Shown here: piece after piece, positions 1 to 64,000 of the stretch
Layout: the number at the start of each line of letters is the position of its first letter
Position numbering within the stretch: the stretch's first letter is position 1
Origin: Longispora fulva
GTDB lineage: Bacteria; Actinomycetota; Actinomycetes; Mycobacteriales; Micromonosporaceae
NCBI RefSeq assembly: GCF_015751905.1
Contig: NZ_JADOUF010000001.1
Location: 806,001-870,000 of the forward strand
DNA length: 64,000 nucleotides
Direction: 5' to 3'
Position numbers and translations under genes: made by a program
Notes under the pieces: model-generated
Told to the model about the DNA's origin: nothing
What the model saw: the letters and a program-made list of their open reading frames with translations, nothing else
Database searches by the model: none

Positions 1-696
1 GACAACTACGTGTCCGCGTGGAGCGTGTCGGAACTCGGCGTCGGGTTCCTCAACTCCGCCGTCATCGTGGGGCTGTCCGCCGCGCTGGTGGTGGCGCTGG
101 CCGCGCCGTGCGCGTACATGCTCACCCGGGGGCAGACCCGCTCTGCGGGGCCGGTCACCACGTTCTTCGCCGTCGGCATGGGCGTACCCCTGCAGGCCGT
201 GATCATTCCGATCTTCGTGCTCACGCAGTCCGTCTCCAGCTTCGCCTACGCGACGTTCGGCTGGTGGGACGACCGGGTCAGCCTCCTGGTCGTCTACGTC
301 GCGATGTCGTTGCCGTTCACGGTCTTCCTGCTCACCGGGTTCTTCCGGTCCCTGCCGGCCGACCTGGAGGAGGCCGCGGCCATGGACGGCGCCAGCGGGC
401 CGCGCACCTTCCTGCGCGTCATGCTGCCCCTGGCCCAGCCCGGCCTGGTCACCGCGTTCATCCTCAACGTCGTCAGCCTGTGGAACGAGACCCTCGTGGC
501 ACTGATCCTGATCACGGACAACGAGCAGTACACGCTGCCGCAGGCACTGCTCGGGCTGTACCAGACCATGCAGTACACGTCGAACTGGGGCGGGTTGTTC
601 GCCGGGGTCGTCATCGTCGTGCTCCCGATCCTCGGGGTGTACGTCTGGCTCGGTCGCCGCATCGTCGAAGGCCTCACCGTGGGGGCCGGCAAATGA
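1..696 (+). CDS. Carbohydrate ABC transporter permease, MalG-type (5' end outside window)
   Basis: This is the C-terminal part of an inner-membrane permease of a binding-protein-dependent sugar importer (CUT1 family). The frame is already open at base 1, so the true start lies upstream and the GTG at 10 is probably internal. Several hydrophobic segments are visible. The cytoplasmic EAA loop is clear around bases 367-430 (EEAAAMDGASG, then LP about ten residues on); it docks the ATPase subunit. MalG-type proteins are usually about 280 residues, so roughly 50 are missing. The stop overlaps the start of the next gene (ATGA), which indicates translational coupling. The substrate cannot be told from this subunit. 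Confidence 0.9.
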   Translation, partial: DNYVSAWSVSELGVGFLNSAVIVGLSAALVVALAAPCAYMLTRGQTRSAGPVTTFFAVGMGVPLQAVIIPIFVLTQSVSSFAYATFGWWDDRVSLLVVYVAMSLPFTVFLLTGFFRSLPADLEEAAAMDGASGPRTFLRVMLPLAQPGLVTAFILNVVSLWNETLVALILITDNEQYTLPQALLGLYQTMQYTSNWGGLFAGVVIVVLPILGVYVWLGRRIVEGLTVGAGK

Positions 697-2660
697 CCCA
701 CGTGCGCCTCGACACCGTCCGGCTGCCCGTCGCCCCGCTCGGCGACGCCAACCCGCTGCCGCCGTTGGGTTCCCCCCGACCGGTCACCTCCCTACTGGAC
801 GCCTCGGCGGCCGACCCGGAACTGGCCGCCAACCTCGCCTACGGACACCCCGCCACCCTGCTGCCGTACACCACCCAGGACGGGTACACCCGCGACCTCG
901 CCGACACCGACGTGCCGGTGGCCGTCGTCGACAACGGCATCGTCCGCGCCGAGTTCCTCCTCGGCTACGGCGGCCGGATGCGCTCACTCGTGCACCTGCC
1001 CACCGGCCAGGAACTCCTGCACCGCAACCCCGTCCTGCAACCGGCGAACCTGGCCCTGCGCAACGCCTGGTTCGCCGGCGGCGTCGAGTGGAACCTCGGC
1101 ACCACCGGCCACAGCCCACTGACCTGCGCACCCCTGCACGCCGCCCGGGTCACCCGCCCCGACGGCGTGCAGGTCCTGCGGATGTGGGAGTTCGAACGGC
1201 TCCGCGAACTGGTCTACCAGATCGACGCGTACGCGCCCCCGCTGTCGGAGGTGCTGTACGTGCACGTGCGAATCATCAACCCCAACCCGCACGAGGTACC
1301 GGTCTACTGGTGGTCCAACATCGCCGTACCCGAGACCCCCGGCACCCGGGTCGTCGCGCCGGCCGACTCCGCCTACCACCTGTCCTACGACGGCAGGCTG
1401 CGCCGCGTGCCCGTCCCCGTCCGCAACGGCTCCGACGCCAGCTACCCGGCGGCGGCCCCCAACCCGGCCGACTACTTCTACGACATCGTCCCGCGCCGCC
1501 GACGGTGGATCGCCGCCGTCGACGCCGACGGCACCGGACTGTTCCACACCTCCACCGACTGGCTGCGCGGCCGCAAACTGTTCGTCTGGGGCCACAGCCC
1601 CGGCGGCCGGCGCTGGCAGGAATGGCTGTCCCCGCCGGGGCACCCGTACCTGGAGATCCAGGCCGGCCTCGCCCGCACCCAGCTCGAACACCTGCCGATG
1701 CCCGCCGGCGAACGCTGGTCCTGGCTGGAGGCCTACGGCCGGCTCGACGTCGACAAGGTCCCCGCCCACGACCCGAGCTGGATCACCACCCGCGGCGCCG
1801 TGGAACGCGCCCTGCAACGCCAGCTCCCGCGCGACGCCGTCGACCGCGAGTACGCCAACGCCTCCGCCTGGGTCGACCTCCCGCCGACCCAACGGCTGCA
1901 CACGGGCTCCGGCTGGGGCGCCCTGGAACGCCACTGCCGCGCCGACACCTCCCTGCACCTGCCCGGCACCCCGTTCGACGACGACACCCTCGGCCCCGAA
2001 CAGCAGCCGTGGCGCGCCCTCGTCGACACCGGCGCGCTTCCCGCACCGCCGCCTGGCACGGCCCCGACGTCGTATCAGGTCGCGCCCGGGTGGCGGGCGC
2101 TGCTGGAACGGGCACCGGAGAACTGGTTCAGCCTGCTGCACGTCGGGGTCGCGCGCTGGCACGCCGGGAACACCGACGGGGCCCGGGCCGCGTGGCGCGC
2201 GTCCGTGCACGCGGCGCGCAACCCGTGGGCGCTGCGCAACCTCGCCGTCGCGAACTTGCGCGCGGGACAGTTCGCGACGGCGGCGGATCAATTCACATCG
2301 GCCCTCCGGTTGCGGCCGGGCCTGCGCCCACTGGTCGTGGAGGCACTCGGGGCCATGCTCGCCGCTGACAGACCCGAGCAGGCCCTCGCGGTCGTGGACG
2401 GCCTCGGCCCGGCGCTGCGGGCGCACGGGCGGATACGGCACCTGGAGTGCGCCGCCGCGATCGCCGCGGACCGCATGGACCGGGCGGGTCGATTGCTGGG
2501 AACGGGCATCGTCATCGACGACCTGAAAGAGGGCGACGACGCCCTCGAACAGCTCTGGTTCGCCTACCACGAGCGCCTCGCGACCACGGTGGCCGTCGAC
2601 CGGGTCCGCGCCGACAACCCGCTGCCGACCATCTACGACTTCCGGATGAGCCCGCCATGA
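693..2660 (+). CDS. DUF5107 domain protein with C-terminal TPR repeats
   Basis: 655-residue protein starting at an ATG that overlaps the permease stop. Residues about 60-330 look like the DUF5107 (galactose-mutarotase-like) fold, with many aromatic residues and stretches such as GGVEWNLG and YWWSNIAVPE. Residues about 455-620 form helical TPR-like repeats (LLHVGVARWHAGNTDGARAA, NLRAGQFATAADQFTSAL). Such proteins are usually encoded next to carbohydrate importers and are thought to act on or bind carbohydrate. Coupling to the permease supports a role in the same sugar-use pathway. The biochemical activity is not established by the sequence. Confidence 0.82.
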   Translation: MTHVRLDTVRLPVAPLGDANPLPPLGSPRPVTSLLDASAADPELAANLAYGHPATLLPYTTQDGYTRDLADTDVPVAVVDNGIVRAEFLLGYGGRMRSLVHLPTGQELLHRNPVLQPANLALRNAWFAGGVEWNLGTTGHSPLTCAPLHAARVTRPDGVQVLRMWEFERLRELVYQIDAYAPPLSEVLYVHVRIINPNPHEVPVYWWSNIAVPETPGTRVVAPADSAYHLSYDGRLRRVPVPVRNGSDASYPAAAPNPADYFYDIVPRRRRWIAAVDADGTGLFHTSTDWLRGRKLFVWGHSPGGRRWQEWLSPPGHPYLEIQAGLARTQLEHLPMPAGERWSWLEAYGRLDVDKVPAHDPSWITTRGAVERALQRQLPRDAVDREYANASAWVDLPPTQRLHTGSGWGALERHCRADTSLHLPGTPFDDDTLGPEQQPWRALVDTGALPAPPPGTAPTSYQVAPGWRALLERAPENWFSLLHVGVARWHAGNTDGARAAWRASVHAARNPWALRNLAVANLRAGQFATAADQFTSALRLRPGLRPLVVEALGAMLAADRPEQALAVVDGLGPALRAHGRIRHLECAAAIAADRMDRAGRLLGTGIVIDDLKEGDDALEQLWFAYHERLATTVAVDRVRADNPLPTIYDFRMSPP

Positions 2661-2830
2661 GCGCCCGCCGTCTGGTCGTCCGTGGCGGGCTCGGGGACAG
2701 GGCGCCGCCGAGACGCTCGCCCCTGCGCTTCAGCCAGCAATTTCCACATCCCCCCGACGTGCCCGCCCGAGCCCGCACCGCGTTTTCGATGTCTGGGCGC
2801 TCACGACACCTGATAAGAAAGGTCCCATCT

Positions 2831-5032
2831 GTGTCCAGATACCGAAGAGGGTTCCTGGCGGCGGCCGCCGCAGTGGCCCTCATGACGGTCGCCCCGTCCG
2901 CGTCGGCGACCCCTCCGGCCGCCAACTACACGATCTCTATCAGCGCCCTGACCGGTCACAGCTTCGCCACCGACAGCCCGGCGAGCGGTTACATCGACAA
3001 GGACGGCACGTTCTACTTCCAGCAGTCCGCGGCCCTCTACGGTGCCACCGAGCCCCGGTACTGGGACTTTTACACCGGTACGAACTTCGACACGGCCAGC
3101 CGATCCAGCACGATCAGCAACGCGGTGAACCCGGGCAACGCCAATGACAAGAACAACGACACGTCGTGGCGGTGCGACAACAGCCCGACGGGGGCCACCT
3201 CGACGAACCCGCCGACCGGTTCGGGGTACGCGCACCGCAACTACTGCGACCTGATGGGTACCTGGGTCGACCCGGACACCGGCAACTGGTACGGGCTCGT
3301 GCACAACGAGTTCACCCCGGAGCCGTTCGGCAGCGCCGGATTCTCGCACTACGACGCGATCGACTACGCGGTGTCCACGAACCAGGGCAAGGTGTGGACC
3401 ATCACCGGCCACGCCATCACCTCGCCCTACAGCACCACGCGGGGTGACGACGCCGCGTTCCCGAACCAGACCTGGTACTACGGCGACGGCGACCCCCGGC
3501 TGCTGGTGGACCCGGCCTCGGGCTACTTCTACGTCTTCTACAACTCGCGGGTCAACCCGAAGTACAACGCGGGCGGCAGTTCCACCTTCGGCGTGCACGT
3601 CGCGCGGGCCCCGATGTCGCAGAAGATGGCGACCGGCTCGTGGCAGAAGTGGTACAACGGCACCTGGACACAGCCCGGCGTGGGCGGCCAGGAGAGCAAC
3701 ATGGTGCCGGTCACCTCGCCCACCCAGACCGGCTACACCCCGGTCGCCAACAGCTACAACCCGGCCAACACCGGCACCACAGACCAGCAGATCGCCGCCG
3801 GGAAGATCCCGCCCAAGTCGGACCTGTTCTTGATGAACGTGTCCTACAACGCGTACCTGGGCCTGTACATCGCCGAGCCCGAGGTGCAGGACCAGAGCGT
3901 GCCGACGTCGCAGAAGTTCTACGTCACCGATGACCTGTCGACGCAGAAGTGGTACCTGATGGGCGACTCGGGCAACGCCGCGAAGTCCGGTTCCTGGTAC
4001 CGGTGGATGGTCGACAGCGTCAACAAGACCGGCTCGACGATCGTGGGCAGGTCGTTCCGTTCGTACTGCTCGATCAACTGCTCGGGCGGCTCCGGAGGCA
4101 ACTACTACACCGCCACCATCGACTCCTCCCAGCCGGCCGCCGCGCCGGTGGACACGTCGAAGACGTACACCATCAGCAGTGGTTCCGGCCGGGTGCTGGC
4201 CCAGGTCTCCGGCAGTTCGGCGACGACGTCGGTGGGGGCCGCGACCGGGTCGGGTCTGGAGGCGTGGTCGTTCGCGTCGCTGGGTGACGGCGCGTTCCGG
4301 ATCACCAACGCCGCGACCGGCCAGGCCCTCGGCGTGGACGCCGCCACGACGGCCACGCGGGCGTGGGGGACCAAGCCCACGGTCACCGCGTCGACGGGCA
4401 GTGTCGGGCAGCAGTGGTTCATCGTCCGCAACGAGACCGGGGCCTTCCGGATCGTCAACCGGTACAGCCAGCTCGTGCTGGGCATGTCCTCGGACTCGAC
4501 CCGGCTCACGGAGACCACTCCGCACCGGGCGTGGACGAACACCACCGGCAACGCGGTCGGCGGCAACCGCACCGCCGCCGAGCAGACCCTGACCCTCACC
4601 CAGACCAGCACCCCTGGAAACCTCAACGGAACCCACACCCTGCGCCTGGCGTCCGGGAACCTGCTCGACGTCTGGGGTGGATCCGTCAACCAGGGCCAAG
4701 GGCTCATCACCTGGTACGCCAACGGGGGCACCAACCAGAACTGGGTCCTCACCCAGCAGTCTGACGGCGCCTACACCCTGGTCAACGGCCGCTCCAACTT
4801 CTGCGCCGGGGTCTCCGCCAGTTCCACAGCCCCGGGCGCCAGCGTCATCCAGTGGTCGTGCACCGGGGTCACCGACCAACGCTGGCAGGCCACCCAGCAA
4901 GCCAACGGCTCCTACACCCTCACCAACGTCAACTCCGGTCTGCTGCTGACAGCGTCGTCAACGGGTCCCGGAGCCACGATCTCCCAGCAGTCGAACACCA
5001 ACTCCCCCCTCCAGCAGTGGAGCATCTCCTGA
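2831..5032 (+). CDS. Secreted propeller-like protein with tandem ricin-type lectin domains
   Basis: 733 residues. The GTG at 2831 is chosen because AGAAAGG lies eight bases upstream and the protein then begins with a clean signal peptide (hydrophobic AAAAAVALM, cleavage near SASA|TPP). Residues about 30-430 are rich in Tyr/Trp and carry blade-like segments (GDPRLLVDPASGYFYVFYNS), resembling a glycosidase-type beta-propeller, though I do not recognise a defined GH family. Residues about 440-733 hold two ricin-type beta-trefoils with QxW motifs (QQWFIV, QNWVL, QRWQA, and a terminal QQWSIS), known carbohydrate-binding repeats. It lies about 170 bases after the sugar-transport genes, fitting extracellular polysaccharide use. 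A perfect hairpin follows the gene. Confidence 0.8.
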   Translation: MSRYRRGFLAAAAAVALMTVAPSASATPPAANYTISISALTGHSFATDSPASGYIDKDGTFYFQQSAALYGATEPRYWDFYTGTNFDTASRSSTISNAVNPGNANDKNNDTSWRCDNSPTGATSTNPPTGSGYAHRNYCDLMGTWVDPDTGNWYGLVHNEFTPEPFGSAGFSHYDAIDYAVSTNQGKVWTITGHAITSPYSTTRGDDAAFPNQTWYYGDGDPRLLVDPASGYFYVFYNSRVNPKYNAGGSSTFGVHVARAPMSQKMATGSWQKWYNGTWTQPGVGGQESNMVPVTSPTQTGYTPVANSYNPANTGTTDQQIAAGKIPPKSDLFLMNVSYNAYLGLYIAEPEVQDQSVPTSQKFYVTDDLSTQKWYLMGDSGNAAKSGSWYRWMVDSVNKTGSTIVGRSFRSYCSINCSGGSGGNYYTATIDSSQPAAAPVDTSKTYTISSGSGRVLAQVSGSSATTSVGAATGSGLEAWSFASLGDGAFRITNAATGQALGVDAATTATRAWGTKPTVTASTGSVGQQWFIVRNETGAFRIVNRYSQLVLGMSSDSTRLTETTPHRAWTNTTGNAVGGNRTAAEQTLTLTQTSTPGNLNGTHTLRLASGNLLDVWGGSVNQGQGLITWYANGGTNQNWVLTQQSDGAYTLVNGRSNFCAGVSASSTAPGASVIQWSCTGVTDQRWQATQQANGSYTLTNVNSGLLLTASSTGPGATISQQSNTNSPLQQWSIS

Positions 5033-5060
5033 CCGCCGCTTGAGGCAGGGAGGGATAGTC

Positions 5061-5095
5061 GGGGCCCCGCATCGGCGCAAGCGATGCGGGGCCCC
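5061..5095. terminator. Perfect 14-bp hairpin between convergent genes
   Basis: GGGGCCCCGCATCG (5061-5074) pairs perfectly with 5082-5095 across a 7-base loop. It lies between the ends of the ricin-domain gene (+) and the S8 protease gene (-), so it can serve both. There is no T-tract, as is common for actinomycete terminators. Confidence 0.75.
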
Positions 5096-5168
5096 ATCAC
5101 GTCTTCCGGACCACCCTCGGTCGGGCGAGCGCCCGCGCCCGCCCGGCCGAGCGCGGCCGGTTGTGCGC

Positions 5169-8100
5169 CTACCGGGTCCGGTAGGCGTTGTGGATCGTCT
5201 CGGTGACCTTCGCGCCGTCCGCCCCCGTGGCGGTGGTCCGCAGCGACACCCCGCCGCCGGATGCCGGATGCCTGACCTGGCCGTGCCAACCGCCCTGCTC
5301 CCGGATCAGGTGCACCGGCACCCACGTGACCCCGTCGTCGAACGAAGCCTCCACGGTCAGCGCCTTGGCCACAGAACCATCCGCGCTGGACACCGTGACC
5401 GGTAGCCGGAGCAGCCCGCCGGCCGGGGCGTACCCCTCGGCGTCGAGCTCTGGCGAGAACTGCACGGCCAGCGCCGGCAGCCGGGTACGGGTCGACGTGT
5501 GGCCGGAACGGAACGCCCACTCGGTGGTGATCCGGTCGCTGAGCACCGCCGTGGCGTCGGCCCACTCGGTGACGACCCGGTAGTCGGCGGCCTCCGGCGG
5601 CACCGTGGTGTACATCCCGGTCGGGCTGGCGCTCTCGGCGAGCTTGGCGCCGTCGCGGTACAGCGTGGTCCTCGTCGTGGCGGTGCTCGTGTCGCGCATC
5701 CCGTACCAGCCGGCCCGGCCCGGGCCGCGCGGCATGACGTACGTGGCCAGCTCGTCGCCGTCGCGCGACATCAACCGGGGCACGACTGACGGCCCGAACA
5801 CCGGCTTGTTGAGCTCGTCGAGGTAATGCTTACCGGGCCGGTAGTTCGTCATGATGTCCGTCGCCTGGTACTCGAACCCGGTGTCGGCGGACTTGGTCGC
5901 TATGGTGTTCCAGCCGAGGGTGTCGCCGCCCAGGTAGTACTCGACCCGCTCCGAGCCGACCCGGGCCGGAACGGGGAAGCCGGCCGCCGAGTCGAAACCG
6001 AGCGACTGCGCGAACGGGAACGCCACGTGCTCGGCGACCGGGAACCTCGGGTCGACCGGCCCGAGCACCCTGGTCCGCACCGTGGCCAGGTCGGCGGGCT
6101 TGAGCGTCTTGCGCAGGGAGCTCGGCAGGTCGTCGCTGGCCCACGCGAGGTTGTACGCGTAGGGGCTGTCCACCAGCTCGCCGCCGCCCCGGGCCATGGT
6201 CGTGGACACGATCGAGGCGAACCGGCCGGCCGGTGGCTTCGGGCCGAGCCGGACGAGCCGGAGTTTGTCGAGCCGGTCCGAGCCGAGCCACGTCGTGCTG
6301 GACCACTTCGCGTTGCCCTCCCGGATGCCCACACCCGCGTTGAGCGAAACGGCCCCGGGCTCAGGCACGCTCACCTCGTATTTGCCAGCCTGACGGCCGT
6401 CCATCTCTACGGTCATCGGGCCGGTCACGTCCAGCACCGGCCGGGTGACCGCCGCCATTCCGTCGGGGCTGTCGATGACGGTCATCACCGAGTACCGGCC
6501 GGGGGGCACCCGGACGGTGCCCTGCGCCTCGTAGACGTAGGCCGAGTCGGTCCCGTCCGCGTCCGGCCTCAGGCTGGTCATCTGCCGGGCGACCTGCCAG
6601 CCGTCGGGGGCCGTGGCGTGGATCGTCACCGCGACGAGTTGCCGCTCGCGGTGCACCGTGAACGCGTTGACCAGCGAGACGTCGCCGCCTGTCGCGATCA
6701 ACCGACCGGTGTAGCGGCCGTCGGGTCCGTTGACCCTGGTGTCGGCGGTGACGGTGACCGTGGCGGTGCCGCCAGCTGGGACCGTCACGGACGGGTCCGC
6801 GGTGAACATTCCTGCCGGGGCCGCCTGGCCGGTCGGCGTCGCGCCGTCGACGCGGAGCGCCAGGGTGACCGGGGCTGACCCCTGGTTGCGGTAGGTCACC
6901 TGGCGGGTGACCGGCGTGTCGTCACCGTGCGGGTACTCGGTCGTGCCGAAGTCCAGGGTGCCCGACTCGGCGACCACGGACTGCCGGGTGGCCCGGGCCA
7001 CGTCGACCCGGCCGGCGCCCTGGCCGAACACGTCCCCGCCGGGTTTGGCGCTGCCGGTCAACGCGTTCTTCAACTGGGCTGCCGTCCACTGTGGGTGCTG
7101 GCCGGCCAGCAGCGCCGCCGCTCCCGCGACGTGCGGCGTGGCCATCGACGTACCACTCAAGCTGGTGTATCTGTCATTCACCGGGGTGCCGATCACGCCG
7201 TGCGCCGCCCGGGCGGCCACGATGTTCACCCCCGGCGCCGAGATCTCCGGCTTGACCGTGCCGGTCGCACTCGGGCCACGGCTGGAGAACGGCGCACGCT
7301 GGTCGGCGCTGTCCACGGCGGCCACGGACAACGCCGCCTCGGCCGTGCCCGGTGAGCCGACGCTGCCGTCGAAGCCGTCGTTGCCGGCCGCGACCACGAA
7401 CAGCGCGCCGGTCTGCGCGGTCAGCGTGTTCACCGCCTCCTCGAGCGGGTCGATTTCCGGGCCGTCCCAGGAGCCGAGGCTCAGGTTCACCACCCTGGCG
7501 TGCTGTTCCAGGGTCGCCCAGCGCATGCCGGCGAGGATCGCCGACTCGGGGCAGCCGTAGACCACGCACACCTTGCCGATCGCCAGCTTCGCGTCCGGAG
7601 CCACGCCCTTGTAGAGCGGGCCCACCCCGGCGATCGTCGACGCGACGTGCGTGCCGTGCCCGACCAGGTCGTCGGTGTCGGGATCGTCGGTGAAGTTGCC
7701 CGTCGCCGAGATCTTCCCGGCGAAGTCGGGGTGACTGGCGTCGATGCCGGTGTCCAGCACCGCGACGGTCACGCCGGCCCCCGTGTAGCCGGCAGCCCAC
7801 GCCTCCGGCGCTCCGATCTGCGGAACGCTCTTGTCCAGCAACGGCTTGCGGATCCCGTCCAGCCAGAGCTTGCCGGGCGCGGCCATCCTGTTCTTCCCGA
7901 GCCCTGCCCAGAATCCGGCCGCGTCCTTCTTGGCCAGCTTCCTCGGCGTCACCCCCGATGCCACGAGCCCGGCCCCGCCCTGGCTGAGCAGCGGCAGATC
8001 GGCCCGGCGGGCGTCGTCGTAGCCGAAGTCGATCAGGGACGTGACGTCGAACAGCCGGGGGTCCAGCTTGCCGTCGCGCAACCCGTCGAGCGCGTCGACA

Positions 8101-8348
8101 GGGGTGACCCGCAGGTGCCCGTCAGCCTTTGTGATCATGTAGCCGACGTGGGTTCTACCAGAGCCCATCGCGACCGTGACCCGCTCGCCCGCGACGGTCA
8201 CCCGGTCCCCGGTGACCAGGGTGACGGACCGGATCTGGCCGGCGGGGACGTCGGCCGGGGCGGGTGGGGGAGCGGCGGTCGCTACGCCGGGTGACGCGGA
8301 GAGGAGGAGCGTGGTGAGGGCGAGGCCTATCGGCCATCGTGGACGCAT
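5169..8348 (-). CDS. Secreted S8 (subtilisin-like) serine peptidase
   Basis: 1059-residue extracellular protease. The signal peptide is at residues 1-26 (hydrophobic core LALTTLLLSASPGVATAA). The catalytic domain spans about 185-440 with Asp199 (AVLDTG), His231 (GHGTHVA), oxyanion Asn323 (AAGND) and Ser401 (GTSMATPH), all intact. Residues about 35-175 look like a propeptide. The long C-terminal half (about 460-1059) is beta-rich and probably holds accessory domains. The ATG at 8348 has an AAGGGA ribosome site about eight bases upstream. No operon partner is evident. It is a typical actinomycete secreted subtilase; its substrate is unknown. Confidence 0.93.
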   Translation of the reverse strand: MRPRWPIGLALTTLLLSASPGVATAAPPPAPADVPAGQIRSVTLVTGDRVTVAGERVTVAMGSGRTHVGYMITKADGHLRVTPVDALDGLRDGKLDPRLFDVTSLIDFGYDDARRADLPLLSQGGAGLVASGVTPRKLAKKDAAGFWAGLGKNRMAAPGKLWLDGIRKPLLDKSVPQIGAPEAWAAGYTGAGVTVAVLDTGIDASHPDFAGKISATGNFTDDPDTDDLVGHGTHVASTIAGVGPLYKGVAPDAKLAIGKVCVVYGCPESAILAGMRWATLEQHARVVNLSLGSWDGPEIDPLEEAVNTLTAQTGALFVVAAGNDGFDGSVGSPGTAEAALSVAAVDSADQRAPFSSRGPSATGTVKPEISAPGVNIVAARAAHGVIGTPVNDRYTSLSGTSMATPHVAGAAALLAGQHPQWTAAQLKNALTGSAKPGGDVFGQGAGRVDVARATRQSVVAESGTLDFGTTEYPHGDDTPVTRQVTYRNQGSAPVTLALRVDGATPTGQAAPAGMFTADPSVTVPAGGTATVTVTADTRVNGPDGRYTGRLIATGGDVSLVNAFTVHRERQLVAVTIHATAPDGWQVARQMTSLRPDADGTDSAYVYEAQGTVRVPPGRYSVMTVIDSPDGMAAVTRPVLDVTGPMTVEMDGRQAGKYEVSVPEPGAVSLNAGVGIREGNAKWSSTTWLGSDRLDKLRLVRLGPKPPAGRFASIVSTTMARGGGELVDSPYAYNLAWASDDLPSSLRKTLKPADLATVRTRVLGPVDPRFPVAEHVAFPFAQSLGFDSAAGFPVPARVGSERVEYYLGGDTLGWNTIATKSADTGFEYQATDIMTNYRPGKHYLDELNKPVFGPSVVPRLMSRDGDELATYVMPRGPGRAGWYGMRDTSTATTRTTLYRDGAKLAESASPTGMYTTVPPEAADYRVVTEWADATAVLSDRITTEWAFRSGHTSTRTRLPALAVQFSPELDAEGYAPAGGLLRLPVTVSSADGSVAKALTVEASFDDGVTWVPVHLIREQGGWHGQVRHPASGGGVSLRTTATGADGAKVTETIHNAYRTR

Positions 8349-8626
8349 CCGCTGTCCCTTCAGAAGCTGAAAATGATCTCTCCTGTAGGACGGGCAGGAC
8401 GCTTCACAGGTTGCTTCAGGCCCATCTGCGATCTTGGTACTCAGCTCACGTCACGGCGCGCAGCTGTGAACGGGGACGGGAGCCGGGACGTGTCCGGGCA
8501 CCTCCATCGTGCGTGCCCGGGGATGATCCCGCGGCCGGACGGGACGGAAGTCGCGTGACCGGATCGGTCCGCACCCGGGCGTGATGGTGTCTTACCACGG
8601 CATCGCCGAGGGGCCATGATCGAACT

Positions 8627-9232
8627 ATGAAACAAGCGCTCATCGTGGTAGACGTCCAAGAGTCGTTCCGGCAGCAGCCGCTCTGGCCGGCGATCTCCCG
8701 ACCCGACATTGTCGCCCAGGTGGACCGACTGGTGGCGGCCTTCCGCTCCCGGGGTGATCTCGTGGTCTGGGTTCTGCATGCCGACCCCGGTACGGGAACG
8801 GAGTTCGACCCGGCCCTCGGGCACGTCCGGCTGATGGACGGGCTGGTTCCCCACCCGGGCGAGCCCGTCCTCACCAAGTCCGCTCACAACGCGTTCACCA
8901 CGACAAACTTGCAATACCTCCTCACGACCGCCAGGATCAGCGACGTGGCCATCTGCGGCATCCGGACCGAACAGTGCTGTGAGACCACGACCCGGCTGGC
9001 GTCTGACCTCGGCTACGAGGTGACCTTCGTGATCGACGCGACGGCGACGTCCCCGATCGAGCACCGCGACGCGCCGGCCGACCGCACGCTCGAGGAGATC
9101 CTCGCCGACCCGCGGACGCTACAGACAGCGGACATCATCACCCGCACCGAGTACGCGCTCGCTGGCCGCTTCGCCACCATCCGCACCGTCGCCGAGGTCG
9201 TAGGCTCGGCGGCCGTCACCATCGGAGGCTGA
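8627..9232 (+). CDS. Isochorismatase-family cysteine hydrolase
   Basis: 201-residue cytoplasmic alpha/beta hydrolase of the isochorismatase/nicotinamidase superfamily. The catalytic triad expected for the family is present: Asp9 (VVDVQ), Lys84 (LTKSAHNAF) and Cys117 (GIRTEQCC). The substrate (an amide or N-carbamoyl compound) cannot be deduced. Only 7 bases separate it from the downstream GlxA-type regulator, so the two probably form an operon in which the regulator controls the hydrolase. Confidence 0.9.
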   Translation: MKQALIVVDVQESFRQQPLWPAISRPDIVAQVDRLVAAFRSRGDLVVWVLHADPGTGTEFDPALGHVRLMDGLVPHPGEPVLTKSAHNAFTTTNLQYLLTTARISDVAICGIRTEQCCETTTRLASDLGYEVTFVIDATATSPIEHRDAPADRTLEEILADPRTLQTADIITRTEYALAGRFATIRTVAEVVGSAAVTIGG

Positions 9233-9239
9233 CCGGATC

Positions 9240-10172
9240 GTGTCCACCGTCGTCTTCCTGCTCGTCCCACAGCTGCACCTGTTGGATCTGGCCGGACCCG
9301 CCCAGGTGTTCTCCACCGCCGCGGACCTCGGGTACGACTACACGCTGCGGTACGTGGCCGAGCAGGAGGACGTCCCCACCTCGCAGGGAATTCCCCTCCG
9401 GGCGGGCATCGACTGGCCCGATCTGGAGCCCGGGGACCTCATCGTCGTCCCGGGCTGGCGCGGGCCGACGCTGGGGCGCCATGGCCAGCTCCGACCGGAA
9501 ACGTCCCGCCGGCTGGCCGGGCACCACGCCGCCGGCGGGACGGTGGCGAGCGTGTGCGCCGGGGCCGACGCGCTCGGCCGTGCCGGGTTGCTCGACGGGC
9601 GGCGATGCACCACTCACCACGACCTCCAGGACGACCTGGCGCGGCGCTACCCGGCCGCGACGGTGGTGCGGGACGTGCTCTACGTGGTCGACGACCGGGT
9701 CGTGACCTCGGCCGGGATCGCCAGCGGCATCGACCTGGCCCTCCATCTGGTCGCGGGTAGGCACGGTCCGGGCGCCGCCGGCCGGGTCGCCCGCTCGATG
9801 GTGGTGTACGCCCGCCGCAACGGCGAAGAACAGCAGGCCAGCGCGATGCTACGGCACCGCTCACACCTCAGCGACGTGGTCCATCGGGCACAGGACCTGA
9901 TCGACTCCCGATTCGCCGACCGGCTGCCGCTCACCGACCTGGCCGCCAGCTGCGGAGTCAGCGAGCGAACGCTGACCCGGCTGTTCGGGAGAGCGACCGG
10001 ATTGACCCCGCTGCGCTACCAGCAGGTCCTGCGGCTGGAACGAGCCGAGCACCTGATCGGCCACGGCGCGACGGCCGAGGCAGCCGCGCGATCAGTGGGC
10101 TTCCAGGACGCCCGCATGCTCCGAAGGCTTCGTGCTTCCCATACCGCGCCGGCACAGGACGTCCGCCCGTAG
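9240..10172 (+). CDS. GlxA-type transcriptional regulator (DJ-1/PfpI + AraC HTH)
   Basis: 310 residues from a GTG start. Residues about 1-165 form a DJ-1/PfpI (GATase1-like) domain with the elbow sequence ASVCAGADALGRAG. Residues about 205-305 form a two-helix-turn-helix AraC DNA-binding domain (LPLTDLAASCGVSERTLTRLF, then TAEAAARSVGFQDARMLRRL). This architecture defines GlxA-family regulators. It follows the isochorismatase gene by 7 bases and most likely senses or controls that metabolism. Confidence 0.92.
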   Translation: MSTVVFLLVPQLHLLDLAGPAQVFSTAADLGYDYTLRYVAEQEDVPTSQGIPLRAGIDWPDLEPGDLIVVPGWRGPTLGRHGQLRPETSRRLAGHHAAGGTVASVCAGADALGRAGLLDGRRCTTHHDLQDDLARRYPAATVVRDVLYVVDDRVVTSAGIASGIDLALHLVAGRHGPGAAGRVARSMVVYARRNGEEQQASAMLRHRSHLSDVVHRAQDLIDSRFADRLPLTDLAASCGVSERTLTRLFGRATGLTPLRYQQVLRLERAEHLIGHGATAEAAARSVGFQDARMLRRLRASHTAPAQDVRP

Positions 10173-10409
10173 CCCGAAGAACCCTCAGCCTTCATGCCTT
10201 CACCGCCGGACGGCGGCCGGCAAGTGAGATGCGCACGTAGCGCGGAGGAGGCGAGGCATCGGGAACTGAGTCGCAACGGTGGCGACCTTCCCTCCCTGCC
10301 ACAAGAACTGTATCCCACGGAATCAGGCGGAACATCGACCCGCGGAACGATCTTCCGTCCCATTTCCACACATACGCTGGCCCTCCATCCATTCTCAGGA
10401 GGCATCTCA

Positions 10410-12764
10410 GTGCAGTCCGATCGGGCCGAGGAACTCGCGGCCGAGCAGCAGATCGTGGACACCGTCTATGCCAGGCTCGCCCAGGTCCGCGCCGACGCGG
10501 CAGAGGTCGACCAGGAGGGCCACAACCGGGCCAGGTCCGGACCGGTCGGCGGGCTCGTCGAACGCGACGCGATGGTGCACCTGGCGGACCGCCGGATGAA
10601 GGGCCTGGACGCCGCGTACGAGGGGCTGGTCTTCGGGCGGCTGGACCTCGACGACCAGTCGGGATTCCACCTCGGCCGGCTGGGCCTGCGCGACGAGCAC
10701 CTGGAACCACTCCTCGTCGACTGGCGCGCGCCGGCCGCCGCCGCGTTCTACCAGGCCACGCCCGGGGTACCCCTGGGAGTGGTGCGCCGGCGCGTGATCA
10801 CCTGCGCCGGCCCCCGGGTGCTCGAGGTCGACGACGAGCTGCTGGCCGCGCAGGCCCCCGAGCACCTGCGGCTCGTCGGCGAGGGCGCCCTGATGGCCGC
10901 CCTCGAGCGGAGCAGGGGATCGGCGATGCGCGACATCGTCGCCACGATCCAGGGCGAGCAGGACGCGGCGATCCGGGCGCCCTCGGGCGGGGTCACCGAG
11001 ATCACCGGCGGCCCGGGCACCGGCAAGACCCAGGTCGCGCTGCACCGGGCCGCCTACCTGCTGTACGCCGAGCGCCGGCGGTTCGCCGAGCGCGGCGTGC
11101 TGGTCGTCGGGCCGTCAGCGGTGTTCACCCGCTACATCGGTCAGGTGCTGCCCGGGCTGGGCGAGGACGACGTCCGGCTCGCGGCACTGGGCGACCTCGC
11201 GGAGCCGGTGGCCGCGACCCGCTACGACGCGCCGGCGCTCGCAGCCCTCAAGGGTGACACCCGGATCGTCGACCCCCTCGCCGAACTCGCCTGGCAGGCC
11301 CCGCCGGACACGCCGGTGCGGCTGCGCGTCAGCCACGTGGGGCGGGCGCTCACGCTCGGGGAGAGCGAACTGGCGGCGGTCCGCCGCGCCGTCCGGGCCA
11401 GGGGGGTCGCGCCGAACGCCGCCCGGGGACTGGCGGCAGTCGAACTGCTCCGGGCATTGTGGGTCCGGCTGCGCGCCGAGGAGACCGGGCCGCCGACGGA
11501 GTACCGGGAGTTCCTCGACGACGTGGCCGACCGCGGCGAGTTCCGCGACTTCGTCGAGGAGTGGTGGCCGCCGCTGAGCCCGACGTGGGTGCTGTCGTGG
11601 CTCGCCGATCCAGCCCGGGGCGAGGCCGCCGGCCTGACCGCGGCCGAGGCGGCACTGCTCGCCGGGTCGTTCGCCGACTGCGTCGTGCCGCCGGACGTCG
11701 AGGAACCCGAACCGGCGCCCTGGACGGTGTCGGACGTGCCGCTCCTGGACGAGCTGCGCGTCCTGCTCGGCGTCACCCCGGAACGCAAGGGCTCCCGCAC
11801 CGAACCCCTCTGGGCACTACAGGAACTGCGGACCTGGGCCGAGCGGTCCCAGGAGGGCGGGTACGTCCTCAGCCGCGGCCTCGACAACGGCTGGGGCCTG
11901 TACGGCGCAGGGGACCCGATGCCCTTCGCCCGGCACCCCGACCTCGACGACGCGCCCGTCGTCGCCCAGCGCTGGGCCGAGGCCGTGCTGGCCAGCCTCG
12001 ACCTGAAGGTGCTCGAATGGGCCGACGCCGTCGACCCGTACGGCGAGCCCGGGTTCGCCCCAGTGATCAAGGGCGCGGCCCCCGCCCGCGAGAAGGAGGC
12101 CGTCGACGGGGACGACGGCTACGCGCACGTGATCGTCGACGAGGCCCAGGACCTGTCCCCGATGCAGTGGCGGATGCTGGGCCGGCGCGGCGAGTACGCC
12201 AGCTGGACCGTCGTCGGCGATCCGGCGCAGAGCTCGTGGGCCGACCCGACGGCCGCCCGGGCCGCGATGGAGCTCGCGATGGGCCCCGGCGCCCGGCACC
12301 GGTTCGCGCTGCGGACCAACTACCGCAACTCCACCGAGATCTTCGCGCTGGCCACCCGGGTCATCGCGGGCGTCGTACCCGCCGAAGAACTGCCGGTCGC
12401 GGTGCGCGCCACCGGCCGGGAGCCGGTGCTGCGGGCCATCAGCGCCGACACGCTCGCCGAGGAGGCCGTGCGGGCCGCCGCGGAACTGCTCGCCGAGGTG
12501 ACCGGGACCGTGGCGGTGATCGCGGCCGAACACCGGCTCGATCACCTGGCCGGCGCGCTGGGCGGACTGGCCGACGGCCGGCTGACCGTGCACGGCGCGC
12601 TGGAGGCCAAGGGCCTGGAGTTCGACGCGACGGTGGTCGTCGAACCGGCCGAGTTGCTGGCCGAGTCCGGATCCGGTCCCCGGACGCTGTATGTGGCCCT
12701 GACCAGGGCCACCAACCGGCTGACGGTGCTGCAGACCGGGTCCGGCTGGCTGCCGGCCGTCTGA
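10410..12764 (+). CDS. HelD-like RNA polymerase-associated ATPase/helicase
   Basis: 784 residues. The GTG at 10410 is chosen because a perfect AGGAGG lies 7 bases upstream. It is a UvrD/Rep-like superfamily 1 protein with an N-terminal coiled-coil segment (residues about 1-90), Walker A GGPGTGKT (200-207) and Walker B VIVDEAQD (574-581), plus the C-terminal motif YVALTRATNRL. This matches the HelD family, which removes stalled RNA polymerase from DNA. Actinobacterial members (HelR) can also displace rifamycin from the enzyme. Whether this copy protects against rifamycins is an inference. The gene stands alone and is followed by a strong hairpin. Confidence 0.88.
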   Translation: MQSDRAEELAAEQQIVDTVYARLAQVRADAAEVDQEGHNRARSGPVGGLVERDAMVHLADRRMKGLDAAYEGLVFGRLDLDDQSGFHLGRLGLRDEHLEPLLVDWRAPAAAAFYQATPGVPLGVVRRRVITCAGPRVLEVDDELLAAQAPEHLRLVGEGALMAALERSRGSAMRDIVATIQGEQDAAIRAPSGGVTEITGGPGTGKTQVALHRAAYLLYAERRRFAERGVLVVGPSAVFTRYIGQVLPGLGEDDVRLAALGDLAEPVAATRYDAPALAALKGDTRIVDPLAELAWQAPPDTPVRLRVSHVGRALTLGESELAAVRRAVRARGVAPNAARGLAAVELLRALWVRLRAEETGPPTEYREFLDDVADRGEFRDFVEEWWPPLSPTWVLSWLADPARGEAAGLTAAEAALLAGSFADCVVPPDVEEPEPAPWTVSDVPLLDELRVLLGVTPERKGSRTEPLWALQELRTWAERSQEGGYVLSRGLDNGWGLYGAGDPMPFARHPDLDDAPVVAQRWAEAVLASLDLKVLEWADAVDPYGEPGFAPVIKGAAPAREKEAVDGDDGYAHVIVDEAQDLSPMQWRMLGRRGEYASWTVVGDPAQSSWADPTAARAAMELAMGPGARHRFALRTNYRNSTEIFALATRVIAGVVPAEELPVAVRATGREPVLRAISADTLAEEAVRAAAELLAEVTGTVAVIAAEHRLDHLAGALGGLADGRLTVHGALEAKGLEFDATVVVEPAELLAESGSGPRTLYVALTRATNRLTVLQTGSGWLPAV

Positions 12765-12770
12765 GTCGCG

Positions 12771-12795
12771 GGTGGCCGGGTCGTCCCCGGCCACC
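12771..12795 (+). terminator. 10-bp hairpin after the helD-like gene
   Basis: GGTGGCCGGG (12771-12780), loop TCGTC, then CCCGGCCACC (12786-12795): perfect stem, followed by a pyrimidine-rich run. Confidence 0.75.
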
Positions 12796-12894
12796 GCTTC
12801 CCTTTCGTGGTGAGAGGCGGGTCACACCCGCCTCCGGTCACATTCGACCCGCCTGGCGAGTCATCCAGGTGTACCCACGAAAGAGGAGCCTGTG

Positions 12895-13365
12895 ATGGAA
12901 GCCCGTCTCAACATGTTCGGCAACGCCTCCGCGACGAAGTTCCTGAAGTACATCAACACCGCCGGCAAGGTCATCTCCGACTCGACGTTGCCGGCCGCGA
13001 CCCAGGAGCTGGTGAAGATCCGGGCCAGCCAGATCAACGGCTGCGGCTTCTGCCTGGACATGCACACCAAGGACGCCGCGCACGCCGGTGAGACCTCGCT
13101 GCGGCTGAACCTCGTCGCCGCCTGGCGCGAGGCGAAGGTGTTCACCGAGGCGGAGCGCGCCGCCCTGGAACTGACCGAGGCCGGTACCCGGCTCGCCGAC
13201 GGCCGGGGCGTCAGCGACGACGCCTGGGCCGACGCCGCCAAGCACCACGACGAGGACCAGATGGCCGCCCTGGTCTCGCTGATCGCCCTGATCAACGCCT
13301 ACAACCGGATGAACGTCCTCGTCCAGCAGCCCGCCGGGGACTACCAGCCCGGACAGTGGGCGTAA
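12895..13365 (+). CDS. Carboxymuconolactone decarboxylase family (AhpD-like) protein
   Basis: 156 residues. The ATG at 12895 is preferred over the in-frame GTG at 12892 because GAGGAG sits 6 bases before the ATG and only 3 before the GTG. It carries the alkylhydroperoxidase motif CxxCxxxH (Cys50, Cys53, His57 in INGCGFCLDMH), the redox/proton-relay centre of AhpD-like peroxidases. The length and the ELVKIRASQING signature are typical. It is convergent with the ECF sigma-factor gene. A second family member lies at 21050 in this window. Confidence 0.92.
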   Translation: MEARLNMFGNASATKFLKYINTAGKVISDSTLPAATQELVKIRASQINGCGFCLDMHTKDAAHAGETSLRLNLVAAWREAKVFTEAERAALELTEAGTRLADGRGVSDDAWADAAKHHDEDQMAALVSLIALINAYNRMNVLVQQPAGDYQPGQWA

Positions 13366-13371
13366 CTGGCC

Positions 13372-13392
13372 CGTGCCGCGCCCGCCGGCACG
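13372..13392. terminator. Hairpin between convergent ahpD-like and sigma-factor genes
   Basis: CGTGCCG (13372-13378) pairs with CGGCACG (13386-13392) over a 7-base loop. A smaller CCCAC/GTGGG hairpin follows at 13395-13410. Both lie in the 69-base convergent gap. Confidence 0.5.
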
Positions 13393-13434
13393 CACCCACG
13401 CCCGGGTGGGGTCGCGACGCCGGCGCGGTGCGGC

Positions 13435-14679
13435 TCATGGGCCGGACAGCTGGTCGCGGCGACGGACGAGGTACGCCGTCTCCGCGGAGTTGCCGGCCAA
13501 CCCGATCGCCCGGTCGTAGGCCGCCCGCGCCTCCTCGCCGCGGCCGAGCCGGCGCAGCAGGTCCGCGCGGGTGGCGTGGAAGGCGTGGTAGCCGTCCAGC
13601 GGCAGACCGTCGACCTCGGCCAGCGCGACCTGCGGTCCGTCGAGCTCGGCGACGGCGATCGCCCGGTTGAGCCGCACGATCGGCGAGGGGTCCAGGCGGC
13701 TCAGGTGGTCATACAGCGCGACGACCTGGGACCAGTCGGTGTCGCGGACATCGGGGGCGTCGGTGTGCACGGCGTTGATCGCGGCAAGGAGCTGGTAGCG
13801 CCCCGGCGGCTGCCCGGACGCGAGGCGCGCGCGGAGCAGGGCGTGGCCCTCGGCGATCAGCGCGCGGTCCCAGGCGCCGCGGTCCTGCTCGGCGAGGGTG
13901 ACGAGTTCGCCGCCCGCCGACACCCGCGCCGCCCGGCGGGCCTCGGTCAGCAGCATCAGCGCCAGGAGACCTGCGACCTCGCCGTCCGTCGGCATCAGGG
14001 CCCGGACCAGCCGGGTCAGCCGGATCGCCTCGGCGGTCAGGTCGGCGCGGACCGCCTCCTTCCCGGGGGCCGAGGCCAGGTAGCCCTCGTTGAAGATCAG
14101 GTAGAGGACCGCGAGCACCCCGGTGACCCGGGCGGGGAGGTCCTCGCGCGCCGGTACCCGGTAAGGGATCCTCGCGACCTTGATCTTCTCCTTCGCGCGG
14201 GTGATCCGCCGACCCATGGCGGTCTCCTGGACCAGGAACGCCGCCGCGATCTCGGGCACCGTGAGCCCGCCGACCATCCGCAGGGTCAGCGCGACCCGGG
14301 CCTCCATCGCGAGAGCCGGGTGACAACAGGTGAAGACGAGGCGGAGCCGGTCGTCGTCGATGACGCCGAGCGGTTCGGGGGTGTCGGCCAGCATCAGCGC
14401 CTCCTGGTGCTTCTCCTCGCGCCGGGCCTCGCGGCGGAGCCGGTCGATGGCCCTGCGGTGGGCGGTGGTGGTGAGCCACCCGCCGGGATTCGGGGGTACG
14501 CCGTCGACCGGCCAGCGCTCGACGGCGATCGCGAACGCCTCGGCCGCCATCTCCTCGGCGATGTCGAGGTCCCCGACCCGCCTGGCCAGGGTGGCGACCA
14601 CGCGGGCCCACTCCTCGCGGTGGACCCTGGTGATCACCTCGCCGACACCGGTCACGCGAACGGCCGCAGTTCGATCCAC
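13435..14679 (-). CDS. ECF-type sigma factor with DUF6596 extension (ECF42-like)
   Basis: 414 residues from the GTG at 14679, chosen because GGGGAGG lies just upstream; the frame is open further upstream but that part reads as non-coding. Region sigma-2 is at about 20-90 (DIAEEMAAEAFAIAVERW, then GGWLTTTAHRRAIDRLR) and sigma-4 at about 110-180 (MVGGLTVPEIAAAFL, MGRRITRAKEKI). A long C-terminal helical extension follows (YLIFNEGYLAS, then TPR-like), as in the ECF42 group. In that group the extension is needed for activity and a DGPF/YCII-related gene is usually adjacent. No such partner lies beside this gene. No anti-sigma factor is visible either. Confidence 0.88.
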   Translation of the reverse strand: MDRTAAVRVTGVGEVITRVHREEWARVVATLARRVGDLDIAEEMAAEAFAIAVERWPVDGVPPNPGGWLTTTAHRRAIDRLRREARREEKHQEALMLADTPEPLGVIDDDRLRLVFTCCHPALAMEARVALTLRMVGGLTVPEIAAAFLVQETAMGRRITRAKEKIKVARIPYRVPAREDLPARVTGVLAVLYLIFNEGYLASAPGKEAVRADLTAEAIRLTRLVRALMPTDGEVAGLLALMLLTEARRAARVSAGGELVTLAEQDRGAWDRALIAEGHALLRARLASGQPPGRYQLLAAINAVHTDAPDVRDTDWSQVVALYDHLSRLDPSPIVRLNRAIAVAELDGPQVALAEVDGLPLDGYHAFHATRADLLRRLGRGEEARAAYDRAIGLAGNSAETAYLVRRRDQLSGP

Positions 14680-14925
14680 GCCGCCTCCCCTTCCCGCCCG
14701 TCGACGACCGTGGCCACGTCGGGCGGTCTTCTCCCCTGCTACGAACACCGCCGCCCCGATCCGACACATACTTCGAGGGCCTGTCCGCGGCCTCGATGCT
14801 ATCGGCCCCCAGCGACCGAGAAGCCGCACCTCATAGAGATGCGCGGATGTGGGCCATGGTGACTCGGCGTATGTGTAAAACTTTCGGAGAGTGGCCTTTC
14901 CGGCTCACCACCTGGGGGGAACGAC

Positions 14926-15243
14926 ATGGCTCCGAAGACGGCCGCCGGCAAGATGCGCGGCTCCGACCTGTTGAAGAACCGGTACACCGAACAGGACCTC
15001 GAGAAACTGCTGGCGGTAGGCGACGCAGAGGGGATCGACCTCGTCGACTTCTTCCCGGTCGGCATCCCGGCCCCCGACGGCAGCTGGGGCGTGTGGCACG
15101 TCAAACGCGACAACCTGGCCACCCTGCTGGACCGGCTCACCAAGCTGGAGCACATCCCGGTATTCAAGGTCTTCCCGAAGGGCATCCCCTTCCCCGACAT
15201 GTTCGAAGTGATCTTCGAGGCGGGTTCGCAACGGCGCTACTGA
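14926..15243 (+). CDS. Small protein with two 40-residue repeats, partner of radical SAM enzyme
   Basis: 105 residues with a strong GGGGGGAA ribosome site in front of the ATG. I do not recognise a named family. The protein is an internal duplication: FPVGIPAPD (43-51) recurs as FPKGIPFPD (83-91), exactly 40 residues later, and each is preceded by an amphipathic helix with matching Leu, Glu and Ile positions (L28/L68, E35/E75, I37/I77). There is no signal peptide and no cysteine. It ends 3 bases before the radical SAM gene, so the two are surely co-translated. It could be a substrate, a peptide-binding partner or a scaffold for the enzyme. Confidence 0.8.
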   Translation: MAPKTAAGKMRGSDLLKNRYTEQDLEKLLAVGDAEGIDLVDFFPVGIPAPDGSWGVWHVKRDNLATLLDRLTKLEHIPVFKVFPKGIPFPDMFEVIFEAGSQRRY

Positions 15244-15246
15244 CCC

Positions 15247-16236
15247 GTGCGCCTGACCGGCAGGGAAGGGATCCTCCAGATCCACCCCACCCGACGCTGC
15301 AACCTCAGCTGTCTGCACTGCTACTCCGAGTCCGGCCCGGGCGCGCGCGAGGAGCTCGCGCTCGGCACCTTGCTGGCCGTCGTCACCGACGCCGCCGAAC
15401 TCGGGTACACGGTGCTGTCGGTCTCCGGCGGAGAGCCGCTCATGTACCGGCCGCTGCCGCTCCTGCTCGCCCACGCGCGGGCGCACGCGATGCGCACCCT
15501 CGTCACCACCAACGGCACGCTGACCAGCTCTCGTCATCTCGAGCCCATCGCCGCGCACCTGGACCTGCTCGCGCTGAGTCTGGACGGGCCACCCGCCGAC
15601 CACGACGAGATGCGGGCCCGGCCCGGCGCGTTCGACACGCTCGCCTCCCGGATGGACGACGTCCGGGCGGCCGGGATCACCTTCGGCTTCCTGTTCACCC
15701 TGACCCAGCACAACGTGCACCAGCTCGACTGGGCCGTGCGCTTCGCCCTCGAACAGAAGGCGTCGCTGTTGCAGATCCACCCGCTGGAGGCGTCCGGCCG
15801 GGCGTCGGGGATGGCCGACTCCGTTCCCGACGAGATCGAGTGCGCCGCGGCGGTGCTGGAGGTCGCGCGCCTGCGCCACGAGGTCGGCGACCAGCTGCGC
15901 GTCCACCTCGACCTGACCGTGCGGGCCGCCCTGCCCCACAGTCCGATGTCGGCGGAGGACCATGACCCGTCGGCGGCGTTCGCGCGACTGGTGTCCCCGC
16001 TGGTCGTGGAGCCCGACGGCCGCTGCGTGCCCCTCGAGTACGGCTTCCCCGCGTCGTTCGCCCTGGGCGACGTCACCGAGCACCGTCTGAGCGTTCTGGC
16101 CGCGACCTGGCGGGACACCGTACTGCCGAGATTCCAGCGGCTCGTCGCCGACGTCCACCACACGCTCACCGCCGAGGATGGCCCCCTGGTCGCCAACTGG
16201 TACGCCGAGACCACCCGCGCCGCCCGGTCCCGCTGA
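15247..16236 (+). CDS. Radical SAM protein
   Basis: 329 residues from GTG, 3 bases after the small repeat protein. The 4Fe-4S/SAM motif CxxxCxxC is intact (Cys18, Cys22, Cys25 in RRCNLSCLHCYSES), followed by a GGEP SAM-binding motif (SVSGGEPLMY) and TTNGTL, as in peptide-modifying and heme-pathway radical SAM enzymes. The C-terminal region keeps the layout of a SPASM/twitch domain (EPDGRCVPLEYGFP, then FALGDV) but has one cysteine there, so an auxiliary cluster is unlikely. The context (small partner gene, no other biosynthetic genes) suggests a peptide- or protein-modifying enzyme. The reaction is unknown. Confidence 0.88.
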   Translation: MRLTGREGILQIHPTRRCNLSCLHCYSESGPGAREELALGTLLAVVTDAAELGYTVLSVSGGEPLMYRPLPLLLAHARAHAMRTLVTTNGTLTSSRHLEPIAAHLDLLALSLDGPPADHDEMRARPGAFDTLASRMDDVRAAGITFGFLFTLTQHNVHQLDWAVRFALEQKASLLQIHPLEASGRASGMADSVPDEIECAAAVLEVARLRHEVGDQLRVHLDLTVRAALPHSPMSAEDHDPSAAFARLVSPLVVEPDGRCVPLEYGFPASFALGDVTEHRLSVLAATWRDTVLPRFQRLVADVHHTLTAEDGPLVANWYAETTRAARSR

Positions 16237-16263
16237 GCACCGCGCGGCCGGGGTCGTCCTGGG

Positions 16264-16560
16264 ATGTCGCTTGGGGAACCGGTGCCACCCGCCGCGCCTC
16301 TGATAAGCATGTTCACGGGGATGCGGTACCGGGTGGCCTTCGTGGTGGGGATGGGCTGCTGGGCGGTCGTGCTGAAATGGGTGCTCCTGGACGGGATCCT
16401 GGAGGGACGGTGGCTGGCGACGGCCGCGCTCGTCGTGCCCACCCTGCTGGCGCCCGTCGTCCTGTGGTGGCTGCGCAGGCGCAGGATCGCCGAGGGCGAG
16501 GCGATGCTCGCCGAGATCCGCGCCGCCCGCAATGACGCACCGCCCACCGGACCGTCCTGA
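16264..16560 (+). CDS. Small two-helix membrane protein, unknown function
   Basis: 98 residues from the first ATG; in-frame ATGs at 16309 and 16321 are alternative starts and no ribosome site decides between them. Two hydrophobic segments (VAFVVGMGCWAVVL and ATAALVVPTLLAPVVLWWL) are followed by a basic, charged tail (RRRRIAEGEAMLAEIRAARND). It lies 27 bases after the radical SAM gene and could belong to that transcript, but nothing links the functions. Hypothetical. Confidence 0.6.
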   Translation: MSLGEPVPPAAPLISMFTGMRYRVAFVVGMGCWAVVLKWVLLDGILEGRWLATAALVVPTLLAPVVLWWLRRRRIAEGEAMLAEIRAARNDAPPTGPS

Positions 16561-16574
16561 GCGATCAGCCGCGG

Positions 16575-16603
16575 AAACTACTTTCCAAACTGGAAAGTAG
16601 TTT
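16575..16603. promoter_or_regulatory. Perfect 13-bp palindromic operator overlapping a promoter
   Basis: AAACTACTTTCCA (16575-16587) and TGGAAAGTAGTTT (16591-16603) are perfect inverted repeats with a 3-base spacer. A -10-like TATGCT follows at 16605-16610 with TTTCCA 17 bases before it, so the palindrome covers the -35 and spacer. The likely ligand is the winged-helix regulator encoded at 17057, giving autoregulation. The -10 lies so close to the ATG at 16617 that a leaderless transcript is plausible. Confidence 0.75.
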
Positions 16604-16616
16604 CTATGCTGTAGCC

Positions 16617-17060
16617 ATGAACGATCTCACGCCCCCCACCAGCGCCCAGGCCCGCGAACGCCTCGCCACCGCCCAGGGACTCGCCACCACCACCGCCCGC
16701 CGAGGAGCCGTCGTCGGCTCGATCACCACCGCCGCCGTCGGTGTCCTCATGGCGGGCGCCCTCGCCGCGACGTCGTACTTCGCGTCGAGGAACCCGATCG
16801 CCCTCGCCCTGTCGTTCGCGGTCTACGGCATCGCGCTGGCACTGCTGATGGCGTGGCACCGCCGCACCCAGGTGGTCGCCCAACGCGGCTTCGGTCGGGC
16901 CTACATCCGCGCACTCATCACCACGATCGTGCTGTACGCCACCGGGGTGGCCCTGCTCCCACAACACCTGTCCTGGCCGTGGACGACTGCCTACTGCGTC
17001 CTGGTGGCGTTGCCGATGCTCGTCACCGCCACCCGCATGGCCACCGGCGCGCGCCGGTGA
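16617..17060 (+). CDS. Small integral membrane protein coupled to a winged-helix regulator
   Basis: 147 residues with about four membrane helices (residues about 30-52, 58-78, 98-115, 120-138) after a soluble N-terminus. No family is recognised. Its stop overlaps the GTG of the regulator gene (GTGA), and both follow the perfect palindrome at 16575-16603. This gene is therefore the likely target of that regulator. Confidence 0.82.
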   Translation: MNDLTPPTSAQARERLATAQGLATTTARRGAVVGSITTAAVGVLMAGALAATSYFASRNPIALALSFAVYGIALALLMAWHRRTQVVAQRGFGRAYIRALITTIVLYATGVALLPQHLSWPWTTAYCVLVALPMLVTATRMATGARR

Positions 17061-17368
17061 GCGACGCCGGAGCCACCCACCCCCGCCACCGACTCAACGA
17101 GACGATCCACGCGCCGGTGCGGTTCAGCATCGTGGCGGCGCTGTACGCGGCGGACCAGGCCGAGTTCGGCTTCATCCGCGACACGGTCCAGATCTCGGAC
17201 TCGGTGCTGTCCCGGCAGATCGGCGTGCTGGAAGCGGCCGGCTACGTCCAGGTGCGCAAGGGACACGTCGGCAAGCGCCCGCGCACCTGGCTGTCGCTCA
17301 CCGCGGACGGCAGACAGGTCTTCACCGACCACCTCGCCGCCCTCCGCGCCATCGCCGACGGTGTCTGA
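17057..17368 (+). CDS. Winged-helix transcriptional regulator (MarR-like, HTH_34 type)
   Basis: 103 residues from a GTG overlapping the previous stop. The protein is nearly all winged helix: RFSIVAALYAADQAEFGFI, recognition-helix region SDSVLSRQIGVLEAAGYV, then a wing KRPRTWLSLTADGRQVF. This is the small one-domain type often paired with a membrane protein. It lacks an obvious ligand domain. The perfect palindrome upstream of the operon is its probable binding site. Confidence 0.87.
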   Translation: MSDAGATHPRHRLNETIHAPVRFSIVAALYAADQAEFGFIRDTVQISDSVLSRQIGVLEAAGYVQVRKGHVGKRPRTWLSLTADGRQVFTDHLAALRAIADGV

Positions 17369-17516
17369 ACCATCACCGGAGCCATTCTCCGGGAATAGCC
17401 CGAGGCCCACGAGAATGGTCGTGAAGGACGTCCCCGAAAAAGCGTTGCGATGGCTGGCACTGGAAATTATGGTTGTCACATCACGTCGAACGACACCGAC
17501 CGAAGGAGGGGAAGAC

Positions 17517-17648
17517 ATGACGCGGACCGCCACCACGAACTGGCAGCGAGTCGCACTGCGCGGCGATGTCGTCGTGCACATGTCCAACCGGCCCTTCGGG
17601 CATCTGCACCCGAAGCCGTATGTGAATATGGGCAGGTGGCAGGCGTAG
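17517..17648 (+). CDS. 43-residue small protein, unknown
   Basis: The ATG at 17517 is preceded by an excellent ribosome site (AGGAGGGG, 17504-17511), and a terminator with a T-tract follows about 17 bases after the stop. This supports a real small gene. The frame is open back to 17361, but that part reads as intergenic. The C-terminal half is rich in His, Pro and aromatic residues (HMSNRPFGHLHPKPYVN). It has no signal peptide or membrane helix. Its neighbour on the right is the tRNA array. Confidence 0.55.
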   Translation: MTRTATTNWQRVALRGDVVVHMSNRPFGHLHPKPYVNMGRWQA

Positions 17649-17665
17649 CACATCCAGTGCCGCCG

Positions 17666-17697
17666 CCGCCCCGTCCCCATCGGACAGGGCGGTTTTT
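17666..17697 (+). terminator. Rho-independent terminator with T-tract
   Basis: An 11-bp stem with one mismatch (17666-17676 with 17682-17692, loop CCATC) is followed directly by TTTTT. It separates the 43-residue ORF from the tRNA array. Confidence 0.85.
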
Positions 17698-17720
17698 CGT
17701 TTACCTGGTCTGCGCATCCC

Positions 17721-17784
17721 GCGGACTGTGCAGCTCACCAGCCTCCCGAACTGGCGGTCGCAGGTTCGATTCCTGCCGCCCGCG
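17721..17784 (+). tRNA. tRNA-Gly(CCC)-like, D-arm truncated (probable pseudo-tRNA)
   Basis: The T-arm is perfect (GCAGG TTCGATT CCTGC). The anticodon loop CTCCCGA has T33 and anticodon CCC. Five of seven acceptor pairs form. Only about 10 bases lie between acceptor and anticodon arm, so most of the D-arm is missing. No CCA is encoded. Confidence 0.5.
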
Positions 17785-17912
17785 GCATTGCCGTGCCCAC
17801 GGCGAACTGTCACCTGAGAATTCCACAGCGGATAGCACGAATGACGCGGCGCGCACCTCGCGCGCCGGAAAGTCCAGCACGCCTCGAGAATGCGAATGCT
17901 GGCAGCATCAAT
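17785..17912. other. Unassigned spacer inside tRNA array
   Basis: This stretch contains a strong GC hairpin (GGCGCGC, loop ACCTC, GCGCGCC, near 17849-17867) and a second pairing CCAGCA/TGCTGG. A badly decayed tRNA is conceivable (a GCACGAATGAC D-like stretch and a CTCGAGA T-like loop), but the arms do not pair well enough to call. Confidence 0.4.
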
Positions 17913-17984
17913 GCCCTCTTGGCGTAACTGGCAGCGCGCACGGTTGAAGCCCGTGGGGACCCTGTTCGAGTCAGGGGGAGGGCG
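17913..17984 (+). tRNA. tRNA-Phe(GAA)
   Basis: Complete cloverleaf. Acceptor GCCCTCT/GGAGGGC, D-stem GCGT/GCGC, anticodon stem CACGG/CCGTG with loop TTGAAGC (anticodon GAA), T-arm CCCTG TTCGAGT CAGGG. Discriminator G. CCA is not encoded. Confidence 0.8.
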
Positions 17985-18001
17985 CGATGGTTTTCGCTCG
18001 C

Positions 18002-18073
18002 GGGCCGCGAGCATGGATGGTTATGCTCCGGACTCTTAATCCGGATAGCGGGGTTCAAGTCCCTGGCGGCCCA
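18002..18073 (+). tRNA. tRNA-Lys(CTT)
   Basis: Seven perfect acceptor pairs (GGGCCGC/GCGGCCC), D-stem GCAT/ATGC, anticodon stem CCGGA/TCCGG with loop CTCTTAA (anticodon CTT), T-arm CGGGG TTCAAGT CCCTG. Discriminator A. CCA is not encoded. Confidence 0.83.
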
Positions 18074-18080
18074 CGCACGA

Positions 18081-18152
18081 TCCGGTATCGCCCAACTGGC
18101 AGGGCGCCTGGCTGTTAACCAGGTTGTCGAGGTTCGAGTCCTCGTACCGGAG
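18081..18152 (+). tRNA. tRNA-Asn(GTT)
   Basis: Acceptor TCCGGTA/TACCGGA, D-stem GCCC/GGGC, anticodon stem CCTGG/CCAGG with loop CTGTTAA (anticodon GTT), T-arm CGAGG TTCGAGT CCTCG. Discriminator G. CCA is not encoded. The spacer after it holds a 16-base palindrome (18164-18179). Confidence 0.83.
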
Positions 18153-18182
18153 CTCAGCACGATGCGGAGGATCCTCCGCGAT

Positions 18183-18254
18183 GCCCGCGTAGCTCAACGG
18201 AAGAGCACCTCGCTTACAACGAGGGGGCCGGGGGTTCGACACCCTCCGCGGGTA
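18183..18254 (+). tRNA. tRNA-Val(TAC)
   Basis: Acceptor GCCCGCG/CGCGGGT (G-T at the end), D-stem GCTC/GAGC with a short 7-base loop, anticodon stem CCTCG/CGAGG with loop CTTACAA (anticodon TAC), T-arm GGGGG TTCGACA CCCTC. Discriminator A. No CCA. Confidence 0.83.
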
Positions 18255-18287
18255 CGGCACCGGCGTCCTCGGACCCGGTATCGCCAT

Positions 18288-18360
18288 GGTGTCTGTGGTG
18301 TAAGGAAAGCACGCCGGACTGTGACTCCGGCGGACGTGGGTTCGACTCCCCGTGGACACC
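18288..18360 (+). tRNA. tRNA-His(GTG)
   Basis: Read with G-1 at 18288 opposite C73 at 18360, the His identity pair is present and all seven acceptor positions pair (GTGTCTG/TGGACAC, two wobbles). D-stem GTGT/GCAC, anticodon stem CCGGA/TCCGG with loop CTGTGAC (anticodon GTG). The T-stem has two mismatches. No CCA. Confidence 0.78.
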
Positions 18361-18364
18361 CTGA

Positions 18365-18449
18365 GCGCGTCGTGGACGGCGGCACGTCCAGCGGCCTGTA
18401 AAGCCGCCACCTTCGGGTAGACCTGGGTCGGCACCAGGGGCGCGCACCA
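18365..18449 (+). tRNA. tRNA-Tyr(GTA), class II with long variable arm and encoded CCA
   Basis: Acceptor GCGCGTC/GGCGCGC, D-stem GGAC/GTCC, anticodon stem GCGGC/GCCGC with loop CTGTAAA (anticodon GTA). The variable arm is a hairpin ACC TTCG GGT. T-stem CCTGG/CCAGG is perfect, but the T-loop is GTCGGCA rather than TTCRANN. It ends ACCA, the only array member with encoded CCA. Confidence 0.75.
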
Positions 18450-18450
18450 T

Positions 18451-18524
18451 ACCCTCGTAGCTCAGCGGAGTAGAGCGTCCGGTTCCGAGCCGGAAGGCCG
18501 CAGGTTCGAATCCTGCCGGGGGTA
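18451..18524 (+). tRNA. tRNA-Arg(CCG)
   Basis: Fully canonical fold. Acceptor ACCCTCG/CGGGGGT, D-stem GCTC/GAGC, anticodon stem TCCGG/CCGGA with loop TTCCGAG (anticodon CCG), T-arm GCAGG TTCGAAT CCTGC. It begins one base after the CCA of tRNA-Tyr. Confidence 0.85.
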
Positions 18525-18529
18525 CGCAT

Positions 18530-18605
18530 GATCTCGTGGCTCTCCGGGCGGGGAGGCGCGCCCGCGCGACGGGTGCGCGGTCCGGTTCGACTCCGGGCGG
18601 GATCG
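18530..18605 (+). tRNA. tRNA-like element, possible tRNA-Arg(GCG) with C33
   Basis: Acceptor GATCTCG/CGGGATC pairs fully and the T-arm TCCGG TTCGACT CCGGG is sound. The anticodon stem CGCCC/GGGTG encloses loop GCGCGAC, which reads as anticodon GCG but has C instead of the near-universal T33. The D-stem is weak. It may be decaying or specialised. Confidence 0.5.
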
Positions 18606-18635
18606 CGATGCCATCCGCTGTGGAACTCTCCACGG

Positions 18636-20894
18636 TCACACCACCCGGCCTCCGCCCACCACAACCTCCCGCGCCGCCCGCGCCAGCCGCTCATCGTGTG
18701 GCCGGCCCAGTTCTCGCGCGAGCCCGATCACCCGCTCCAGCACCGCCAACGCCTCCTCACCGCGACCCGCCACCCGGCACGTCTCGGCGTAGGAGTGCAG
18801 ACAGTCGATCTCCAACTGCACCTCCGCCAACGGCTCCAACAGCTCGAACGCCCGCCGATGGTGGTCCAGCGCCTCGTCGAGCGACCCCATGACCCGCAAC
18901 GCGACCCCGAGATAGTTGTGGCACCACGCCTGGCTGTGGTGCAGATTGTGCCGCTCGGCCAGCCGTAACGCCTCGTGCAACGCGCGCAGCGACTCCGCCG
19001 GATCGTCCGGCGCCAGGGCGACACCGAGGGTCACCAGGCCGGTGATCTGGGCGGGTCCGTCGGCCAGGGCGATGGATGCCCGGGCGAGGTCGACGGCCTC
19101 GTCGCGTCGGCCGAGGTGCAGGGTCACCCAGCCGTCGAAGGCCAGCGCCTGGGACTGGCCGGCGCGGCGGCCGAGTCGCTCGAACAGTTCGCGGGCCCGC
19201 CGGAAGTGTGCCTGGGCGGCTGCGAGGTCGCCGAGGTCGCGGTGTACGAATCCGGTGCGCAGCGCCAAGCCGGCCGCGAGGTCGTCGTCGTCCGGCCCGG
19301 AACGTTCGGCCAGTTCGTAGGCGGCGAGCGCCTCGGTGACGCGGCCGGCGGCGGCGCGGGCGAAGCCGAGGTCGGCGAGCAGTGCCGCCCGCTGCCGGTC
19401 GCGGCCGAGGCGTCCCGCGGCGGACGCGGCGGCTTCGAGCATGCGCGCCTGGTCGTCGGTGCCGCGGTGCCGGAAGAACCAGACCCGCATGGCCTGGGGC
19501 AGGTCGGCCACCGCCTCGTCCGCGCCGAGGCGCACGGCGGCGTCGAAGCAGGCGACCAGGTTGTCGTACTCGAGGTCGAACCAGGCCATGGCCCGCGCCG
19601 GGTCGCCGGGCGCGGGATCAGGGCGGTGCGGCGAGGGCAGCGTCCGGTCGTGGGCGACGGCCTGGGCGAGGTAGTGGCGCAGGACCCGGTGCACGGCGGC
19701 GTCGACCTGCGGCTCCTCGTCGGCGGCGATGTCCGCGGCGAATCGTCGGATCAGATCGTGCATCCGGTACCGGCCGGGGGACAGCTCCTGTAGCAGGTGG
19801 GCGTCGACCAGTTCCTCGAGTACCTGTTCTGCGGGCAGGTCGGCGAGCGCGCCGGCGACCGGGGCGTCGAAGTCGGTGCCCGGCAGTACGCCCAGTAGTC
19901 GGAAAACGCGGCGCTGCGCAGGGTTGAGTTGTCGCAGCGACATGCCGAACACGGCGTCGAAGCGGCCCGCGTTGTCGCGCAGCCGCTCGGCCAGCACCGC
20001 CACGGTCCAGCCGGGGCGGTGCCGCAGCCGGGCGCCGGCCATCCGCAGGGCCAGGGGGAGACCGCCGCACTGGCGCAGCACCTGACCGACGGCGTCGTCG
20101 TCGGCGAGGGTGAGCCCGGCGGCCCGCCCGAACAGGTGCGCGGCGTCGTCGCCGGCCAGGGGCTCCAACGACACCGGGGGCACCCCGTCCAGGCTCACCA
20201 GCCGGTGGCGGCTGGTGACCAGGACCGCGGACTTGCCGGCGCCGGGCAGCAGCGGGCGGACCTGCTCCGCGTCGACCGCGTTGTCGAGCACGACGAGGGC
20301 CCGCCGGCGGGACAGCTCCGACCGCCAGAGGGCCGCGCGTTCCCCCATGCCAGCTGGGGGGTGCGCGATGTCCAACGCGCCGAGCAGCCGGCCCAACGCG
20401 GCCTGCGGCTCCAGGGGTTCCTGGCCGGGGGTGAAGCCGTGCAGGTCCAGATAAAGACCGCCATCCGGGTACGCCGGGGCGAGCCTGTGGGCCACGTGCA
20501 CCGCGAGGCTGGTCTTGCCCACGCCACCCATGCCGTCGATCGCGACAGCGCCCGCGGTGCGTAGCAGCTCCTCGACCAGCGCGGACTCCGCTGCCCGGCC
20601 GGTGAAGTCGAACAGGTCGGCCGGCAGGTCGTTGCGGCGCGGGGCGGGCGCCGCGCCGGCCTTGGCCGCCTCGGCCCACCCCGCGCGCAGCGGACGGGGG
20701 TCGCGGCCCACGACCTTGCACAGCGCCACGACGGCCTCCCACGGCGGCACGAGCCGACCGGCCAGGTACCGCGACAGTGAGGAGCTGCTCAGACCCGCCT
20801 GAACGGCGAGGGCGCGCAGGCTGAGCCCGCTCAGCTCCTTGATCCGGGCGAGCTGGGCCACCAGGTGCTCTTGCGGGCTGGACACCTGCAACAC
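18636..20894 (-). CDS. XRE-NB-ARC-TPR signal-transduction ATPase / regulator
   Basis: 752 residues. An N-terminal XRE-type helix-turn-helix (about 10-65: SLRALAVQAGLSSSSLSRYLAG) is followed by an NB-ARC/STAND ATPase with Walker A GGVGKT (in AIDGMGGVGKTSLAV), Walker B RRALVVLDN and the sensor TSRHRLV. Residues about 440-740 are TPR helices. STAND proteins of this layout are usually transcriptional regulators. The start is GTG 20894, with GTG 20885 as an alternative. It is divergent from an AhpD-like gene, with a tandem 10-base repeat in the gap that may be its operator. Confidence 0.88.
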   Translation of the reverse strand: MLQVSSPQEHLVAQLARIKELSGLSLRALAVQAGLSSSSLSRYLAGRLVPPWEAVVALCKVVGRDPRPLRAGWAEAAKAGAAPAPRRNDLPADLFDFTGRAAESALVEELLRTAGAVAIDGMGGVGKTSLAVHVAHRLAPAYPDGGLYLDLHGFTPGQEPLEPQAALGRLLGALDIAHPPAGMGERAALWRSELSRRRALVVLDNAVDAEQVRPLLPGAGKSAVLVTSRHRLVSLDGVPPVSLEPLAGDDAAHLFGRAAGLTLADDDAVGQVLRQCGGLPLALRMAGARLRHRPGWTVAVLAERLRDNAGRFDAVFGMSLRQLNPAQRRVFRLLGVLPGTDFDAPVAGALADLPAEQVLEELVDAHLLQELSPGRYRMHDLIRRFAADIAADEEPQVDAAVHRVLRHYLAQAVAHDRTLPSPHRPDPAPGDPARAMAWFDLEYDNLVACFDAAVRLGADEAVADLPQAMRVWFFRHRGTDDQARMLEAAASAAGRLGRDRQRAALLADLGFARAAAGRVTEALAAYELAERSGPDDDDLAAGLALRTGFVHRDLGDLAAAQAHFRRARELFERLGRRAGQSQALAFDGWVTLHLGRRDEAVDLARASIALADGPAQITGLVTLGVALAPDDPAESLRALHEALRLAERHNLHHSQAWCHNYLGVALRVMGSLDEALDHHRRAFELLEPLAEVQLEIDCLHSYAETCRVAGRGEEALAVLERVIGLARELGRPHDERLARAAREVVVGGGRVV

Positions 20895-20959
20895 CGTACC
20901 CGTCCCGCACCACGCCCACGGATCGAGCGGGTGTTCGCGCTGCTAGAGGGCGTTTCGAG

Positions 20960-20979
20960 TGTCCCACGGTGTCCCACGG
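20960..20979. promoter_or_regulatory. Tandem 10-bp direct repeat in divergent promoter region
   Basis: TGTCCCACGG occurs twice head-to-tail, one helical turn each, between the NB-ARC regulator gene (-) and the AhpD-like gene (+). This is a plausible operator for the XRE domain. Confidence 0.5.
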
Positions 20980-21049
20980 ACCGCGCGGGGCACGGTGCGC
21001 CGATGGTCGGATGACTCCTGTCAGCGACACCGACGACGGAGGAGAAACG

Positions 21050-21505
21050 ATGTCGACCGAGCGCATGCCGAACCCGGCGGTTCTGATCCCCGGGGCGATG
21101 GACGCCCTGATGGCCCTCAACAAGGTCATCGCGGGCGCCGGGGTGGACGGCAGGCTGCTGGCGCTGAGCCACCTGCGGGCCAGCCAGATCAACGGCTGCG
21201 GACCGTGCGTGGCCGGGGGCGCGCTGCAGGCCGGCCGGCACGGCGCGACCGCCGACCAGGTGCACGCCGTCGCCGCGTGGCGGGAGACGCCGTGGTTCAG
21301 CGAACCCGAGCGTGCGGCGCTGGCCCTGACCGAGGCCGTGACCCGGCTCGCCGACCGGTCGGACCCGGTGCCCGACCAGGTGTGGGACGTCGCCGCCACG
21401 CACTTCGACCAGAAGGAGTTGGCCGTGCTGCTGCTCAACATCGCGGTCACCAACGTCTACAACCGGCTCAACGGGCCGACCCGCCAGCAGGCCGGGAAGT
21501 GGTGA
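21050..21505 (+). CDS. Carboxymuconolactone decarboxylase family protein lacking the motif His
   Basis: 151 residues. The ATG at 21050 has GGAGGAG 5 bases upstream. The family signature SHLRASQINGCGPC is present with both cysteines, but the usual CxxCxxxH reads CGPCVAGG, so the His is replaced by Gly. The paralogue at 12895 keeps it. Peroxidase chemistry may therefore be altered or lost. It is divergent from the NB-ARC regulator, which may control it. Confidence 0.87.
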   Translation: MSTERMPNPAVLIPGAMDALMALNKVIAGAGVDGRLLALSHLRASQINGCGPCVAGGALQAGRHGATADQVHAVAAWRETPWFSEPERAALALTEAVTRLADRSDPVPDQVWDVAATHFDQKELAVLLLNIAVTNVYNRLNGPTRQQAGKW

Positions 21506-21595
21506 CGTGTTCCTGATCCAGGTCCACGAGAAAGATCAACACTGAAACAATCGGTGGAGAAACCACCAACCGCGAATCTGAGAGGAATCTTTGTC

Positions 21596-22054
21596 ATGGC
21601 TGCCACGAAGAAGACCAGCACCGCGAACGGCGAGAAGTACGACGGCTTCACCGAGGAGGAGCGCGGTGCGATGAAGGAGCGCGCCAAGGAGCTCAAGGCC
21701 AGCGCCCGGCGCGGCCCCAAGGTCGACCCGGAGGTCGAGGTGCTGGCGAAGATCGCCGAGATGTCGGACTCCGACCGGGCGATCGGGGAGCGGCTGCACG
21801 CCCTGATCAAGGCCAACGCGCCGACCCTGACGCCGAGGCTGTGGTACGGGATGCCCGCCTACGCCCGCGACGGCAAGATCGTCTGCCACTTCGTGTGCGC
21901 GGGGAAGTTCAAGACCCGGTACGCGACGTTCGCCTTCAGCGACGAGGCGAACCTCGACGACGGCACCATGTGGCCGAACTCGTTCGCGCTGACCGAGCTG
22001 ACCGCGGCCGCCGAGAAGCGGATCGCCGCGCTCGTCAAGCAGGCTGTGAGCTGA
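21596..22054 (+). CDS. DUF1801 / YdhG-like protein
   Basis: 152 residues, start chosen at the ATG with GAGAGGA upstream. The N-terminal 45 residues are charged ([20 protein letters not shown]). The rest resembles the DUF1801 fold ([33 protein letters not shown]). The biochemical role of the family is poorly defined. It may be co-transcribed with the AhpD-like gene 90 bases upstream. Confidence 0.82.
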
Positions 22055-22161
22055 CCACCGGGCACAGCGGACTGTCGGATGTGCACGCGTCCGACGTTTC
22101 GCTGTCGTCGGCCCCGATAATGGGGTCGCTGTCGGTGGCCTGCGCCCGGCAGGATGCGGTG

Positions 22162-22662
22162 ATGGTCACCATTCGAGGGTTCCGGGACGCCGACGCGCCC
22201 GTGGTGTGGACGCTGAGCACGTTGCCGAACATCGGGGCCACAGCCGACGCGTCGATACCGCTGGCGTTGGAGCCGGCGGCGGGACCGCCTGCGGCGTTCG
22301 ACGATCTGGCGGACGTCCGCGCGTCCTTCGACGGCGCCGGCGGCGCGTTCCTGGTCGCGGAGACGGGCGGCCACCTGGTGGGCATGGGCGGCATCCTGCC
22401 CAACGACGCCGGTCAGGCGGAGGTGCTCCGCGTCCGGGTGCACCCGGCGACCCGTCGTCAGGGCGTCGGGCGGGCGTTGATGGCCGCGCTGGAGACCCGG
22501 GCCGCCGAGCTGGGGCTGCGGGAGATGTTCCTGGACACCGCGACCAATCAGCCCGAGGCCGTGGCGTTCTACCAGGGCCTGGGCTATCGGGAGATCGGAC
22601 GGGAGACCCGGCCGGACTGGTCGTGGACACTGGTGTACTTCACCAAGCCAGTGACGCCGTAA
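22162..22662 (+). CDS. GNAT-family N-acetyltransferase
   Basis: 166 residues from ATG 22162, with AGGA about 7 bases upstream (GTG 22159 is possible). The acetyl-CoA-binding motif A is clear: VRVHPATRRQGVGRALMAAL (R/QxxGxG/A). Motif B follows at LFLDT-like MFLDTATNQPEAVAFYQGLGY. The acceptor substrate is unknown. It is convergent with the next gene. Confidence 0.92.
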   Translation: MVTIRGFRDADAPVVWTLSTLPNIGATADASIPLALEPAAGPPAAFDDLADVRASFDGAGGAFLVAETGGHLVGMGGILPNDAGQAEVLRVRVHPATRRQGVGRALMAALETRAAELGLREMFLDTATNQPEAVAFYQGLGYREIGRETRPDWSWTLVYFTKPVTP

Positions 22663-22666
22663 GTCG

Positions 22667-23173
22667 TCAGCCCAGGTGCACCACCGGTCGGTGGCGCTGG
22701 TCGGGCTCGGCGCGGCGCAGTACCTCGCGGGTCACGGGCGCGGTCTCGCCGGTACCGGTGAACAGGTGCCGCAGCAGCCGGTGCGTGAGGCCCTCCTCGG
22801 TCCAGGCGAAGTGCGCGTGCGGCACCACCCCCGTCTCGTCCCGGATGGTCAGGAGGACCGCGGCGAGGGTCGCCGGGGTGGGCGGGCCGTAGACCCTGAG
22901 GGCGCCGTCCTCCTCGTACACCCGGGGTTCGTCGGTGTTGACCGGGCTGACGGTGAGGAACAGTCCGTCGATCGTGGTGTCGCAGCCGGGCTCGCGGACC
23001 ACGATCCGCACCAGTCCACCGCGCGCGGCGTCGGCGACGAGCCGGCGGACGGCCGGGTCCAGCACGGCGCGGGCCGCCGGGGGCGTGAAGGAACGGCGGA
23101 TCCGGTACACCGCGACGGCGAGCACGAGGGCGACCGCGGCGAGGGCGACGAGGAGTTCACGCATCCTGGTCAC
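22667..23173 (-). CDS. Membrane-anchored small protein sharing a domain with the APC transporter at 57117
   Basis: 168 residues from GTG 23173 (ATG 23164 is possible). One N-terminal membrane helix (LLVALAAVALVLAVAVY) precedes a cytoplasmic domain. Its last 68 residues closely match the C-terminus of the APC permease encoded at 57117-59045: shared LLxIRDxTGVVPH, FxWTE and the exact run [12 protein letters not shown]. It overlaps the end of the LysA-like gene, so the two are co-expressed. The role is unknown; the shared domain suggests a regulatory or interaction module used by transporters. Confidence 0.8.
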   Translation of the reverse strand: MTRMRELLVALAAVALVLAVAVYRIRRSFTPPAARAVLDPAVRRLVADAARGGLVRIVVREPGCDTTIDGLFLTVSPVNTDEPRVYEEDGALRVYGPPTPATLAAVLLTIRDETGVVPHAHFAWTEEGLTHRLLRHLFTGTGETAPVTREVLRRAEPDQRHRPVVHLG

Positions 23174-24497
23174 GTCCCAGCAGGTCGTCGAGGGTCTCGG
23201 CGCGGACGAGGACCCGGGCCGCGCCGTCGTGCACGCCGATCAGCGGTGGCCGGGTGACGAGGTTGTAGTTGGAGGCCATCGCGTACTGGTAGGCGCCGGA
23301 GGCCGGTACCGCGATCAGGTCGCCGGGGCGCAGGTCCGCACTGAGCGGCGCGTCGTGCACGAGCACGTCGCAGGCCTCGTCGTGCCGGCCGATGACCATG
23401 GTCGGGCACGTCGTCGTGCCGGTACGGCCGAGCAGTGCCGCCGTGTAGCGGGCGCCGTAGAGGGCAGGGCGGGGGTTGTCGCTGAGTCCACCGTCGACGG
23501 CGGCGAGCTGGTGTCCGTCGGGCGTGCGGCGCACGGCGAGGACCCGGTACACCGCGACGCCGGCGTGCGCGACGATCGCCCGGCCGGGGGTGACCATCAG
23601 CCGGGGCTCGGGCACGTCGAGCCGCAGACAGGCCGAGTGCAGGACGGTGCGGACCCGGACCGCGAACGCGTCGAGGGCCAGTTCGGCCTCGCCGTGGGTG
23701 TGCGCGACGGCGTGGCCGCCGCCGATGTTGAGCTCGGTGAGCGTCACGCCGTGGCGTCGGCGGATCTCGTCGAGGAGGACGACGAGGTGGCGGATGGCGC
23801 GCTCGGCCGGGCCGAACCGGCTGAGCTGCGAGCCGAGGTAGATGTCCAGGCCGACGAGGTGGAGCCGCTGCTGGGCGACGATCCGACCGACGAGGTCCTC
23901 GAGTTCGGCGGCCGGCATGCCGAACCGGTCGGCGTCGTGTGCCGCCGGCAGGCCGGCGCACTCCGGGTAGCCCAGCTCCTCGGGCAGCACCCGGACGTGC
24001 ACCCGCTGACCCTCCGGCCGGGCGAGCGCGGCGAGCCGGGCGACCTCGGAAGGGGACTCGATGACGATCCGGCCGACCCCGTAGTCGAGGGCGGCGTCCA
24101 GGTCCGCGGTGGTCTTGGCGTCGCCGTGCAGCACGATCCGCTCGGCGGGGAAGTCCACGGAGCGGGCGGCGGCGAGCTGGCCGGCGGAGTACACGGCCAG
24201 GCCCAGGCCCTCGCCGGCGATCCAGCGCAACAGGCCACGGCAGGTCAGGGCCTTGGCGGCGTAGACGACGTTGGCGGATCCGAAGGCCCGCTCGTATGCG
24301 GCGCACCGGTGGCGCACGTCGGTCTCGTCGAGCACGTAGGCCGGGGTGCCGAACCGGTCGGCGACGTCGGTCAGGGACACCCCTCCGACGGCGATCTCGC
24401 CCCGTACCCCCGGCGTGGTGCTGACCGGCCAGATCTCCGGGTGCACACGGGTGGGGAGCGAGGAGCGTAAGGACGGGATGATGTCGGTGAGCGTCAC
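23157..24497 (-). CDS. LysA-like PLP-dependent decarboxylase (fold type III)
   Basis: 446 residues, GTG start. The PLP lysine is Lys82 (VVYAAKAL). Family landmarks are present in altered form: YLGSQL in place of the usual HxGSQ, the glycine loop NIGGGHAV, TPGRAIV, VDGGLSDNPRPALYG, the EACD region (usual CESGD), and the C-terminal SGAYQYAMASNYN. These fit the diaminopimelate decarboxylase group. The changed HxGS motif and the partner membrane protein suggest a specialised paralogue rather than the housekeeping lysine enzyme. It ends overlapping that partner gene. Confidence 0.87.
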   Translation of the reverse strand: MTLTDIIPSLRSSLPTRVHPEIWPVSTTPGVRGEIAVGGVSLTDVADRFGTPAYVLDETDVRHRCAAYERAFGSANVVYAAKALTCRGLLRWIAGEGLGLAVYSAGQLAAARSVDFPAERIVLHGDAKTTADLDAALDYGVGRIVIESPSEVARLAALARPEGQRVHVRVLPEELGYPECAGLPAAHDADRFGMPAAELEDLVGRIVAQQRLHLVGLDIYLGSQLSRFGPAERAIRHLVVLLDEIRRRHGVTLTELNIGGGHAVAHTHGEAELALDAFAVRVRTVLHSACLRLDVPEPRLMVTPGRAIVAHAGVAVYRVLAVRRTPDGHQLAAVDGGLSDNPRPALYGARYTAALLGRTGTTTCPTMVIGRHDEACDVLVHDAPLSADLRPGDLIAVPASGAYQYAMASNYNLVTRPPLIGVHDGAARVLVRAETLDDLLGRDQDA

Positions 24498-27075
<2,578 letters not shown>

Positions 27076-27090
27076 CCAGGAGCAGCACCG

Positions 27091-28371
27091 ATGACCGAAT
27101 TCCAACTCGACGTGTACCAGAACGAGTACCTCCCCGACGGTGGCACCACGGTCGACGCGATCGTCACCGTCACCGCGCGCGGCGGGGGCGGTGACGGATC
27201 GCCGGGCCAGTCGGCCGTGGTGATCCTCGTGGACACCTCCGGGTCGATGAGCGCCGACAACCGGCTGCACGAGGCGAAACGTGCCACCGCCGTCGCGATC
27301 GACGCCCTGCCCGACGGGGTGTGGTTCGCGGTCGTGTCCGGCGACAGCCGGGCCACGATGGTCTACCCGCGCGACTACCGCCTGGCGCGCGCCGACCCGC
27401 GCACCCGCGCCGATGCCCAGCGGGCGGTCGGACGCCTCGTCGCCAACGGCGGCACCGCGATCGGCCAATGGCTGCGCCTCGCCGACCAGCTCCTCGCCGG
27501 GCACCTCGGCGCCATCCGGCACGCGATCCTGCTCACCGACGGCGAGAACCAGCACGAAACCCCACAGGACCTCGATGCGGTACTGGCCGCCTGCGCCGGC
27601 AGGTTCACCTGCGACTGCCGGGGCGTCGGCACCGACTGGAAGGTCGCCGAGCTGCGCCGGATCGCCACCGCCCTGCTCGGTACCGTCGACATCGTCGCCG
27701 ACCCCCGCGGCCTCGCCGCCGACTTCGCCGCGATGACCACCACAGCCATGGGCAAGGGCGTCGGCACCGCGAACCTGCGGGTCTGGACCCCGCAGGGCGC
27801 GACGGTCCGGTTCGTCAAGCAGACCCTACCGACGGTGCAGGACCTCACCACCCGCCGCAGCGTCGTCGGCCCCCTCGTCGGGGACTACCCGACCGGCTCG
27901 TGGGGCCAGGAGAGCCGCGACTACCACGTGTGCGTCGAGGTGCGGGCCGCCGGCGTGGGCGAGGAGATGCTCGCCGCCCGGGTGAGTCTCGTCGTCGGCG
28001 ACCAGCTGGTCTCCCAGGGCCTCGTGCGCGCGGTGTGGACCGACGACCTCGGACTGTCGACCCGGATCAACCCGCACGTCGCGCACTACACCGGGCAGGC
28101 GGAACTGTCCCGGGCCATCCAGGACGGCCTGGCCGCCCGCCGCGACGGCGACATGGACACCGCCACCTCCCGCCTCGGGCGCGCGGTGGCGCTGGCGGCC
28201 GAGTCCGGCAACGACACCATCACCACCCTGCTGCGCAAGGTCGTCGACATCGAGGACCCCGCCACCGGCAAGGTGCGGCTGCGGGCCCGGATCGCCGACG
28301 CAGACGAGATGGCGCTGGACACCCGCTCCACCCGGACGGTGCGCGCCGTGCGGGCGCCGGTGAACCCGTGA
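27091..28371 (+). CDS. von Willebrand factor A domain protein
   Basis: 426 residues, 15 bases after the kinase gene. The vWA domain (about 40-225) has a complete MIDAS: Asp48-x-Ser50-x-Ser52 (LVDTSGSM), the Thr in NGGTAIGQ and the Asp in LLTDGENQ. The C-terminal 200 residues are beta-rich, then helical. There is no signal peptide, so it is cytoplasmic. It is likely a metal-dependent protein-interaction partner in the kinase pathway. Its stop overlaps the start of the FHA gene (GTGA). Confidence 0.9.
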   Translation: MTEFQLDVYQNEYLPDGGTTVDAIVTVTARGGGGDGSPGQSAVVILVDTSGSMSADNRLHEAKRATAVAIDALPDGVWFAVVSGDSRATMVYPRDYRLARADPRTRADAQRAVGRLVANGGTAIGQWLRLADQLLAGHLGAIRHAILLTDGENQHETPQDLDAVLAACAGRFTCDCRGVGTDWKVAELRRIATALLGTVDIVADPRGLAADFAAMTTTAMGKGVGTANLRVWTPQGATVRFVKQTLPTVQDLTTRRSVVGPLVGDYPTGSWGQESRDYHVCVEVRAAGVGEEMLAARVSLVVGDQLVSQGLVRAVWTDDLGLSTRINPHVAHYTGQAELSRAIQDGLAARRDGDMDTATSRLGRAVALAAESGNDTITTLLRKVVDIEDPATGKVRLRARIADADEMALDTRSTRTVRAVRAPVNP

Positions 28372-28997
28372 CCACCTGCCCCGCCGGGCACCCGTCCGGA
28401 ACCACCGACTACTGCGACGTGTGCGGCACCCCGATAGAGCCGGCACCGGCCGCCGTTCCCGTCGTGCCCCCGGTCGTCGCCCGGGCCGAGGGGCCGTGCC
28501 CGGAATGCGGCGCGGCGGCGACCGGCCGCTTCTGCGAGGACTGCGGCTACGCCTTCCCCTCAGGGCCGGCCCCGGCGGCGGTGGCCCCGGAGCCGAGGCC
28601 TGGGCCGGTCGCGGCACCTGCCTGGACGGCCGTCGTCACCGCCGATCGCGCCTACCACGAGACCGTGACCTCCGACATCGCGTTCCCGCCCTACTGTCCG
28701 GACCGCGAGTTCGCGCTGACCGGTGCCACCGTGCGGATCGGCAGACGCACCGCCTCCCGGGGTGTGCCCGAGATCGACCTCGCCGGGCCGCCGGAGGACT
28801 CCGGCGTCTCCCACCTGCACGCGGTGCTCCTGGCGGGCCCTGACGACACGTGGGCGCTGGTGGACCCGGGTTCCACCAACGGCACCTTCCTCAACGACGG
28901 CACCGACCCCGTCGCCGTCAACACCGAGCACCCCGTGCGCGCCGGGGACCGCATCCACCTCGGCGCGTGGACCACCATCACCCTCCGGAAGGACTGA
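28368..28997 (+). CDS. Zinc-ribbon and FHA domain protein
   Basis: 209 residues from the GTG overlapping the vWA stop. Two zinc ribbons occupy the N-terminus (Cys4/16/19 with His8 possible, then Cys44/47/56/59). They are followed by a Pro/Ala linker and an FHA domain (about 118-205) with the phosphothreonine-binding signature: IGRR, SHLHA, and STNGTFLND. FHA domains bind phosphothreonine, so this is a natural partner or substrate of the PknG-like kinase, as GarA is in mycobacteria, though GarA lacks zinc ribbons. Kinase and FHA protein share the YCDVCG ribbon motif. Confidence 0.9.
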   Translation: MTTCPAGHPSGTTDYCDVCGTPIEPAPAAVPVVPPVVARAEGPCPECGAAATGRFCEDCGYAFPSGPAPAAVAPEPRPGPVAAPAWTAVVTADRAYHETVTSDIAFPPYCPDREFALTGATVRIGRRTASRGVPEIDLAGPPEDSGVSHLHAVLLAGPDDTWALVDPGSTNGTFLNDGTDPVAVNTEHPVRAGDRIHLGAWTTITLRKD

Positions 28998-29003
28998 CCG
29001 GCC

Positions 29004-30434
29004 GTGGCCGTCACCGAACTCGCCACCTCCCACCGCAGGGCCCCCGCCGACCGGGGCGGCGTCCCGTCGCGGATCTGGGCCCTGGCCGCCGTCGCGGTCC
29101 TCCTCGCCGTCGGCCTGCTGGCAACCGGCGCGTCCGGGATCTCCGCCACCCGCTCGGGACTGCGCGTCATCGGCCACGTCGCCGGACCACAGGTGCGGGC
29201 GGGCTCCGACCTGTACTTCGCCCTCAACGACATGGATGCCCAACTCGCCAACGCCCTCATGCTCGGCGACACCCAGGGCCTGGGCCTGACCCGGACGAAG
29301 GCCCTGGAGATCTACGAACAGCGCCGCGTCCAGGCCGACGGGGACGTCCAGCAGGCCGCGTCGCTGGCCGCCGACGACACGGCCCGCAAAGCGGTGACCG
29401 CACTCCTCAACGGCCTCGGCGGCTACGAGGCCCTAGCCGCCCGCGCCCTCCTCCTCGACGGCCAGGCACCCCACCCCGTCGGCCGGCCCGCGCCCGCGGC
29501 ACTCGCGGTCTACCGTCAGGCCACGGACCTGATGAAGTCCGACGTGCTTCCCGCAGCCCGCCAGCTCGCCCAGTCCAACGCCGCCGACCTCACCCGCACC
29601 TACGACGACACCCGCTCGGCGGTCGGCGGCGCGCTCACCTGGACGGCGGTCCTCGGCGGACTCCTACTCCTGGCCCTGCTCGCTACCCAGATCTACGTCG
29701 GTCGACGGTTCCGCCGCACCCTCAACCCGGCACTGGCCGCCGCCACCCTCGCAGCCATCGTCCTGGTCGCCATGGGCGTGAATCTGTTCGCAACCGAGGG
29801 CACACACCTGCGGCTCGCCAAGGAGGACGCTTTCGACTCGGTGCTGGCCCTCACCCAGGCGCGCGCCGTCAGCTACGACGCCAACGCGGATGAGAGCCGC
29901 TACCTCCTCGACCCGGAGCGCGCCGCGCGGTACGAGCAGTCCTTCTTCGACAGGACCCAGGAGATCGCCGGCGTCTACGGCACTCTCGGCACCTACGACG
30001 ACCACCTGGCCCGGGCGCTGGAATCCTACGAGCAATCCCACAAGACCAACGTGCCGATCACCGGGTACCTGGGCGCGGAGCTGCGTAACGTCACCTTCCC
30101 CGGCGAGCGGGCGGCGGCGGACACCGCGGTATCGCGTTACCAGGTCTACCAGCGCGACGACCGGCGGATGCGCGCGATGGTCGTCCGTGGCGACGTGGCC
30201 GGCGCGGTCGCGTTCGGCACCAGTACACGGCCGGGGGACTCCAACGACGACTTCGACCAGTACGACCAGGCCCTCGTCGCCGTCACCGACATCAACCAGA
30301 ACGCGTTCGACCGCGCCATCGCCGACGGCGAGTCCGAGCTGTCGGGCTGGGACCTGGGGCTGCCGATCGGGGTGGTGCTGATCGCGGCGTTCGTCCTGGT
30401 CGGCGTGCGGCCGAGGCTGGCGGAGTTCCGCTGA
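29004..30434 (+). CDS. GlnX-like four-helix membrane sensor
   Basis: 476 residues, GTG start 7 bases after the FHA gene. Membrane helices lie at about 27-47, 212-232, 240-263 and 452-470. This leaves two similar-sized extracytoplasmic helical domains (about 50-210 and 265-450), each resembling a four-helix-bundle sensor. The topology matches GlnX, which in mycobacteria links the binding protein GlnH to PknG. No GlnH gene is present here, so the ligand may be sensed directly or through a binding protein encoded elsewhere. The assignment rests on topology and operon context. Confidence 0.75.
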   Translation: MAVTELATSHRRAPADRGGVPSRIWALAAVAVLLAVGLLATGASGISATRSGLRVIGHVAGPQVRAGSDLYFALNDMDAQLANALMLGDTQGLGLTRTKALEIYEQRRVQADGDVQQAASLAADDTARKAVTALLNGLGGYEALAARALLLDGQAPHPVGRPAPAALAVYRQATDLMKSDVLPAARQLAQSNAADLTRTYDDTRSAVGGALTWTAVLGGLLLLALLATQIYVGRRFRRTLNPALAAATLAAIVLVAMGVNLFATEGTHLRLAKEDAFDSVLALTQARAVSYDANADESRYLLDPERAARYEQSFFDRTQEIAGVYGTLGTYDDHLARALESYEQSHKTNVPITGYLGAELRNVTFPGERAAADTAVSRYQVYQRDDRRMRAMVVRGDVAGAVAFGTSTRPGDSNDDFDQYDQALVAVTDINQNAFDRAIADGESELSGWDLGLPIGVVLIAAFVLVGVRPRLAEFR

Positions 30435-30471
30435 CGTGGCGACCTGACCGCAAGCCCCTCCGGCGGGTCGC

Positions 30472-30511
30472 GGGCGGGGTCCGCGCGCCACTCCCGGCGC
30501 GGACCCCGCCC
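30472..30511. terminator. Perfect 15-bp hairpin between convergent genes
   Basis: GGGCGGGGTCCGCGC (30472-30486) pairs perfectly with 30497-30511 over a 10-base loop. It lies between the end of the kinase operon (+) and the DUF1048 gene (-). Confidence 0.8.
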
Positions 30512-30516
30512 ACCTC

Positions 30517-30879
30517 TCAGGTTCTCTCGCCGGCGGCGTGCGCGATGGCGCTGACGAACCGTTGCCGCTCCCGGCTGATCCACTGGCCCTCCGGGTAGTT
30601 CTGGATGAACGCCTCGACGAACTCCACGGGGTCAGCCCCGAAGATGTCGCGGATCGGGGTCCCGTTCGCCGCGCCCTGTTCGAACAGGTCGGCGAGGTCC
30701 TCGTTCATCGCGGCCGCGCCGGCGCCGTCGCCGCGGCCGAAGTAGTTCAGGTACCGCTCCAGCGCTTCCGCCGCCGCGCGGTAGTCCTCGGGAAGCGCCC
30801 TGATCCGCGCCTTGTACTGCCGCCACTGCCGTTTGTCGCCGATCACCTTCGCGGTGAACTTCGAGATGGACATGGTCAT
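30517..30879 (-). CDS. DUF1048 family protein
   Basis: 120 residues. The ATG at 30879 overlaps the PadR stop (ATGA); the ATG at 30873 is an alternative better spaced from the AAGGAGG. The helical sequence (FTAKVIGDKRQWRQYKARI, YRAAAEALERYLNYFG) is typical of DUF1048, which is regularly encoded directly after a PadR regulator. The function is unknown; it may modulate or be controlled by the regulator. Confidence 0.87.
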   Translation of the reverse strand: MTMSISKFTAKVIGDKRQWRQYKARIRALPEDYRAAAEALERYLNYFGRGDGAGAAAMNEDLADLFEQGAANGTPIRDIFGADPVEFVEAFIQNYPEGQWISRERQRFVSAIAHAAGERT

Positions 30880-31205
30880 CTGCCTCCTTCGCGGAGCTGC
30901 TCGAGCCGTTCGGCGAGGAAGCTCCAGGTCCTCCAGAACTCTTCGAGGTACTCGCGCCCCTGGGCGTTGAGGGAGTACACCTTGCGCGGCGGCCCCTTCT
31001 CGGACGGAACCTTCACCACGTCGACGAGGCCGCGCTGCTCGATCCTGACCAGCAACGCGTAGACCGTGCCCTCGGCGATGTCGGCGAAGCCCTGCTCCCG
31101 CAGCCATGCCGTGATCTCGTAGCCGTACGCGGACCGGCCGGCGAGGAATGCCAGGACGATGCCCTCCAGCGTTCCCTTGAGCATCTCCGTCACCTGCTTG
31201 CCCAC
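30876..31205 (-). CDS. PadR-family transcriptional regulator
   Basis: 109 residues. A PadR winged helix is evident: LEGIVLAFLAGRSAYGYEI, EGTVYALLVRIEQRGLV, and the wing GPPRKVYSLNAQGREYL. The C-terminal helix FWRTWSFLAERLEQL serves dimerisation. It is translationally coupled to DUF1048. The perfect 12-base inverted repeat upstream (31221-31264) is the likely autoregulatory operator. Confidence 0.92.
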   Translation of the reverse strand: MGKQVTEMLKGTLEGIVLAFLAGRSAYGYEITAWLREQGFADIAEGTVYALLVRIEQRGLVDVVKVPSEKGPPRKVYSLNAQGREYLEEFWRTWSFLAERLEQLREGGR

Positions 31206-31220
31206 GGAACACGCCCCTAG

Positions 31221-31264
31221 CTACTCAGTGATGCTGACTACCGGTAGATAGTATCACTGAGTAG
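31221..31264. promoter_or_regulatory. PadR operator: perfect 12-bp inverted repeat plus central palindrome
   Basis: CTACTCAGTGAT (31221-31232) and ATCACTGAGTAG (31253-31264) are perfect inverted arms 20 bases apart, with a CTACCGGTAG palindrome (31238-31247) between them. It sits in the divergent gap between padR (-) and the YnfA gene (+), and can control both. Confidence 0.75.
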
Positions 31265-31308
31265 TGGTCGTGCAAGCTCCACCTGAGCTGCCCCGATACC
31301 GTGATCCC

Positions 31309-31644
31309 ATGACGATCGCCCGGTCCCTGCTGTTGTTCCTCCTGGCCGCCCTCGCCGAGATCGGCGGCGCGTGGCTGGTCTGGCAGGGCTGGCGCGAACA
31401 CAAGGGAGTGCTGTGGATCGCGGCCGGAGTACTCGCCCTCGGCGCGTACGGATTCGTCGCCACCTGGCAGCCCGACGCACACTTCGGCCGCATCCTCGCC
31501 GCCTACGGCGGGGTCTTCGTCGCCGGTTCCCTGGCCTGGGGCATGGTCGTCGACAGGTTCAAGCCGGACCGCTACGACGTGATCGGTGCCGCGATCTGCC
31601 TGCTCGGCGTCGCCGTCATCATGTACGCGCCGCGCGGAGCCTGA
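31309..31644 (+). CDS. YnfA (UPF0060) family small membrane protein
   Basis: 111 residues with four membrane helices: [79 protein letters not shown]. The AEIGG...W and AYGG motifs are characteristic of YnfA/UPF0060, which resembles small multidrug-resistance proteins. It is divergent from padR and shares its operator region, so PadR may regulate it. Confidence 0.9.
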
Positions 31645-31710
31645 CCGTCCGTCGCCCACGGCCCGAACGAGGGCCAGCCACTGTGGAGGCTTGACGGTCG
31701 CGTCGAAGGC

Positions 31711-31726
31711 TGAGTACCAATACTCA
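31711..31726. promoter_or_regulatory. Possible second PadR-type site at promoter of membrane protein gene
   Basis: TGAGTA (31711-31716), CCAA, TACTCA (31721-31726) is a perfect inverted repeat using the same half-site as the padR operator arms. A TTGACG hexamer at 31691 makes it overlap the expected -10 of the gene starting at 31761. Confidence 0.5.
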
Positions 31727-31760
31727 TTCCGAAATCCTCCCAGGACCGTAGCTTGGAGCG

Positions 31761-32831
31761 ATGATCAGAAATTGGTGGGTGGTGGGGTGCGGGTCAGCTC
31801 TGGGACTGACGGCGCTGGCCGGCGTGGCGTGGTACCACGGGGTGCCCGTGCTCTCCCTGGGGCGGCCGTTCATGCTGGCTCCGCTACTGCTCGTACCGAT
31901 GGTTGTTCTGGTTGGCCACGCGCTGCGACCGCCGGTCGCGCGGCGCGGTTCATGGCGCGGGGTGTTGATGGTCCCGGCCGCGCTGGGGGCCGCGCTCGGG
32001 TTGGCCGCCGGCGGGCTGACCCTCGTGGTGGACCACGGTCTCGGCTCCTTGTGGGTGCCGGTGGCAACGGCGGCCGTCCTGGCTCTGGCGATTCCCGCGG
32101 GCGGAATTGTGTTCCGCATGGCCGGCACCCCGAGGCCATGGGCATTGGCGCTTTTCGGTCCTGCCGGGTATTACTGCGCTTTCGCGCTGCTCTACGCGCC
32201 CGCCCGCACCGCGGGGCCGCAGCCGCTGCTGCTGTCCTGCGCGGCGGGTGTGGTCGGCTACACGCTGGGTGCCCTGGCGATCGGGGACACGCTGCCGTCG
32301 GCCGCCCGACTGGCGGTCTACGCCCTGCTGCTGGCGTTGGTGCCGGCCGGGCAGGTGGCGCACACCGCGCTACAAGTCAACGACAACCTCAGGCGTCTTG
32401 AGTCGCTGTCGGTGCCGCTGCTGGTGCCGGACCTGCCCGGCTACTCCGTTGTGAGGGTGCAGTCGGGTTGGGACGCACCGAACGTGCTGGTCATCGTCAT
32501 GCTCCCGACGACCGATCACAGCGGCTACGACGACGGGTACGAGGTCCATGTCACGACGCTTCCGGTACCCAGCTACTTCGCCCCACCCGAGTCGTGTGAC
32601 CCGGTGAACCCGACCCTGCGCGGCGATGCACCGGGACGCCCGTGCGTCGCGGACACTTCCGACCTGTGGCACCGGGAGACCCAGGGGCACTTCACGTACC
32701 TGGTCCGCACCGGCCACACACTGTCGATAGTAGACGGTGGGCCGAAGGTGTCGCCAGAGATGGCCCGCGAGGCGGCCGCGAACCTGCGACCGGTAGCCGC
32801 GAAGGACCTCGCAGGGGTCCTCGCCTCCTAG
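31761..32831 (+). CDS. Polytopic membrane protein with C-terminal soluble domain, unknown
   Basis: 356 residues. Six or so membrane helices occupy residues about 8-205. They are followed by a soluble domain (about 215-356) with two cysteines (PPESCDP and GRPCVAD) that could form a disulphide, suggesting an extracytoplasmic location. I do not recognise a family. The promoter region carries a small palindrome related to the PadR operator. Confidence 0.75.
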   Translation: MIRNWWVVGCGSALGLTALAGVAWYHGVPVLSLGRPFMLAPLLLVPMVVLVGHALRPPVARRGSWRGVLMVPAALGAALGLAAGGLTLVVDHGLGSLWVPVATAAVLALAIPAGGIVFRMAGTPRPWALALFGPAGYYCAFALLYAPARTAGPQPLLLSCAAGVVGYTLGALAIGDTLPSAARLAVYALLLALVPAGQVAHTALQVNDNLRRLESLSVPLLVPDLPGYSVVRVQSGWDAPNVLVIVMLPTTDHSGYDDGYEVHVTTLPVPSYFAPPESCDPVNPTLRGDAPGRPCVADTSDLWHRETQGHFTYLVRTGHTLSIVDGGPKVSPEMAREAAANLRPVAAKDLAGVLAS

Positions 32832-32931
32832 ATGATCCGTCCTGGTGTCAAAGGCGATCCGGGAGCGTAGGACGGGCCGGTCGGTGGCCCGGTTGCGCCA
32901 GATCGACCGCGGCCAGGGCGAGGATGCGTTG
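32832..32931 (-). pseudogene. Remnant of an IS transposase C-terminus, frameshifted
   Basis: On the minus strand, QRILALAA (from 32931) continues after a one-base frameshift as SIWRNRATDRPVLRSRIAFDT. Together they match the end of a DDE transposase of the IS4/IS5 type (typically RILALAAAIWHN...PVKRSLIAYDH). Only this tail is visible; no terminal inverted repeats or other parts of an element were found. It is degenerate. Confidence 0.55.
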
Positions 32932-33057
32932 AGCGACCCGGGCGACTGCCCCAATGGGTGTTCGCCCGCGTGGCGTTCGAGGTCGACCGTCACCCCAGCA
33001 TGCGACCAGCCCAAGAAGTGGACTAGATCATCTAGGTCAAGGCCCGCGCCGGAGGCT

Positions 33058-33951
33058 TCAGTGGAAGGCGACAGCGCCGAGGTCGCGGACGGTCCGGGCG
33101 AGGGCGCGGACGACGTCGTTCTCGGATTCGGTGTGCCACACCAGGGCGTAGGACAGGCGCGGCATGTCGGGGATGGGGACGAACCGCACATGGGGCATGG
33201 ACCAGTAGCGAGTGACGTGGGACGGGAAGGGGTGCACGATCTCGCCGTTGGTGACGAGAGTGATCAGCTCGTCGGCGTTGGTGACGAGCTCCGGGCGTTC
33301 GATGACCTTGCCGCCCGAGGCGTGGAACGGCAGATAGCTGTCCTCCCAGTAGTCGGGCATGTCGGGCGCGGTGGCGTTGGCGAAGTCGGCCAGCGCCTCC
33401 TGCGGGATCGACAGCCGCCCGGCCAGTTCGTGCTCGGTGGACACGGCGAGCACCCGCGGGTCGGTGAACAGGGTCGGGCCCACGGTCAGGTCCGGTTCCT
33501 CCACAGGTAGCCAGACGACCAGGACGTCGAAGTCGCCGGCTCGCAGCATGTCGAACGGGCGGACGTAGGGGGCTACCCGAATCTGCAGCTCCCACTGGGG
33601 GTACTGGGCGCGGAAGGTCCGCCAGTAGGGCTGTAGTTCGGCGACGTTGAAGGGCAGCAGGCCCACCCGTAGCCGCGCGGTGACGCCTCGGGAGGCCATC
33701 CGGGCACGGTCGAGGCTGTCGCGCAGGCCCACGTAGACCGGTCGCAGGTCGTCGCGGAGCTGTCGGCCGACTGCGGTCAGCCGGATCTGGCGGCGGTTGG
33801 AGCGGTCGAACAACGGGCTCCCGAGGCGGCGTTCCTGTTGGCTGATCGCCTGACTGACCCTGGCCTGGGACACGTGGAGCCGGGTGGCTGTCCGGCCGAA
33901 GTGCAGTTCCTCAGCCAGGGTCAGGAAGATCTCAATATCCCGAATTTCCAC
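33058..33951 (-). CDS. LysR-family transcriptional regulator
   Basis: 297 residues. An N-terminal LysR helix-turn-helix (about 1-60: IEIFLTLAEELHFGRTATRLHVSQARVSQAISQQERRL split over the helix) is followed by a substrate-binding-like effector domain (about 90-290). The gene is divergent from the hemerythrin gene by a short gap, the usual arrangement for a LysR target, so it may regulate the hemerythrin/serine-hydrolase genes. Confidence 0.93.
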   Translation of the reverse strand: MEIRDIEIFLTLAEELHFGRTATRLHVSQARVSQAISQQERRLGSPLFDRSNRRQIRLTAVGRQLRDDLRPVYVGLRDSLDRARMASRGVTARLRVGLLPFNVAELQPYWRTFRAQYPQWELQIRVAPYVRPFDMLRAGDFDVLVVWLPVEEPDLTVGPTLFTDPRVLAVSTEHELAGRLSIPQEALADFANATAPDMPDYWEDSYLPFHASGGKVIERPELVTNADELITLVTNGEIVHPFPSHVTRYWSMPHVRFVPIPDMPRLSYALVWHTESENDVVRALARTVRDLGAVAFH

Positions 33952-34157
33952 GTTTTCCCGATCCGCGTTATCACCAAGAGGTTATCGACATCATACGGAT
34001 CTTGGTGTTGATGCAGGTGAGCCGGCACTTCAGGGTTGTAGAAGCCCCACAAGCAACGCCGGTCGAAACCACACAGGAGAGTGACCATGGGTTCGAATTC
34101 GCGCTGTCCGACGCCGTCGCGTGGCAGGTCCCGCGAGCCGCCGAAGGGAGGGGCCCG

Positions 34158-34808
34158 GTGCGCGGCATGCCCGACCTGACGTTGATGGGCGCGATGCATG
34201 ACGCGCTGCGGCGGGAAGCGGGGCGGCTGGCCGGGGTCACCGCCCGGGTCGACGTCGACCCCCGCACTGTCCTTCGCGCCGCGGTCGGCTGGGAACTGCT
34301 CAAGACGGCCCTGCGCGTGCACCACTCCGCCGAGGACGAGGCGCTGTGGCCCGCGCTGCGCCGCGGCCTGGCCGGACGGCCCGCCGACCTGGCGCTGCTG
34401 GAGGTGATGGAGGCCGAGCACGACGCCATCGACCAGGTCGTCGAGGCGGTCGACGAGGCACTGGCCGGCCCCGAGATCGGGTCGCACCATCTCGGCGACC
34501 TCACCGATTCCCTGGTCACCGGCCTCCTCGGACACCTCCGGCATGAGGAGGAGCAGGCGCTGCCGCTGATCCGGGCCGTCATCACCCCAGGGCAATGGGC
34601 GTACTTCGGTCAGGTCCACGCCCAGCGGATCGGCCGTGACGCGTTCCGGATCCTGCCCTGGCTGCTGGACGGCGCGAACGAGGAGACCTCCACCGTCCTG
34701 GCCGTGTTCCCCGAACCAGTCCGCCACGCGTACCGGCACCGGTGGCGACCGGCCTACCTGGCCCTGGACCTCTGGAACGCCGGATCCACCCCGTGTCAGG
34801 GGCCGTGA
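34158..34808 (+). CDS. Hemerythrin-like HHE cation-binding protein
   Basis: 216 residues from GTG 34158, chosen because AGGGAGGGG lies about 5 bases upstream. The frame is open to about 34002 and the stretch FALSDAVAWQVP just upstream looks coding, so a longer N-terminus is possible. The HHE metal ligands are spaced as expected: His14 (GAMHDALRRE), His55/56 with Glu59 and Glu62, His88 (EAEHDAID), His126 and His129/Glu130. Such proteins bind non-haem di-iron and respond to oxygen or nitric oxide. It is divergent from LysR. Confidence 0.85.
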   Translation: MRGMPDLTLMGAMHDALRREAGRLAGVTARVDVDPRTVLRAAVGWELLKTALRVHHSAEDEALWPALRRGLAGRPADLALLEVMEAEHDAIDQVVEAVDEALAGPEIGSHHLGDLTDSLVTGLLGHLRHEEEQALPLIRAVITPGQWAYFGQVHAQRIGRDAFRILPWLLDGANEETSTVLAVFPEPVRHAYRHRWRPAYLALDLWNAGSTPCQGP

Positions 34809-34897
34809 CAGGACGAAGACAGCCCCGTGACAGGCCGACCGGCGAACCTTCATCCAACGAAGCAGCCAGACACTACGACAACCACAGGAGATTCACG

Positions 34898-36124
34898 ATG
34901 GGTACCACCAACAACGGCTTCACGAAAAAGGGCCTGAGCAAGGTGCACGACGTGCTGGAACGCCACGTGGAGTCCGGGAAGATCCCCGGGCTCGTGGCGC
35001 TGGTCAGCCGGGGCGAGGAGACGCACGTCGAAGCGATCGGCACGATGCGCCACGACGGCGGCGCGCCGATGCGCCGGGACACGATCTTCCGGATGGCGTC
35101 GACGTCCAAGCCGGTCGCGATGTCCGCCGCGATGGTCCTGCTCGACGAGTGCAGGCTGCGGCTGGACGACGTGGTGGACCCGTGGCTGCCCGAACTGGCC
35201 GACAGGCAGGTACTCAAGCGCTACGACGGCTCCCTCGACGACACCGTGCCGGCGCGTCGGCCGATCACCGTGCGGGACCTGCTGAACTCCACGTTCGGGC
35301 TCGGGATGGACCTGACGTCGATCGGCACCCCGATCATGAACAAGATCTTCGAGCTGAACCTCATCGGCCACGCCGCGCCGCAGCCCGAGCCGGAGGAGTG
35401 GATGCGCCGGCTGGGCACGCTTCCGCTGATGCACCAGCCCGGCGCGCAGTGGCAGTACCAGATCAGCCACGACGTGGTCGGCGTGCTCGTCGCCAGGGTC
35501 ACGGGCCAGTCGTACGAGACGTTCCTGACCGAGCGCGTCTTCGAGCCGCTGGGGATGAAGGACACCGGGTTCCACGTCCCCGACGGCAAGATCGACCGGT
35601 TGCCGCCCAGCTACGCGCCCGACCCGCGGACCGGGGAGTTCACCGTGTGGGACCCGGCGGACGGCGGGCGCTTCAGCGAGCCCCCGGCGTTCCAGGGCGG
35701 CGGCGGTGGGCTGGTCTCCACCGTCGACGACTACCACGCCTACTTCCGGATGCTGCTCAACCACGGGACGCACGGCGGTGAGCGGATCCTGTCCCGGCCC
35801 GCCGTCGAGCTGATGACCACCAACTGCCTCACGCCGGAGCAGCAGGCCACCCGCAACGACCTGGCCAAAAACGCCGTCCACATCTCCTTCGGCCAGGGAC
35901 AGCAGGGCGGCTGGGGCTTCGGGATGGCGGTGCGCACCTACCGCGGGGACTACGCGCCCCTCGGCCAGTTCGGCTGGGACGGCGGAACCGGCACCACGGC
36001 CTACGCCGACCGGGACAGCCAGCTCACCGGAATGCTGTTCACCCAGGTCGGCCTGTCGGTCCCGGATCCGGCGCGGCTCATCCACGACTTCTGGACCACC
36101 GTCTACCAGGCCATCGAGGACTGA
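34898..36124 (+). CDS. Serine hydrolase, beta-lactamase/esterase family (class C-like)
   Basis: 408 residues. The ATG at 34898 is preceded by ACAGGAG. The catalytic SxxK is Ser68-Thr-Ser-Lys71 (RMASTSKPV); the general-base region is YQISHDVVG. There is no signal peptide, so it is probably a cytoplasmic esterase or peptidase (EstB-like) rather than a secreted beta-lactamase. A second, secreted member follows at 36330. It lies 90 bases after the hemerythrin gene. Confidence 0.9.
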   Translation: MGTTNNGFTKKGLSKVHDVLERHVESGKIPGLVALVSRGEETHVEAIGTMRHDGGAPMRRDTIFRMASTSKPVAMSAAMVLLDECRLRLDDVVDPWLPELADRQVLKRYDGSLDDTVPARRPITVRDLLNSTFGLGMDLTSIGTPIMNKIFELNLIGHAAPQPEPEEWMRRLGTLPLMHQPGAQWQYQISHDVVGVLVARVTGQSYETFLTERVFEPLGMKDTGFHVPDGKIDRLPPSYAPDPRTGEFTVWDPADGGRFSEPPAFQGGGGGLVSTVDDYHAYFRMLLNHGTHGGERILSRPAVELMTTNCLTPEQQATRNDLAKNAVHISFGQGQQGGWGFGMAVRTYRGDYAPLGQFGWDGGTGTTAYADRDSQLTGMLFTQVGLSVPDPARLIHDFWTTVYQAIED

Positions 36125-36147
36125 CACCGACCCAGGCAGGTGGCCTC

Positions 36148-36175
36148 GGGACCGCCCACCGACGGACGCGGTCCC
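36148..36175 (+). terminator. Hairpin after first serine hydrolase gene
   Basis: GGGACCGC (36148-36155) pairs with GCGGTCCC (36168-36175) over a 12-base loop. Confidence 0.55.
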
Positions 36176-36329
36176 GTTCGCGGCCGGATCCGCGACGCGC
36201 GGCCGCCCAGGTGACCATGCACGCGACCACCGTCCACGGCGCCATCGCCACCACCTGCCTGTGACCGAGACCCGTCACGACGTACGGCAGTCATCGCCGC
36301 CATCCACCGAGAAGTTCGGAGAGACAACA

Positions 36330-37565
36330 ATGAGCACCAAGAACGACAAGCCCCGTGCGCCGCGGTTCCTCTGGCAGGCCGGCCTCACAGCGGCAGCCCT
36401 CACACTGCTGGCCGGGACGGTCGCCCCCGCGGCCGCCACCGCAGCCCCGTCCGGGCACAACCGCCCGGAGCTGCAGGCGATCCTCCAGGAGGGCGTCGAC
36501 GGCGGCCTCACCGGAGTGCAGGCGCGGGTGCGCAACGAGCGGGGCGAGTGGGCCGGCAGCGCCGGTGTCCGCGAGCTGGGCTCGGCCGCCGCACCCTCGA
36601 CGAACGGCCGGTTCCGGGTCGGTAGCGTCACCAAGACCTTCATCGCGACCATGACGTTGCGGCTGGTGGCCCAGGGCAAGGTCGGCCTGGACGACCCGGT
36701 GGCCGACCAGCTACCCGAGTTCGGGCTGGACCGGCGGATCACCACCCGGATGCTGTTGCAGCACACCAGCGGGGTGTTCAACTTCACCGGCGACTTCGAC
36801 GCCGAGGGCAAGTGGGTGCCGGGAATCGTCTCGGCGGGCAAGGACTGGGTGGACAACCGGTTCACGACCTACGAGCCGCAGGAGCTGGTGCGGTTCGCGC
36901 TGGCGAAGGGGCCGCGGTTTGAACCGGGGGCGGACTGGCGCTACGCCAACACCAACTACGTGCTGGCCCGGCTGCTGATCGAGAGGGTCACGGGCCACAC
37001 CTTCGCCGAGGAACTCGAGCGGCAGATCCTGCGACCGCTCGGCATGCACGCCACCACGGCACCGGGCTTCTCGGCGCAGATCACCGGGCCGCACGCCCAC
37101 GCGTACTACCAGTACGACGACAACGGCACGCTGAGGACGGCTGACGTCACCCTGCAGAACCCGTCCTGGATCTCCGGCGGCGGTGACATGATCTCCACCA
37201 CCCAGGACCTGCAGACCTTCTTCTCCGCACTGATGGGCGGCAAGCTCCTGCCCGCCCCGCTGCTGGTCGAGATGCGCACGCCGAACCCGGTGGCCGGCTA
37301 CGGCCTGGGCCTGTGGACCACGCCGTTCCCGTTCCCGGCACCGAGCTGCGGCGCCCCGATCGTCCACCACAACGGCAGCGTTCAAGGTTACGCGACGCTG
37401 ATGTACGCCTCGCCCGACGGCAGCAAGACCCTGACCGCCTCGATGACCTACGTCGACGGCGTCGGGGCGGAGACCAAGGCGGCGGCGTTCATGACGGCGA
37501 CCCAGAAGCTCCTCAACGAGACCTTCTGCGCCGGGCGGGCCGAGGCGGCTCAGCCGACCCGCTGA
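36330..37565 (+). CDS. Secreted serine hydrolase / D-alanyl-D-alanine carboxypeptidase-like
   Basis: 411 residues from ATG 36330, with GGAGAGA upstream. The signal peptide is at about 12-40 (FLWQAGLTAAALTLLAG, cleavage near ATAAPSG). Penicillin-binding motifs are SVTK (Ser99-Lys102), YAN (205-207) and HNGS (in VHHNGSVQGY), the last standing in for KTG. This matches the DD-peptidase/class C beta-lactamase fold (R61-like). The likely role is cell-wall peptide trimming or an esterase. A 17-bp hairpin follows. Confidence 0.92.
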   Translation: MSTKNDKPRAPRFLWQAGLTAAALTLLAGTVAPAAATAAPSGHNRPELQAILQEGVDGGLTGVQARVRNERGEWAGSAGVRELGSAAAPSTNGRFRVGSVTKTFIATMTLRLVAQGKVGLDDPVADQLPEFGLDRRITTRMLLQHTSGVFNFTGDFDAEGKWVPGIVSAGKDWVDNRFTTYEPQELVRFALAKGPRFEPGADWRYANTNYVLARLLIERVTGHTFAEELERQILRPLGMHATTAPGFSAQITGPHAHAYYQYDDNGTLRTADVTLQNPSWISGGGDMISTTQDLQTFFSALMGGKLLPAPLLVEMRTPNPVAGYGLGLWTTPFPFPAPSCGAPIVHHNGSVQGYATLMYASPDGSKTLTASMTYVDGVGAETKAAAFMTATQKLLNETFCAGRAEAAQPTR

Positions 37566-37643
37566 ACACCGTGACCCCGGGGCTCCTTCCGGTGAAGGGC
37601 CCGCTGGCAGGCGATTCTCTCGGCAACTTCTGATCTGGTTCGC

Positions 37644-37697
37644 GGCCGGCGCGGACAGCCTGTGTCGCGGTCGCGGCGTGGGCTGTCCGCGCCGGCC
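37644..37697 (+). terminator. Perfect 17-bp hairpin
   Basis: GGCCGGCGCGGACAGCC (37644-37660) pairs perfectly with 37681-37697 over a 20-base loop, then TCATTT. It ends the serine hydrolase transcript before the kdp region. Confidence 0.82.
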
Positions 37698-37780
37698 TCA
37701 TTTCGGTGGAGTGAAGGGCATTTTCTTCCATATCAGGCTTTGGTGCCGGTCGGAAGGGAATCCCGCGAGGGCCCCGTCGG

Positions 37781-37791
37781 GAAAACGTCAA
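37781..37791 (+). promoter_or_regulatory. GAAAACGTCAA motif upstream of kdp operon
   Basis: This AT-rich 11-mer lies in the 37698-37910 gap and is repeated exactly upstream of the KimA-like gene (59552-59562). It is followed by CAATATTG, a palindrome. It is a candidate KdpE-type site. Nothing else in the gap was recognised. Confidence 0.45.
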
Positions 37792-37910
37792 TATTGCCGC
37801 CGCGGCCGTAGGGAACGCGTATGGACCACTGTTCCACCGCCTCACCAGGGGTTCTACTTCCTGACGCGGTCGAAGGACGACCGTGGTCGAGCAGGTTGTC
37901 GGGAGTCGTC

Positions 37911-38366
37911 GTGTGGGTCAGGTCGGGCGGGTGGGCCCGGGGGTCGGAGGAGACCCCGCTGGGCGTCAACATCGCCCTCGGTTCGGTCCTGCTCGTGGTG
38001 GCCGCCGTGGCGGCCGCCACGATCCCGGACTCGGAGCCGGTCGTCCGTTACGCCGTCCTGGTGCTCGCCGTGGCGGCGTTCGCCGCCTGGACGCGTGACG
38101 GGCTCGCGCTGGCCTTCGTGGCCGTGATCGGGTTCGCGATCTTCAACGGATTCCTGGTGAATCAGCCGGGAGAGCTCTCCTGGCATGGTTTGACCGATAT
38201 GTTGCGTCTGGGAGTGCTGGTGTTGGCATCGACGACGGGGCTGGCGGCGGGGGAGGCGTACCGACTGGTGCGCCGCCCGCACCGGCCCCGGCCATGGGTC
38301 AAGCCTCCGGTCGCTTCCGAGCTGCCCGGCAAGTCATTCAACGAAGAGGAGAAGCACGGTGCCTGA
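37911..38366 (+). CDS. DUF4118-like membrane protein at head of kdp operon
   Basis: 151 residues from GTG 37911, with GGGAG 5 bases upstream; an upstream ATG at 37821 is less likely. It has about four membrane helices (GVNIALGSVLLVVAAVAAAT, VRYAVLVLAVAAFAAW, LALAFVAVIGFAIFNGFLVN, RLGVLVLASTTGLAAG). The layout, including the NGFLVN turn, resembles the DUF4118 membrane module of KdpD. It overlaps the next small ORF and so sits in the kdp operon, possibly as a membrane partner of the sensor. Confidence 0.75.
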   Translation: MWVRSGGWARGSEETPLGVNIALGSVLLVVAAVAAATIPDSEPVVRYAVLVLAVAAFAAWTRDGLALAFVAVIGFAIFNGFLVNQPGELSWHGLTDMLRLGVLVLASTTGLAAGEAYRLVRRPHRPRPWVKPPVASELPGKSFNEEEKHGA

Positions 38367-38442
38367 TCTGGCGTACGTGGTGCTGACCGCGGTTGTGTTC
38401 GCGGTCCTGGCGCTGGTGGTCAGGGGCGTCGAGAAGCTATGA
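38359..38442 (+). CDS. 27-residue membrane peptide preceding kdpF
   Basis: GTG start overlapping the stop of the DUF4118-like gene, and stop overlapping the kdpF start. The peptide is one hydrophobic helix ([18 protein letters not shown]) ending RGVEKL. It resembles but is distinct from KdpF. It is probably a small accessory subunit; no function is assigned. Confidence 0.6.
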
Positions 38443-38528
38443 GTGCTGTCAACCTCATCGGCCTGATCCTCGCTGTCGGGCTGGCCCTGTTCCTGGTGGC
38501 GGCCCTCTTGTTCCCGGAGCGCTTCTAA
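38439..38528 (+). CDS. kdpF: KdpF, small subunit of K+-transporting ATPase
   Basis: 29 residues: one membrane helix ending with the signature PERF, as in KdpF of other bacteria, where it stabilises the KdpABC complex. Start and stop overlap the flanking genes (ATGA before, TAATG after). Confidence 0.9.
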
Positions 38529-40189
38529 TGAACACGACCACGGCCGGCGTACTCTTCGTCGGCTCTCTGATCGCCGCCCTGGTGGTGTCCTACCGCTTCT
38601 TCGGTGACTACATGGTCCGCGCGCTCACCGGCACCAGGCACAGCAGGGCCGAGCGCGTCGTCTACAAGCTGATCGGCGCGGACCCGGCCGGGGAGCAGAC
38701 CTGGGGCGTCTACGCCCGCAGCGTGCTGGCCTTCTCGGCGCTGTCGGTGCTGTTCCTCTACGCCTTCCAGCGGGTGCAGGACAAGCTGTGGTTGGGCCTG
38801 GGCTTCCCGCCGGTCAAGGCCGACCAGGCCTGGAACACGGCGATCAGCTTCATGTCCAACACCAACTGGCAGTCCTACTCCGGTGAGTCCACGATGGGCC
38901 ACCTGGTGCAGATGTCGGGCCTGGCGGTGCAGAACTTCGTGTCCGCCGCCGTCGGCGTCGCGGTCGCCGTGGCACTGGTCCGTGGTTTCGCTCGCAGCAA
39001 GTCGGACACGCTGGGCAACTTCTGGGTCGACCTGACCCGGGTCTGCCTGCGGATCCTGCTGCCGGTCGCGGTGATCGGCGCGATCGTGTTCATCGCGGCC
39101 GGCACGATCCAGAATCTTTCATCGGGTACCGACGTCACGACGCTCGCCGGGGCGACCCAGCACGTCACGGGTGGCCCGGTGGCCAGCCAGGAAGTGATCA
39201 AGGAGTTCGGCACCAACGGCGGCGGCTTCTACAACGCCAACTCGGCGCACCCGTTCGAGAACCCGACGGCGTGGACGAACTGGCTGCAGATTTTCCTGAT
39301 CCTGTTCATTCCGTTCAGCCTGCCCCGGGTGTTCGGCCGGATGGTCGGAGACAAGCGTCAGGGCGTGGCGATCGCCGCCGTCATGGCGATCATCGCGATC
39401 GGCAGCGTGGTCGGTGTGATGGCTCTGGAGGCGCACCACCCGGGCACCGTCCCGCAGGCGGTCGGCTCGTCGATGGAGGGCCGCGAGACCCGGTTCGGGG
39501 TGGCCAACTCGGCGACCTTCGCGGCCGCCACGACCCTGACGTCGACGGGTGCCGTGGACTCCTTCCACGACTCCTACTCCGGGCTCGGCGGCGGCATCCT
39601 GATGCTGAACATGCAGCTCGGCGAGGTCGCGCCCGGCGGTACCGGCTCAGGGCTCTACGGCATGCTCGTGCTCGCCGTCCTGACCGTGTTCGTCGCGGGG
39701 CTGATGGTGGGGCGTACCCCCGAATATCTGGGGAAGAAGATCGGGGCCAGAGAGATCAAATTCGCCTCGTTGTACTTCCTGGTCACGCCCTGCATCGTGC
39801 TCGTCGGCACCGCGCTGGCCATGGCATCGCCCAACCAACGGGCGAGCATGCTCAACTCCGGGCCGCACGGCTTCTCCGAGGTGCTCTACGCGTTCAGCTC
39901 CGCCGCCAACAACAACGGCTCGGCGTTCGCGGGCATCTCGGTGAACACGACCTGGTACAACACGGCCCTGGGGCTGGCCATGGTCCTCGGCCGGCTGCTG
40001 CCGATCATCTTCGTGCTCGGCCTGGCCGGCTCGCTCGCGAAGCAGAAGCCCACCCCGGCCTCCGCGGGCACGCTGCCCACCCACCGGCCGCTGTTCGTCG
40101 GCATGGTCGTCGGCGTGACCGTCATCCTGGTCGCCCTGACCTTCTTCCCCGCCCTGGCGTTGGGCCCCATCGCCGAGGGGCTGCTCTAA
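38528..40189 (+). CDS. kdpA: KdpA, K+-binding channel-like subunit
   Basis: 553 residues, the usual KdpA length. About ten membrane helices with the four selectivity-loop regions, visible for example at [35 protein letters not shown] and [11 protein letters not shown]. KdpA selects K+ and passes it to KdpB. The start ATG shares one base with the kdpF stop. It is induced at low external K+ in characterised systems. Confidence 0.97.
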
Positions 40190-40191
40190 CC

Positions 40192-42333
40192 ATGACAAGG
40201 ACTCAGACACCCATGGCTGTCACCACGGCCCCGAACCCGACCCGGGTCTCCGGCGGCCTGCTCGACCCGAAGCAGCTCCTCCGCTCCCTGCCGGACGCCG
40301 CGCGCAAGCTCGACCCGCGCACCCTGTGGCGCAACCCGGTCATGCTCATCGTCGAGATCGGTTCGGTGTTCACCACCGTCCTGGCGATCACGAAGCCGAG
40401 CGTGTTCGCGTGGCTGATCACGATCTGGCTCTGGCTGACCGTCGTGTTCGCCAACCTGGCCGAGGCCGTCGCCGAGGGCCGGGGCAAGGCGCAGGCCGAC
40501 ACCCTGCGGCGGGCCAAGACCGACATGGTCGCCCGCCGACTGCCCGACTGGCCGGCGGCGCTCACCGAGGAGTCCGTCGCGGCGAACCTGCTCCAGCTCG
40601 GCGACTTCGTCGTCGTGGAGGCCGGGCAGGTCATCCCCGGCGACGGCGACGTCGTCGAGGGCATCGCCAGCGTCGACGAGTCGGCGATCACCGGCGAGTC
40701 CGCCCCGGTCATCCGGGAGTCCGGCGGCGACCGCAGCGCGGTCACCGGCGGCACGAAGGTGCTCTCCGACCGGATCGTCGTGAGGATCACCCAGAAGCCG
40801 GGGGAGAGCTTCATCGACCGGATGATCGCCCTGGTCGAGGGCGCGAGCCGGCAGAAGACCCCCAACGAGATCGCGCTGAACATCCTGCTGGCCTCGCTGA
40901 CAATCATCTTCCTGATGGCCGTGGCGACCATGCAGCCCCTCGCGATCTTCGCCAAGGCCGGCTCGCCGGCCCTGGACTCCGGCGTCATCGACGGCGACGG
41001 CGTCACCGGCATCGTGCTCGTCTCGCTGCTGGTCTGCCTGATCCCGACCACGATCGGCGCGCTGCTGTCCGCGATCGGCATCGCCGGCATGGACCGCCTG
41101 GTCCAGCGCAACGTGCTGGCGATGTCGGGTCGGGCCGTCGAGGCCGCGGGCGACGTCAACACGCTCCTGCTGGACAAGACCGGCACCATCACGCTGGGCA
41201 ATCGGCAGGCGAGCGACTTCGTACCCGTCTCCGGGGTCAGCCCGGAGGAGGTCGCCGACGCCGCTCAGCTGTCCAGCCTGGCTGACGAGACCCCGGAAGG
41301 ACGTTCCGTGGTGGTGCTCGCCAAGGAGCGCTACGGCCTGCGGGCCCGCGAGGAGGGCGTCATGACACATGCGACCTTCGTGGAGTTCACCGCCCAGACC
41401 CGGATGTCCGGGGTCGACCTGGCCGAGGACGCCGGAGTCCGGCAGATCCGCAAGGGAGCCGCCTCGGCGGTTATGAAGTGGGTCCGCGACAACGGCGGGC
41501 ACCCCACCGACGAGGTCGGCGCCGCCGTCGACGCGATCAGCGGCTCCGGGGGCACGCCACTGGTCGTGGCGGAACTGCGACCCGGTCAGCCCGCGCACAC
41601 CCTCGGCGTCATCCACCTCAAGGACGTGGTCAAGGCCGGGATGCGCGAACGGTTCGACGAGATGCGCCGGATGGGCATCCGGACCGTCATGATCACCGGC
41701 GACAACCCGTTGACCGCCAAGGCGATCGCGGACGAGGCCGGCGTGGACGACTTCCTCGCCGAAGCCACGCCGGAGGACAAGCTCGCCTACATCCGCAAGG
41801 AGCAGGAGGGTGGCCGGCTGGTCGCGATGACCGGCGACGGCACCAACGACGCCCCGGCCCTGGCCCAGGCGGACGTCGGCGTGGCCATGAACACCGGCAC
41901 CTCGGCCGCGAAGGAGGCCGGCAACATGGTCGACCTCGACTCCGACCCGACGAAGCTGATCGAGATCGTCGAGATCGGCAAACAGTTGCTGATCACCCGG
42001 GGCGCGTTGACGACATTCTCCATCGCCAACGACATCGCCAAGTACTTCGCGATCATCCCGGCCATGTTCGCCGCCGTGTACCCGGGGCTCGACGCCCTCA
42101 ACATCATGCGGCTGCACAGCCCGCTGTCGGCTATCCTGTCGGCCGTCATCTTCAACGCCCTCGTCATCGTCGCACTCATCCCGCTGGCGCTGCGCGGCGT
42201 GAAGTACCTCCCCGGTGGGGCCTCGAAGCTGCTCAGCCGCAACCTGCTCGTCTACGGGCTCGGCGGCATCGTGGCACCGTTCGTCGGCATCAAGCTCATC
42301 GACCTACTCGTTCAATTCATTCCGGGAATGTGA
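40192..42333 (+). CDS. kdpB: KdpB, P-type ATPase subunit
   Basis: 713 residues. Phosphorylated Asp328 lies in DKTGT. The actuator motif TGES (ITGESAPV) and the hinge [18 protein letters not shown] are intact, as is the [28 protein letters not shown] stretch in two parts. It hydrolyses ATP to drive K+ uptake through KdpA. It begins 2 bases after the kdpA stop; an ATG at 40213 is an alternative start. Confidence 0.97.
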
Positions 42334-42335
42334 CC

Positions 42336-43259
42336 ATGAGACTCCCTACCTGGATCTCCGCCCACGTGGCGGCACTGCGGGCCCTGCTGGTCTTCACGGT
42401 CCTGCTCGGCGTCGCATACCCGCTGGTGATCACCGGGATCGCCCAGATCCCCGGCCTCAAGGCCAAGGCGAACGGCTCGATCGTCGAGCGCGACGGCAAG
42501 CCGGTCGGCAGCTCGCTGATCGGACAGTCCTTCGAGGGCCGCAACGAGTACTTCCAGCCCCGGCCCTCGGCGGCGGGCAAAGGCTATGACCCGACGGCCA
42601 CCAGCGCCAGCAACCTCGGTCCCGAGAGCGTCGTGGACACCCTCGGCGATCCCGCCAAGGACCCGACCTCCGACGACGGCGACGGCGGCAAGCAGAGCCT
42701 GCTCACCCAGGTCTGCGCCCGCAGCAAGGCCGTCGGCGCGCTCGAGGGCGTCGACGGCGGCAGGCCGTTCTGCACCACCGCCGGCGTCGGCGCGGTGCTC
42801 GCGGTGTTCCGCACTGCGGGCCTCAACGGCGCGATCACCCGGGTCGTCAGCCTTAACGAGACCGCGACGGCCTACGACGCCACCACCAAGGCGGCGAAGA
42901 AGGACGACAGCGTCAAGCCCTTCGTCGACACCTACCAGGGCGTCAAGGTCGAGCTGGCGGAGTTCGGCAAGGACTACTCGAAGGGCATCGTCACCCCGGT
43001 CCGGGGCGACGCGGTGGCCACGGTCCCGGCCGACGCCGTGACCGCCAGCGGCAGCGGCCTCGACCCGCACATCACCCCCGGCTACGCGCGCCTCCAGGTC
43101 GCCAGGGTCGCGCACGCCCGGCGGATCACCCCCGCCACGCTCGCCACGCTCGTCGACGAGCACACCACCGGCCGTGCCCTGGGCTTCATGGGCGAGCCGG
43201 CGGTCAATGTGCTGGAGTTGAATCTGGCACTGGACGAGCAGTACCCGGTGAAGAACTAG
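42336..43259 (+). CDS. kdpC: KdpC, chaperone-like subunit (long form)
   Basis: 307 residues against about 190 in E. coli. It has one N-terminal membrane helix (LLVFTVLLGVAYPLVITGI), the conserved GSSLIGQSFEGRNEYFQPRPSA and the C-terminal DPHITPGYARLQVARVA. The extra length lies in a central insertion (about 100-210, with CARSKAVGALEGV and Lys-rich stretches), a feature I associate with actinobacterial KdpC. It stabilises nucleotide binding by KdpB. Confidence 0.95.
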   Translation: MRLPTWISAHVAALRALLVFTVLLGVAYPLVITGIAQIPGLKAKANGSIVERDGKPVGSSLIGQSFEGRNEYFQPRPSAAGKGYDPTATSASNLGPESVVDTLGDPAKDPTSDDGDGGKQSLLTQVCARSKAVGALEGVDGGRPFCTTAGVGAVLAVFRTAGLNGAITRVVSLNETATAYDATTKAAKKDDSVKPFVDTYQGVKVELAEFGKDYSKGIVTPVRGDAVATVPADAVTASGSGLDPHITPGYARLQVARVAHARRITPATLATLVDEHTTGRALGFMGEPAVNVLELNLALDEQYPVKN

Positions 43260-43278
43260 AAGGAAAGGGGGCGGCACC

Positions 43279-45822
43279 GTGACACGCGGCCAGCTACGCG
43301 TCTACCTCGGGGCCGCCCCCGGCGTGGGCAAGACGTACAAGATGCTCGAAGAAGGCCACCGTCGGCGGGAGCGCGGCACGGACGTGGTGATCGGCTACGT
43401 GGAGACCCACGGCCGGCCGCTCACCGCGGCGATGGCCGAAGGCCTGGAGGCGGTACCCCGCAAGGACATGACCTACCGGGGTGCCGCCTTCACCGAGATG
43501 AACCTCGACGCCGTCCTCGCCCGGGCGCCGCAGGTCGCGCTCGTCGACGAGATGGCGCACACCAACGTGCCCGGCTCCACGCACACCAAACGCTGGCAGG
43601 ACATCGCAGCCCTGCTCGACGCCGGCATCTCCGTGATCACCACGGTGAACATCCAGCACATCGAGTCCCTCAACGACGTGGTCGAACAGATCACCGGCAT
43701 CACGCAGCGCGAGACGATCCCCGACTCGATCGTCCGCGGCGCCGAACAGATCGAACTCGTCGACATGACCCCGGAGGCGCTGCGCCGCCGGATGGCGCAC
43801 GGCAACATCTACCAACCGGACAAGGTCGACGCGGCGCTGGGCAACTACTTCCGCCCCGGCAACCTCACCGCGCTGCGGGAACTGGCCCTGCTGTGGCTCG
43901 CGGACAAGGTCGACGACCAGCTGGAACGCTACCGGGCCGAACACGGCATCCAGTCCACCTGGGAGACCCGCGAACGCGTCGTGGTCGCGCTGACCGGCGG
44001 CCCCGAGGGCGAGACCCTCGTCCGCCGCGCCGGCCGGATCGCCGACCGGACCAAAGGCTCGGACCTCCTCGGCGTGCACGTCACCCGCAGCGACGGCCTG
44101 ACCGGCGCCGATCCGGCGCACCTGGCCCGGCAGCGGACCATGCTGGAGGACATCGGCGGCACCTACCACGAGGTCGTCGGCGACGACATCCCCACGGCGC
44201 TGCTGGACTTCGCACGCGGCGTCAACGCCACCCAACTCGTCCTCGGCGCGAGCCGGCGCGGCCGGTTCGCCCAGATCTTCTCCCCGGGCGTGGGCGTCAC
44301 AACAACGGCCGAGTCCGGCAGCATCGACGTGCACCTGGTCACGCACGAGGAGTCCAAACGCGGTCGGCTGCGGATCGCCGCCCGGGCAGGCGTGCCGACC
44401 CGGCGCCGGATCGCCGGCTACCTGCTGGCAGCCGTGGGTCTGCCCGTGATGACCCTCGGCCTCACCCTGGGGCGCGACCAGCTCAGCCTGCCCAGCGACA
44501 TCCTGCTGTTCCTCGCCGCCGTCGTCGGCATCGCCCTCGTCGGCGGCCTGTGGCCGGCCCTCGCGGCCGCGGTCGTCGCCTCGCTCCTGCTGAACTGGTT
44601 CTTCACCCCACCCATCCACCAGTGGACCATCTCCGACCGGGAGAACGTCCTCGCCCTCGTCGTGTTCCTGGTCGTCGCCGCGGCCGTCGCGGTGGCCGTC
44701 GAACTGGCCGCCCGCCGCACCGCCGAAGCCGCCCGGGCCCGCGCCGAGGCCCAGATCCTGTCCACCGTCGCCGGCGGCGTCCTGCGCGGCAACCGACCAC
44801 TGACCGCGCTCCTCGAACAGCTCCTCGAGGCGTTCACCCTGCGCAGCGTCACGCTCCTGGAGCGGCGCCCGGACACCCCCATCGGTCCCGACCGCCAGCG
44901 CGACCCCGACGCGTGGCGGATCGTCGCCACCGTCGGCGGGACGCCGTGCGCCACCCCGGCGGACGGGGACGTCGACGTCGTCGTCGACGACGACCTGTCC
45001 CTCGTGCTGTGCGGGCACACCCTCGCCGCGTCCGACCAGCGGATCGTGGAGGCCTTCGCCGCCCAGGCGGCCGTTGCGCTGCGCCAGGAACGGCTCGCCG
45101 AACAGGCCGCGGCGGCCGGGCCCCTGGCCGAGGTCGACCGGCTGCGCACCGCCCTGTTGCGCGCCGTCAGCCACGACCTGCGCACCCCGCTGGCGTCGGC
45201 GACGGCGGCGGTCAGCAGCCTGCGCAGCACCGAGGTGGAGTTCAGCCCGGAGGACAGAGCGGAGCTCCTCGCCACCGCCGACGAGTCGCTGGAACGCCTC
45301 GGCCGGCTGGTGGAGAACCTGCTCGACATGAGCCGCCTGCAGGCCGGGGCACTGGGCATGCATATCGAGGCCGTCAGCCCCGGCGAGATCATCGCCCGGT
45401 CCGTCGACGACCTGGGGGTGCGCTCCCTGGCCGTGGCCGTGCACCTCCCCGAGGACGTACCCGAGATGCGGGCGGATGCCACCCTCGTCGAACGCGTCCT
45501 GGTGAACCTGCTCGCCAACGCCCTGCGCTACAGCCCGCCGGACCGGCCACCGATGGTCACCGCCAGCGCCCACGCCGGCCAGGTGCAGATCCGGGTCATC
45601 GACCACGGGCCCGGCATCCCCGAGTCCGACCGCGACCGGGTGTTCCTGCCCTTCCAACGGTTCGGCGACCGCGACAACGCCACCGGCGTGGGCCTCGGCC
45701 TGGCCCTGTCGCGGGGGCTCGCCGAGGCCATGGGCGGCACGCTGACCCCCGAGACCACCCCCGGCGGCGGACTGACCATGACCCTGAGCCTGCCCGCCGT
45801 CACCTCCGAGGGACTCGCATGA
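43279..45822 (+). CDS. kdpD: KdpD sensor histidine kinase
   Basis: 847 residues, GTG start. The N-terminal KdpD domain has Walker A GAAPGVGKT (11-19) and LVDEMAHTNVPGS. A Usp-like domain (about 230-360) follows, then the DUF4118 four-helix membrane region (about 370-480), a GAF-like region, HisKA with phospho-His632 (AVSHDLRTPLAS) and HATPase with N-box NALRYSPP and GLGLALS. It senses low K+ or ionic status and phosphorylates KdpE. It overlaps kdpE by 4 bases. Confidence 0.96.
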   Translation: MTRGQLRVYLGAAPGVGKTYKMLEEGHRRRERGTDVVIGYVETHGRPLTAAMAEGLEAVPRKDMTYRGAAFTEMNLDAVLARAPQVALVDEMAHTNVPGSTHTKRWQDIAALLDAGISVITTVNIQHIESLNDVVEQITGITQRETIPDSIVRGAEQIELVDMTPEALRRRMAHGNIYQPDKVDAALGNYFRPGNLTALRELALLWLADKVDDQLERYRAEHGIQSTWETRERVVVALTGGPEGETLVRRAGRIADRTKGSDLLGVHVTRSDGLTGADPAHLARQRTMLEDIGGTYHEVVGDDIPTALLDFARGVNATQLVLGASRRGRFAQIFSPGVGVTTTAESGSIDVHLVTHEESKRGRLRIAARAGVPTRRRIAGYLLAAVGLPVMTLGLTLGRDQLSLPSDILLFLAAVVGIALVGGLWPALAAAVVASLLLNWFFTPPIHQWTISDRENVLALVVFLVVAAAVAVAVELAARRTAEAARARAEAQILSTVAGGVLRGNRPLTALLEQLLEAFTLRSVTLLERRPDTPIGPDRQRDPDAWRIVATVGGTPCATPADGDVDVVVDDDLSLVLCGHTLAASDQRIVEAFAAQAAVALRQERLAEQAAAAGPLAEVDRLRTALLRAVSHDLRTPLASATAAVSSLRSTEVEFSPEDRAELLATADESLERLGRLVENLLDMSRLQAGALGMHIEAVSPGEIIARSVDDLGVRSLAVAVHLPEDVPEMRADATLVERVLVNLLANALRYSPPDRPPMVTASAHAGQVQIRVIDHGPGIPESDRDRVFLPFQRFGDRDNATGVGLGLALSRGLAEAMGGTLTPETTPGGGLTMTLSLPAVTSEGLA

Positions 45823-46502
45823 CCCGCATCCTCATCGTCGACGACGAGCCGCAAATCCTCCGCGCGCTGCGGATCAACCTCACCGCCCGCCAACACGAGG
45901 TGCTCACCGCCTCCGACGGCGCCGAGGCGTTGCGCCTCGCGGCCTCCGACCGCCCGGACCTGCTCGTCCTCGACCTGGGATTGCCCGACATCGACGGCGT
46001 CGAGGTGATCCGCGGCCTGCGGACCTGGAGCCCGGTGCCGATCATCGTGCTGTCCGGCCGGGCCGGCAGCGTCGACAAGATCGAGGCACTCGACGCCGGC
46101 GCGGACGACTACCTCACCAAGCCGTTCAACATCGACGAACTCCTGGCCAGGGTCCGGGCGGTCAACCGCAGGCAGGCCGCTGCCGACGCCCCGACGAGCG
46201 CGCGGCTCGGCCGCTACACCATCGACCTCGCCCTGCACACGGTACGGGCCGACGACGGCACCGGCGACACCGTGCACCTGACCAGGACCGAGTGGCAACT
46301 GCTGGAACTGCTGGTGAGGAGCCCCGGCGCGCTGGTCACCCAGCGCCAGCTCCTCCAGGAGATTTGGGGACCGACGTACCGCAACGAGACCAACTACCTG
46401 CGCCAGTACATGGCCCAGCTGCGCCGCAAGCTCGAACCCGAGCCCGCCCGGCCCCGCCACCTGCTCACCGAACCGGGCATGGGCTACCGCTTCCGGCCGT
46501 AG
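45819..46502 (+). CDS. kdpE: KdpE response regulator
   Basis: 227 residues. The receiver domain has phospho-acceptor Asp52 (LVLDLGLPDIDG) and Lys in TKPFN. An OmpR/PhoB-type winged helix follows (LTRTEWQLLELLVRSPGALV, then NYLRQYMAQLRRKLE). It overlaps kdpD (ATGA) and activates kdpFABC in characterised systems. A second KdpE-like protein is encoded at 63000. Confidence 0.96.
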   Translation: MTRILIVDDEPQILRALRINLTARQHEVLTASDGAEALRLAASDRPDLLVLDLGLPDIDGVEVIRGLRTWSPVPIIVLSGRAGSVDKIEALDAGADDYLTKPFNIDELLARVRAVNRRQAAADAPTSARLGRYTIDLALHTVRADDGTGDTVHLTRTEWQLLELLVRSPGALVTQRQLLQEIWGPTYRNETNYLRQYMAQLRRKLEPEPARPRHLLTEPGMGYRFRP

Positions 46503-46666
46503 CGGCGCGTGTGACCGTGGTGGGCAACCCGGAATGCCTTGACCGGGGTACCGCAACCGCCTACCGTCCTCGTTCCCGTTGCCCCACGGTTCGGGCTCCT
46601 GGCCTCCGCCCGGTATGACTGACGCCGCGTCGCCTCCGCACATCGCCTGACCCCAGACACCCGAAA

Positions 46667-46692
46667 GGGCGGCCCTCAAGATGGGGCCGCCC
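46667..46692. terminator. 9-bp hairpin between kdpE and DUF397 gene
   Basis: GGGCGGCCC (46667-46675) pairs with GGGCCGCCC (46684-46692) over an 8-base loop in the convergent gap. It is probably bidirectional. Confidence 0.75.
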
Positions 46693-46713
46693 CGCGTCGT
46701 GGGGTGATAGACG

Positions 46714-46935
46714 TTATGAGCCGTTGAACTGCCCGGCCTGTACACCAGCGAGGAAGCCTGACCACTCGGCAGGGGCGAACCATGTGGGCGTGCCGTCCGC
46801 CCCTTCCTTGGAGTCGCGCAGACCGATCATGCCCGTCGCGGCGTCGCGGGCTACACACACGCAGTTCCCGCCGTTGTCAGCGCTGCGCCGTGACTTGCGC
46901 CAGACCCACCCATCGCCGAAGTCAACTGTGCTCAT
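46714..46935 (-). CDS. DUF397 domain protein
   Basis: 73 residues. The family signature is clear: WRKSRRSADNGGNCVCVA, GLRDSKEG, and FAPAEWSGFLAGV. DUF397 genes accompany XRE-DUF5753 regulators in actinomycetes, where the pair is proposed to act like a regulator/antagonist or toxin-antitoxin-like switch. Its start overlaps the regulator stop (ATGA). Confidence 0.92.
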   Translation of the reverse strand: MSTVDFGDGWVWRKSRRSADNGGNCVCVARDAATGMIGLRDSKEGADGTPTWFAPAEWSGFLAGVQAGQFNGS

Positions 46936-47780
46936 GTCAGTTCCTCTGCCCTTGCCTTGATCATGTCGAGGGATTGCACGTCCGACAGCGCCGCCTTGAT
47001 CAGGTGCGTGTACGCACGGTGATACGGTTCGACCTCCGTAGGGACATCCAAGTACAGGCTACCGGTCGGGTAGTCCATATACACCACGGCGAATTCCGGG
47101 GCGATTGCAAAGCTCAGGACCTGGAACTCGGTGTTCATCGAGGCATGTGCTCCATGACTGTCAGGTAGCACCTGGATCGTCACGTTCGGTCGCCGGGCCA
47201 TCTCGGCAACATGCTCCAACTGCTCTCGCATGACGTCTCGGCCACCGACGAGTACCCGAAGCGCCGACTCGCACAGCACGACCCAGTACTCAAACGGCTC
47301 GTCGCCGTCGAGTAGGAGGGTCCGGGCCATCCGCGCCTGAACATGCCGTTCGACATCCTCACGGATCAGACCACCGCTCAACACCGCCCTGGCGTACCGC
47401 TCGGTTTGCAGGTAGCCAGGTACGACCCGCAGCGCGAACTGCTGGACTGTCGAGGCATCACGTTCGAGCGCGACGAGATCCTCGAACCAGGTCGGGATGA
47501 TTCCCCGAAGCCCTTGACCTCCGCCTCGGCGACGTGAGGCTTTGACCAGTTCAAGTAGTTGACCGAGCCGGGGCTGTTTCTCTCCATACAACGTGAGCAG
47601 CTTTTCGGCAACAGGGATCGACATGGAGTTTGTCCCGTTCTCGTACCGGCTGAGCGACGTCTCGCCAATCCCTGCAGCCTCCTCGGCCTGTGCCTGCGTG
47701 AGGCCCGAACCACTGCGCAGACGCCGCAGTTCCGAAGCCAGGATTCGGCGGTACACGCTGGGGCTCTGGGGATTCGCCAT
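46932..47780 (-). CDS. XRE-family regulator with DUF5753 domain
   Basis: 282 residues from ATG 47780; GTG 47798 is an alternative but sits too close to its GGAGG. The HTH is at about 10-65 (LRRLRSGSGLTQAQAEEAAGIGETSLSRYENG across the helices). The DUF5753 domain at about 90-270 contains VPGYLQTERYARAVL and the DSHGAHASMN and MDYPTGSLYLD motifs. It is coupled to DUF397 and divergent from the operon at 47999. The near-perfect palindrome at 47831-47857 is its likely operator. Confidence 0.93.
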   Translation of the reverse strand: MANPQSPSVYRRILASELRRLRSGSGLTQAQAEEAAGIGETSLSRYENGTNSMSIPVAEKLLTLYGEKQPRLGQLLELVKASRRRGGGQGLRGIIPTWFEDLVALERDASTVQQFALRVVPGYLQTERYARAVLSGGLIREDVERHVQARMARTLLLDGDEPFEYWVVLCESALRVLVGGRDVMREQLEHVAEMARRPNVTIQVLPDSHGAHASMNTEFQVLSFAIAPEFAVVYMDYPTGSLYLDVPTEVEPYHRAYTHLIKAALSDVQSLDMIKARAEELT

Positions 47781-47830
47781 ATGCCTAGTTTCCGTGACGC
47801 CTCCCGTCTGCGGTAGGCAGGGTGCCAACC

Positions 47831-47857
47831 CCGTAATTCACTACTTGTGATTTACGG
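47831..47857. promoter_or_regulatory. Near-perfect palindromic operator in XRE/RiPP divergent region
   Basis: CCGTAATTCAC (47831-47841), spacer TACTT, GTGATTTACGG (47847-47857): ten of eleven positions are symmetric, and it is AT-rich against its surroundings. It lies between the XRE gene (-) and the three-gene operon leading to the graspetide genes (+). Confidence 0.65.
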
Positions 47858-47998
47858 TTTGAGGGTTACGCTGTCTGTGTGGCTCCCGTCACAGGCTGGA
47901 AGTGCCAGAAAATGGCAAAAAGAACGAACCGGGGCGGGCGGCTGGTTGGTCGCCGTACCCGCCCGCCCCGTTCATCTGAGCGACGAAGGGATCTCCAT

Positions 47999-48634
47999 AT
48001 GGAGCTTCACCCAAGCAACTCACGGACTGTGTACCACGAACCGACGTCCCCAACTACCGGACACAGCGCCGCGGCAGCGCGCGACATGTTGGCCGAGCAC
48101 GTGCTCGACCCCCGTTCGGGGACCTGCCGAATGTGCCTCGTGCCCGGCCCGTGTTCATCGGCCGGCTCTGCTATCACCACTCTCGCGCGTCTCGGTGTTC
48201 CCTTGCCGGGCGTCGTCGACGTGATGCCGGTGGACGGGCCGACATTGGTGCTGCTGACGGTGTCGACGCCCCGGCACCTGGTCGAGCCCGAGCCCCCCGG
48301 GGGCCTGCCCGGCGACCACGCCGCCCCCGCGCAGCCAGGTGTCGACCCGCTCGATTGGGCACTCGCCTCGCGTCTCCAGCGAGACCACCGCCCCGACGAG
48401 TTGGGGGTGTGCCGCGCCTGTGGCATGACGTATTGGTGCCGTACCCGCCGGCTGGTCGAGCGGGTCATCAATGGACGCCGCCAGTCGCCCCAGCCTAGCC
48501 CCGAGCCGGCCGACAGGTTGCGATTGTCGGCACCGGGGCAGAGGCCGCGCCGGGTGCCCGGCAAGGCTGGCCGTGACTACTTCGCGCCGCCGTCGCACTG
48601 GAGTGCACCTGGTTGGTTCGGGGAGGCGGCATGA
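47999..48634 (+). CDS. Cysteine-motif protein of unknown function, first gene of the operon before the RiPP cluster
   Basis: 211 residues. GAAGGGA lies about 7 bases before the ATG. Two Cys clusters, CRMC (43-46, with a third Cys at 52) and CRACGMTYWC (about 139-148), could bind zinc. Both follow a similar context (AEHVLDPRSGTCRMC and QRDHRPDELGVCRAC), so the protein may be an internal repeat. The C-terminus is Pro/Arg-rich. I recognise no family. Its stop overlaps the next start. Confidence 0.65.
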   Translation: MELHPSNSRTVYHEPTSPTTGHSAAAARDMLAEHVLDPRSGTCRMCLVPGPCSSAGSAITTLARLGVPLPGVVDVMPVDGPTLVLLTVSTPRHLVEPEPPGGLPGDHAAPAQPGVDPLDWALASRLQRDHRPDELGVCRACGMTYWCRTRRLVERVINGRRQSPQPSPEPADRLRLSAPGQRPRRVPGKAGRDYFAPPSHWSAPGWFGEAA

Positions 48635-49005
48635 CCGTCAACGGCACCGCCCTCGACGCGCGACCGTGGCTGACTGCGAACAGCCTGGGGCGGCTGATCG
48701 TCGAGTACGACCACGACACGTGCCGTGCCAAGCTGCCCGGCGGACTGCGCGTCGAGTGCGACGGCGCACAGCCGTACTGGCTGGAATTGGGACACGGTTA
48801 CAAGCTCAGCCGCAACTGCGACGACTGGGCAGTCGAGGGCGGGTCATGGGGATGGGCGCGCCTCACCGTGAACAGGGCGCCGGTGGCCAGCCTTCTCACC
48901 GACCACGGCGACCGGGAACTCGACCGGCACTCGACGTACATGGTTGTCCCACTCGACCACATCGGCTTTCCGGCGGCGTGGGAACTGCTGAGGGTGATCT
49001 CGTGA
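48631..49005 (+). CDS. Hypothetical protein, middle gene of three coupled genes
   Basis: 124 residues. The ATG overlaps the previous stop and its own stop overlaps the next GTG. It is soluble, with no signal peptide. It has several Trp/Tyr residues (PYWLELGHGYKLSRN, GGSWGWARLTVN) and two Cys in the first half. No family is recognised. Tight coupling suggests a complex or pathway with its neighbours. Confidence 0.65.
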   Translation: MTVNGTALDARPWLTANSLGRLIVEYDHDTCRAKLPGGLRVECDGAQPYWLELGHGYKLSRNCDDWAVEGGSWGWARLTVNRAPVASLLTDHGDRELDRHSTYMVVPLDHIGFPAAWELLRVIS

Positions 49006-49364
49006 GCGCGCCGGTCGGGACAATCCCCGCACCGCGTCCGTTCGTGCTGCGGCGTTGGTCCGATCCCACGGGAGTCAGCGGCACGGGCGTCGTCGCGCAC
49101 GGCGTGCAGTGGTTCGACGGCCGGGTCGAGCTCCGCTGGATCGGCACCACAACCGGTGTGGCGAGTAGCTGCTCGTACGACTCGATGGACGACTTGCTCC
49201 GCGTTCATGGGCACGGTGGACGCACCGAGGTCGCGTTGCTCAACGATCCTCCATTTTGCTCGCTTGACTACCGGTGCCCGCCCCTCGGTCAGAAGGTGGC
49301 CTTCAGCTCACCGGCTGACACCTGCTCGGTGGCGGCCCCTGGGGCTGGCGAATGTACCGACTAG
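49002..49364 (+). CDS. Hypothetical protein, third coupled gene before the RiPP precursor
   Basis: 120 residues from GTG 49002, which overlaps the preceding stop. The segment RRWSDPTGVSGTGVVAHGVQW looks like a small beta-rich domain. The C-terminus has four cysteines (PPFCSLDYRCPPLG, DTCSVAAPGAGEC). No family is recognised. The RiPP precursor starts 71 bases downstream. Confidence 0.6.
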   Translation: MSAPVGTIPAPRPFVLRRWSDPTGVSGTGVVAHGVQWFDGRVELRWIGTTTGVASSCSYDSMDDLLRVHGHGGRTEVALLNDPPFCSLDYRCPPLGQKVAFSSPADTCSVAAPGAGECTD

Positions 49365-49435
49365 AGAAAGGAGGCATAGCGATACCAACTGATCCAAGAT
49401 AGTAAATGCACTTCGAACCTCAAGGAGGCTTTCCG

Positions 49436-49717
49436 ATGACTCACCTCCCGCAAGACCGACCGGCCGGCGGAATGGATCCGCTGGTGCCTGGTGCGGCGCT
49501 CCTCCCGTTGAGCGAGCGCGGCGGCGTGTCCCACCCGATCCCGCACAGCCCCGGGACGCTGCGCCCGTTCTCTGCGACCCTCGCCCGTCCGATGCCGCCG
49601 GTCAGCAAGAAGCATGACACTGCCAGCACCACTGGTAGCCGCAAGGACCAGACCTCGACGTCGGACGACGGCAACGTCAAGCCGGACACGATCACCGTCA
49701 CGACCACGGACTCGTAG
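49436..49717 (+). CDS. tgmA: Graspetide (ATP-grasp-modified RiPP) precursor peptide
   Basis: 93 residues from ATG 49436, which has AAGGAGG 7 bases upstream; the upstream ATG 49406 lacks one. The N-terminal 60 residues are a Pro-rich leader with LRPFSATLARP (42-52), the probable recognition segment. The putative core (61-93) is nearly all Thr/Ser/Asp: acceptors Thr62, Ser64, Thr65, Thr66, Ser68, Thr73-Ser76, Thr85, Thr87, Thr89-Thr91; acids Asp61, 71, 77, 78, 84, 92. There is no Glu in the core, so side-chain esters would join Thr/Ser to Asp. Asp78-Gly79 is a likely aspartimide site. The ATP-grasp and PIMT-like genes follow directly. Confidence 0.82.
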   Translation: MTHLPQDRPAGGMDPLVPGAALLPLSERGGVSHPIPHSPGTLRPFSATLARPMPPVSKKHDTASTTGSRKDQTSTSDDGNVKPDTITVTTTDS

Positions 49718-49730
49718 GCGAGGGGCCTAG

Positions 49731-50702
49731 ATGATCGCAAATACCGTTCTCGTCCTGACTTCCGAGGAAGACTCAACCGCCGACCTGGTGATCGACGAAC
49801 TACGCAAGCGTGAGGCGAGCATCGTCCGCATGGACACGGGTGACTTTCCCACAGGCCTGCGACTGTCCGCGCACATCAGCGACGAGGGTTGGCGGGGGCG
49901 GATCGATGGCGACGACGCGGCCGTCGACCTGTCACAGGTCGAGGCTGTGTACTACCGTCGACCGACCCGGTTCGTCCTCCCCGAGGGGATGTCGGACGGA
50001 GACGCTGTGTTTGCGACCGTCGAGGCCCGGCTCGGGTTCGGAGGCGTTCTCGCCGCGCTCGACACTCGCTGGGTAAACCACCCGCACCGGGTCGCCGCCG
50101 CCGAGTACAAGCCTGTCGGGCTGAGGGCGGCGACCCGGTGCGGGCTGCGCGTACCCCGTACCCTGATCACCAACGACCACGCCACCCTGGTGGAGTTCGC
50201 TGCAACGGTGGGCGGGCCGGTCATCTGCAAGACGCTCGGATCGGTCGTGCTGACCGAGGGCTCCGAACCTCTGATGACCTACACGACCCGCATCGACCCC
50301 GAGGCAGTCGACCCCGCCCAGCTTGCCGCGACGGCCCACCTGATCCAGGCTCGGGTACCCAAAGCGTTCGAGGTGCGGGTCACGATGGTCGGGCGAACGT
50401 CCCTAGCGGTGGCGATCCACGCCGACAGCGATCGCGGCCGTGAGGACTGGCGAGGGGACTTCGCATCCTTGCGCTATGAAATCATGAACACTCCGCCCCA
50501 GGTCGCAGGCCAGATGGCTGCCTACATGGACGTACTAGGGCTGCTGTACTGCGCATTCGATTTCGTGGTCGACCCCGACCACCTGTGGTGGTTTCTGGAG
50601 GGCAACCCGATGGGCCAGTGGGGCTGGCTACAGGAAGAGACGGGGGCACCGATTGCGGCGACCCTGGCCGACCTACTCGTGAACGGAACCGGCACATGTT
50701 GA
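49731..50702 (+). CDS. tgmB: ATP-grasp ribosomal peptide maturase (TgmB type)
   Basis: 323 residues, starting 13 bases after the precursor. It matches the SAV_5884-type graspetide ligase: N-terminal VLTSEEDSTADLVIDEL and VRMDTGDFP, VYYRRPTRF, NHPHRVAAAEYKP, then the ATP-grasp core with PVICKTLGS (ATP-binding Lys) and the Mg-binding FDFVVDP and EGNPMGQW. It activates Asp/Glu side chains of the precursor and forms macrocyclic esters. Its stop overlaps the PIMT-like gene by 7 bases. Confidence 0.92.
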   Translation: MIANTVLVLTSEEDSTADLVIDELRKREASIVRMDTGDFPTGLRLSAHISDEGWRGRIDGDDAAVDLSQVEAVYYRRPTRFVLPEGMSDGDAVFATVEARLGFGGVLAALDTRWVNHPHRVAAAEYKPVGLRAATRCGLRVPRTLITNDHATLVEFAATVGGPVICKTLGSVVLTEGSEPLMTYTTRIDPEAVDPAQLAATAHLIQARVPKAFEVRVTMVGRTSLAVAIHADSDRGREDWRGDFASLRYEIMNTPPQVAGQMAAYMDVLGLLYCAFDFVVDPDHLWWFLEGNPMGQWGWLQEETGAPIAATLADLLVNGTGTC

Positions 50703-51820
50703 TCGACTGGCAGGATCGCGCCCGCGCCCTGGCCGAGCATTTCACCGCCGCCGGGATGCTCGACCCGCAGTGGCGCGAGGCATTCGAGCACACCCCGCGT
50801 CACGTGTTCGTGCCCGAGTACTACCGCAGCGACGACTACGCTCTCGTCTCCGGGGCCGAACCCAGCCAGCGTGACGAGTGGCTCGACACCGTGTACTCCG
50901 ACCAGTCGCTCGTCACACAGATCGCCACAGTCCCTGGCGTCGACATCCGTTGGCCGACAAGTTCGTCGACCAAGTTGAGCCTGATGCTTGAGATGCTGCG
51001 CCTTCTCAAAGTCGCGGACGGGCACAAAGTGCTGGAGATCGGTACGGGGACCGGGTTCAACGCAGCCCTGTTGTCGTTCCGGCTCGGCGACGCACACGTC
51101 GCCAGCATCGACGTCGACAGCACTCTCGTCGAGACCGCCGCCATGCGACTGGCTGAACTGGGTCACCGGCCCTATCTCGTCGCCGGTGACGGTGCCGTCG
51201 GCATCCCCGAGGCCGCCCCCTTCGACCGCATCATCGCCACGTGCGCTGTCCCGACGATCCCGCCCGCGTGGATCGCCCAGCTCACAGCCTCAGGACTGAT
51301 CGTCGCGGACGTTCGCGGTGAACTCACGAGCAGCCTCGTCGTCGTCCGCAAGGTCAACGCCGACACGGCGGTCGGTCACTTCCTAGCCCAGCCCGGGCAC
51401 TTCATGTGGCTACGCGCCGAGGCCGGCAGCCCATTCCGCGCGGGCGGTGTCCTCGGCCAGCCCCTCGACGGGGACAACGTCACCACCCGGACGACGGATC
51501 TAGACCCCGACATCCTCGACGACCCCGGGTTCCGGTTCGCGCTTCAACTCGATGAGCCGAACATCAAACACCCCGGCACCATCAACCATGACAACGGGCC
51601 CGACCACCTGCTCGTACAAGCCGAGGACGGCTCGTGGGCCGAACTCGACGGCAACCAGGTCGCCGAGGGCGGACCACGCGGACTCTGGGCCAGCATCGAA
51701 CGCGCCGCCGACACCTGGGACAAGCACAACCGCCCCAGCCGGGACCGATTCGGCTTCACCATCACCGGAGACGAGCCCGCCCGGTACTGGATCGACCAGC
51801 CCGAAACCGCATGGCGATAG
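50696..51820 (+). CDS. tgmC: PIMT-like methyltransferase of graspetide maturation (TgmC type)
   Basis: 374 residues. It resembles protein-L-isoaspartate O-methyltransferase: the SSTKLSLMLEML active-site loop (89-101), SAM motif VLEIGTGTG (113-121) and later FDRIIATCAV. It is longer than PIMT (about 210) because of a C-terminal domain of about 150 residues characteristic of RiPP versions. In characterised clusters (fuscimiditide type) this enzyme methylates a specific Asp of the cyclised peptide, which collapses to an aspartimide. That role is inferred here. Confidence 0.9.
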   Translation: MLIDWQDRARALAEHFTAAGMLDPQWREAFEHTPRHVFVPEYYRSDDYALVSGAEPSQRDEWLDTVYSDQSLVTQIATVPGVDIRWPTSSSTKLSLMLEMLRLLKVADGHKVLEIGTGTGFNAALLSFRLGDAHVASIDVDSTLVETAAMRLAELGHRPYLVAGDGAVGIPEAAPFDRIIATCAVPTIPPAWIAQLTASGLIVADVRGELTSSLVVVRKVNADTAVGHFLAQPGHFMWLRAEAGSPFRAGGVLGQPLDGDNVTTRTTDLDPDILDDPGFRFALQLDEPNIKHPGTINHDNGPDHLLVQAEDGSWAELDGNQVAEGGPRGLWASIERAADTWDKHNRPSRDRFGFTITGDEPARYWIDQPETAWR

Positions 51821-51826
51821 CCGTCG

Positions 51827-51859
51827 GCGGCCCCGTCGACACCAACTCGGCGGGGCCGC
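51827..51859 (+). terminator. 9-bp hairpin after the graspetide cluster
   Basis: GCGGCCCCG (51827-51835) pairs with CGGGGCCGC (51851-51859) over a 15-base loop, 7 bases after the stop. The rest of the gap to 52078 shows no gene. Confidence 0.6.
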
Positions 51860-52078
51860 GCCGTCGAGATAATCTTCCCGAGCCTTCGGCGGCCGGTCGC
51901 TGCCCGGCCCACACTCGCGATGTGTCCACAGGTTCGGGGAGTAGCCAGGTTCGGTGCCAGGGCCACTTCGCCACCTTGCCAACTCCGCTGGACCAGCACG
52001 GGGGCTTTCCGGCCGGCTCAGTGGGCCGCAATGTGAGTTCCAGAGCCGATCGGGAACGAGCCACCGCGCCCGGGTCGG

Positions 52079-52495
52079 TCAGCGGGCCAGCGGGGTGATG
52101 TCGAGAGACGCGATCAGTTTCTCGACCCGGGTCTTGATCTCGTCGCGGATGGGTCGGACGGCGTCGATGCCCTGGCCTGCGGGGTCTTCGAGTACCCAGT
52201 CCTCGTAGCGCTTGCCGGGGAATACGGGACACACGTCGCCGCAGCCCATGGTGATCATGACGTCGGAGGCTTCGGCGGTCTCGTAGTCGAGGATGCGGGG
52301 GGTGTTGGTGGTGATGTCGATGCCGACCTCGGCCATGGCCTGCACGGCGACGGGGTTGATCGTGTCGGCGGGGGCGGAGCCGGCGGAGCGGACCTCGACG
52401 GTGTCGCCGGCGAGGTGGCGGAGCCAGCCGGCGGCGATCTGGGAGCGGCCGGCGTTGTGCACACAGACGAACAGCACGCTGGGCTTGGTGGTCAT
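52079..52495 (-). CDS. arsC: Arsenate reductase (thioredoxin-type, LMW phosphatase fold)
   Basis: 138 residues. The P-loop Cys11-x5-Arg17 (CVHNAGRS) and the redox pair Cys85 and Cys89 (MGCGDVCPV) define the thioredoxin-coupled ArsC class. Asp in EDPAGQG is the expected general acid. It reduces arsenate to arsenite. Its ATG overlaps the aquaporin stop, so it is the last gene of an arsR-aquaporin-arsC operon. Confidence 0.94.
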   Translation of the reverse strand: MTTKPSVLFVCVHNAGRSQIAAGWLRHLAGDTVEVRSAGSAPADTINPVAVQAMAEVGIDITTNTPRILDYETAEASDVMITMGCGDVCPVFPGKRYEDWVLEDPAGQGIDAVRPIRDEIKTRVEKLIASLDITPLAR

Positions 52496-53238
52496 GACTG
52501 TTCCTCGGTGGTCAGCTCGGCGGGGTCGATGGCCTCGTGCCCGGCCACCGGGGTGCTGCTGTTGGGGTACAGGGCGAGCACGGCGGCGATGCCGATGAGT
52601 AGGCCGAGGATCTGGAACGCGACGAAGCCGGGTACGGAACCGGGGCGGATGCCGGCGAACGTGTCGGTGAACGCGCGCCCGATGGTGACGGCGGGGTTGG
52701 CGAAGCTGGTGGAGGAGGTGAACCAGTACGCCGCGCCGATGTACGCGCCGACGGCCGGGGCGGCCAGAGCGGCGCGTTCGGTGCGGACGAGGGCGAAGAT
52801 GAGCAGGATCAGTCCGGCCGTGGCGACCGTTTCGCCGAGCCACAGGTGCCCGTCGTCGCGGTGCTTCGCCGACATCGTCACGGCAGGCAGGGCGAAGGTC
52901 AGGTTCGCCAGGATCGCGCCGCCGATCGCGCCGGACACCTGGGCGAGGGCGTACGGGCCGAGGTCGCGGCCGGCGAGCCCGCCGCCGGCAGACCGGTGCA
53001 GCCACCAGTCGGCGACCGACACGACCGGGTTGAAGTGCGCGCCGGAGATCGGCCCGAACACCAGGATCAGGATGGTGAGGCCGAGGACGGTGGCGGTGGA
53101 GTTCTCCAGGAGCTGCAACCCGGTGTCGTTCGGGGACAGGGTGGCGGCCATGATTCCCGAGCCGACGACGACGGCGACGAGCAGGGCGGTGCCGAGAAAC
53201 TCGGCGAGGAGCCGGCGGGGGAGTGGCGGGGTGGCCAT
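52492..53238 (-). CDS. Aquaporin-family channel in ars operon
   Basis: 248 residues. ATG 53238 is preferred over ATG 53244 because AGGA is six bases upstream and it forms a TGATG junction with arsR. Six membrane helices with both pore motifs: HFNPVVS (first NPA variant) and FANPAVT. In ars operons such channels are taken to release arsenite. This is notable because no ArsB or Acr3 pump is present here. Confidence 0.9.
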   Translation of the reverse strand: MATPPLPRRLLAEFLGTALLVAVVVGSGIMAATLSPNDTGLQLLENSTATVLGLTILILVFGPISGAHFNPVVSVADWWLHRSAGGGLAGRDLGPYALAQVSGAIGGAILANLTFALPAVTMSAKHRDDGHLWLGETVATAGLILLIFALVRTERAALAAPAVGAYIGAAYWFTSSTSFANPAVTIGRAFTDTFAGIRPGSVPGFVAFQILGLLIGIAAVLALYPNSSTPVAGHEAIDPAELTTEEQS

Positions 53239-53543
53239 CAGCATTCCTGGCGGGTGTCGGAGGTGTCCCGGGCGCGGGCGGCCAGGGTGGTCAGGTGCCC
53301 GGCTGCGGCTTCGAGGGGTTCGGGGAGCAGCCGGTAGTAGGTGAACCGGCCCCTGGGTTCGGTGGCGACGAGGCCGGCTTCGCGCAATGCCCGAAGATGG
53401 TTGGAGATGTTGGACTGCGTCGCGCCCAACTCCTCGACCAGGTGGCAGGTGCAGGCCGGGCCTTCGGCCAGGAACTCCGCGATCCTGGCCCGGAGCGGGT
53501 CGGACAGCAGCCGTATCACATCAGGGGGAGCTGATATCACCAT
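53238..53543 (-). CDS. arsR: ArsR-family metalloregulator
   Basis: 101 residues. Winged helix with recognition helix TQSNISNHLRALREAGLV and wing GRFTYYRL. The metalloid-binding cysteines Cys31 and Cys33 (PACTCHLVEEL) sit at the start of the DNA-binding helices as in As(III)-responsive ArsR; Cys101 at the very end may be a third ligand. It is the first gene of the operon. A palindrome covers its start codon. Confidence 0.92.
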   Translation of the reverse strand: MVISAPPDVIRLLSDPLRARIAEFLAEGPACTCHLVEELGATQSNISNHLRALREAGLVATEPRGRFTYYRLLPEPLEAAAGHLTTLAARARDTSDTRQEC

Positions 53544-53555
53544 GGCGTGATCTCA
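53532..53555. promoter_or_regulatory. Probable ArsR operator over the arsR start codon
   Basis: TGATATCAC (53532-53540), 6-base spacer, GTGATCTCA (53547-53555): eight of nine positions symmetric. Overlap with the ATG at 53541-53543 (minus strand) suggests a short-leader or leaderless arsR transcript under autorepression. Confidence 0.6.
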
Positions 53556-53789
53556 CCGCCCGGGGCGGGCGGCCGTCAACTTGTCGATCATGAACATCTG
53601 GTGACCTCGGAGTAGGTCGGCGTGTTTTCGGGTTGTGCGCGGCTCAGTGTCCGATTTCGCGTGTGTGCCCGTGGCGGGAGCGGTATCGGGCCAGGGCGCG
53701 GAGAGTGAGCGCAGCATCGACACCGCGACCTGAGGACGCCTTTCACGCCGTAGCCTGATGATGGTCTTGCCGTCGCGAGGGGAATTCCG

Positions 53790-54167
53790 GTGAGCATGAA
53801 CGCATCGCAGGTGGCCGCCCAGCTGAAGACCGTCTTCGCGGGAGACGATCTGGACCTGATGGCCACTTTGCTGGCGCCCGACGTGCGCTGGGGTGATGAC
53901 GAGGACACCGACACCACCTGCCACGACCGGGCGGCGGTGCTCGACTTCTACCGGGCGCTGCACGCACGCGGTGTCACCGCCCGGGTGGCCGAAACCGTCA
54001 CCGGCCCCGACGTCGTGGTCGCCCGCCTCGACATCGACTGGCCTGGGCCGGAGGCTGACGAGCGGCCGCGCAACGAGTACCAGGTTTTCTCGTTGACGGG
54101 CGGGTTGGTCACCGACATCCGCGGCTACCCCGACCGGGCCGCGGCGCTGGCCGCCGCCGGACTGTAG
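53790..54167 (+). CDS. NTF2/SnoaL-like protein
   Basis: 125 residues (GTG 53790; ATG 53796 is possible). The NTF2-like cone fold is suggested by FAGDDLDLMATLLAPDVRWGD, VLDFYRALHARGV and DEYQVFSL-like NEYQVFSLTGGLVTDI. The family includes both enzymes and binding proteins. No catalytic residues can be assigned. It stands alone. Confidence 0.82.
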   Translation: MSMNASQVAAQLKTVFAGDDLDLMATLLAPDVRWGDDEDTDTTCHDRAAVLDFYRALHARGVTARVAETVTGPDVVVARLDIDWPGPEADERPRNEYQVFSLTGGLVTDIRGYPDRAAALAAAGL

Positions 54168-54213
54168 GCATCTGGCGTCATCGACCGGGCAGGACGCCGC
54201 CCGCGCCCGGACG

Positions 54214-57012
54214 TCACCGGTCGCTGGACACCCGGCGGGTGTCGGGCGTGAGGCCGTCGAGGGCGGCCCGCAGCTCCCCGGTGTACGGATCGTCGCAGCT
54301 CTCCATCACGGTCAGCGCCTGCCGCCACAGGTCGACCCCCTCCGGGGTCTGGCCGTGCAGGCACACCGCGTCGCCGAGGTTGACGAGGGTCTGGGCTTCC
54401 AGGTGTCGGTTGCCGGTCTCGCGGTGCAGCCGGAGCGCCTCGCGGAACGAGTCGACCGCGGCCGGCTGGTCACCGGACCGCAGCTGGATCTCGCCGAGGT
54501 TGTTCATCGCCCGGGAGTACGAGTGCTGGTTGCCGAGTTCGTGGAAGAGGGCCGCGGCCCGGCGGACCCGGGTGGCGGCGGTGGCGTGGTCGCCGAGCAG
54601 CAGGTCGGCGCGGGCGAGGTTGCTCATCGCGTTGGCCTCGGAGTACCGGTCACCCGTCGCCGCGCTGAGCTCGGCGGCGCGCAGCAGCGCCACCCGGGCC
54701 AGGTCCAGGTCGCCGAGCTCGGTGTAGGTGTAGCCCAGGTGGCTCAGGGCCGCCACTTCGCTGTGCGGTTCGCCGATGGCCCCGGCGAGCAGAGCGGCCC
54801 TGCGCAGGCTGTCGGCCGACCTGGCGAGCTGGCGACGGCGGTGCTGGCAGACGCCGAGGCCGGTCAGGGTGCGGCTCTCGGCGTACTCGTCGCGCAGCTC
54901 GCGGGCCGCGACCAGCCCGATCGCGCCGGTCCGGCTCCAGTCGGCCCAGCGCGCGCGGAAGTTGAAGTAGTTGGTCAGGGCGACCGGGGTCTGCCAGGCG
55001 ACGTCGAGCACCCGGTGACCGGCGGCGCACCCGACCCCGGCGACCAGGTTGGCGTGTTCGGCGTCGAGCCAGGTGACGGCCGCCGCCTTGTCGGCGAACG
55101 TGGGCGCCGGATGGCGCGGGTCGAGCGCGGGCAGGTCCAGCCGCAGCTCCCGGTACCGCAGGTACACGTCCGCCGCCGCGATCCCGTGCAGGTGCCAGGT
55201 GGTCAACCGGCGCACGGCCCCGGCGGCGTCCGCCACGGCCCGCTCGACGGCGAAGACACGGACCAGGTCGTGGAAGGCGTACCGGCCCGGCTGCGGTTCG
55301 TGCAGCAGGTGCACGTCGAGCAGGCCCCGCACCAGAGTGGCGGTCTCGGCCACGCCGCGGTCCAGCAGCACCGCAGCGGCAGCCAGGCCCAGGTCCGGCC
55401 CGGTCCACCGGCCGAGGAGCGCGAACGCCCGGGCCTCCTCGGCGGGCAGCCGCTGGTGGCCGACCTCGAGGGAGGCGCGGACGGCGCGGTCCTCCAGGCG
55501 CAGCTCGTCCAGCAGCCGGGCCCGGTCGGACAGCCGGTCGGCCAGTGCGCGGACCTTCCATCCGGGCTCGGCGATCAGCCGGGCGGCGGCGATCCGGATG
55601 GCCAACGGCAGCCCGGCGCAGGCCCGCAGCACCTCCTCGGTGGCCTCGGGCTCGGCGGCCACGGCGGCGGCCCCCACGATCCGGGTGAACAGCGCGTGCG
55701 CGTCGGCGGCGGGCAGCACGTCCAGGTCGACCCGGCTGGCCCCGTCCAGCCCGGCGAGCCGGTTGCGGCTGGTGATGAGAACCGTGCAGGAAGGGGTCCC
55801 CGGCAGCAGCGTCCGGACCTGGGCGGAGTCCAGGGCGTCGTCGAGCAGGATCAGCATCCGCCGGTCGGCGAGCATGCTCCGGAAGGTCGCCGCGCGGGCG
55901 TCCTCGTCGTCGGTCGGCGCGGCCGGGGCGGCGCCGAGGTCGCGGAGGAACCGGTCCAGCACCTCGGCAGGTGGCACCGGATCCGGGCCGGTGCCGCGCA
56001 GGTTGGCGTAGAGCTGACCGTCCGGGAACAGCGGGCGCAGGGCGTGGGCGACGTGCACGGCGAGGCTGCTCTTGCCGATCCCGCCGGCCCCCGCCACGGC
56101 CGACAGCACCACCATGCCGGCCCGGCCGGGGTCCGGCTGGCACAGGGCCCGCAGCGCCTCGACCTGGGCGGTGCGGCCGGTGAAGTCGGCGAGGTCGGCG
56201 GGGAGCTGACCGGGCAGCGGTCGGGTCGGGCCGCCGGCGACGGGCGGCCGCGGACCGGAGGCGAGCAGGGTCGGGTCGGCGGCCAGGATCCGCTGGTGCA
56301 GCCGGGACACCGCCTCGCCCGGGTCGATGCCGAGTTCGGCGCGCAGGGTGGCCCGGCCGGCCCGGTAGGCGGCCAGCGCGTCGGCGGGCCGGCCGCACCG
56401 GTACAGGGCGAGCATCGCCAGCCGCAGCGGCGCCTCCCGGAGCGGGTGCTCGGCCCGCAGCGCGGTGGCGTCGGCCACCACGGCGTGTTCGCGGCCCAGG
56501 TGCAGGCCGGCCTCGATCAGGCACTCCCGGGCCTGTAGGTGCAGTTCGGTCACCCGGGGCAGCTCGTCGCGGTGCAGCGGACCGGGCGGCACGTCGAGCA
56601 GGGGCGTGTCCCGCCACAGAGCGAGCGCGGCCCGCAGCTTGGCGTCGGCCTGGGGCCAGCGCTGCTCGGCCAGGGCGGAGCGGCCGTCGCCGACCAGGGC
56701 GGTGAACTGGAGGAGGTCGAACTCGTCGGGGTCGGCCTCGATCAGGTACCCGCCGGGCCGGGTGCGGACCCGGGCCCCGGCGACGGGCCCGAGGCGGCGA
56801 CGGAGCCGGCTGACCTGCACGTGCAGGGTGGCCCGCATGTCGGCCGGGGAGCGGTCCTGCCAGGTCAGGGCGGCCAGCCGGTCGGCGGACACCGTGCGGC
56901 AGGCGTTGAACAGCAGCACGGCGAGGATCGTCGCCATCGTGCCGCCCGGCACGTCGATGTCCGCGTCATCCGTGCGGACGAGCAGAGGCCCCAGGGCGCC
57001 GAACCAGACCAC
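54214..57012 (-). CDS. SARP-type regulator: BTAD + NB-ARC + TPR (AfsR-like)
   Basis: 932 residues from GTG 57012, chosen to begin at VWFGALGPL, the usual SARP N-terminus; the frame is open to 57111. It has an OmpR-like DNA-binding domain (about 1-95: SADRLAALTWQDRSPADMRATLHVQVSRLRR in parts), a BTAD domain (about 100-245), NB-ARC with GGIGKSS Walker A and MLILLDDAL Walker B, then TPRs (about 620-920). AfsR-like proteins activate secondary-metabolite genes. No biosynthetic cluster lies directly beside it, so the target is unknown. Confidence 0.9.
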   Translation of the reverse strand: MVWFGALGPLLVRTDDADIDVPGGTMATILAVLLFNACRTVSADRLAALTWQDRSPADMRATLHVQVSRLRRRLGPVAGARVRTRPGGYLIEADPDEFDLLQFTALVGDGRSALAEQRWPQADAKLRAALALWRDTPLLDVPPGPLHRDELPRVTELHLQARECLIEAGLHLGREHAVVADATALRAEHPLREAPLRLAMLALYRCGRPADALAAYRAGRATLRAELGIDPGEAVSRLHQRILAADPTLLASGPRPPVAGGPTRPLPGQLPADLADFTGRTAQVEALRALCQPDPGRAGMVVLSAVAGAGGIGKSSLAVHVAHALRPLFPDGQLYANLRGTGPDPVPPAEVLDRFLRDLGAAPAAPTDDEDARAATFRSMLADRRMLILLDDALDSAQVRTLLPGTPSCTVLITSRNRLAGLDGASRVDLDVLPAADAHALFTRIVGAAAVAAEPEATEEVLRACAGLPLAIRIAAARLIAEPGWKVRALADRLSDRARLLDELRLEDRAVRASLEVGHQRLPAEEARAFALLGRWTGPDLGLAAAAVLLDRGVAETATLVRGLLDVHLLHEPQPGRYAFHDLVRVFAVERAVADAAGAVRRLTTWHLHGIAAADVYLRYRELRLDLPALDPRHPAPTFADKAAAVTWLDAEHANLVAGVGCAAGHRVLDVAWQTPVALTNYFNFRARWADWSRTGAIGLVAARELRDEYAESRTLTGLGVCQHRRRQLARSADSLRRAALLAGAIGEPHSEVAALSHLGYTYTELGDLDLARVALLRAAELSAATGDRYSEANAMSNLARADLLLGDHATAATRVRRAAALFHELGNQHSYSRAMNNLGEIQLRSGDQPAAVDSFREALRLHRETGNRHLEAQTLVNLGDAVCLHGQTPEGVDLWRQALTVMESCDDPYTGELRAALDGLTPDTRRVSSDR

Positions 57013-57116
57013 GGCAGGACTGTACCCGAAGGTGCCGTGGCCTCCCACCTGTAAATCCAGCGGGCGCGGCCGGTATCCTCCGGCCGGTCCGACACCGGCC
57101 CGACCGTTCACAGCGG

Positions 57117-59045
57117 TCAGCCGACGTGGACCCCCGGTCGGCGGTCCAGATCGGCCTCGGCCCGGCGGAGCACCTCCCGGGTGACGGGGGCGATCTCGCC
57201 GACGCCGAGAACGAGGAACTCCAGCAGCCGGGCGACCGGGTTGCCCTCGGTCCAGTTGAAGTACACGTGCGGCACGACGCCGGTGTCGTCGCGGATGTGC
57301 AGGAGCACCGCCGCGACGGTGTTGGCGATGGCGGGGCTGTCGACCTTGAGAATCCGGTAGCCGAACCGTTCCTCGCCGACGACGTGCAGGTCCGAGGCGA
57401 AGTCGGAGCTGTCGACGAGGGTGACCTCGAGGAACAGCACGGAGTCGGCGGCCGGGATGTGGTTGTCGCGGCGCTGCTCGAACTCCTTCTCCCGGTACTC
57501 GGTCTCATCGCGCGCGTCGGGATGGTTGGCGATGACCTGGATGGCGCCGTCGGCGGCGGCCTCCATCACGAACCGGTGCGCCGTCGGGTCGAGGTGCACC
57601 CGGTCGGCGCGGGTCTCGAAGGAGCGGTGCACCCGCGAGATCAGCGACGCGATAAGGATCCCCAGGATGAACAGGCCGGCGATCTTGATGCCCTCGGGGC
57701 GCTCGACCATGTTGGTGACCGTCGTGTACGCGAACACGACCGCGATGCCGCCGAACGCGACCGCGGTCTTGCGCAGCCCCCGCCGCCACACGGCCAGGGT
57801 CGCCGCGAACGACGCGGACAGCATCAGCACCAGCACACCGGTGGCGTACGCGCCGCCCTGCGCGTCGACGTCGGCGTCGAACAGGTAGGTGACCAGGAAC
57901 GCGACCGCCGTGAACAGCAGCACCAGCGGCCGGATCGCCCGCGCCCAGTCGGGTGCCATGCCGTAGCGGGGCAGGTAGCGCGGCACGAGGTTGAGTAGCC
58001 CGGCCATCGCGGAGGCGCCGGCGAACCACAGGATGGCGATGGTGCTCACGTCGTACACGGTGCCGAAGGCGTTGCCCAGGTAGGAGTGGGCGAGGTAGGC
58101 CAGGGCCCGGCCGTTGGCCTCGCCGCCGCTCTCGAACTTCTCATGCGGGATCAGCACGGTGGTGGCGAAGCTGCTGGCGATGAGGAACACGCTCATGATC
58201 AGTGCCGCGACGGTGAGCAGGCGGTGGGTGCCCCGGATCCGACCGGCCGGCCGGGCGGCGGTGTCCGAAGCGTCGCCGGTGACCTGCGGCATGACCGCGA
58301 CGCCGGTCTCGAAGCCCGACAGGCCCAGCGCGAGCTTCGGAAACACCAGCAGCGCGATGGCGACCATGGCCAGGGGGCTGGAGTGCTGGCTGCTGAGAAG
58401 GTCCCACCAGTCGGTCACCACCAGCGGCCTGGTGGCCACGTGCCACAGGGCGACGACCATGACCACGACGTTGAGGGCCAGGTACGCCCCGACCAGCACG
58501 ACGGCGATGCCGATCGCCTCGGAGAAGCCCTTGAGGAACACCGCGCCGAGGAGCGCGACCAGCACAAGCGTGATGATCACCTGGTGGCCGTGGAAGAAGC
58601 CCGGCGCGAACGGGTTCTCGATCACGTGCGCGGTCGCGTCCGCCGCCGACAGGGTGATAGTGATCAGGAAGTCGGTGCACACGAACCCGAGCAGGACCAG
58701 CACGAACGCCTTGCCGGCCCACCAGGGCAGCAGCCGTTCGAGCATCGCGATGGAACCCTCGCCGTTGGGGCTCTCGATCGCGACCCGCCGGTACACCGGC
58801 AGCGCCCCGAACAGGGTCAACGCGACCAGGACCAGCGTGGCGATCGGGGACAGCGCGCCGGCCGCCAGCGCGGCGATGCCGGGCTGGTAGCCGAGGCTGG
58901 AGAAGTAGTCCACACCGGTGAGGCACATGACCTTCCACCAGCTGTGGGTCCTGTGCCCGGCCTGGGGGGTGCCGTGCGGGCCCGGCGCGTGCACCGCCCG
59001 CTCGGACAAACCCTCGAGCAACCAACCACGAAACCCTGCCGCCAC
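57117..59045 (-). CDS. APC-superfamily transporter with C-terminal soluble domain
   Basis: 642 residues, GTG start. About twelve membrane helices (residues about 50-480), beginning with [11 protein letters not shown], a variant of the DPLSSVAY signature of KUP/KimA-type potassium transporters. Residues about 485-642 form a cytoplasmic domain whose last 68 residues match the small membrane protein at 22667 (shared LLxIRDxTGVVPH and [12 protein letters not shown]). The location opposite a KimA-like gene and a Kdp-like sensor suggests a cation role, but an amino-acid substrate cannot be excluded. Confidence 0.85.
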
Positions 59046-59096
59046 CGATGAACCCCCAGGTCAGACACATGCCGCCCGGAATCGTAGCGGCAGGGT

Positions 59097-59420
59097 TCAG
59101 CGCCCGGACGCCGGCTGGCCGTAGGCGGCGGTCCACGAATCCAGGTCCCACAGGCCCGCCACCAGAGCCCGCCCGGCGGGGGTGAGACTGTATTCGACCT
59201 GCTCAGAGGCGGTGCTGTCCCAGGTCCCGGAGGTGTCGGCGCGACGCAGCACGCCGCAGGCGGCGAGGGTCCGCAGCACCGACACGGTGGTCGTCCGCGA
59301 GGCGCGACACGCGGCCCGCAGCGCAGCGAGGGTCGCCGGCCGGTGCTCCAGCGCGGCGAGGATCTCCAGCACGTGGGGGCGGCCGACCACCTCGGCGGGG
59401 AAGATCGATCGAGTGGTCAT
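59097..59420 (-). CDS. Winged-helix transcriptional regulator
   Basis: 107 residues. A winged helix is seen in HVLEILAALEHRPATLAAL, RASRTTTVSVLRTLAACGVL and the wing SEQVEYSLTPAGRALV; the pattern is HxlR/MarR-like. It lies between the APC transporter gene and the KimA-like gene and is divergent from the latter, over a region with several repeats, so it may control both transporters. Confidence 0.82.
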   Translation of the reverse strand: MTTRSIFPAEVVGRPHVLEILAALEHRPATLAALRAACRASRTTTVSVLRTLAACGVLRRADTSGTWDSTASEQVEYSLTPAGRALVAGLWDLDSWTAAYGQPASGR

Positions 59421-59458
59421 AACCGCAGTTCACAGCCTTTGGCGGACCGACGGCGCCG

Positions 59459-59565
59459 GTCTTAACGAGGCCTCTACGGCGCGCCCCGGAATCTTGACGC
59501 GTTCATGACGGCGCGCCATGGCCGCGTTAAGACTGAGCGGCCCGGCGTTAAGAAAACGTCAAGAT
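59459..59565. promoter_or_regulatory. Repeat-rich promoter region of the KimA-like gene
   Basis: Three copies of CGTTAAGA occur: inverted at 59460-59467, direct at 59525-59532 and 59546-59553 (21 bases apart, two helical turns). ATCTTGACG (59491-59499) and CGTCAAGAT (59557-59565) are perfect inverted repeats. The last overlaps GAAAACGTCAA (59552-59562), which is also found upstream of kdp. Confidence 0.6.
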
Positions 59566-59603
59566 CCATCATCGGGTACCGACCCTGCCGCTTGACTGAG
59601 GGC

Positions 59604-61592
59604 ATGTTGGGTTGGTTCAAGCGGCTACTCGTCGGTCGTCCTCTGCGCAGCGACCGCCTGGGCGAGCAGGCCCTGGCCAAGCGGATCGCCCTGCCGATCT
59701 TCGCCAGCGACCCGCTGTCCTCGGTCGCCTACGCCACCCAGGAGATCCTCCTGGTCCTCACCCTCGGCGGCCTGGCGTACCTGTACATGGCCCCCTGGGT
59801 CGGCCTGGCCGTCTGTGTGCTGCTCGCCGTGGTGGTGGTGTCCTACCGCCAGGTCGTGCGCGCCTACCCGTCCGGCGGCGGCTCCTACGAGGTGGCCTCG
59901 CGCAACCTCGGCCAGAACGCCGGGCTCGTGGTCGCCGCCGCGCTGCTGGTCGACTACATCATGACCGTGGCCGTGTCGGTCGCGGCCGGGGTGGACAACA
60001 TCATCTCGGCGGTACCGTCCCTGAACCCGTTCCGGGTGGTGATCTGCGTCGGGTTCGTCGCCGTGCTCACCGCGATGAACCTGCGCGGGGTCCGCGAGTC
60101 CGGGCGGGCGTTCGCGGTGCCGACATACCTGTTCATCGGCGGCGTCCTGCTCATGATCGTGCTCGGCATCGGCCAGGCCCTGGCGGGCAACGCCCCGGTC
60201 GCCGAGAGCGCAGGCCTGCAGGTCAGGCCCGAACAGACCTCCGTCGGCCTGACAGGCATGGCCCTGGTCATCCTCGGCCTGCGCGCCTTCTCCTCCGGGT
60301 GCACCGCGCTGACCGGTGTCGAGGCGATCTCCAACGGGGTACCCGCCTTCAAGTCGCCGAAGGCCGAGAACGCCGCCCGCACCATGGCCGCGATGGGCAT
60401 CCTGGCGATCATCATGTTCGCCGGCATCACCGCCCTCGCCCTGATCAGCGACGTCCGCTACGTCGAACACACCTGCGACCTGGTCGGCTTCACCGGCAAC
60501 TGCGAGACCGACGCGCAGCGCACCGTCATCGCCCAACTCGCCGCAGCGATCTTCGGCGGCACCGACACGGTGATGTTCTACTTCATCCAGGCGTCCACGG
60601 CCCTGATCCTGATCCTCGCCGCCAACACCGCGTTCAACGGCTTCCCGATGCTCGGCTCCATCCTCGCCGAACACCGCTTCCTGCCCCGCCAGCTGCACAC
60701 CCGCGGCGACCGGCTCGCCTTCTCCAACGGCATCATCGCCCTCGCCGCGATCGCCGGAGCGCTGATCTACCTGTTCGACGGCTCGGTGACCCGGCTGATC
60801 CAGCTGTACATCCTGGGCGTGTTCACCTCCTTCACCCTGTCGCAGATCGGCATGGTCCGGCACTGGAACCGGCACCTGCGCACCGAGCGCGACCCGAAGG
60901 AACGCGCCCGCATGCATCGGGCCCGGATCATCAACGCCGTCGGCGCGTGCCTGACCGGACTCGTCCTCATCGTGGTACTGGCGACGAAGTTCACCCACGG
61001 CGCGTACCTGGTCGTCATCGCCGTCCCGCTGCTGTTCGCCATGATGCGGGGCATCCGCCGGCACTACGACCGGGTCGCCGCCGAACTCGTCCCGGAACCC
61101 GGCGGCATGATGCTGCCCAGCCGGATCCACGCCCTCGTCCTGGTGTCCCGGCTGCACCGCCCCACCCTGCGCGCGCTCGCCTACGCCCGCGCCACCCGCC
61201 CCGACTCCCTCACGGCCCTCACCGCCGCGATCACCCCCGAGGAGGTCCGCGCCCTGCAGGCCGACTGGGACGACCGCGACATCCCGGTACCGCTGACCGT
61301 GGTCGAATCCCCCTACCGCGACGTCACCGACACCGTCCTCGCGTACGTGGCCCGCCTCAACCGCGACCACCCGCGCGACGTGGTCGTCGTCTACATCCCC
61401 GAGTACGTCGTCGGCCACTGGTGGGAACACCTGCTGCACAACCAGTCGGCCCTGCGGCTGAAGGCCCGCCTCCTGTTCGAGACCAACGTGATGGTCACCA
61501 ACGTGCCCTGGCGGCTGCGGTCCAGCAAGGCCGAACTCAAACGCGTCCAGCTTCCCGAGGACGCCACCACGCCGAAGGTCCCGACGCACTAG
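59604..61592 (+). CDS. KimA-like APC potassium transporter
   Basis: 662 residues from ATG 59604. About twelve membrane helices begin at SDPLSSVAYATQEILLVL, the signature of the KimA/KUP-like branch. GGGSYEVASRNLG and ANTAFNGFPMLGSILAEHRFLP are also typical. A cytoplasmic C-terminal domain (about 490-662) follows. KimA is a high-affinity K+ importer controlled by c-di-AMP in Firmicutes; the same substrate is inferred from family and from the adjacent KdpD/KdpE-like pair. The stop is 10 bases before the kinase gene. Confidence 0.87.
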   Translation: MLGWFKRLLVGRPLRSDRLGEQALAKRIALPIFASDPLSSVAYATQEILLVLTLGGLAYLYMAPWVGLAVCVLLAVVVVSYRQVVRAYPSGGGSYEVASRNLGQNAGLVVAAALLVDYIMTVAVSVAAGVDNIISAVPSLNPFRVVICVGFVAVLTAMNLRGVRESGRAFAVPTYLFIGGVLLMIVLGIGQALAGNAPVAESAGLQVRPEQTSVGLTGMALVILGLRAFSSGCTALTGVEAISNGVPAFKSPKAENAARTMAAMGILAIIMFAGITALALISDVRYVEHTCDLVGFTGNCETDAQRTVIAQLAAAIFGGTDTVMFYFIQASTALILILAANTAFNGFPMLGSILAEHRFLPRQLHTRGDRLAFSNGIIALAAIAGALIYLFDGSVTRLIQLYILGVFTSFTLSQIGMVRHWNRHLRTERDPKERARMHRARIINAVGACLTGLVLIVVLATKFTHGAYLVVIAVPLLFAMMRGIRRHYDRVAAELVPEPGGMMLPSRIHALVLVSRLHRPTLRALAYARATRPDSLTALTAAITPEEVRALQADWDDRDIPVPLTVVESPYRDVTDTVLAYVARLNRDHPRDVVVVYIPEYVVGHWWEHLLHNQSALRLKARLLFETNVMVTNVPWRLRSSKAELKRVQLPEDATTPKVPTH

Positions 61593-61602
61593 CGTTTCGA
61601 CC

Positions 61603-63003
61603 ATGAGCATCACGGCACCCGCTCCGGGACCCCGACGAGGGCTCGGCCACGGCCGGACCCTCGCCGGGACGGTCCTGGCGGCCGGGGGACTGACCGCGCT
61701 CACCGCCGGGCTGGTCAACACCCGGGGCGAACTGGCGCTGGCCAGCATCGTCCTGCTGTACCTGGCCGCGGTGGTCGTCGTCGCCGTCGTCGGCGGGGTG
61801 TGGCCGGCCCTGGCCGCGGCCGTGGCCAGCGACCTGCTGGTGAACTTCTACTTCGTCCCGCCGTACCACACCCTCACCGTCGAGAACCGCGACCACGTCA
61901 TCACCCTCGTCGTCTACGTCGCCGTCGCCGTCACCGTCAGCCTCGCGGTCGACCTCGCCGCCCGCCAACGCGCCGCCGCCGCCCGCAACGGCGTCGAGGC
62001 GGCGCTCCTCGCCCGGATCAGCGCCGAACCCGTCGACGCCGGATCCCTCGAGCGGCTCCTCGAACAGGTCCGCGACACCTTCGGCATGACCGCCGCCGCG
62101 CTCCTGGAGACCGACGGTGGCACCGAGCGGACCGTCGCGGCCGTCGGCGGGATCCCCAGCGCGACGCCCAGCCTGTCCGTGTCCGCCAGCGCCACCCTGC
62201 GCCTGGTCGCCGACGGCCCGCCCGTGATCGCCGCCGACCAACGGCTTCTGACCCGGCTGGCCGCCGCGGCTGCCCGGACCCTGCAGGCCGAACGCCTCGC
62301 GGCCGAGGCCGCAGGAGCCCGCGAACTCGCGGAGGTCGACCGACTGCGCGCGGCACTCCTCGCCGCCGTCGGCCACGACCTGCGCACCCCCCTCGCCGGC
62401 ATCAAGGCCGCCACCTCCAGCCTCCGCGAACCCGACATCACCCTCACCGGCGCCGAGCAGGCCGAACTCCTGGCCACTGTCGAGGAGTCCGCCGACCGGA
62501 TGGACGTCCTCGTGGAGAACCTCCTGGCGATGAGCCGGCTCCAGGCCGGCGTGCTGTCGGCGGACCTGCGGCCCGCGGCTCTCGACGAGATCGTCGCCGT
62601 GGCGATCCTGCACACGCCCGGCGCCCCGGTGCAGGTCGACGTGCCCGACGACCTGCCCCTCGCCCTGGTCGACCCCGGGCTCCTCGAACGGGTCGTGGCC
62701 AACCTGATCGCCAACGCCCGGCGGGCGAACCCGCCCGGCGGCAGGATCAGCGTGCACGGCCGGCACGTGGGCGCACGCCTGGAGCTGGCGGTCGTCGATC
62801 ACGGACCTGGCGTGCCCGCCGACCAACGCGAGCGGATGTTCGCCCCGTTCCAACGCCTCGACGACCACACCACCGACGGGGGGCTCGGCCTCGGCCTGGC
62901 GATCGCCCGCGGCTTCACCGAGGCGATGGGCGGCACCATCACCCCCACCGACACCCCCGGCGGAGGCCTGACCATGACCATGACCCTGAGGGCTGCGCCG
63001 TGA
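61603..63003 (+). CDS. Sensor histidine kinase, DUF4118 type (short KdpD-like)
   Basis: 466 residues. It equals the C-terminal half of KdpD: a DUF4118 four-helix membrane region (about 20-125, with LLVNFYFVPPYHTLTVEN), a GAF-like region, HisKA with His258 (AVGHDLRTPLAG), HATPase N-box NLIANARRANPP and LGLGLAIARG. The N-terminal KdpD and Usp domains are absent, so the signal must be read by the membrane region or by partners. It overlaps the regulator gene by 4 bases. Confidence 0.93.
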   Translation: MSITAPAPGPRRGLGHGRTLAGTVLAAGGLTALTAGLVNTRGELALASIVLLYLAAVVVVAVVGGVWPALAAAVASDLLVNFYFVPPYHTLTVENRDHVITLVVYVAVAVTVSLAVDLAARQRAAAARNGVEAALLARISAEPVDAGSLERLLEQVRDTFGMTAAALLETDGGTERTVAAVGGIPSATPSLSVSASATLRLVADGPPVIAADQRLLTRLAAAAARTLQAERLAAEAAGARELAEVDRLRAALLAAVGHDLRTPLAGIKAATSSLREPDITLTGAEQAELLATVEESADRMDVLVENLLAMSRLQAGVLSADLRPAALDEIVAVAILHTPGAPVQVDVPDDLPLALVDPGLLERVVANLIANARRANPPGGRISVHGRHVGARLELAVVDHGPGVPADQRERMFAPFQRLDDHTTDGGLGLGLAIARGFTEAMGGTITPTDTPGGGLTMTMTLRAAP

Positions 63004-63674
63004 CGCGGGTGCTCGTCGTCGACGACGACCGCCCCCTGCTCCGGGCGCTGCGCATCAGCCTGACCGCCGCCGGCTACGACGTCACGATCGCCCCCGACGG
63101 AACCTCCGCGCTCACCATGGCCTCCGGCAACCCGCCGGACGTGGCCATCGTCGACCTCGGCCTGCCGGACATGGACGGCATCGCCGTCGTGGAAGGACTC
63201 CGCGGCTGGTCGACCGCGCCCATCATCGTCCTGTCGGCCCGGCACACCGAACAGGCCAAGATCGCGGCGCTGGACGTCGGAGCCGACGACTACGTCACCA
63301 AACCCTTCGGCATGGGCGAACTCCTCGCCCGGATCCGCGCCGCCCTGCGCCGCACGGCCCCCACCAGCCAGCAGCCGATCGTCGTCACCGACGCGTTCAC
63401 CGTCGACCTGACCACCAAACAGGTCACCAACGCCGCCGGCCCGGTCCGCCTCACACCCACCGAATGGCATCTCCTGGAGATGCTCGTGCGCAATCCCGGC
63501 ATGCTCGTCACCCAGCGCCAACTGCTCCAGGAGGTGTGGGGGCCGCGCTATGAGACCGAGACGAACTACCTTCGGGTGTACCTGGCCAACCTGCGGCGCA
63601 AACTCGAACCCGACCCCACCCGGCCCCGCTACCTGCGCACCGAACCGGGCATCGGCTACCGGTTCACGCCGTGA
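63000..63674 (+). CDS. KdpE-like response regulator
   Basis: 224 residues from the GTG overlapping the kinase stop. Receiver with Asp52 (AIVDLGLPDMDG) and TKPFG, then an OmpR-type winged helix (LTPTEWHLLEMLVRNPGMLV; NYLRVYLANLRRKLE). It is very similar to KdpE at 45819, including the C-terminal TEPGxGYRF, so the two systems are paralogous and may recognise related DNA. Confidence 0.95.
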   Translation: MTRVLVVDDDRPLLRALRISLTAAGYDVTIAPDGTSALTMASGNPPDVAIVDLGLPDMDGIAVVEGLRGWSTAPIIVLSARHTEQAKIAALDVGADDYVTKPFGMGELLARIRAALRRTAPTSQQPIVVTDAFTVDLTTKQVTNAAGPVRLTPTEWHLLEMLVRNPGMLVTQRQLLQEVWGPRYETETNYLRVYLANLRRKLEPDPTRPRYLRTEPGIGYRFTP

Positions 63675-63695
63675 CGCCCCGGCGTTCCGGGTGCC

Positions 63696-64000
63696 CTACC
63701 GCGAGGGGTCGCGGGCGTACAAGCGCTTCGCCCACAGGTACCCGACGAGTGCGATGCCGGCGCACCACCCGGCTGAGACGACGGCGTTGGTGCCGATCGG
63801 CCCGCCGGTCAGGAGCCCGCGCAGGGTCTCGGTGACCGGGGTGAACGGCTGGTACTCGGCGAACTGGCGCAGTCCGGTCGGCATCGAGGCCGCAGGGACG
63901 AAGCCGCTGCCGAAGAACGGCAACAGGATCAGCGGCATGGGCAGGTTGCTGGCCGTCTCGACGCTCTCGCTGACCAGTCCGAGGGCGACGGACAGCCAGG
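63696..64000 (-). CDS. ABC-2 type transporter permease, DrrB-like (5' end outside window)
   Basis: The C-terminal 100 residues are visible, and the frame is open to the window edge. The sequence is the usual DrrB tail: WLSVALGLVSESVETASNLP, LLPFFGSGFVP, QFAEYQPFTPVTETLRGLL and a last helix GIALVGYLWAKRLY. DrrB pairs with a DrrA ATPase to export drugs or antibiotics; the ATPase gene would lie beyond 64000. Confidence 0.9.
   Translation of the reverse strand, partial: WLSVALGLVSESVETASNLPMPLILLPFFGSGFVPAASMPTGLRQFAEYQPFTPVTETLRGLLTGGPIGTNAVVSAGWCAGIALVGYLWAKRLYARDPSR

Follow-up and report, generated by a model that had tools for sequence, protein, structure and literature searches.

The purpose of the tRNA arrays found in phages, plasmids and chromosomes is an old open question. 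It is raised again by a locus of Longispora fulva, in which tRNA genes are packed closely together within a stretch of 64,000 nucleotides, here called the window (C1:806001-870000 of an 8.68-Mb single contig). As far as their main texts go, two studies (PMC5966550; PMC12803027) describe tRNA array units of mycobacterial chromosomes, plasmids and phages as dense, divergent and redundant tRNA sets, in which full arrays serve 19-20 amino acids, an HNH endonuclease lies inside and a link to mobile replicons exists; a putative antidefence role is named for them. The array of the window, array A, is one of this genome's three units of a supernumerary tRNA array family, and each unit lies behind a leader that lists the products of its array.

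The tRNA genes of array A and their relatives

ARAGORN, run on the window, found eight plus-strand tRNA genes at 17913-18606, and six tRNAs of the array reached the Rfam gathering score in a scan of the window. The elements of the array are as follows.

17721-17784, plus strand: decayed tRNA-Trp, earlier called Gly(CCC)-like (Rfam score, alignment, position in relatives)
17913-17985, plus strand: tRNA-Phe(gaa), discriminator G (ARAGORN, Rfam)
18002-18074, plus strand: tRNA-Lys(ctt) (ARAGORN, Rfam)
18081-18153, plus strand: tRNA-Asn(gtt) (ARAGORN, Rfam)
18183-18255, plus strand: tRNA-Val(tac) (ARAGORN, Rfam)
18289-18361, plus strand: tRNA-His(gtg); the G at 18288 could act as G-1 (ARAGORN, Rfam)
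18365-18449, plus strand: tRNA-Tyr(gta), CCA encoded (ARAGORN)
18451-18525, plus strand: tRNA-Arg(ccg) (ARAGORN, Rfam)
18530-18606, plus strand: degenerate tRNA-like element called Arg(gcg), without U33; relatives have tRNA-Cys there (ARAGORN, a poor call; Rfam)

The ARAGORN run bore out the dense array that had been predicted. Eight of the nine predicted elements stood as ARAGORN tRNAs, and the ninth, Gly(CCC), is better read as a decayed tRNA-Trp, with 23.4 bits against the Rfam cut-off of 29 and no D-arm. Two observations led to this reading: an alignment links the element to the 3' half of the tRNA-Trp in sister array B and extends into the conserved 5' box (134 columns, 69%, E 3e-9), and a tRNA-Trp stands at the matching position in 82 of 108 related arrays. 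In Rfam, the last element (18530-18606) matches tRNA-Sec best, with a score (23.1 bits) under the cut-off; it is the position of this element before the 3' box, where relatives have tRNA-Cys, that suggests a former tRNA-Cys. The tRNA-Tyr is the only tRNA of array A with an encoded CCA, as had been claimed. The absence of CCA is no mark of foreignness, since it is likewise not encoded in several tRNAs outside the array, such as Asn(gtt) and Lys(ttt).

Every anticodon of array A is also present in a tRNA elsewhere in the genome. Sister array B contains 12 tRNAs (C1:2098718-2100126), sister array C contains four (near C1:4286777-4287090), and a further 3' array remnant lies at 227 kb. Together, arrays A, B and C hold 24 ARAGORN tRNAs with 24 different anticodons, as if one tRNA set had been split. 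For most of these tRNAs, the nearest tRNA of the same isotype lies in an array of another genome and not in the genome's own set (Tyr, 85% versus 65%), with Asn and Ala as exceptions. The tRNA-Lys(ctt) of array A, for instance, is 95% identical to the array tRNA-Lys of relative G021 and 74% identical to the nearest non-array tRNA-Lys of its own genome. The anticodon loop is unlike that of the non-array copies in 17 of the 24 array tRNAs, as in tRNA-Phe of array A (TTGAAGC versus CTGAAAA in the copy outside). Arrays B and C contain Leu tRNAs of 74-76 nt that lack a long variable arm, and such tRNAs are found outside arrays as well (Leu-tag, Leu-caa).

An odd tRNA with a CAT anticodon and an unusual D-arm and T-loop lies just past the 3' box of both array B and the 227-kb remnant (L031:8718-8791, minus strand; L036:673-745, plus strand), and similar tRNAs close the arrays of G018, G021 and G032. 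This element is possibly a tRNA-Ile2, or no tRNA at all. A pattern search for it with one mismatch allowed matched 162 of 300 genomes, which was too loose, and was left unused. Directly 3' of array C, and convergent with it, lies a gene for a MazF/PemK-like protein (PF02452, E 1e-12; L032:8220-8747, plus strand). Toxins of the MazF/PemK family can cut RNA.

The surroundings of array A were compared with G001, the sole same-genus genome in the comparison. The NB-ARC and CMD neighbours are conserved there (76% DNA identity over 2.9 kb), and no tRNA lies beside them in G001. Array A is therefore outside the syntenic core. In the original prediction, an ordinary tRNA operon was to be recognized by genes that are the only copies in the genome and syntenic in all relatives; here, copies exist elsewhere and the array is absent at the matching place in G001, and on both grounds an ordinary housekeeping tRNA operon was rejected. 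A role for the NB-ARC neighbour was also rejected. Since its family is large (52 matches in G001 alone) and a relative occurs in only 3 of 113 other array loci, this protein is probably unrelated to the array. The statement that no phage genes are in view agrees with the Pfam scan of 14 flanking window proteins, in which no phage family was seen, so that array A does not qualify as a prophage tRNA cluster. Among these surroundings, a 105-aa ORF without a Pfam family lies directly before a radical SAM gene (window:14926-16236), possibly as a peptide-modification pair. At C1:768614-768690 (L035), the 3' part of the tRNA-Arg(acg) of C1:6492256 is repeated beside a CRISPR-repeat-like stretch, which looks like an integration scar.

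Six relatives were found to carry arrays when 61 genomes were searched. Their arrays comprise 21 tRNAs in G021, 35 in G011, 22 in G032 and 24 in G018; G013 has split arrays, and G001 has one small array. Arrays are also present on Actinoplanes xinjiangensis and Mycobacterium intracellulare (chimaera) plasmids, and array A shares 84% DNA identity with the latter over 21% of the query. Like the mycobacterial tRNA array units, as far as these are described in the main texts cited above, array A consists of dense, divergent and redundant tRNAs, with eight in 0.69 kb (at least two tRNA genes per kb are asked of such a unit). It differs in having only eight tRNAs, whereas the definition in the main text of PMC5966550 requires 20, a number reached by relatives such as G011 and G032. 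In arrays A, B and C alike, a short ORF that ends in ...GRW comes first; a terminator, in some cases a tRNA-Trp, the 5' box, the tRNAs and a 3' box, the reverse complement of the 5' box, follow in this order. Of 354 genomes of one family, apparently Micromonosporaceae, 97 contain the 5' box pattern with at most two mismatches; the reversed box gave none among the matches listed for the same 354 genomes, and the pattern occurred in 0 of 394 genomes of a phylum sample outside the family. The box was also found on four predicted viral contigs of IMG/VR, with an array behind it in each, and two of these contigs carry the same leader as G011 and G287. Another IMG/VR match, L071, contained no tRNA and was dropped. 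Across genomes, the arrays are scattered and not syntenic.

A leader that lists the tRNAs of its array

The small ORF noted in the original prediction, 17517-17648, is an attenuator-like leader, with a promoter-like site, a Shine-Dalgarno sequence, an ORF of 43 codons and an intrinsic terminator. The original prediction had passed over this role, as it had the inverted boxes that bound the array, the two sister arrays and the origin of the tRNA-Trp remnant. The parts of the leader region and the boxes are listed below.

17445-17473, plus strand: sigma-70-like promoter, -35 TTGCGA, 17-nt spacer, -10 TATGGT (same kind of site before other leaders)
17503-17511, plus strand: Shine-Dalgarno sequence AAGGAGGGG (leader script)
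17517-17648, plus strand: leader ORF, 43 aa, with codons for the seven intact array isotypes F, K, N, V, H, Y and R (leader script)
17635-17640, plus strand: GGTGGC, placed at a constant distance from the stop codon; would act as antiterminator strand (complement of the 5' arm of the terminator)
17648-17660, plus strand: small hairpin starting at the stop codon, GCAC/GTGC (folding)
17666-17697, plus strand: intrinsic terminator, GC-rich hairpin followed by TTTTT (leader script, pairing analysis)
17818-17839, plus strand: 5' box, one half of the inverted repeat around the tRNAs (pattern, pairing analysis)
18609-18628, plus strand: 3' box, reverse complement of the 5' box (pattern, pairing analysis)

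Leaders were sought with a script that takes no account of amino-acid content; it accepts ORFs of 33-60 codons that have a ribosome-binding site and are closely followed by a hairpin with a T-tail. Of 115 loci scanned, seven without an array at the box were left out (L066, L135, L147, L163, L166, L195, L207), which left 108. The arrangement expected of an attenuator, a short ORF with a ribosome-binding site directly before an intrinsic terminator, is present in the window and was detected by the script at 104 of the 108 arrays, compared with 47 of 1500 stretches taken at random from the window; under strict criteria, the counts were 102 of 108 and 16 of 1500. The script gave no leader at L161, L167, L175 and L232. 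The leaders of L175 and of L169, which the script had miscalled, were read by hand and entered the coverage and dosage counts, with L169 excluded at the codon level. A promoter-like site lies upstream of 83 of 96 leaders, where 0.78 would be expected from mononucleotide shuffling. Before arrays of another kind, on a mycobacterial plasmid (L072, one place) and in Streptomyces phages (L246, three places; L247, one), the leader finder detected none.

The leader of array A covers all seven of the array's isotypes, whereas the leader of array C would cover two of the seven. The counts below exclude duplicates (L070, L235, L237), identical leader-array pairs, and arrays that lacked a 3' box or carried no more than two tRNAs, which left 79 complete arrays. 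Over these, the leader holds 921 of 955 encoded isotypes; 53 arrays are fully covered and 26 incompletely. Arrays with at most eight isotypes (n = 25) are covered at 153 of 153, against 133.4 ± 3.2 with permuted leaders, and at 80 of 80 against 66.8 ± 2.6 when one array per leader cluster is counted. For arrays with 15-20 isotypes, coverage is 484 of 502 against 469.7 ± 2.6. Because small and large arrays each exceed the permuted coverage, the match does not reflect array size only. Within one genus (28 arrays), 335 isotypes are covered against 304.9 ± 6.3 (P 2e-4), and the correspondence holds when leaders are grouped into 34, 25 or 12 clusters (median P 0.0033, the minimum possible with 300 permutations). 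At the codon level, 1113 of 1241 are matched against 993 ± 12, the dosage correlation between leader and array is 0.39 against a permutation maximum of 0.14, and the number of isotypes correlates with the number of distinct leader amino acids (Spearman 0.68). The correspondence is statistically strong, and the leader codons match what the operon supplies, as they do in an attenuator.

The same is seen for single amino acids. When an array of the 79 encodes a given tRNA, the leader holds the amino acid in 43 of 43 cases for Cys, 59/59 for Glu, 13/14 for Phe, 42/43 for His, 34/35 for Ile, 32/35 for Asp, 49/51 for Val, 41/46 for Tyr, 31/36 for Asn and 30/43 for Lys, so that tRNA-Lys is missed in 13 of the 43 arrays that encode it. 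When the tRNA is absent, the amino acid is held in 10 of 44 leaders for Ile, 12/36 for Lys, 27/65 for Phe, 14/33 for Tyr and 17/36 for His. Since leaders also contain 403 of 625 amino acids that are absent from their arrays, the match is one of coverage and not of identity. The 98 unique leaders, two of them read by hand, contain on average 16.8 distinct amino acids, and 12 contain all 20; random 42-residue protein windows contain 15.0 ± 1.6, and 0.25% of them hold twenty. Leaders of arrays with 17-20 isotypes average 19.1. In leader C, Leu, Thr and Arg, the isotypes of array C, make up 54% of the residues versus 23-26% in leaders A and B, and the leader of G001, whose array is Trp-Ser-Arg-Ser, has 11 Ser in 57 residues.

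These observations bear on the view that array A is an island relic, that is, a horizontally acquired and decaying tRNA array without regulated use, of which the leader and the boxes are left over. Two of the nine elements are degenerate, the array is absent at the corresponding place in G001, and a further 3' remnant exists at 227 kb, all of which such a relic would explain. However, the promoter, the Shine-Dalgarno sequence, the leader ORF, the terminator and both boxes are intact, six tRNAs are above the Rfam cut-off, leader A still covers all seven intact isotypes, and the leaders that precede reduced arrays have been retuned and are not broken. An island relic is accordingly considered unlikely.

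The proposed switch and the enclosing boxes

Array A is, with good confidence, a replacement-tRNA operon under ribosome-mediated transcription attenuation. In the proposed mechanism, RNA polymerase would first transcribe the 43-codon leader. A ribosome that finishes the leader would sit on the stop codon and mask the GGTGGC end of the ORF, and the terminator would then form and stop transcription. If any tRNA for a leader codon were missing, the ribosome would stall upstream; the exposed end of the ORF would pair with the 5' arm of the terminator, transcription would continue and the tRNAs would be made. Because the leader names nearly every tRNA of its own array, each tRNA supply would be switched on by its own scarcity. 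Large arrays would require near-pangram leaders, and small arrays would have leaders biased to their few tRNAs.

Pairing was analysed in 96 unique leaders with a usable terminator sequence. The terminator is paired in 921 of 940 cells, and double changes in 4 of 10 pairs show covariation. Leader codons -4 to -2 (GGyGGC) can pair with the 5' arm of the terminator in 530 of 576 cells (96 leaders), and slid registers pair at 0.26-0.56, except for 0.77 and 0.68 at three-base slides. When the 3' arm of the terminator is omitted, the examples printed mostly fold into a stem of the ORF end and the terminator arm around the stop-codon hairpin. Own arms paired better than swapped arms, but at P 0.04 only (one leader per cluster, 40). 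After synonymous resampling of the leader end, 4 of 96 leaders exceeded the resampled complementarity at P ≤ 0.05, which is little excess, and RNAalifold gave no common fold for the aligned antiterminator stretch of the 96 leaders. The putative antiterminator rests on invariance more than on covariation and is the weak part of the switch model. The two decayed elements and the odd tRNA-Phe of array A also count against the attenuation model. T-box control was rejected: the Rfam scan of the window at gathering score returned tRNA only, and none of the 15 matches obtained for 17400-18900 with E values up to 5 was a T-box.

The terminator also bears on codon compensation. Extra tRNA sets that compensate for codon usage are a classic proposal for phages. 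Codon compensation by phage tRNAs is among the subjects discussed in PMC10264068, as far as an excerpt of that paper goes. Under such a proposal, array A would be a constitutive set of extra tRNAs for genes with unusual codon usage, and the arrays do supply many isoacceptors. However, each anticodon of array A is copied elsewhere in the genome and the terminator stands between the promoter and the tRNAs, and this explanation is regarded as very improbable.

Under attenuation, the array tRNAs would probably be cut from a precursor closed by a long helix of the 5' and 3' boxes. The boxes are paired in 633 of 675 cells over 45 distinct pairs, and the distance from box to box ranges from 351 to 4104 nt. 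Double changes occur in 30 cells, compared with 0-2 when the register is slid (permutation z 8.4). The boxes are taken to form a helix by which the precursor would be closed for processing. The boxes could instead be the terminal inverted repeats of a mobile element, with the unit as a transposable cassette; inverted repeats that are copied together covary by nature, and the arrays are scattered, not syntenic. Against this, the leader, the terminator and the tRNA-Trp lie outside the boxes and yet accompany them, and no transposase was found among the neighbouring proteins scanned. A cassette of this kind is judged quite unlikely.

RNA-repair genes and comparison with known systems

An RtcB RNA ligase gene is present in 20 of 114 array loci and lies on the array strand in all 20. 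In 19 of these, it lies between the 5' box and the last tRNA, and the remaining locus is cut by the contig end. A TROVE (Ro60) gene follows 10 arrays on the 3' side, with three matches weak or partial, and an HNH endonuclease lies inside or near 55 arrays of the same 114 loci. In 46 control loci of this genome, none of the three was found (131 kb versus 858 kb). In addition, G011 has a T4-like polynucleotide kinase and an RNA ligase near its array. Neither of the RtcB genes of this genome is near arrays A, B or C; the second of them matches in two pieces (C1:902625-903626, L241). At C1:5223458-5223856, far from every array seen, a stretch has 73% identity to the HNH-gene part of the G018 array.

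The repair genes near arrays point to damaged tRNA. Some arrays are accompanied by genes for RtcB ligase and Ro60-like proteins, and the likely trigger of the switch would therefore be the loss of tRNAs through anticodon nucleases during conflict with phages or rivals. Replenishment after tRNA loss, which the original prediction had put forward, is the best-supported purpose of the array; the supernumerary family occurs also on predicted viral contigs, and the features that would have marked an ordinary operon were not found. It can further be proposed, as a rather likely extension, that the leader is a sensor of the whole tRNA pool. It would act as a checklist of up to twenty tRNAs, and the lack of any one of them would turn on the operon by which just these tRNAs are supplied, together with a ligase for broken tRNAs in some genomes; where an array is cut down or split, here into three units, the leader would be rewritten to its own remaining tRNAs.

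The leader could also sense amino-acid starvation or general stalling, for example by antibiotics, with the tRNAs serving another role such as tRNA-dependent biosynthesis, since such a switch would be opened by stalling of whatever cause. This leaves unexplained, however, why small arrays have their own isotypes listed without exception and why the dosage matches; extra tRNA is no relief for a lack of amino acid, and RtcB in the operon points to RNA damage. A general-stalling sensor is thus held to be improbable.

Ribosome-mediated attenuators are known from the trp, his, leu, ilv and thr operons of amino-acid biosynthesis. The array leaders resemble them in the short leader ORF, the stop codon just before an intrinsic terminator and the codons that match the product of the operon. 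They differ in that a classical leader contains repeated codons for one to three amino acids, whereas array leaders list up to twenty, and in that the product of the array operon is tRNA, whereas classical attenuator operons concern the amino acid. In the RtcR-controlled rtcBA and Rsr (Ro60) operons of Proteobacteria, RtcB ligase and Ro60 protein respond to RNA damage. Some arrays share the RtcB and Ro60 genes with these operons; there, a protein activator senses damage, whereas the arrays would rely on a leader peptide as sensor and include tRNA genes in the operon.

Phage tRNAs with altered anticodon loops are proposed, in the excerpt of PMC10264068, to resist the anticodon nucleases of the host. 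The 17 array tRNAs with loops differing from the non-array copies are similar to these, within what that excerpt describes. Unlike them, the array tRNAs lie mostly on bacterial chromosomes and behind a proposed sensor, and the excerpt describes no regulation. Neither PMC5966550 nor PMC12803027 uses the terms promoter, terminator, attenuation or leader (in the sense of leader peptide) in its main text, and, unlike in the arrays described here, the leader finder found no leader upstream of the mycobacterial plasmid array. The open-access papers searched yielded no account of attenuation or leader peptides for tRNA arrays; because subscription papers and preprints lay outside this search, the novelty is provisional.

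If the proposed gating is true, the leader would be a written record of the purpose of its array, and the replenishment idea would be directly testable with reporters. Such an attenuator would read the whole genetic code instead of one amino acid and would offer a ready-made sensor of tRNA damage, and the co-evolution of a regulator with its product could be read from sequence.
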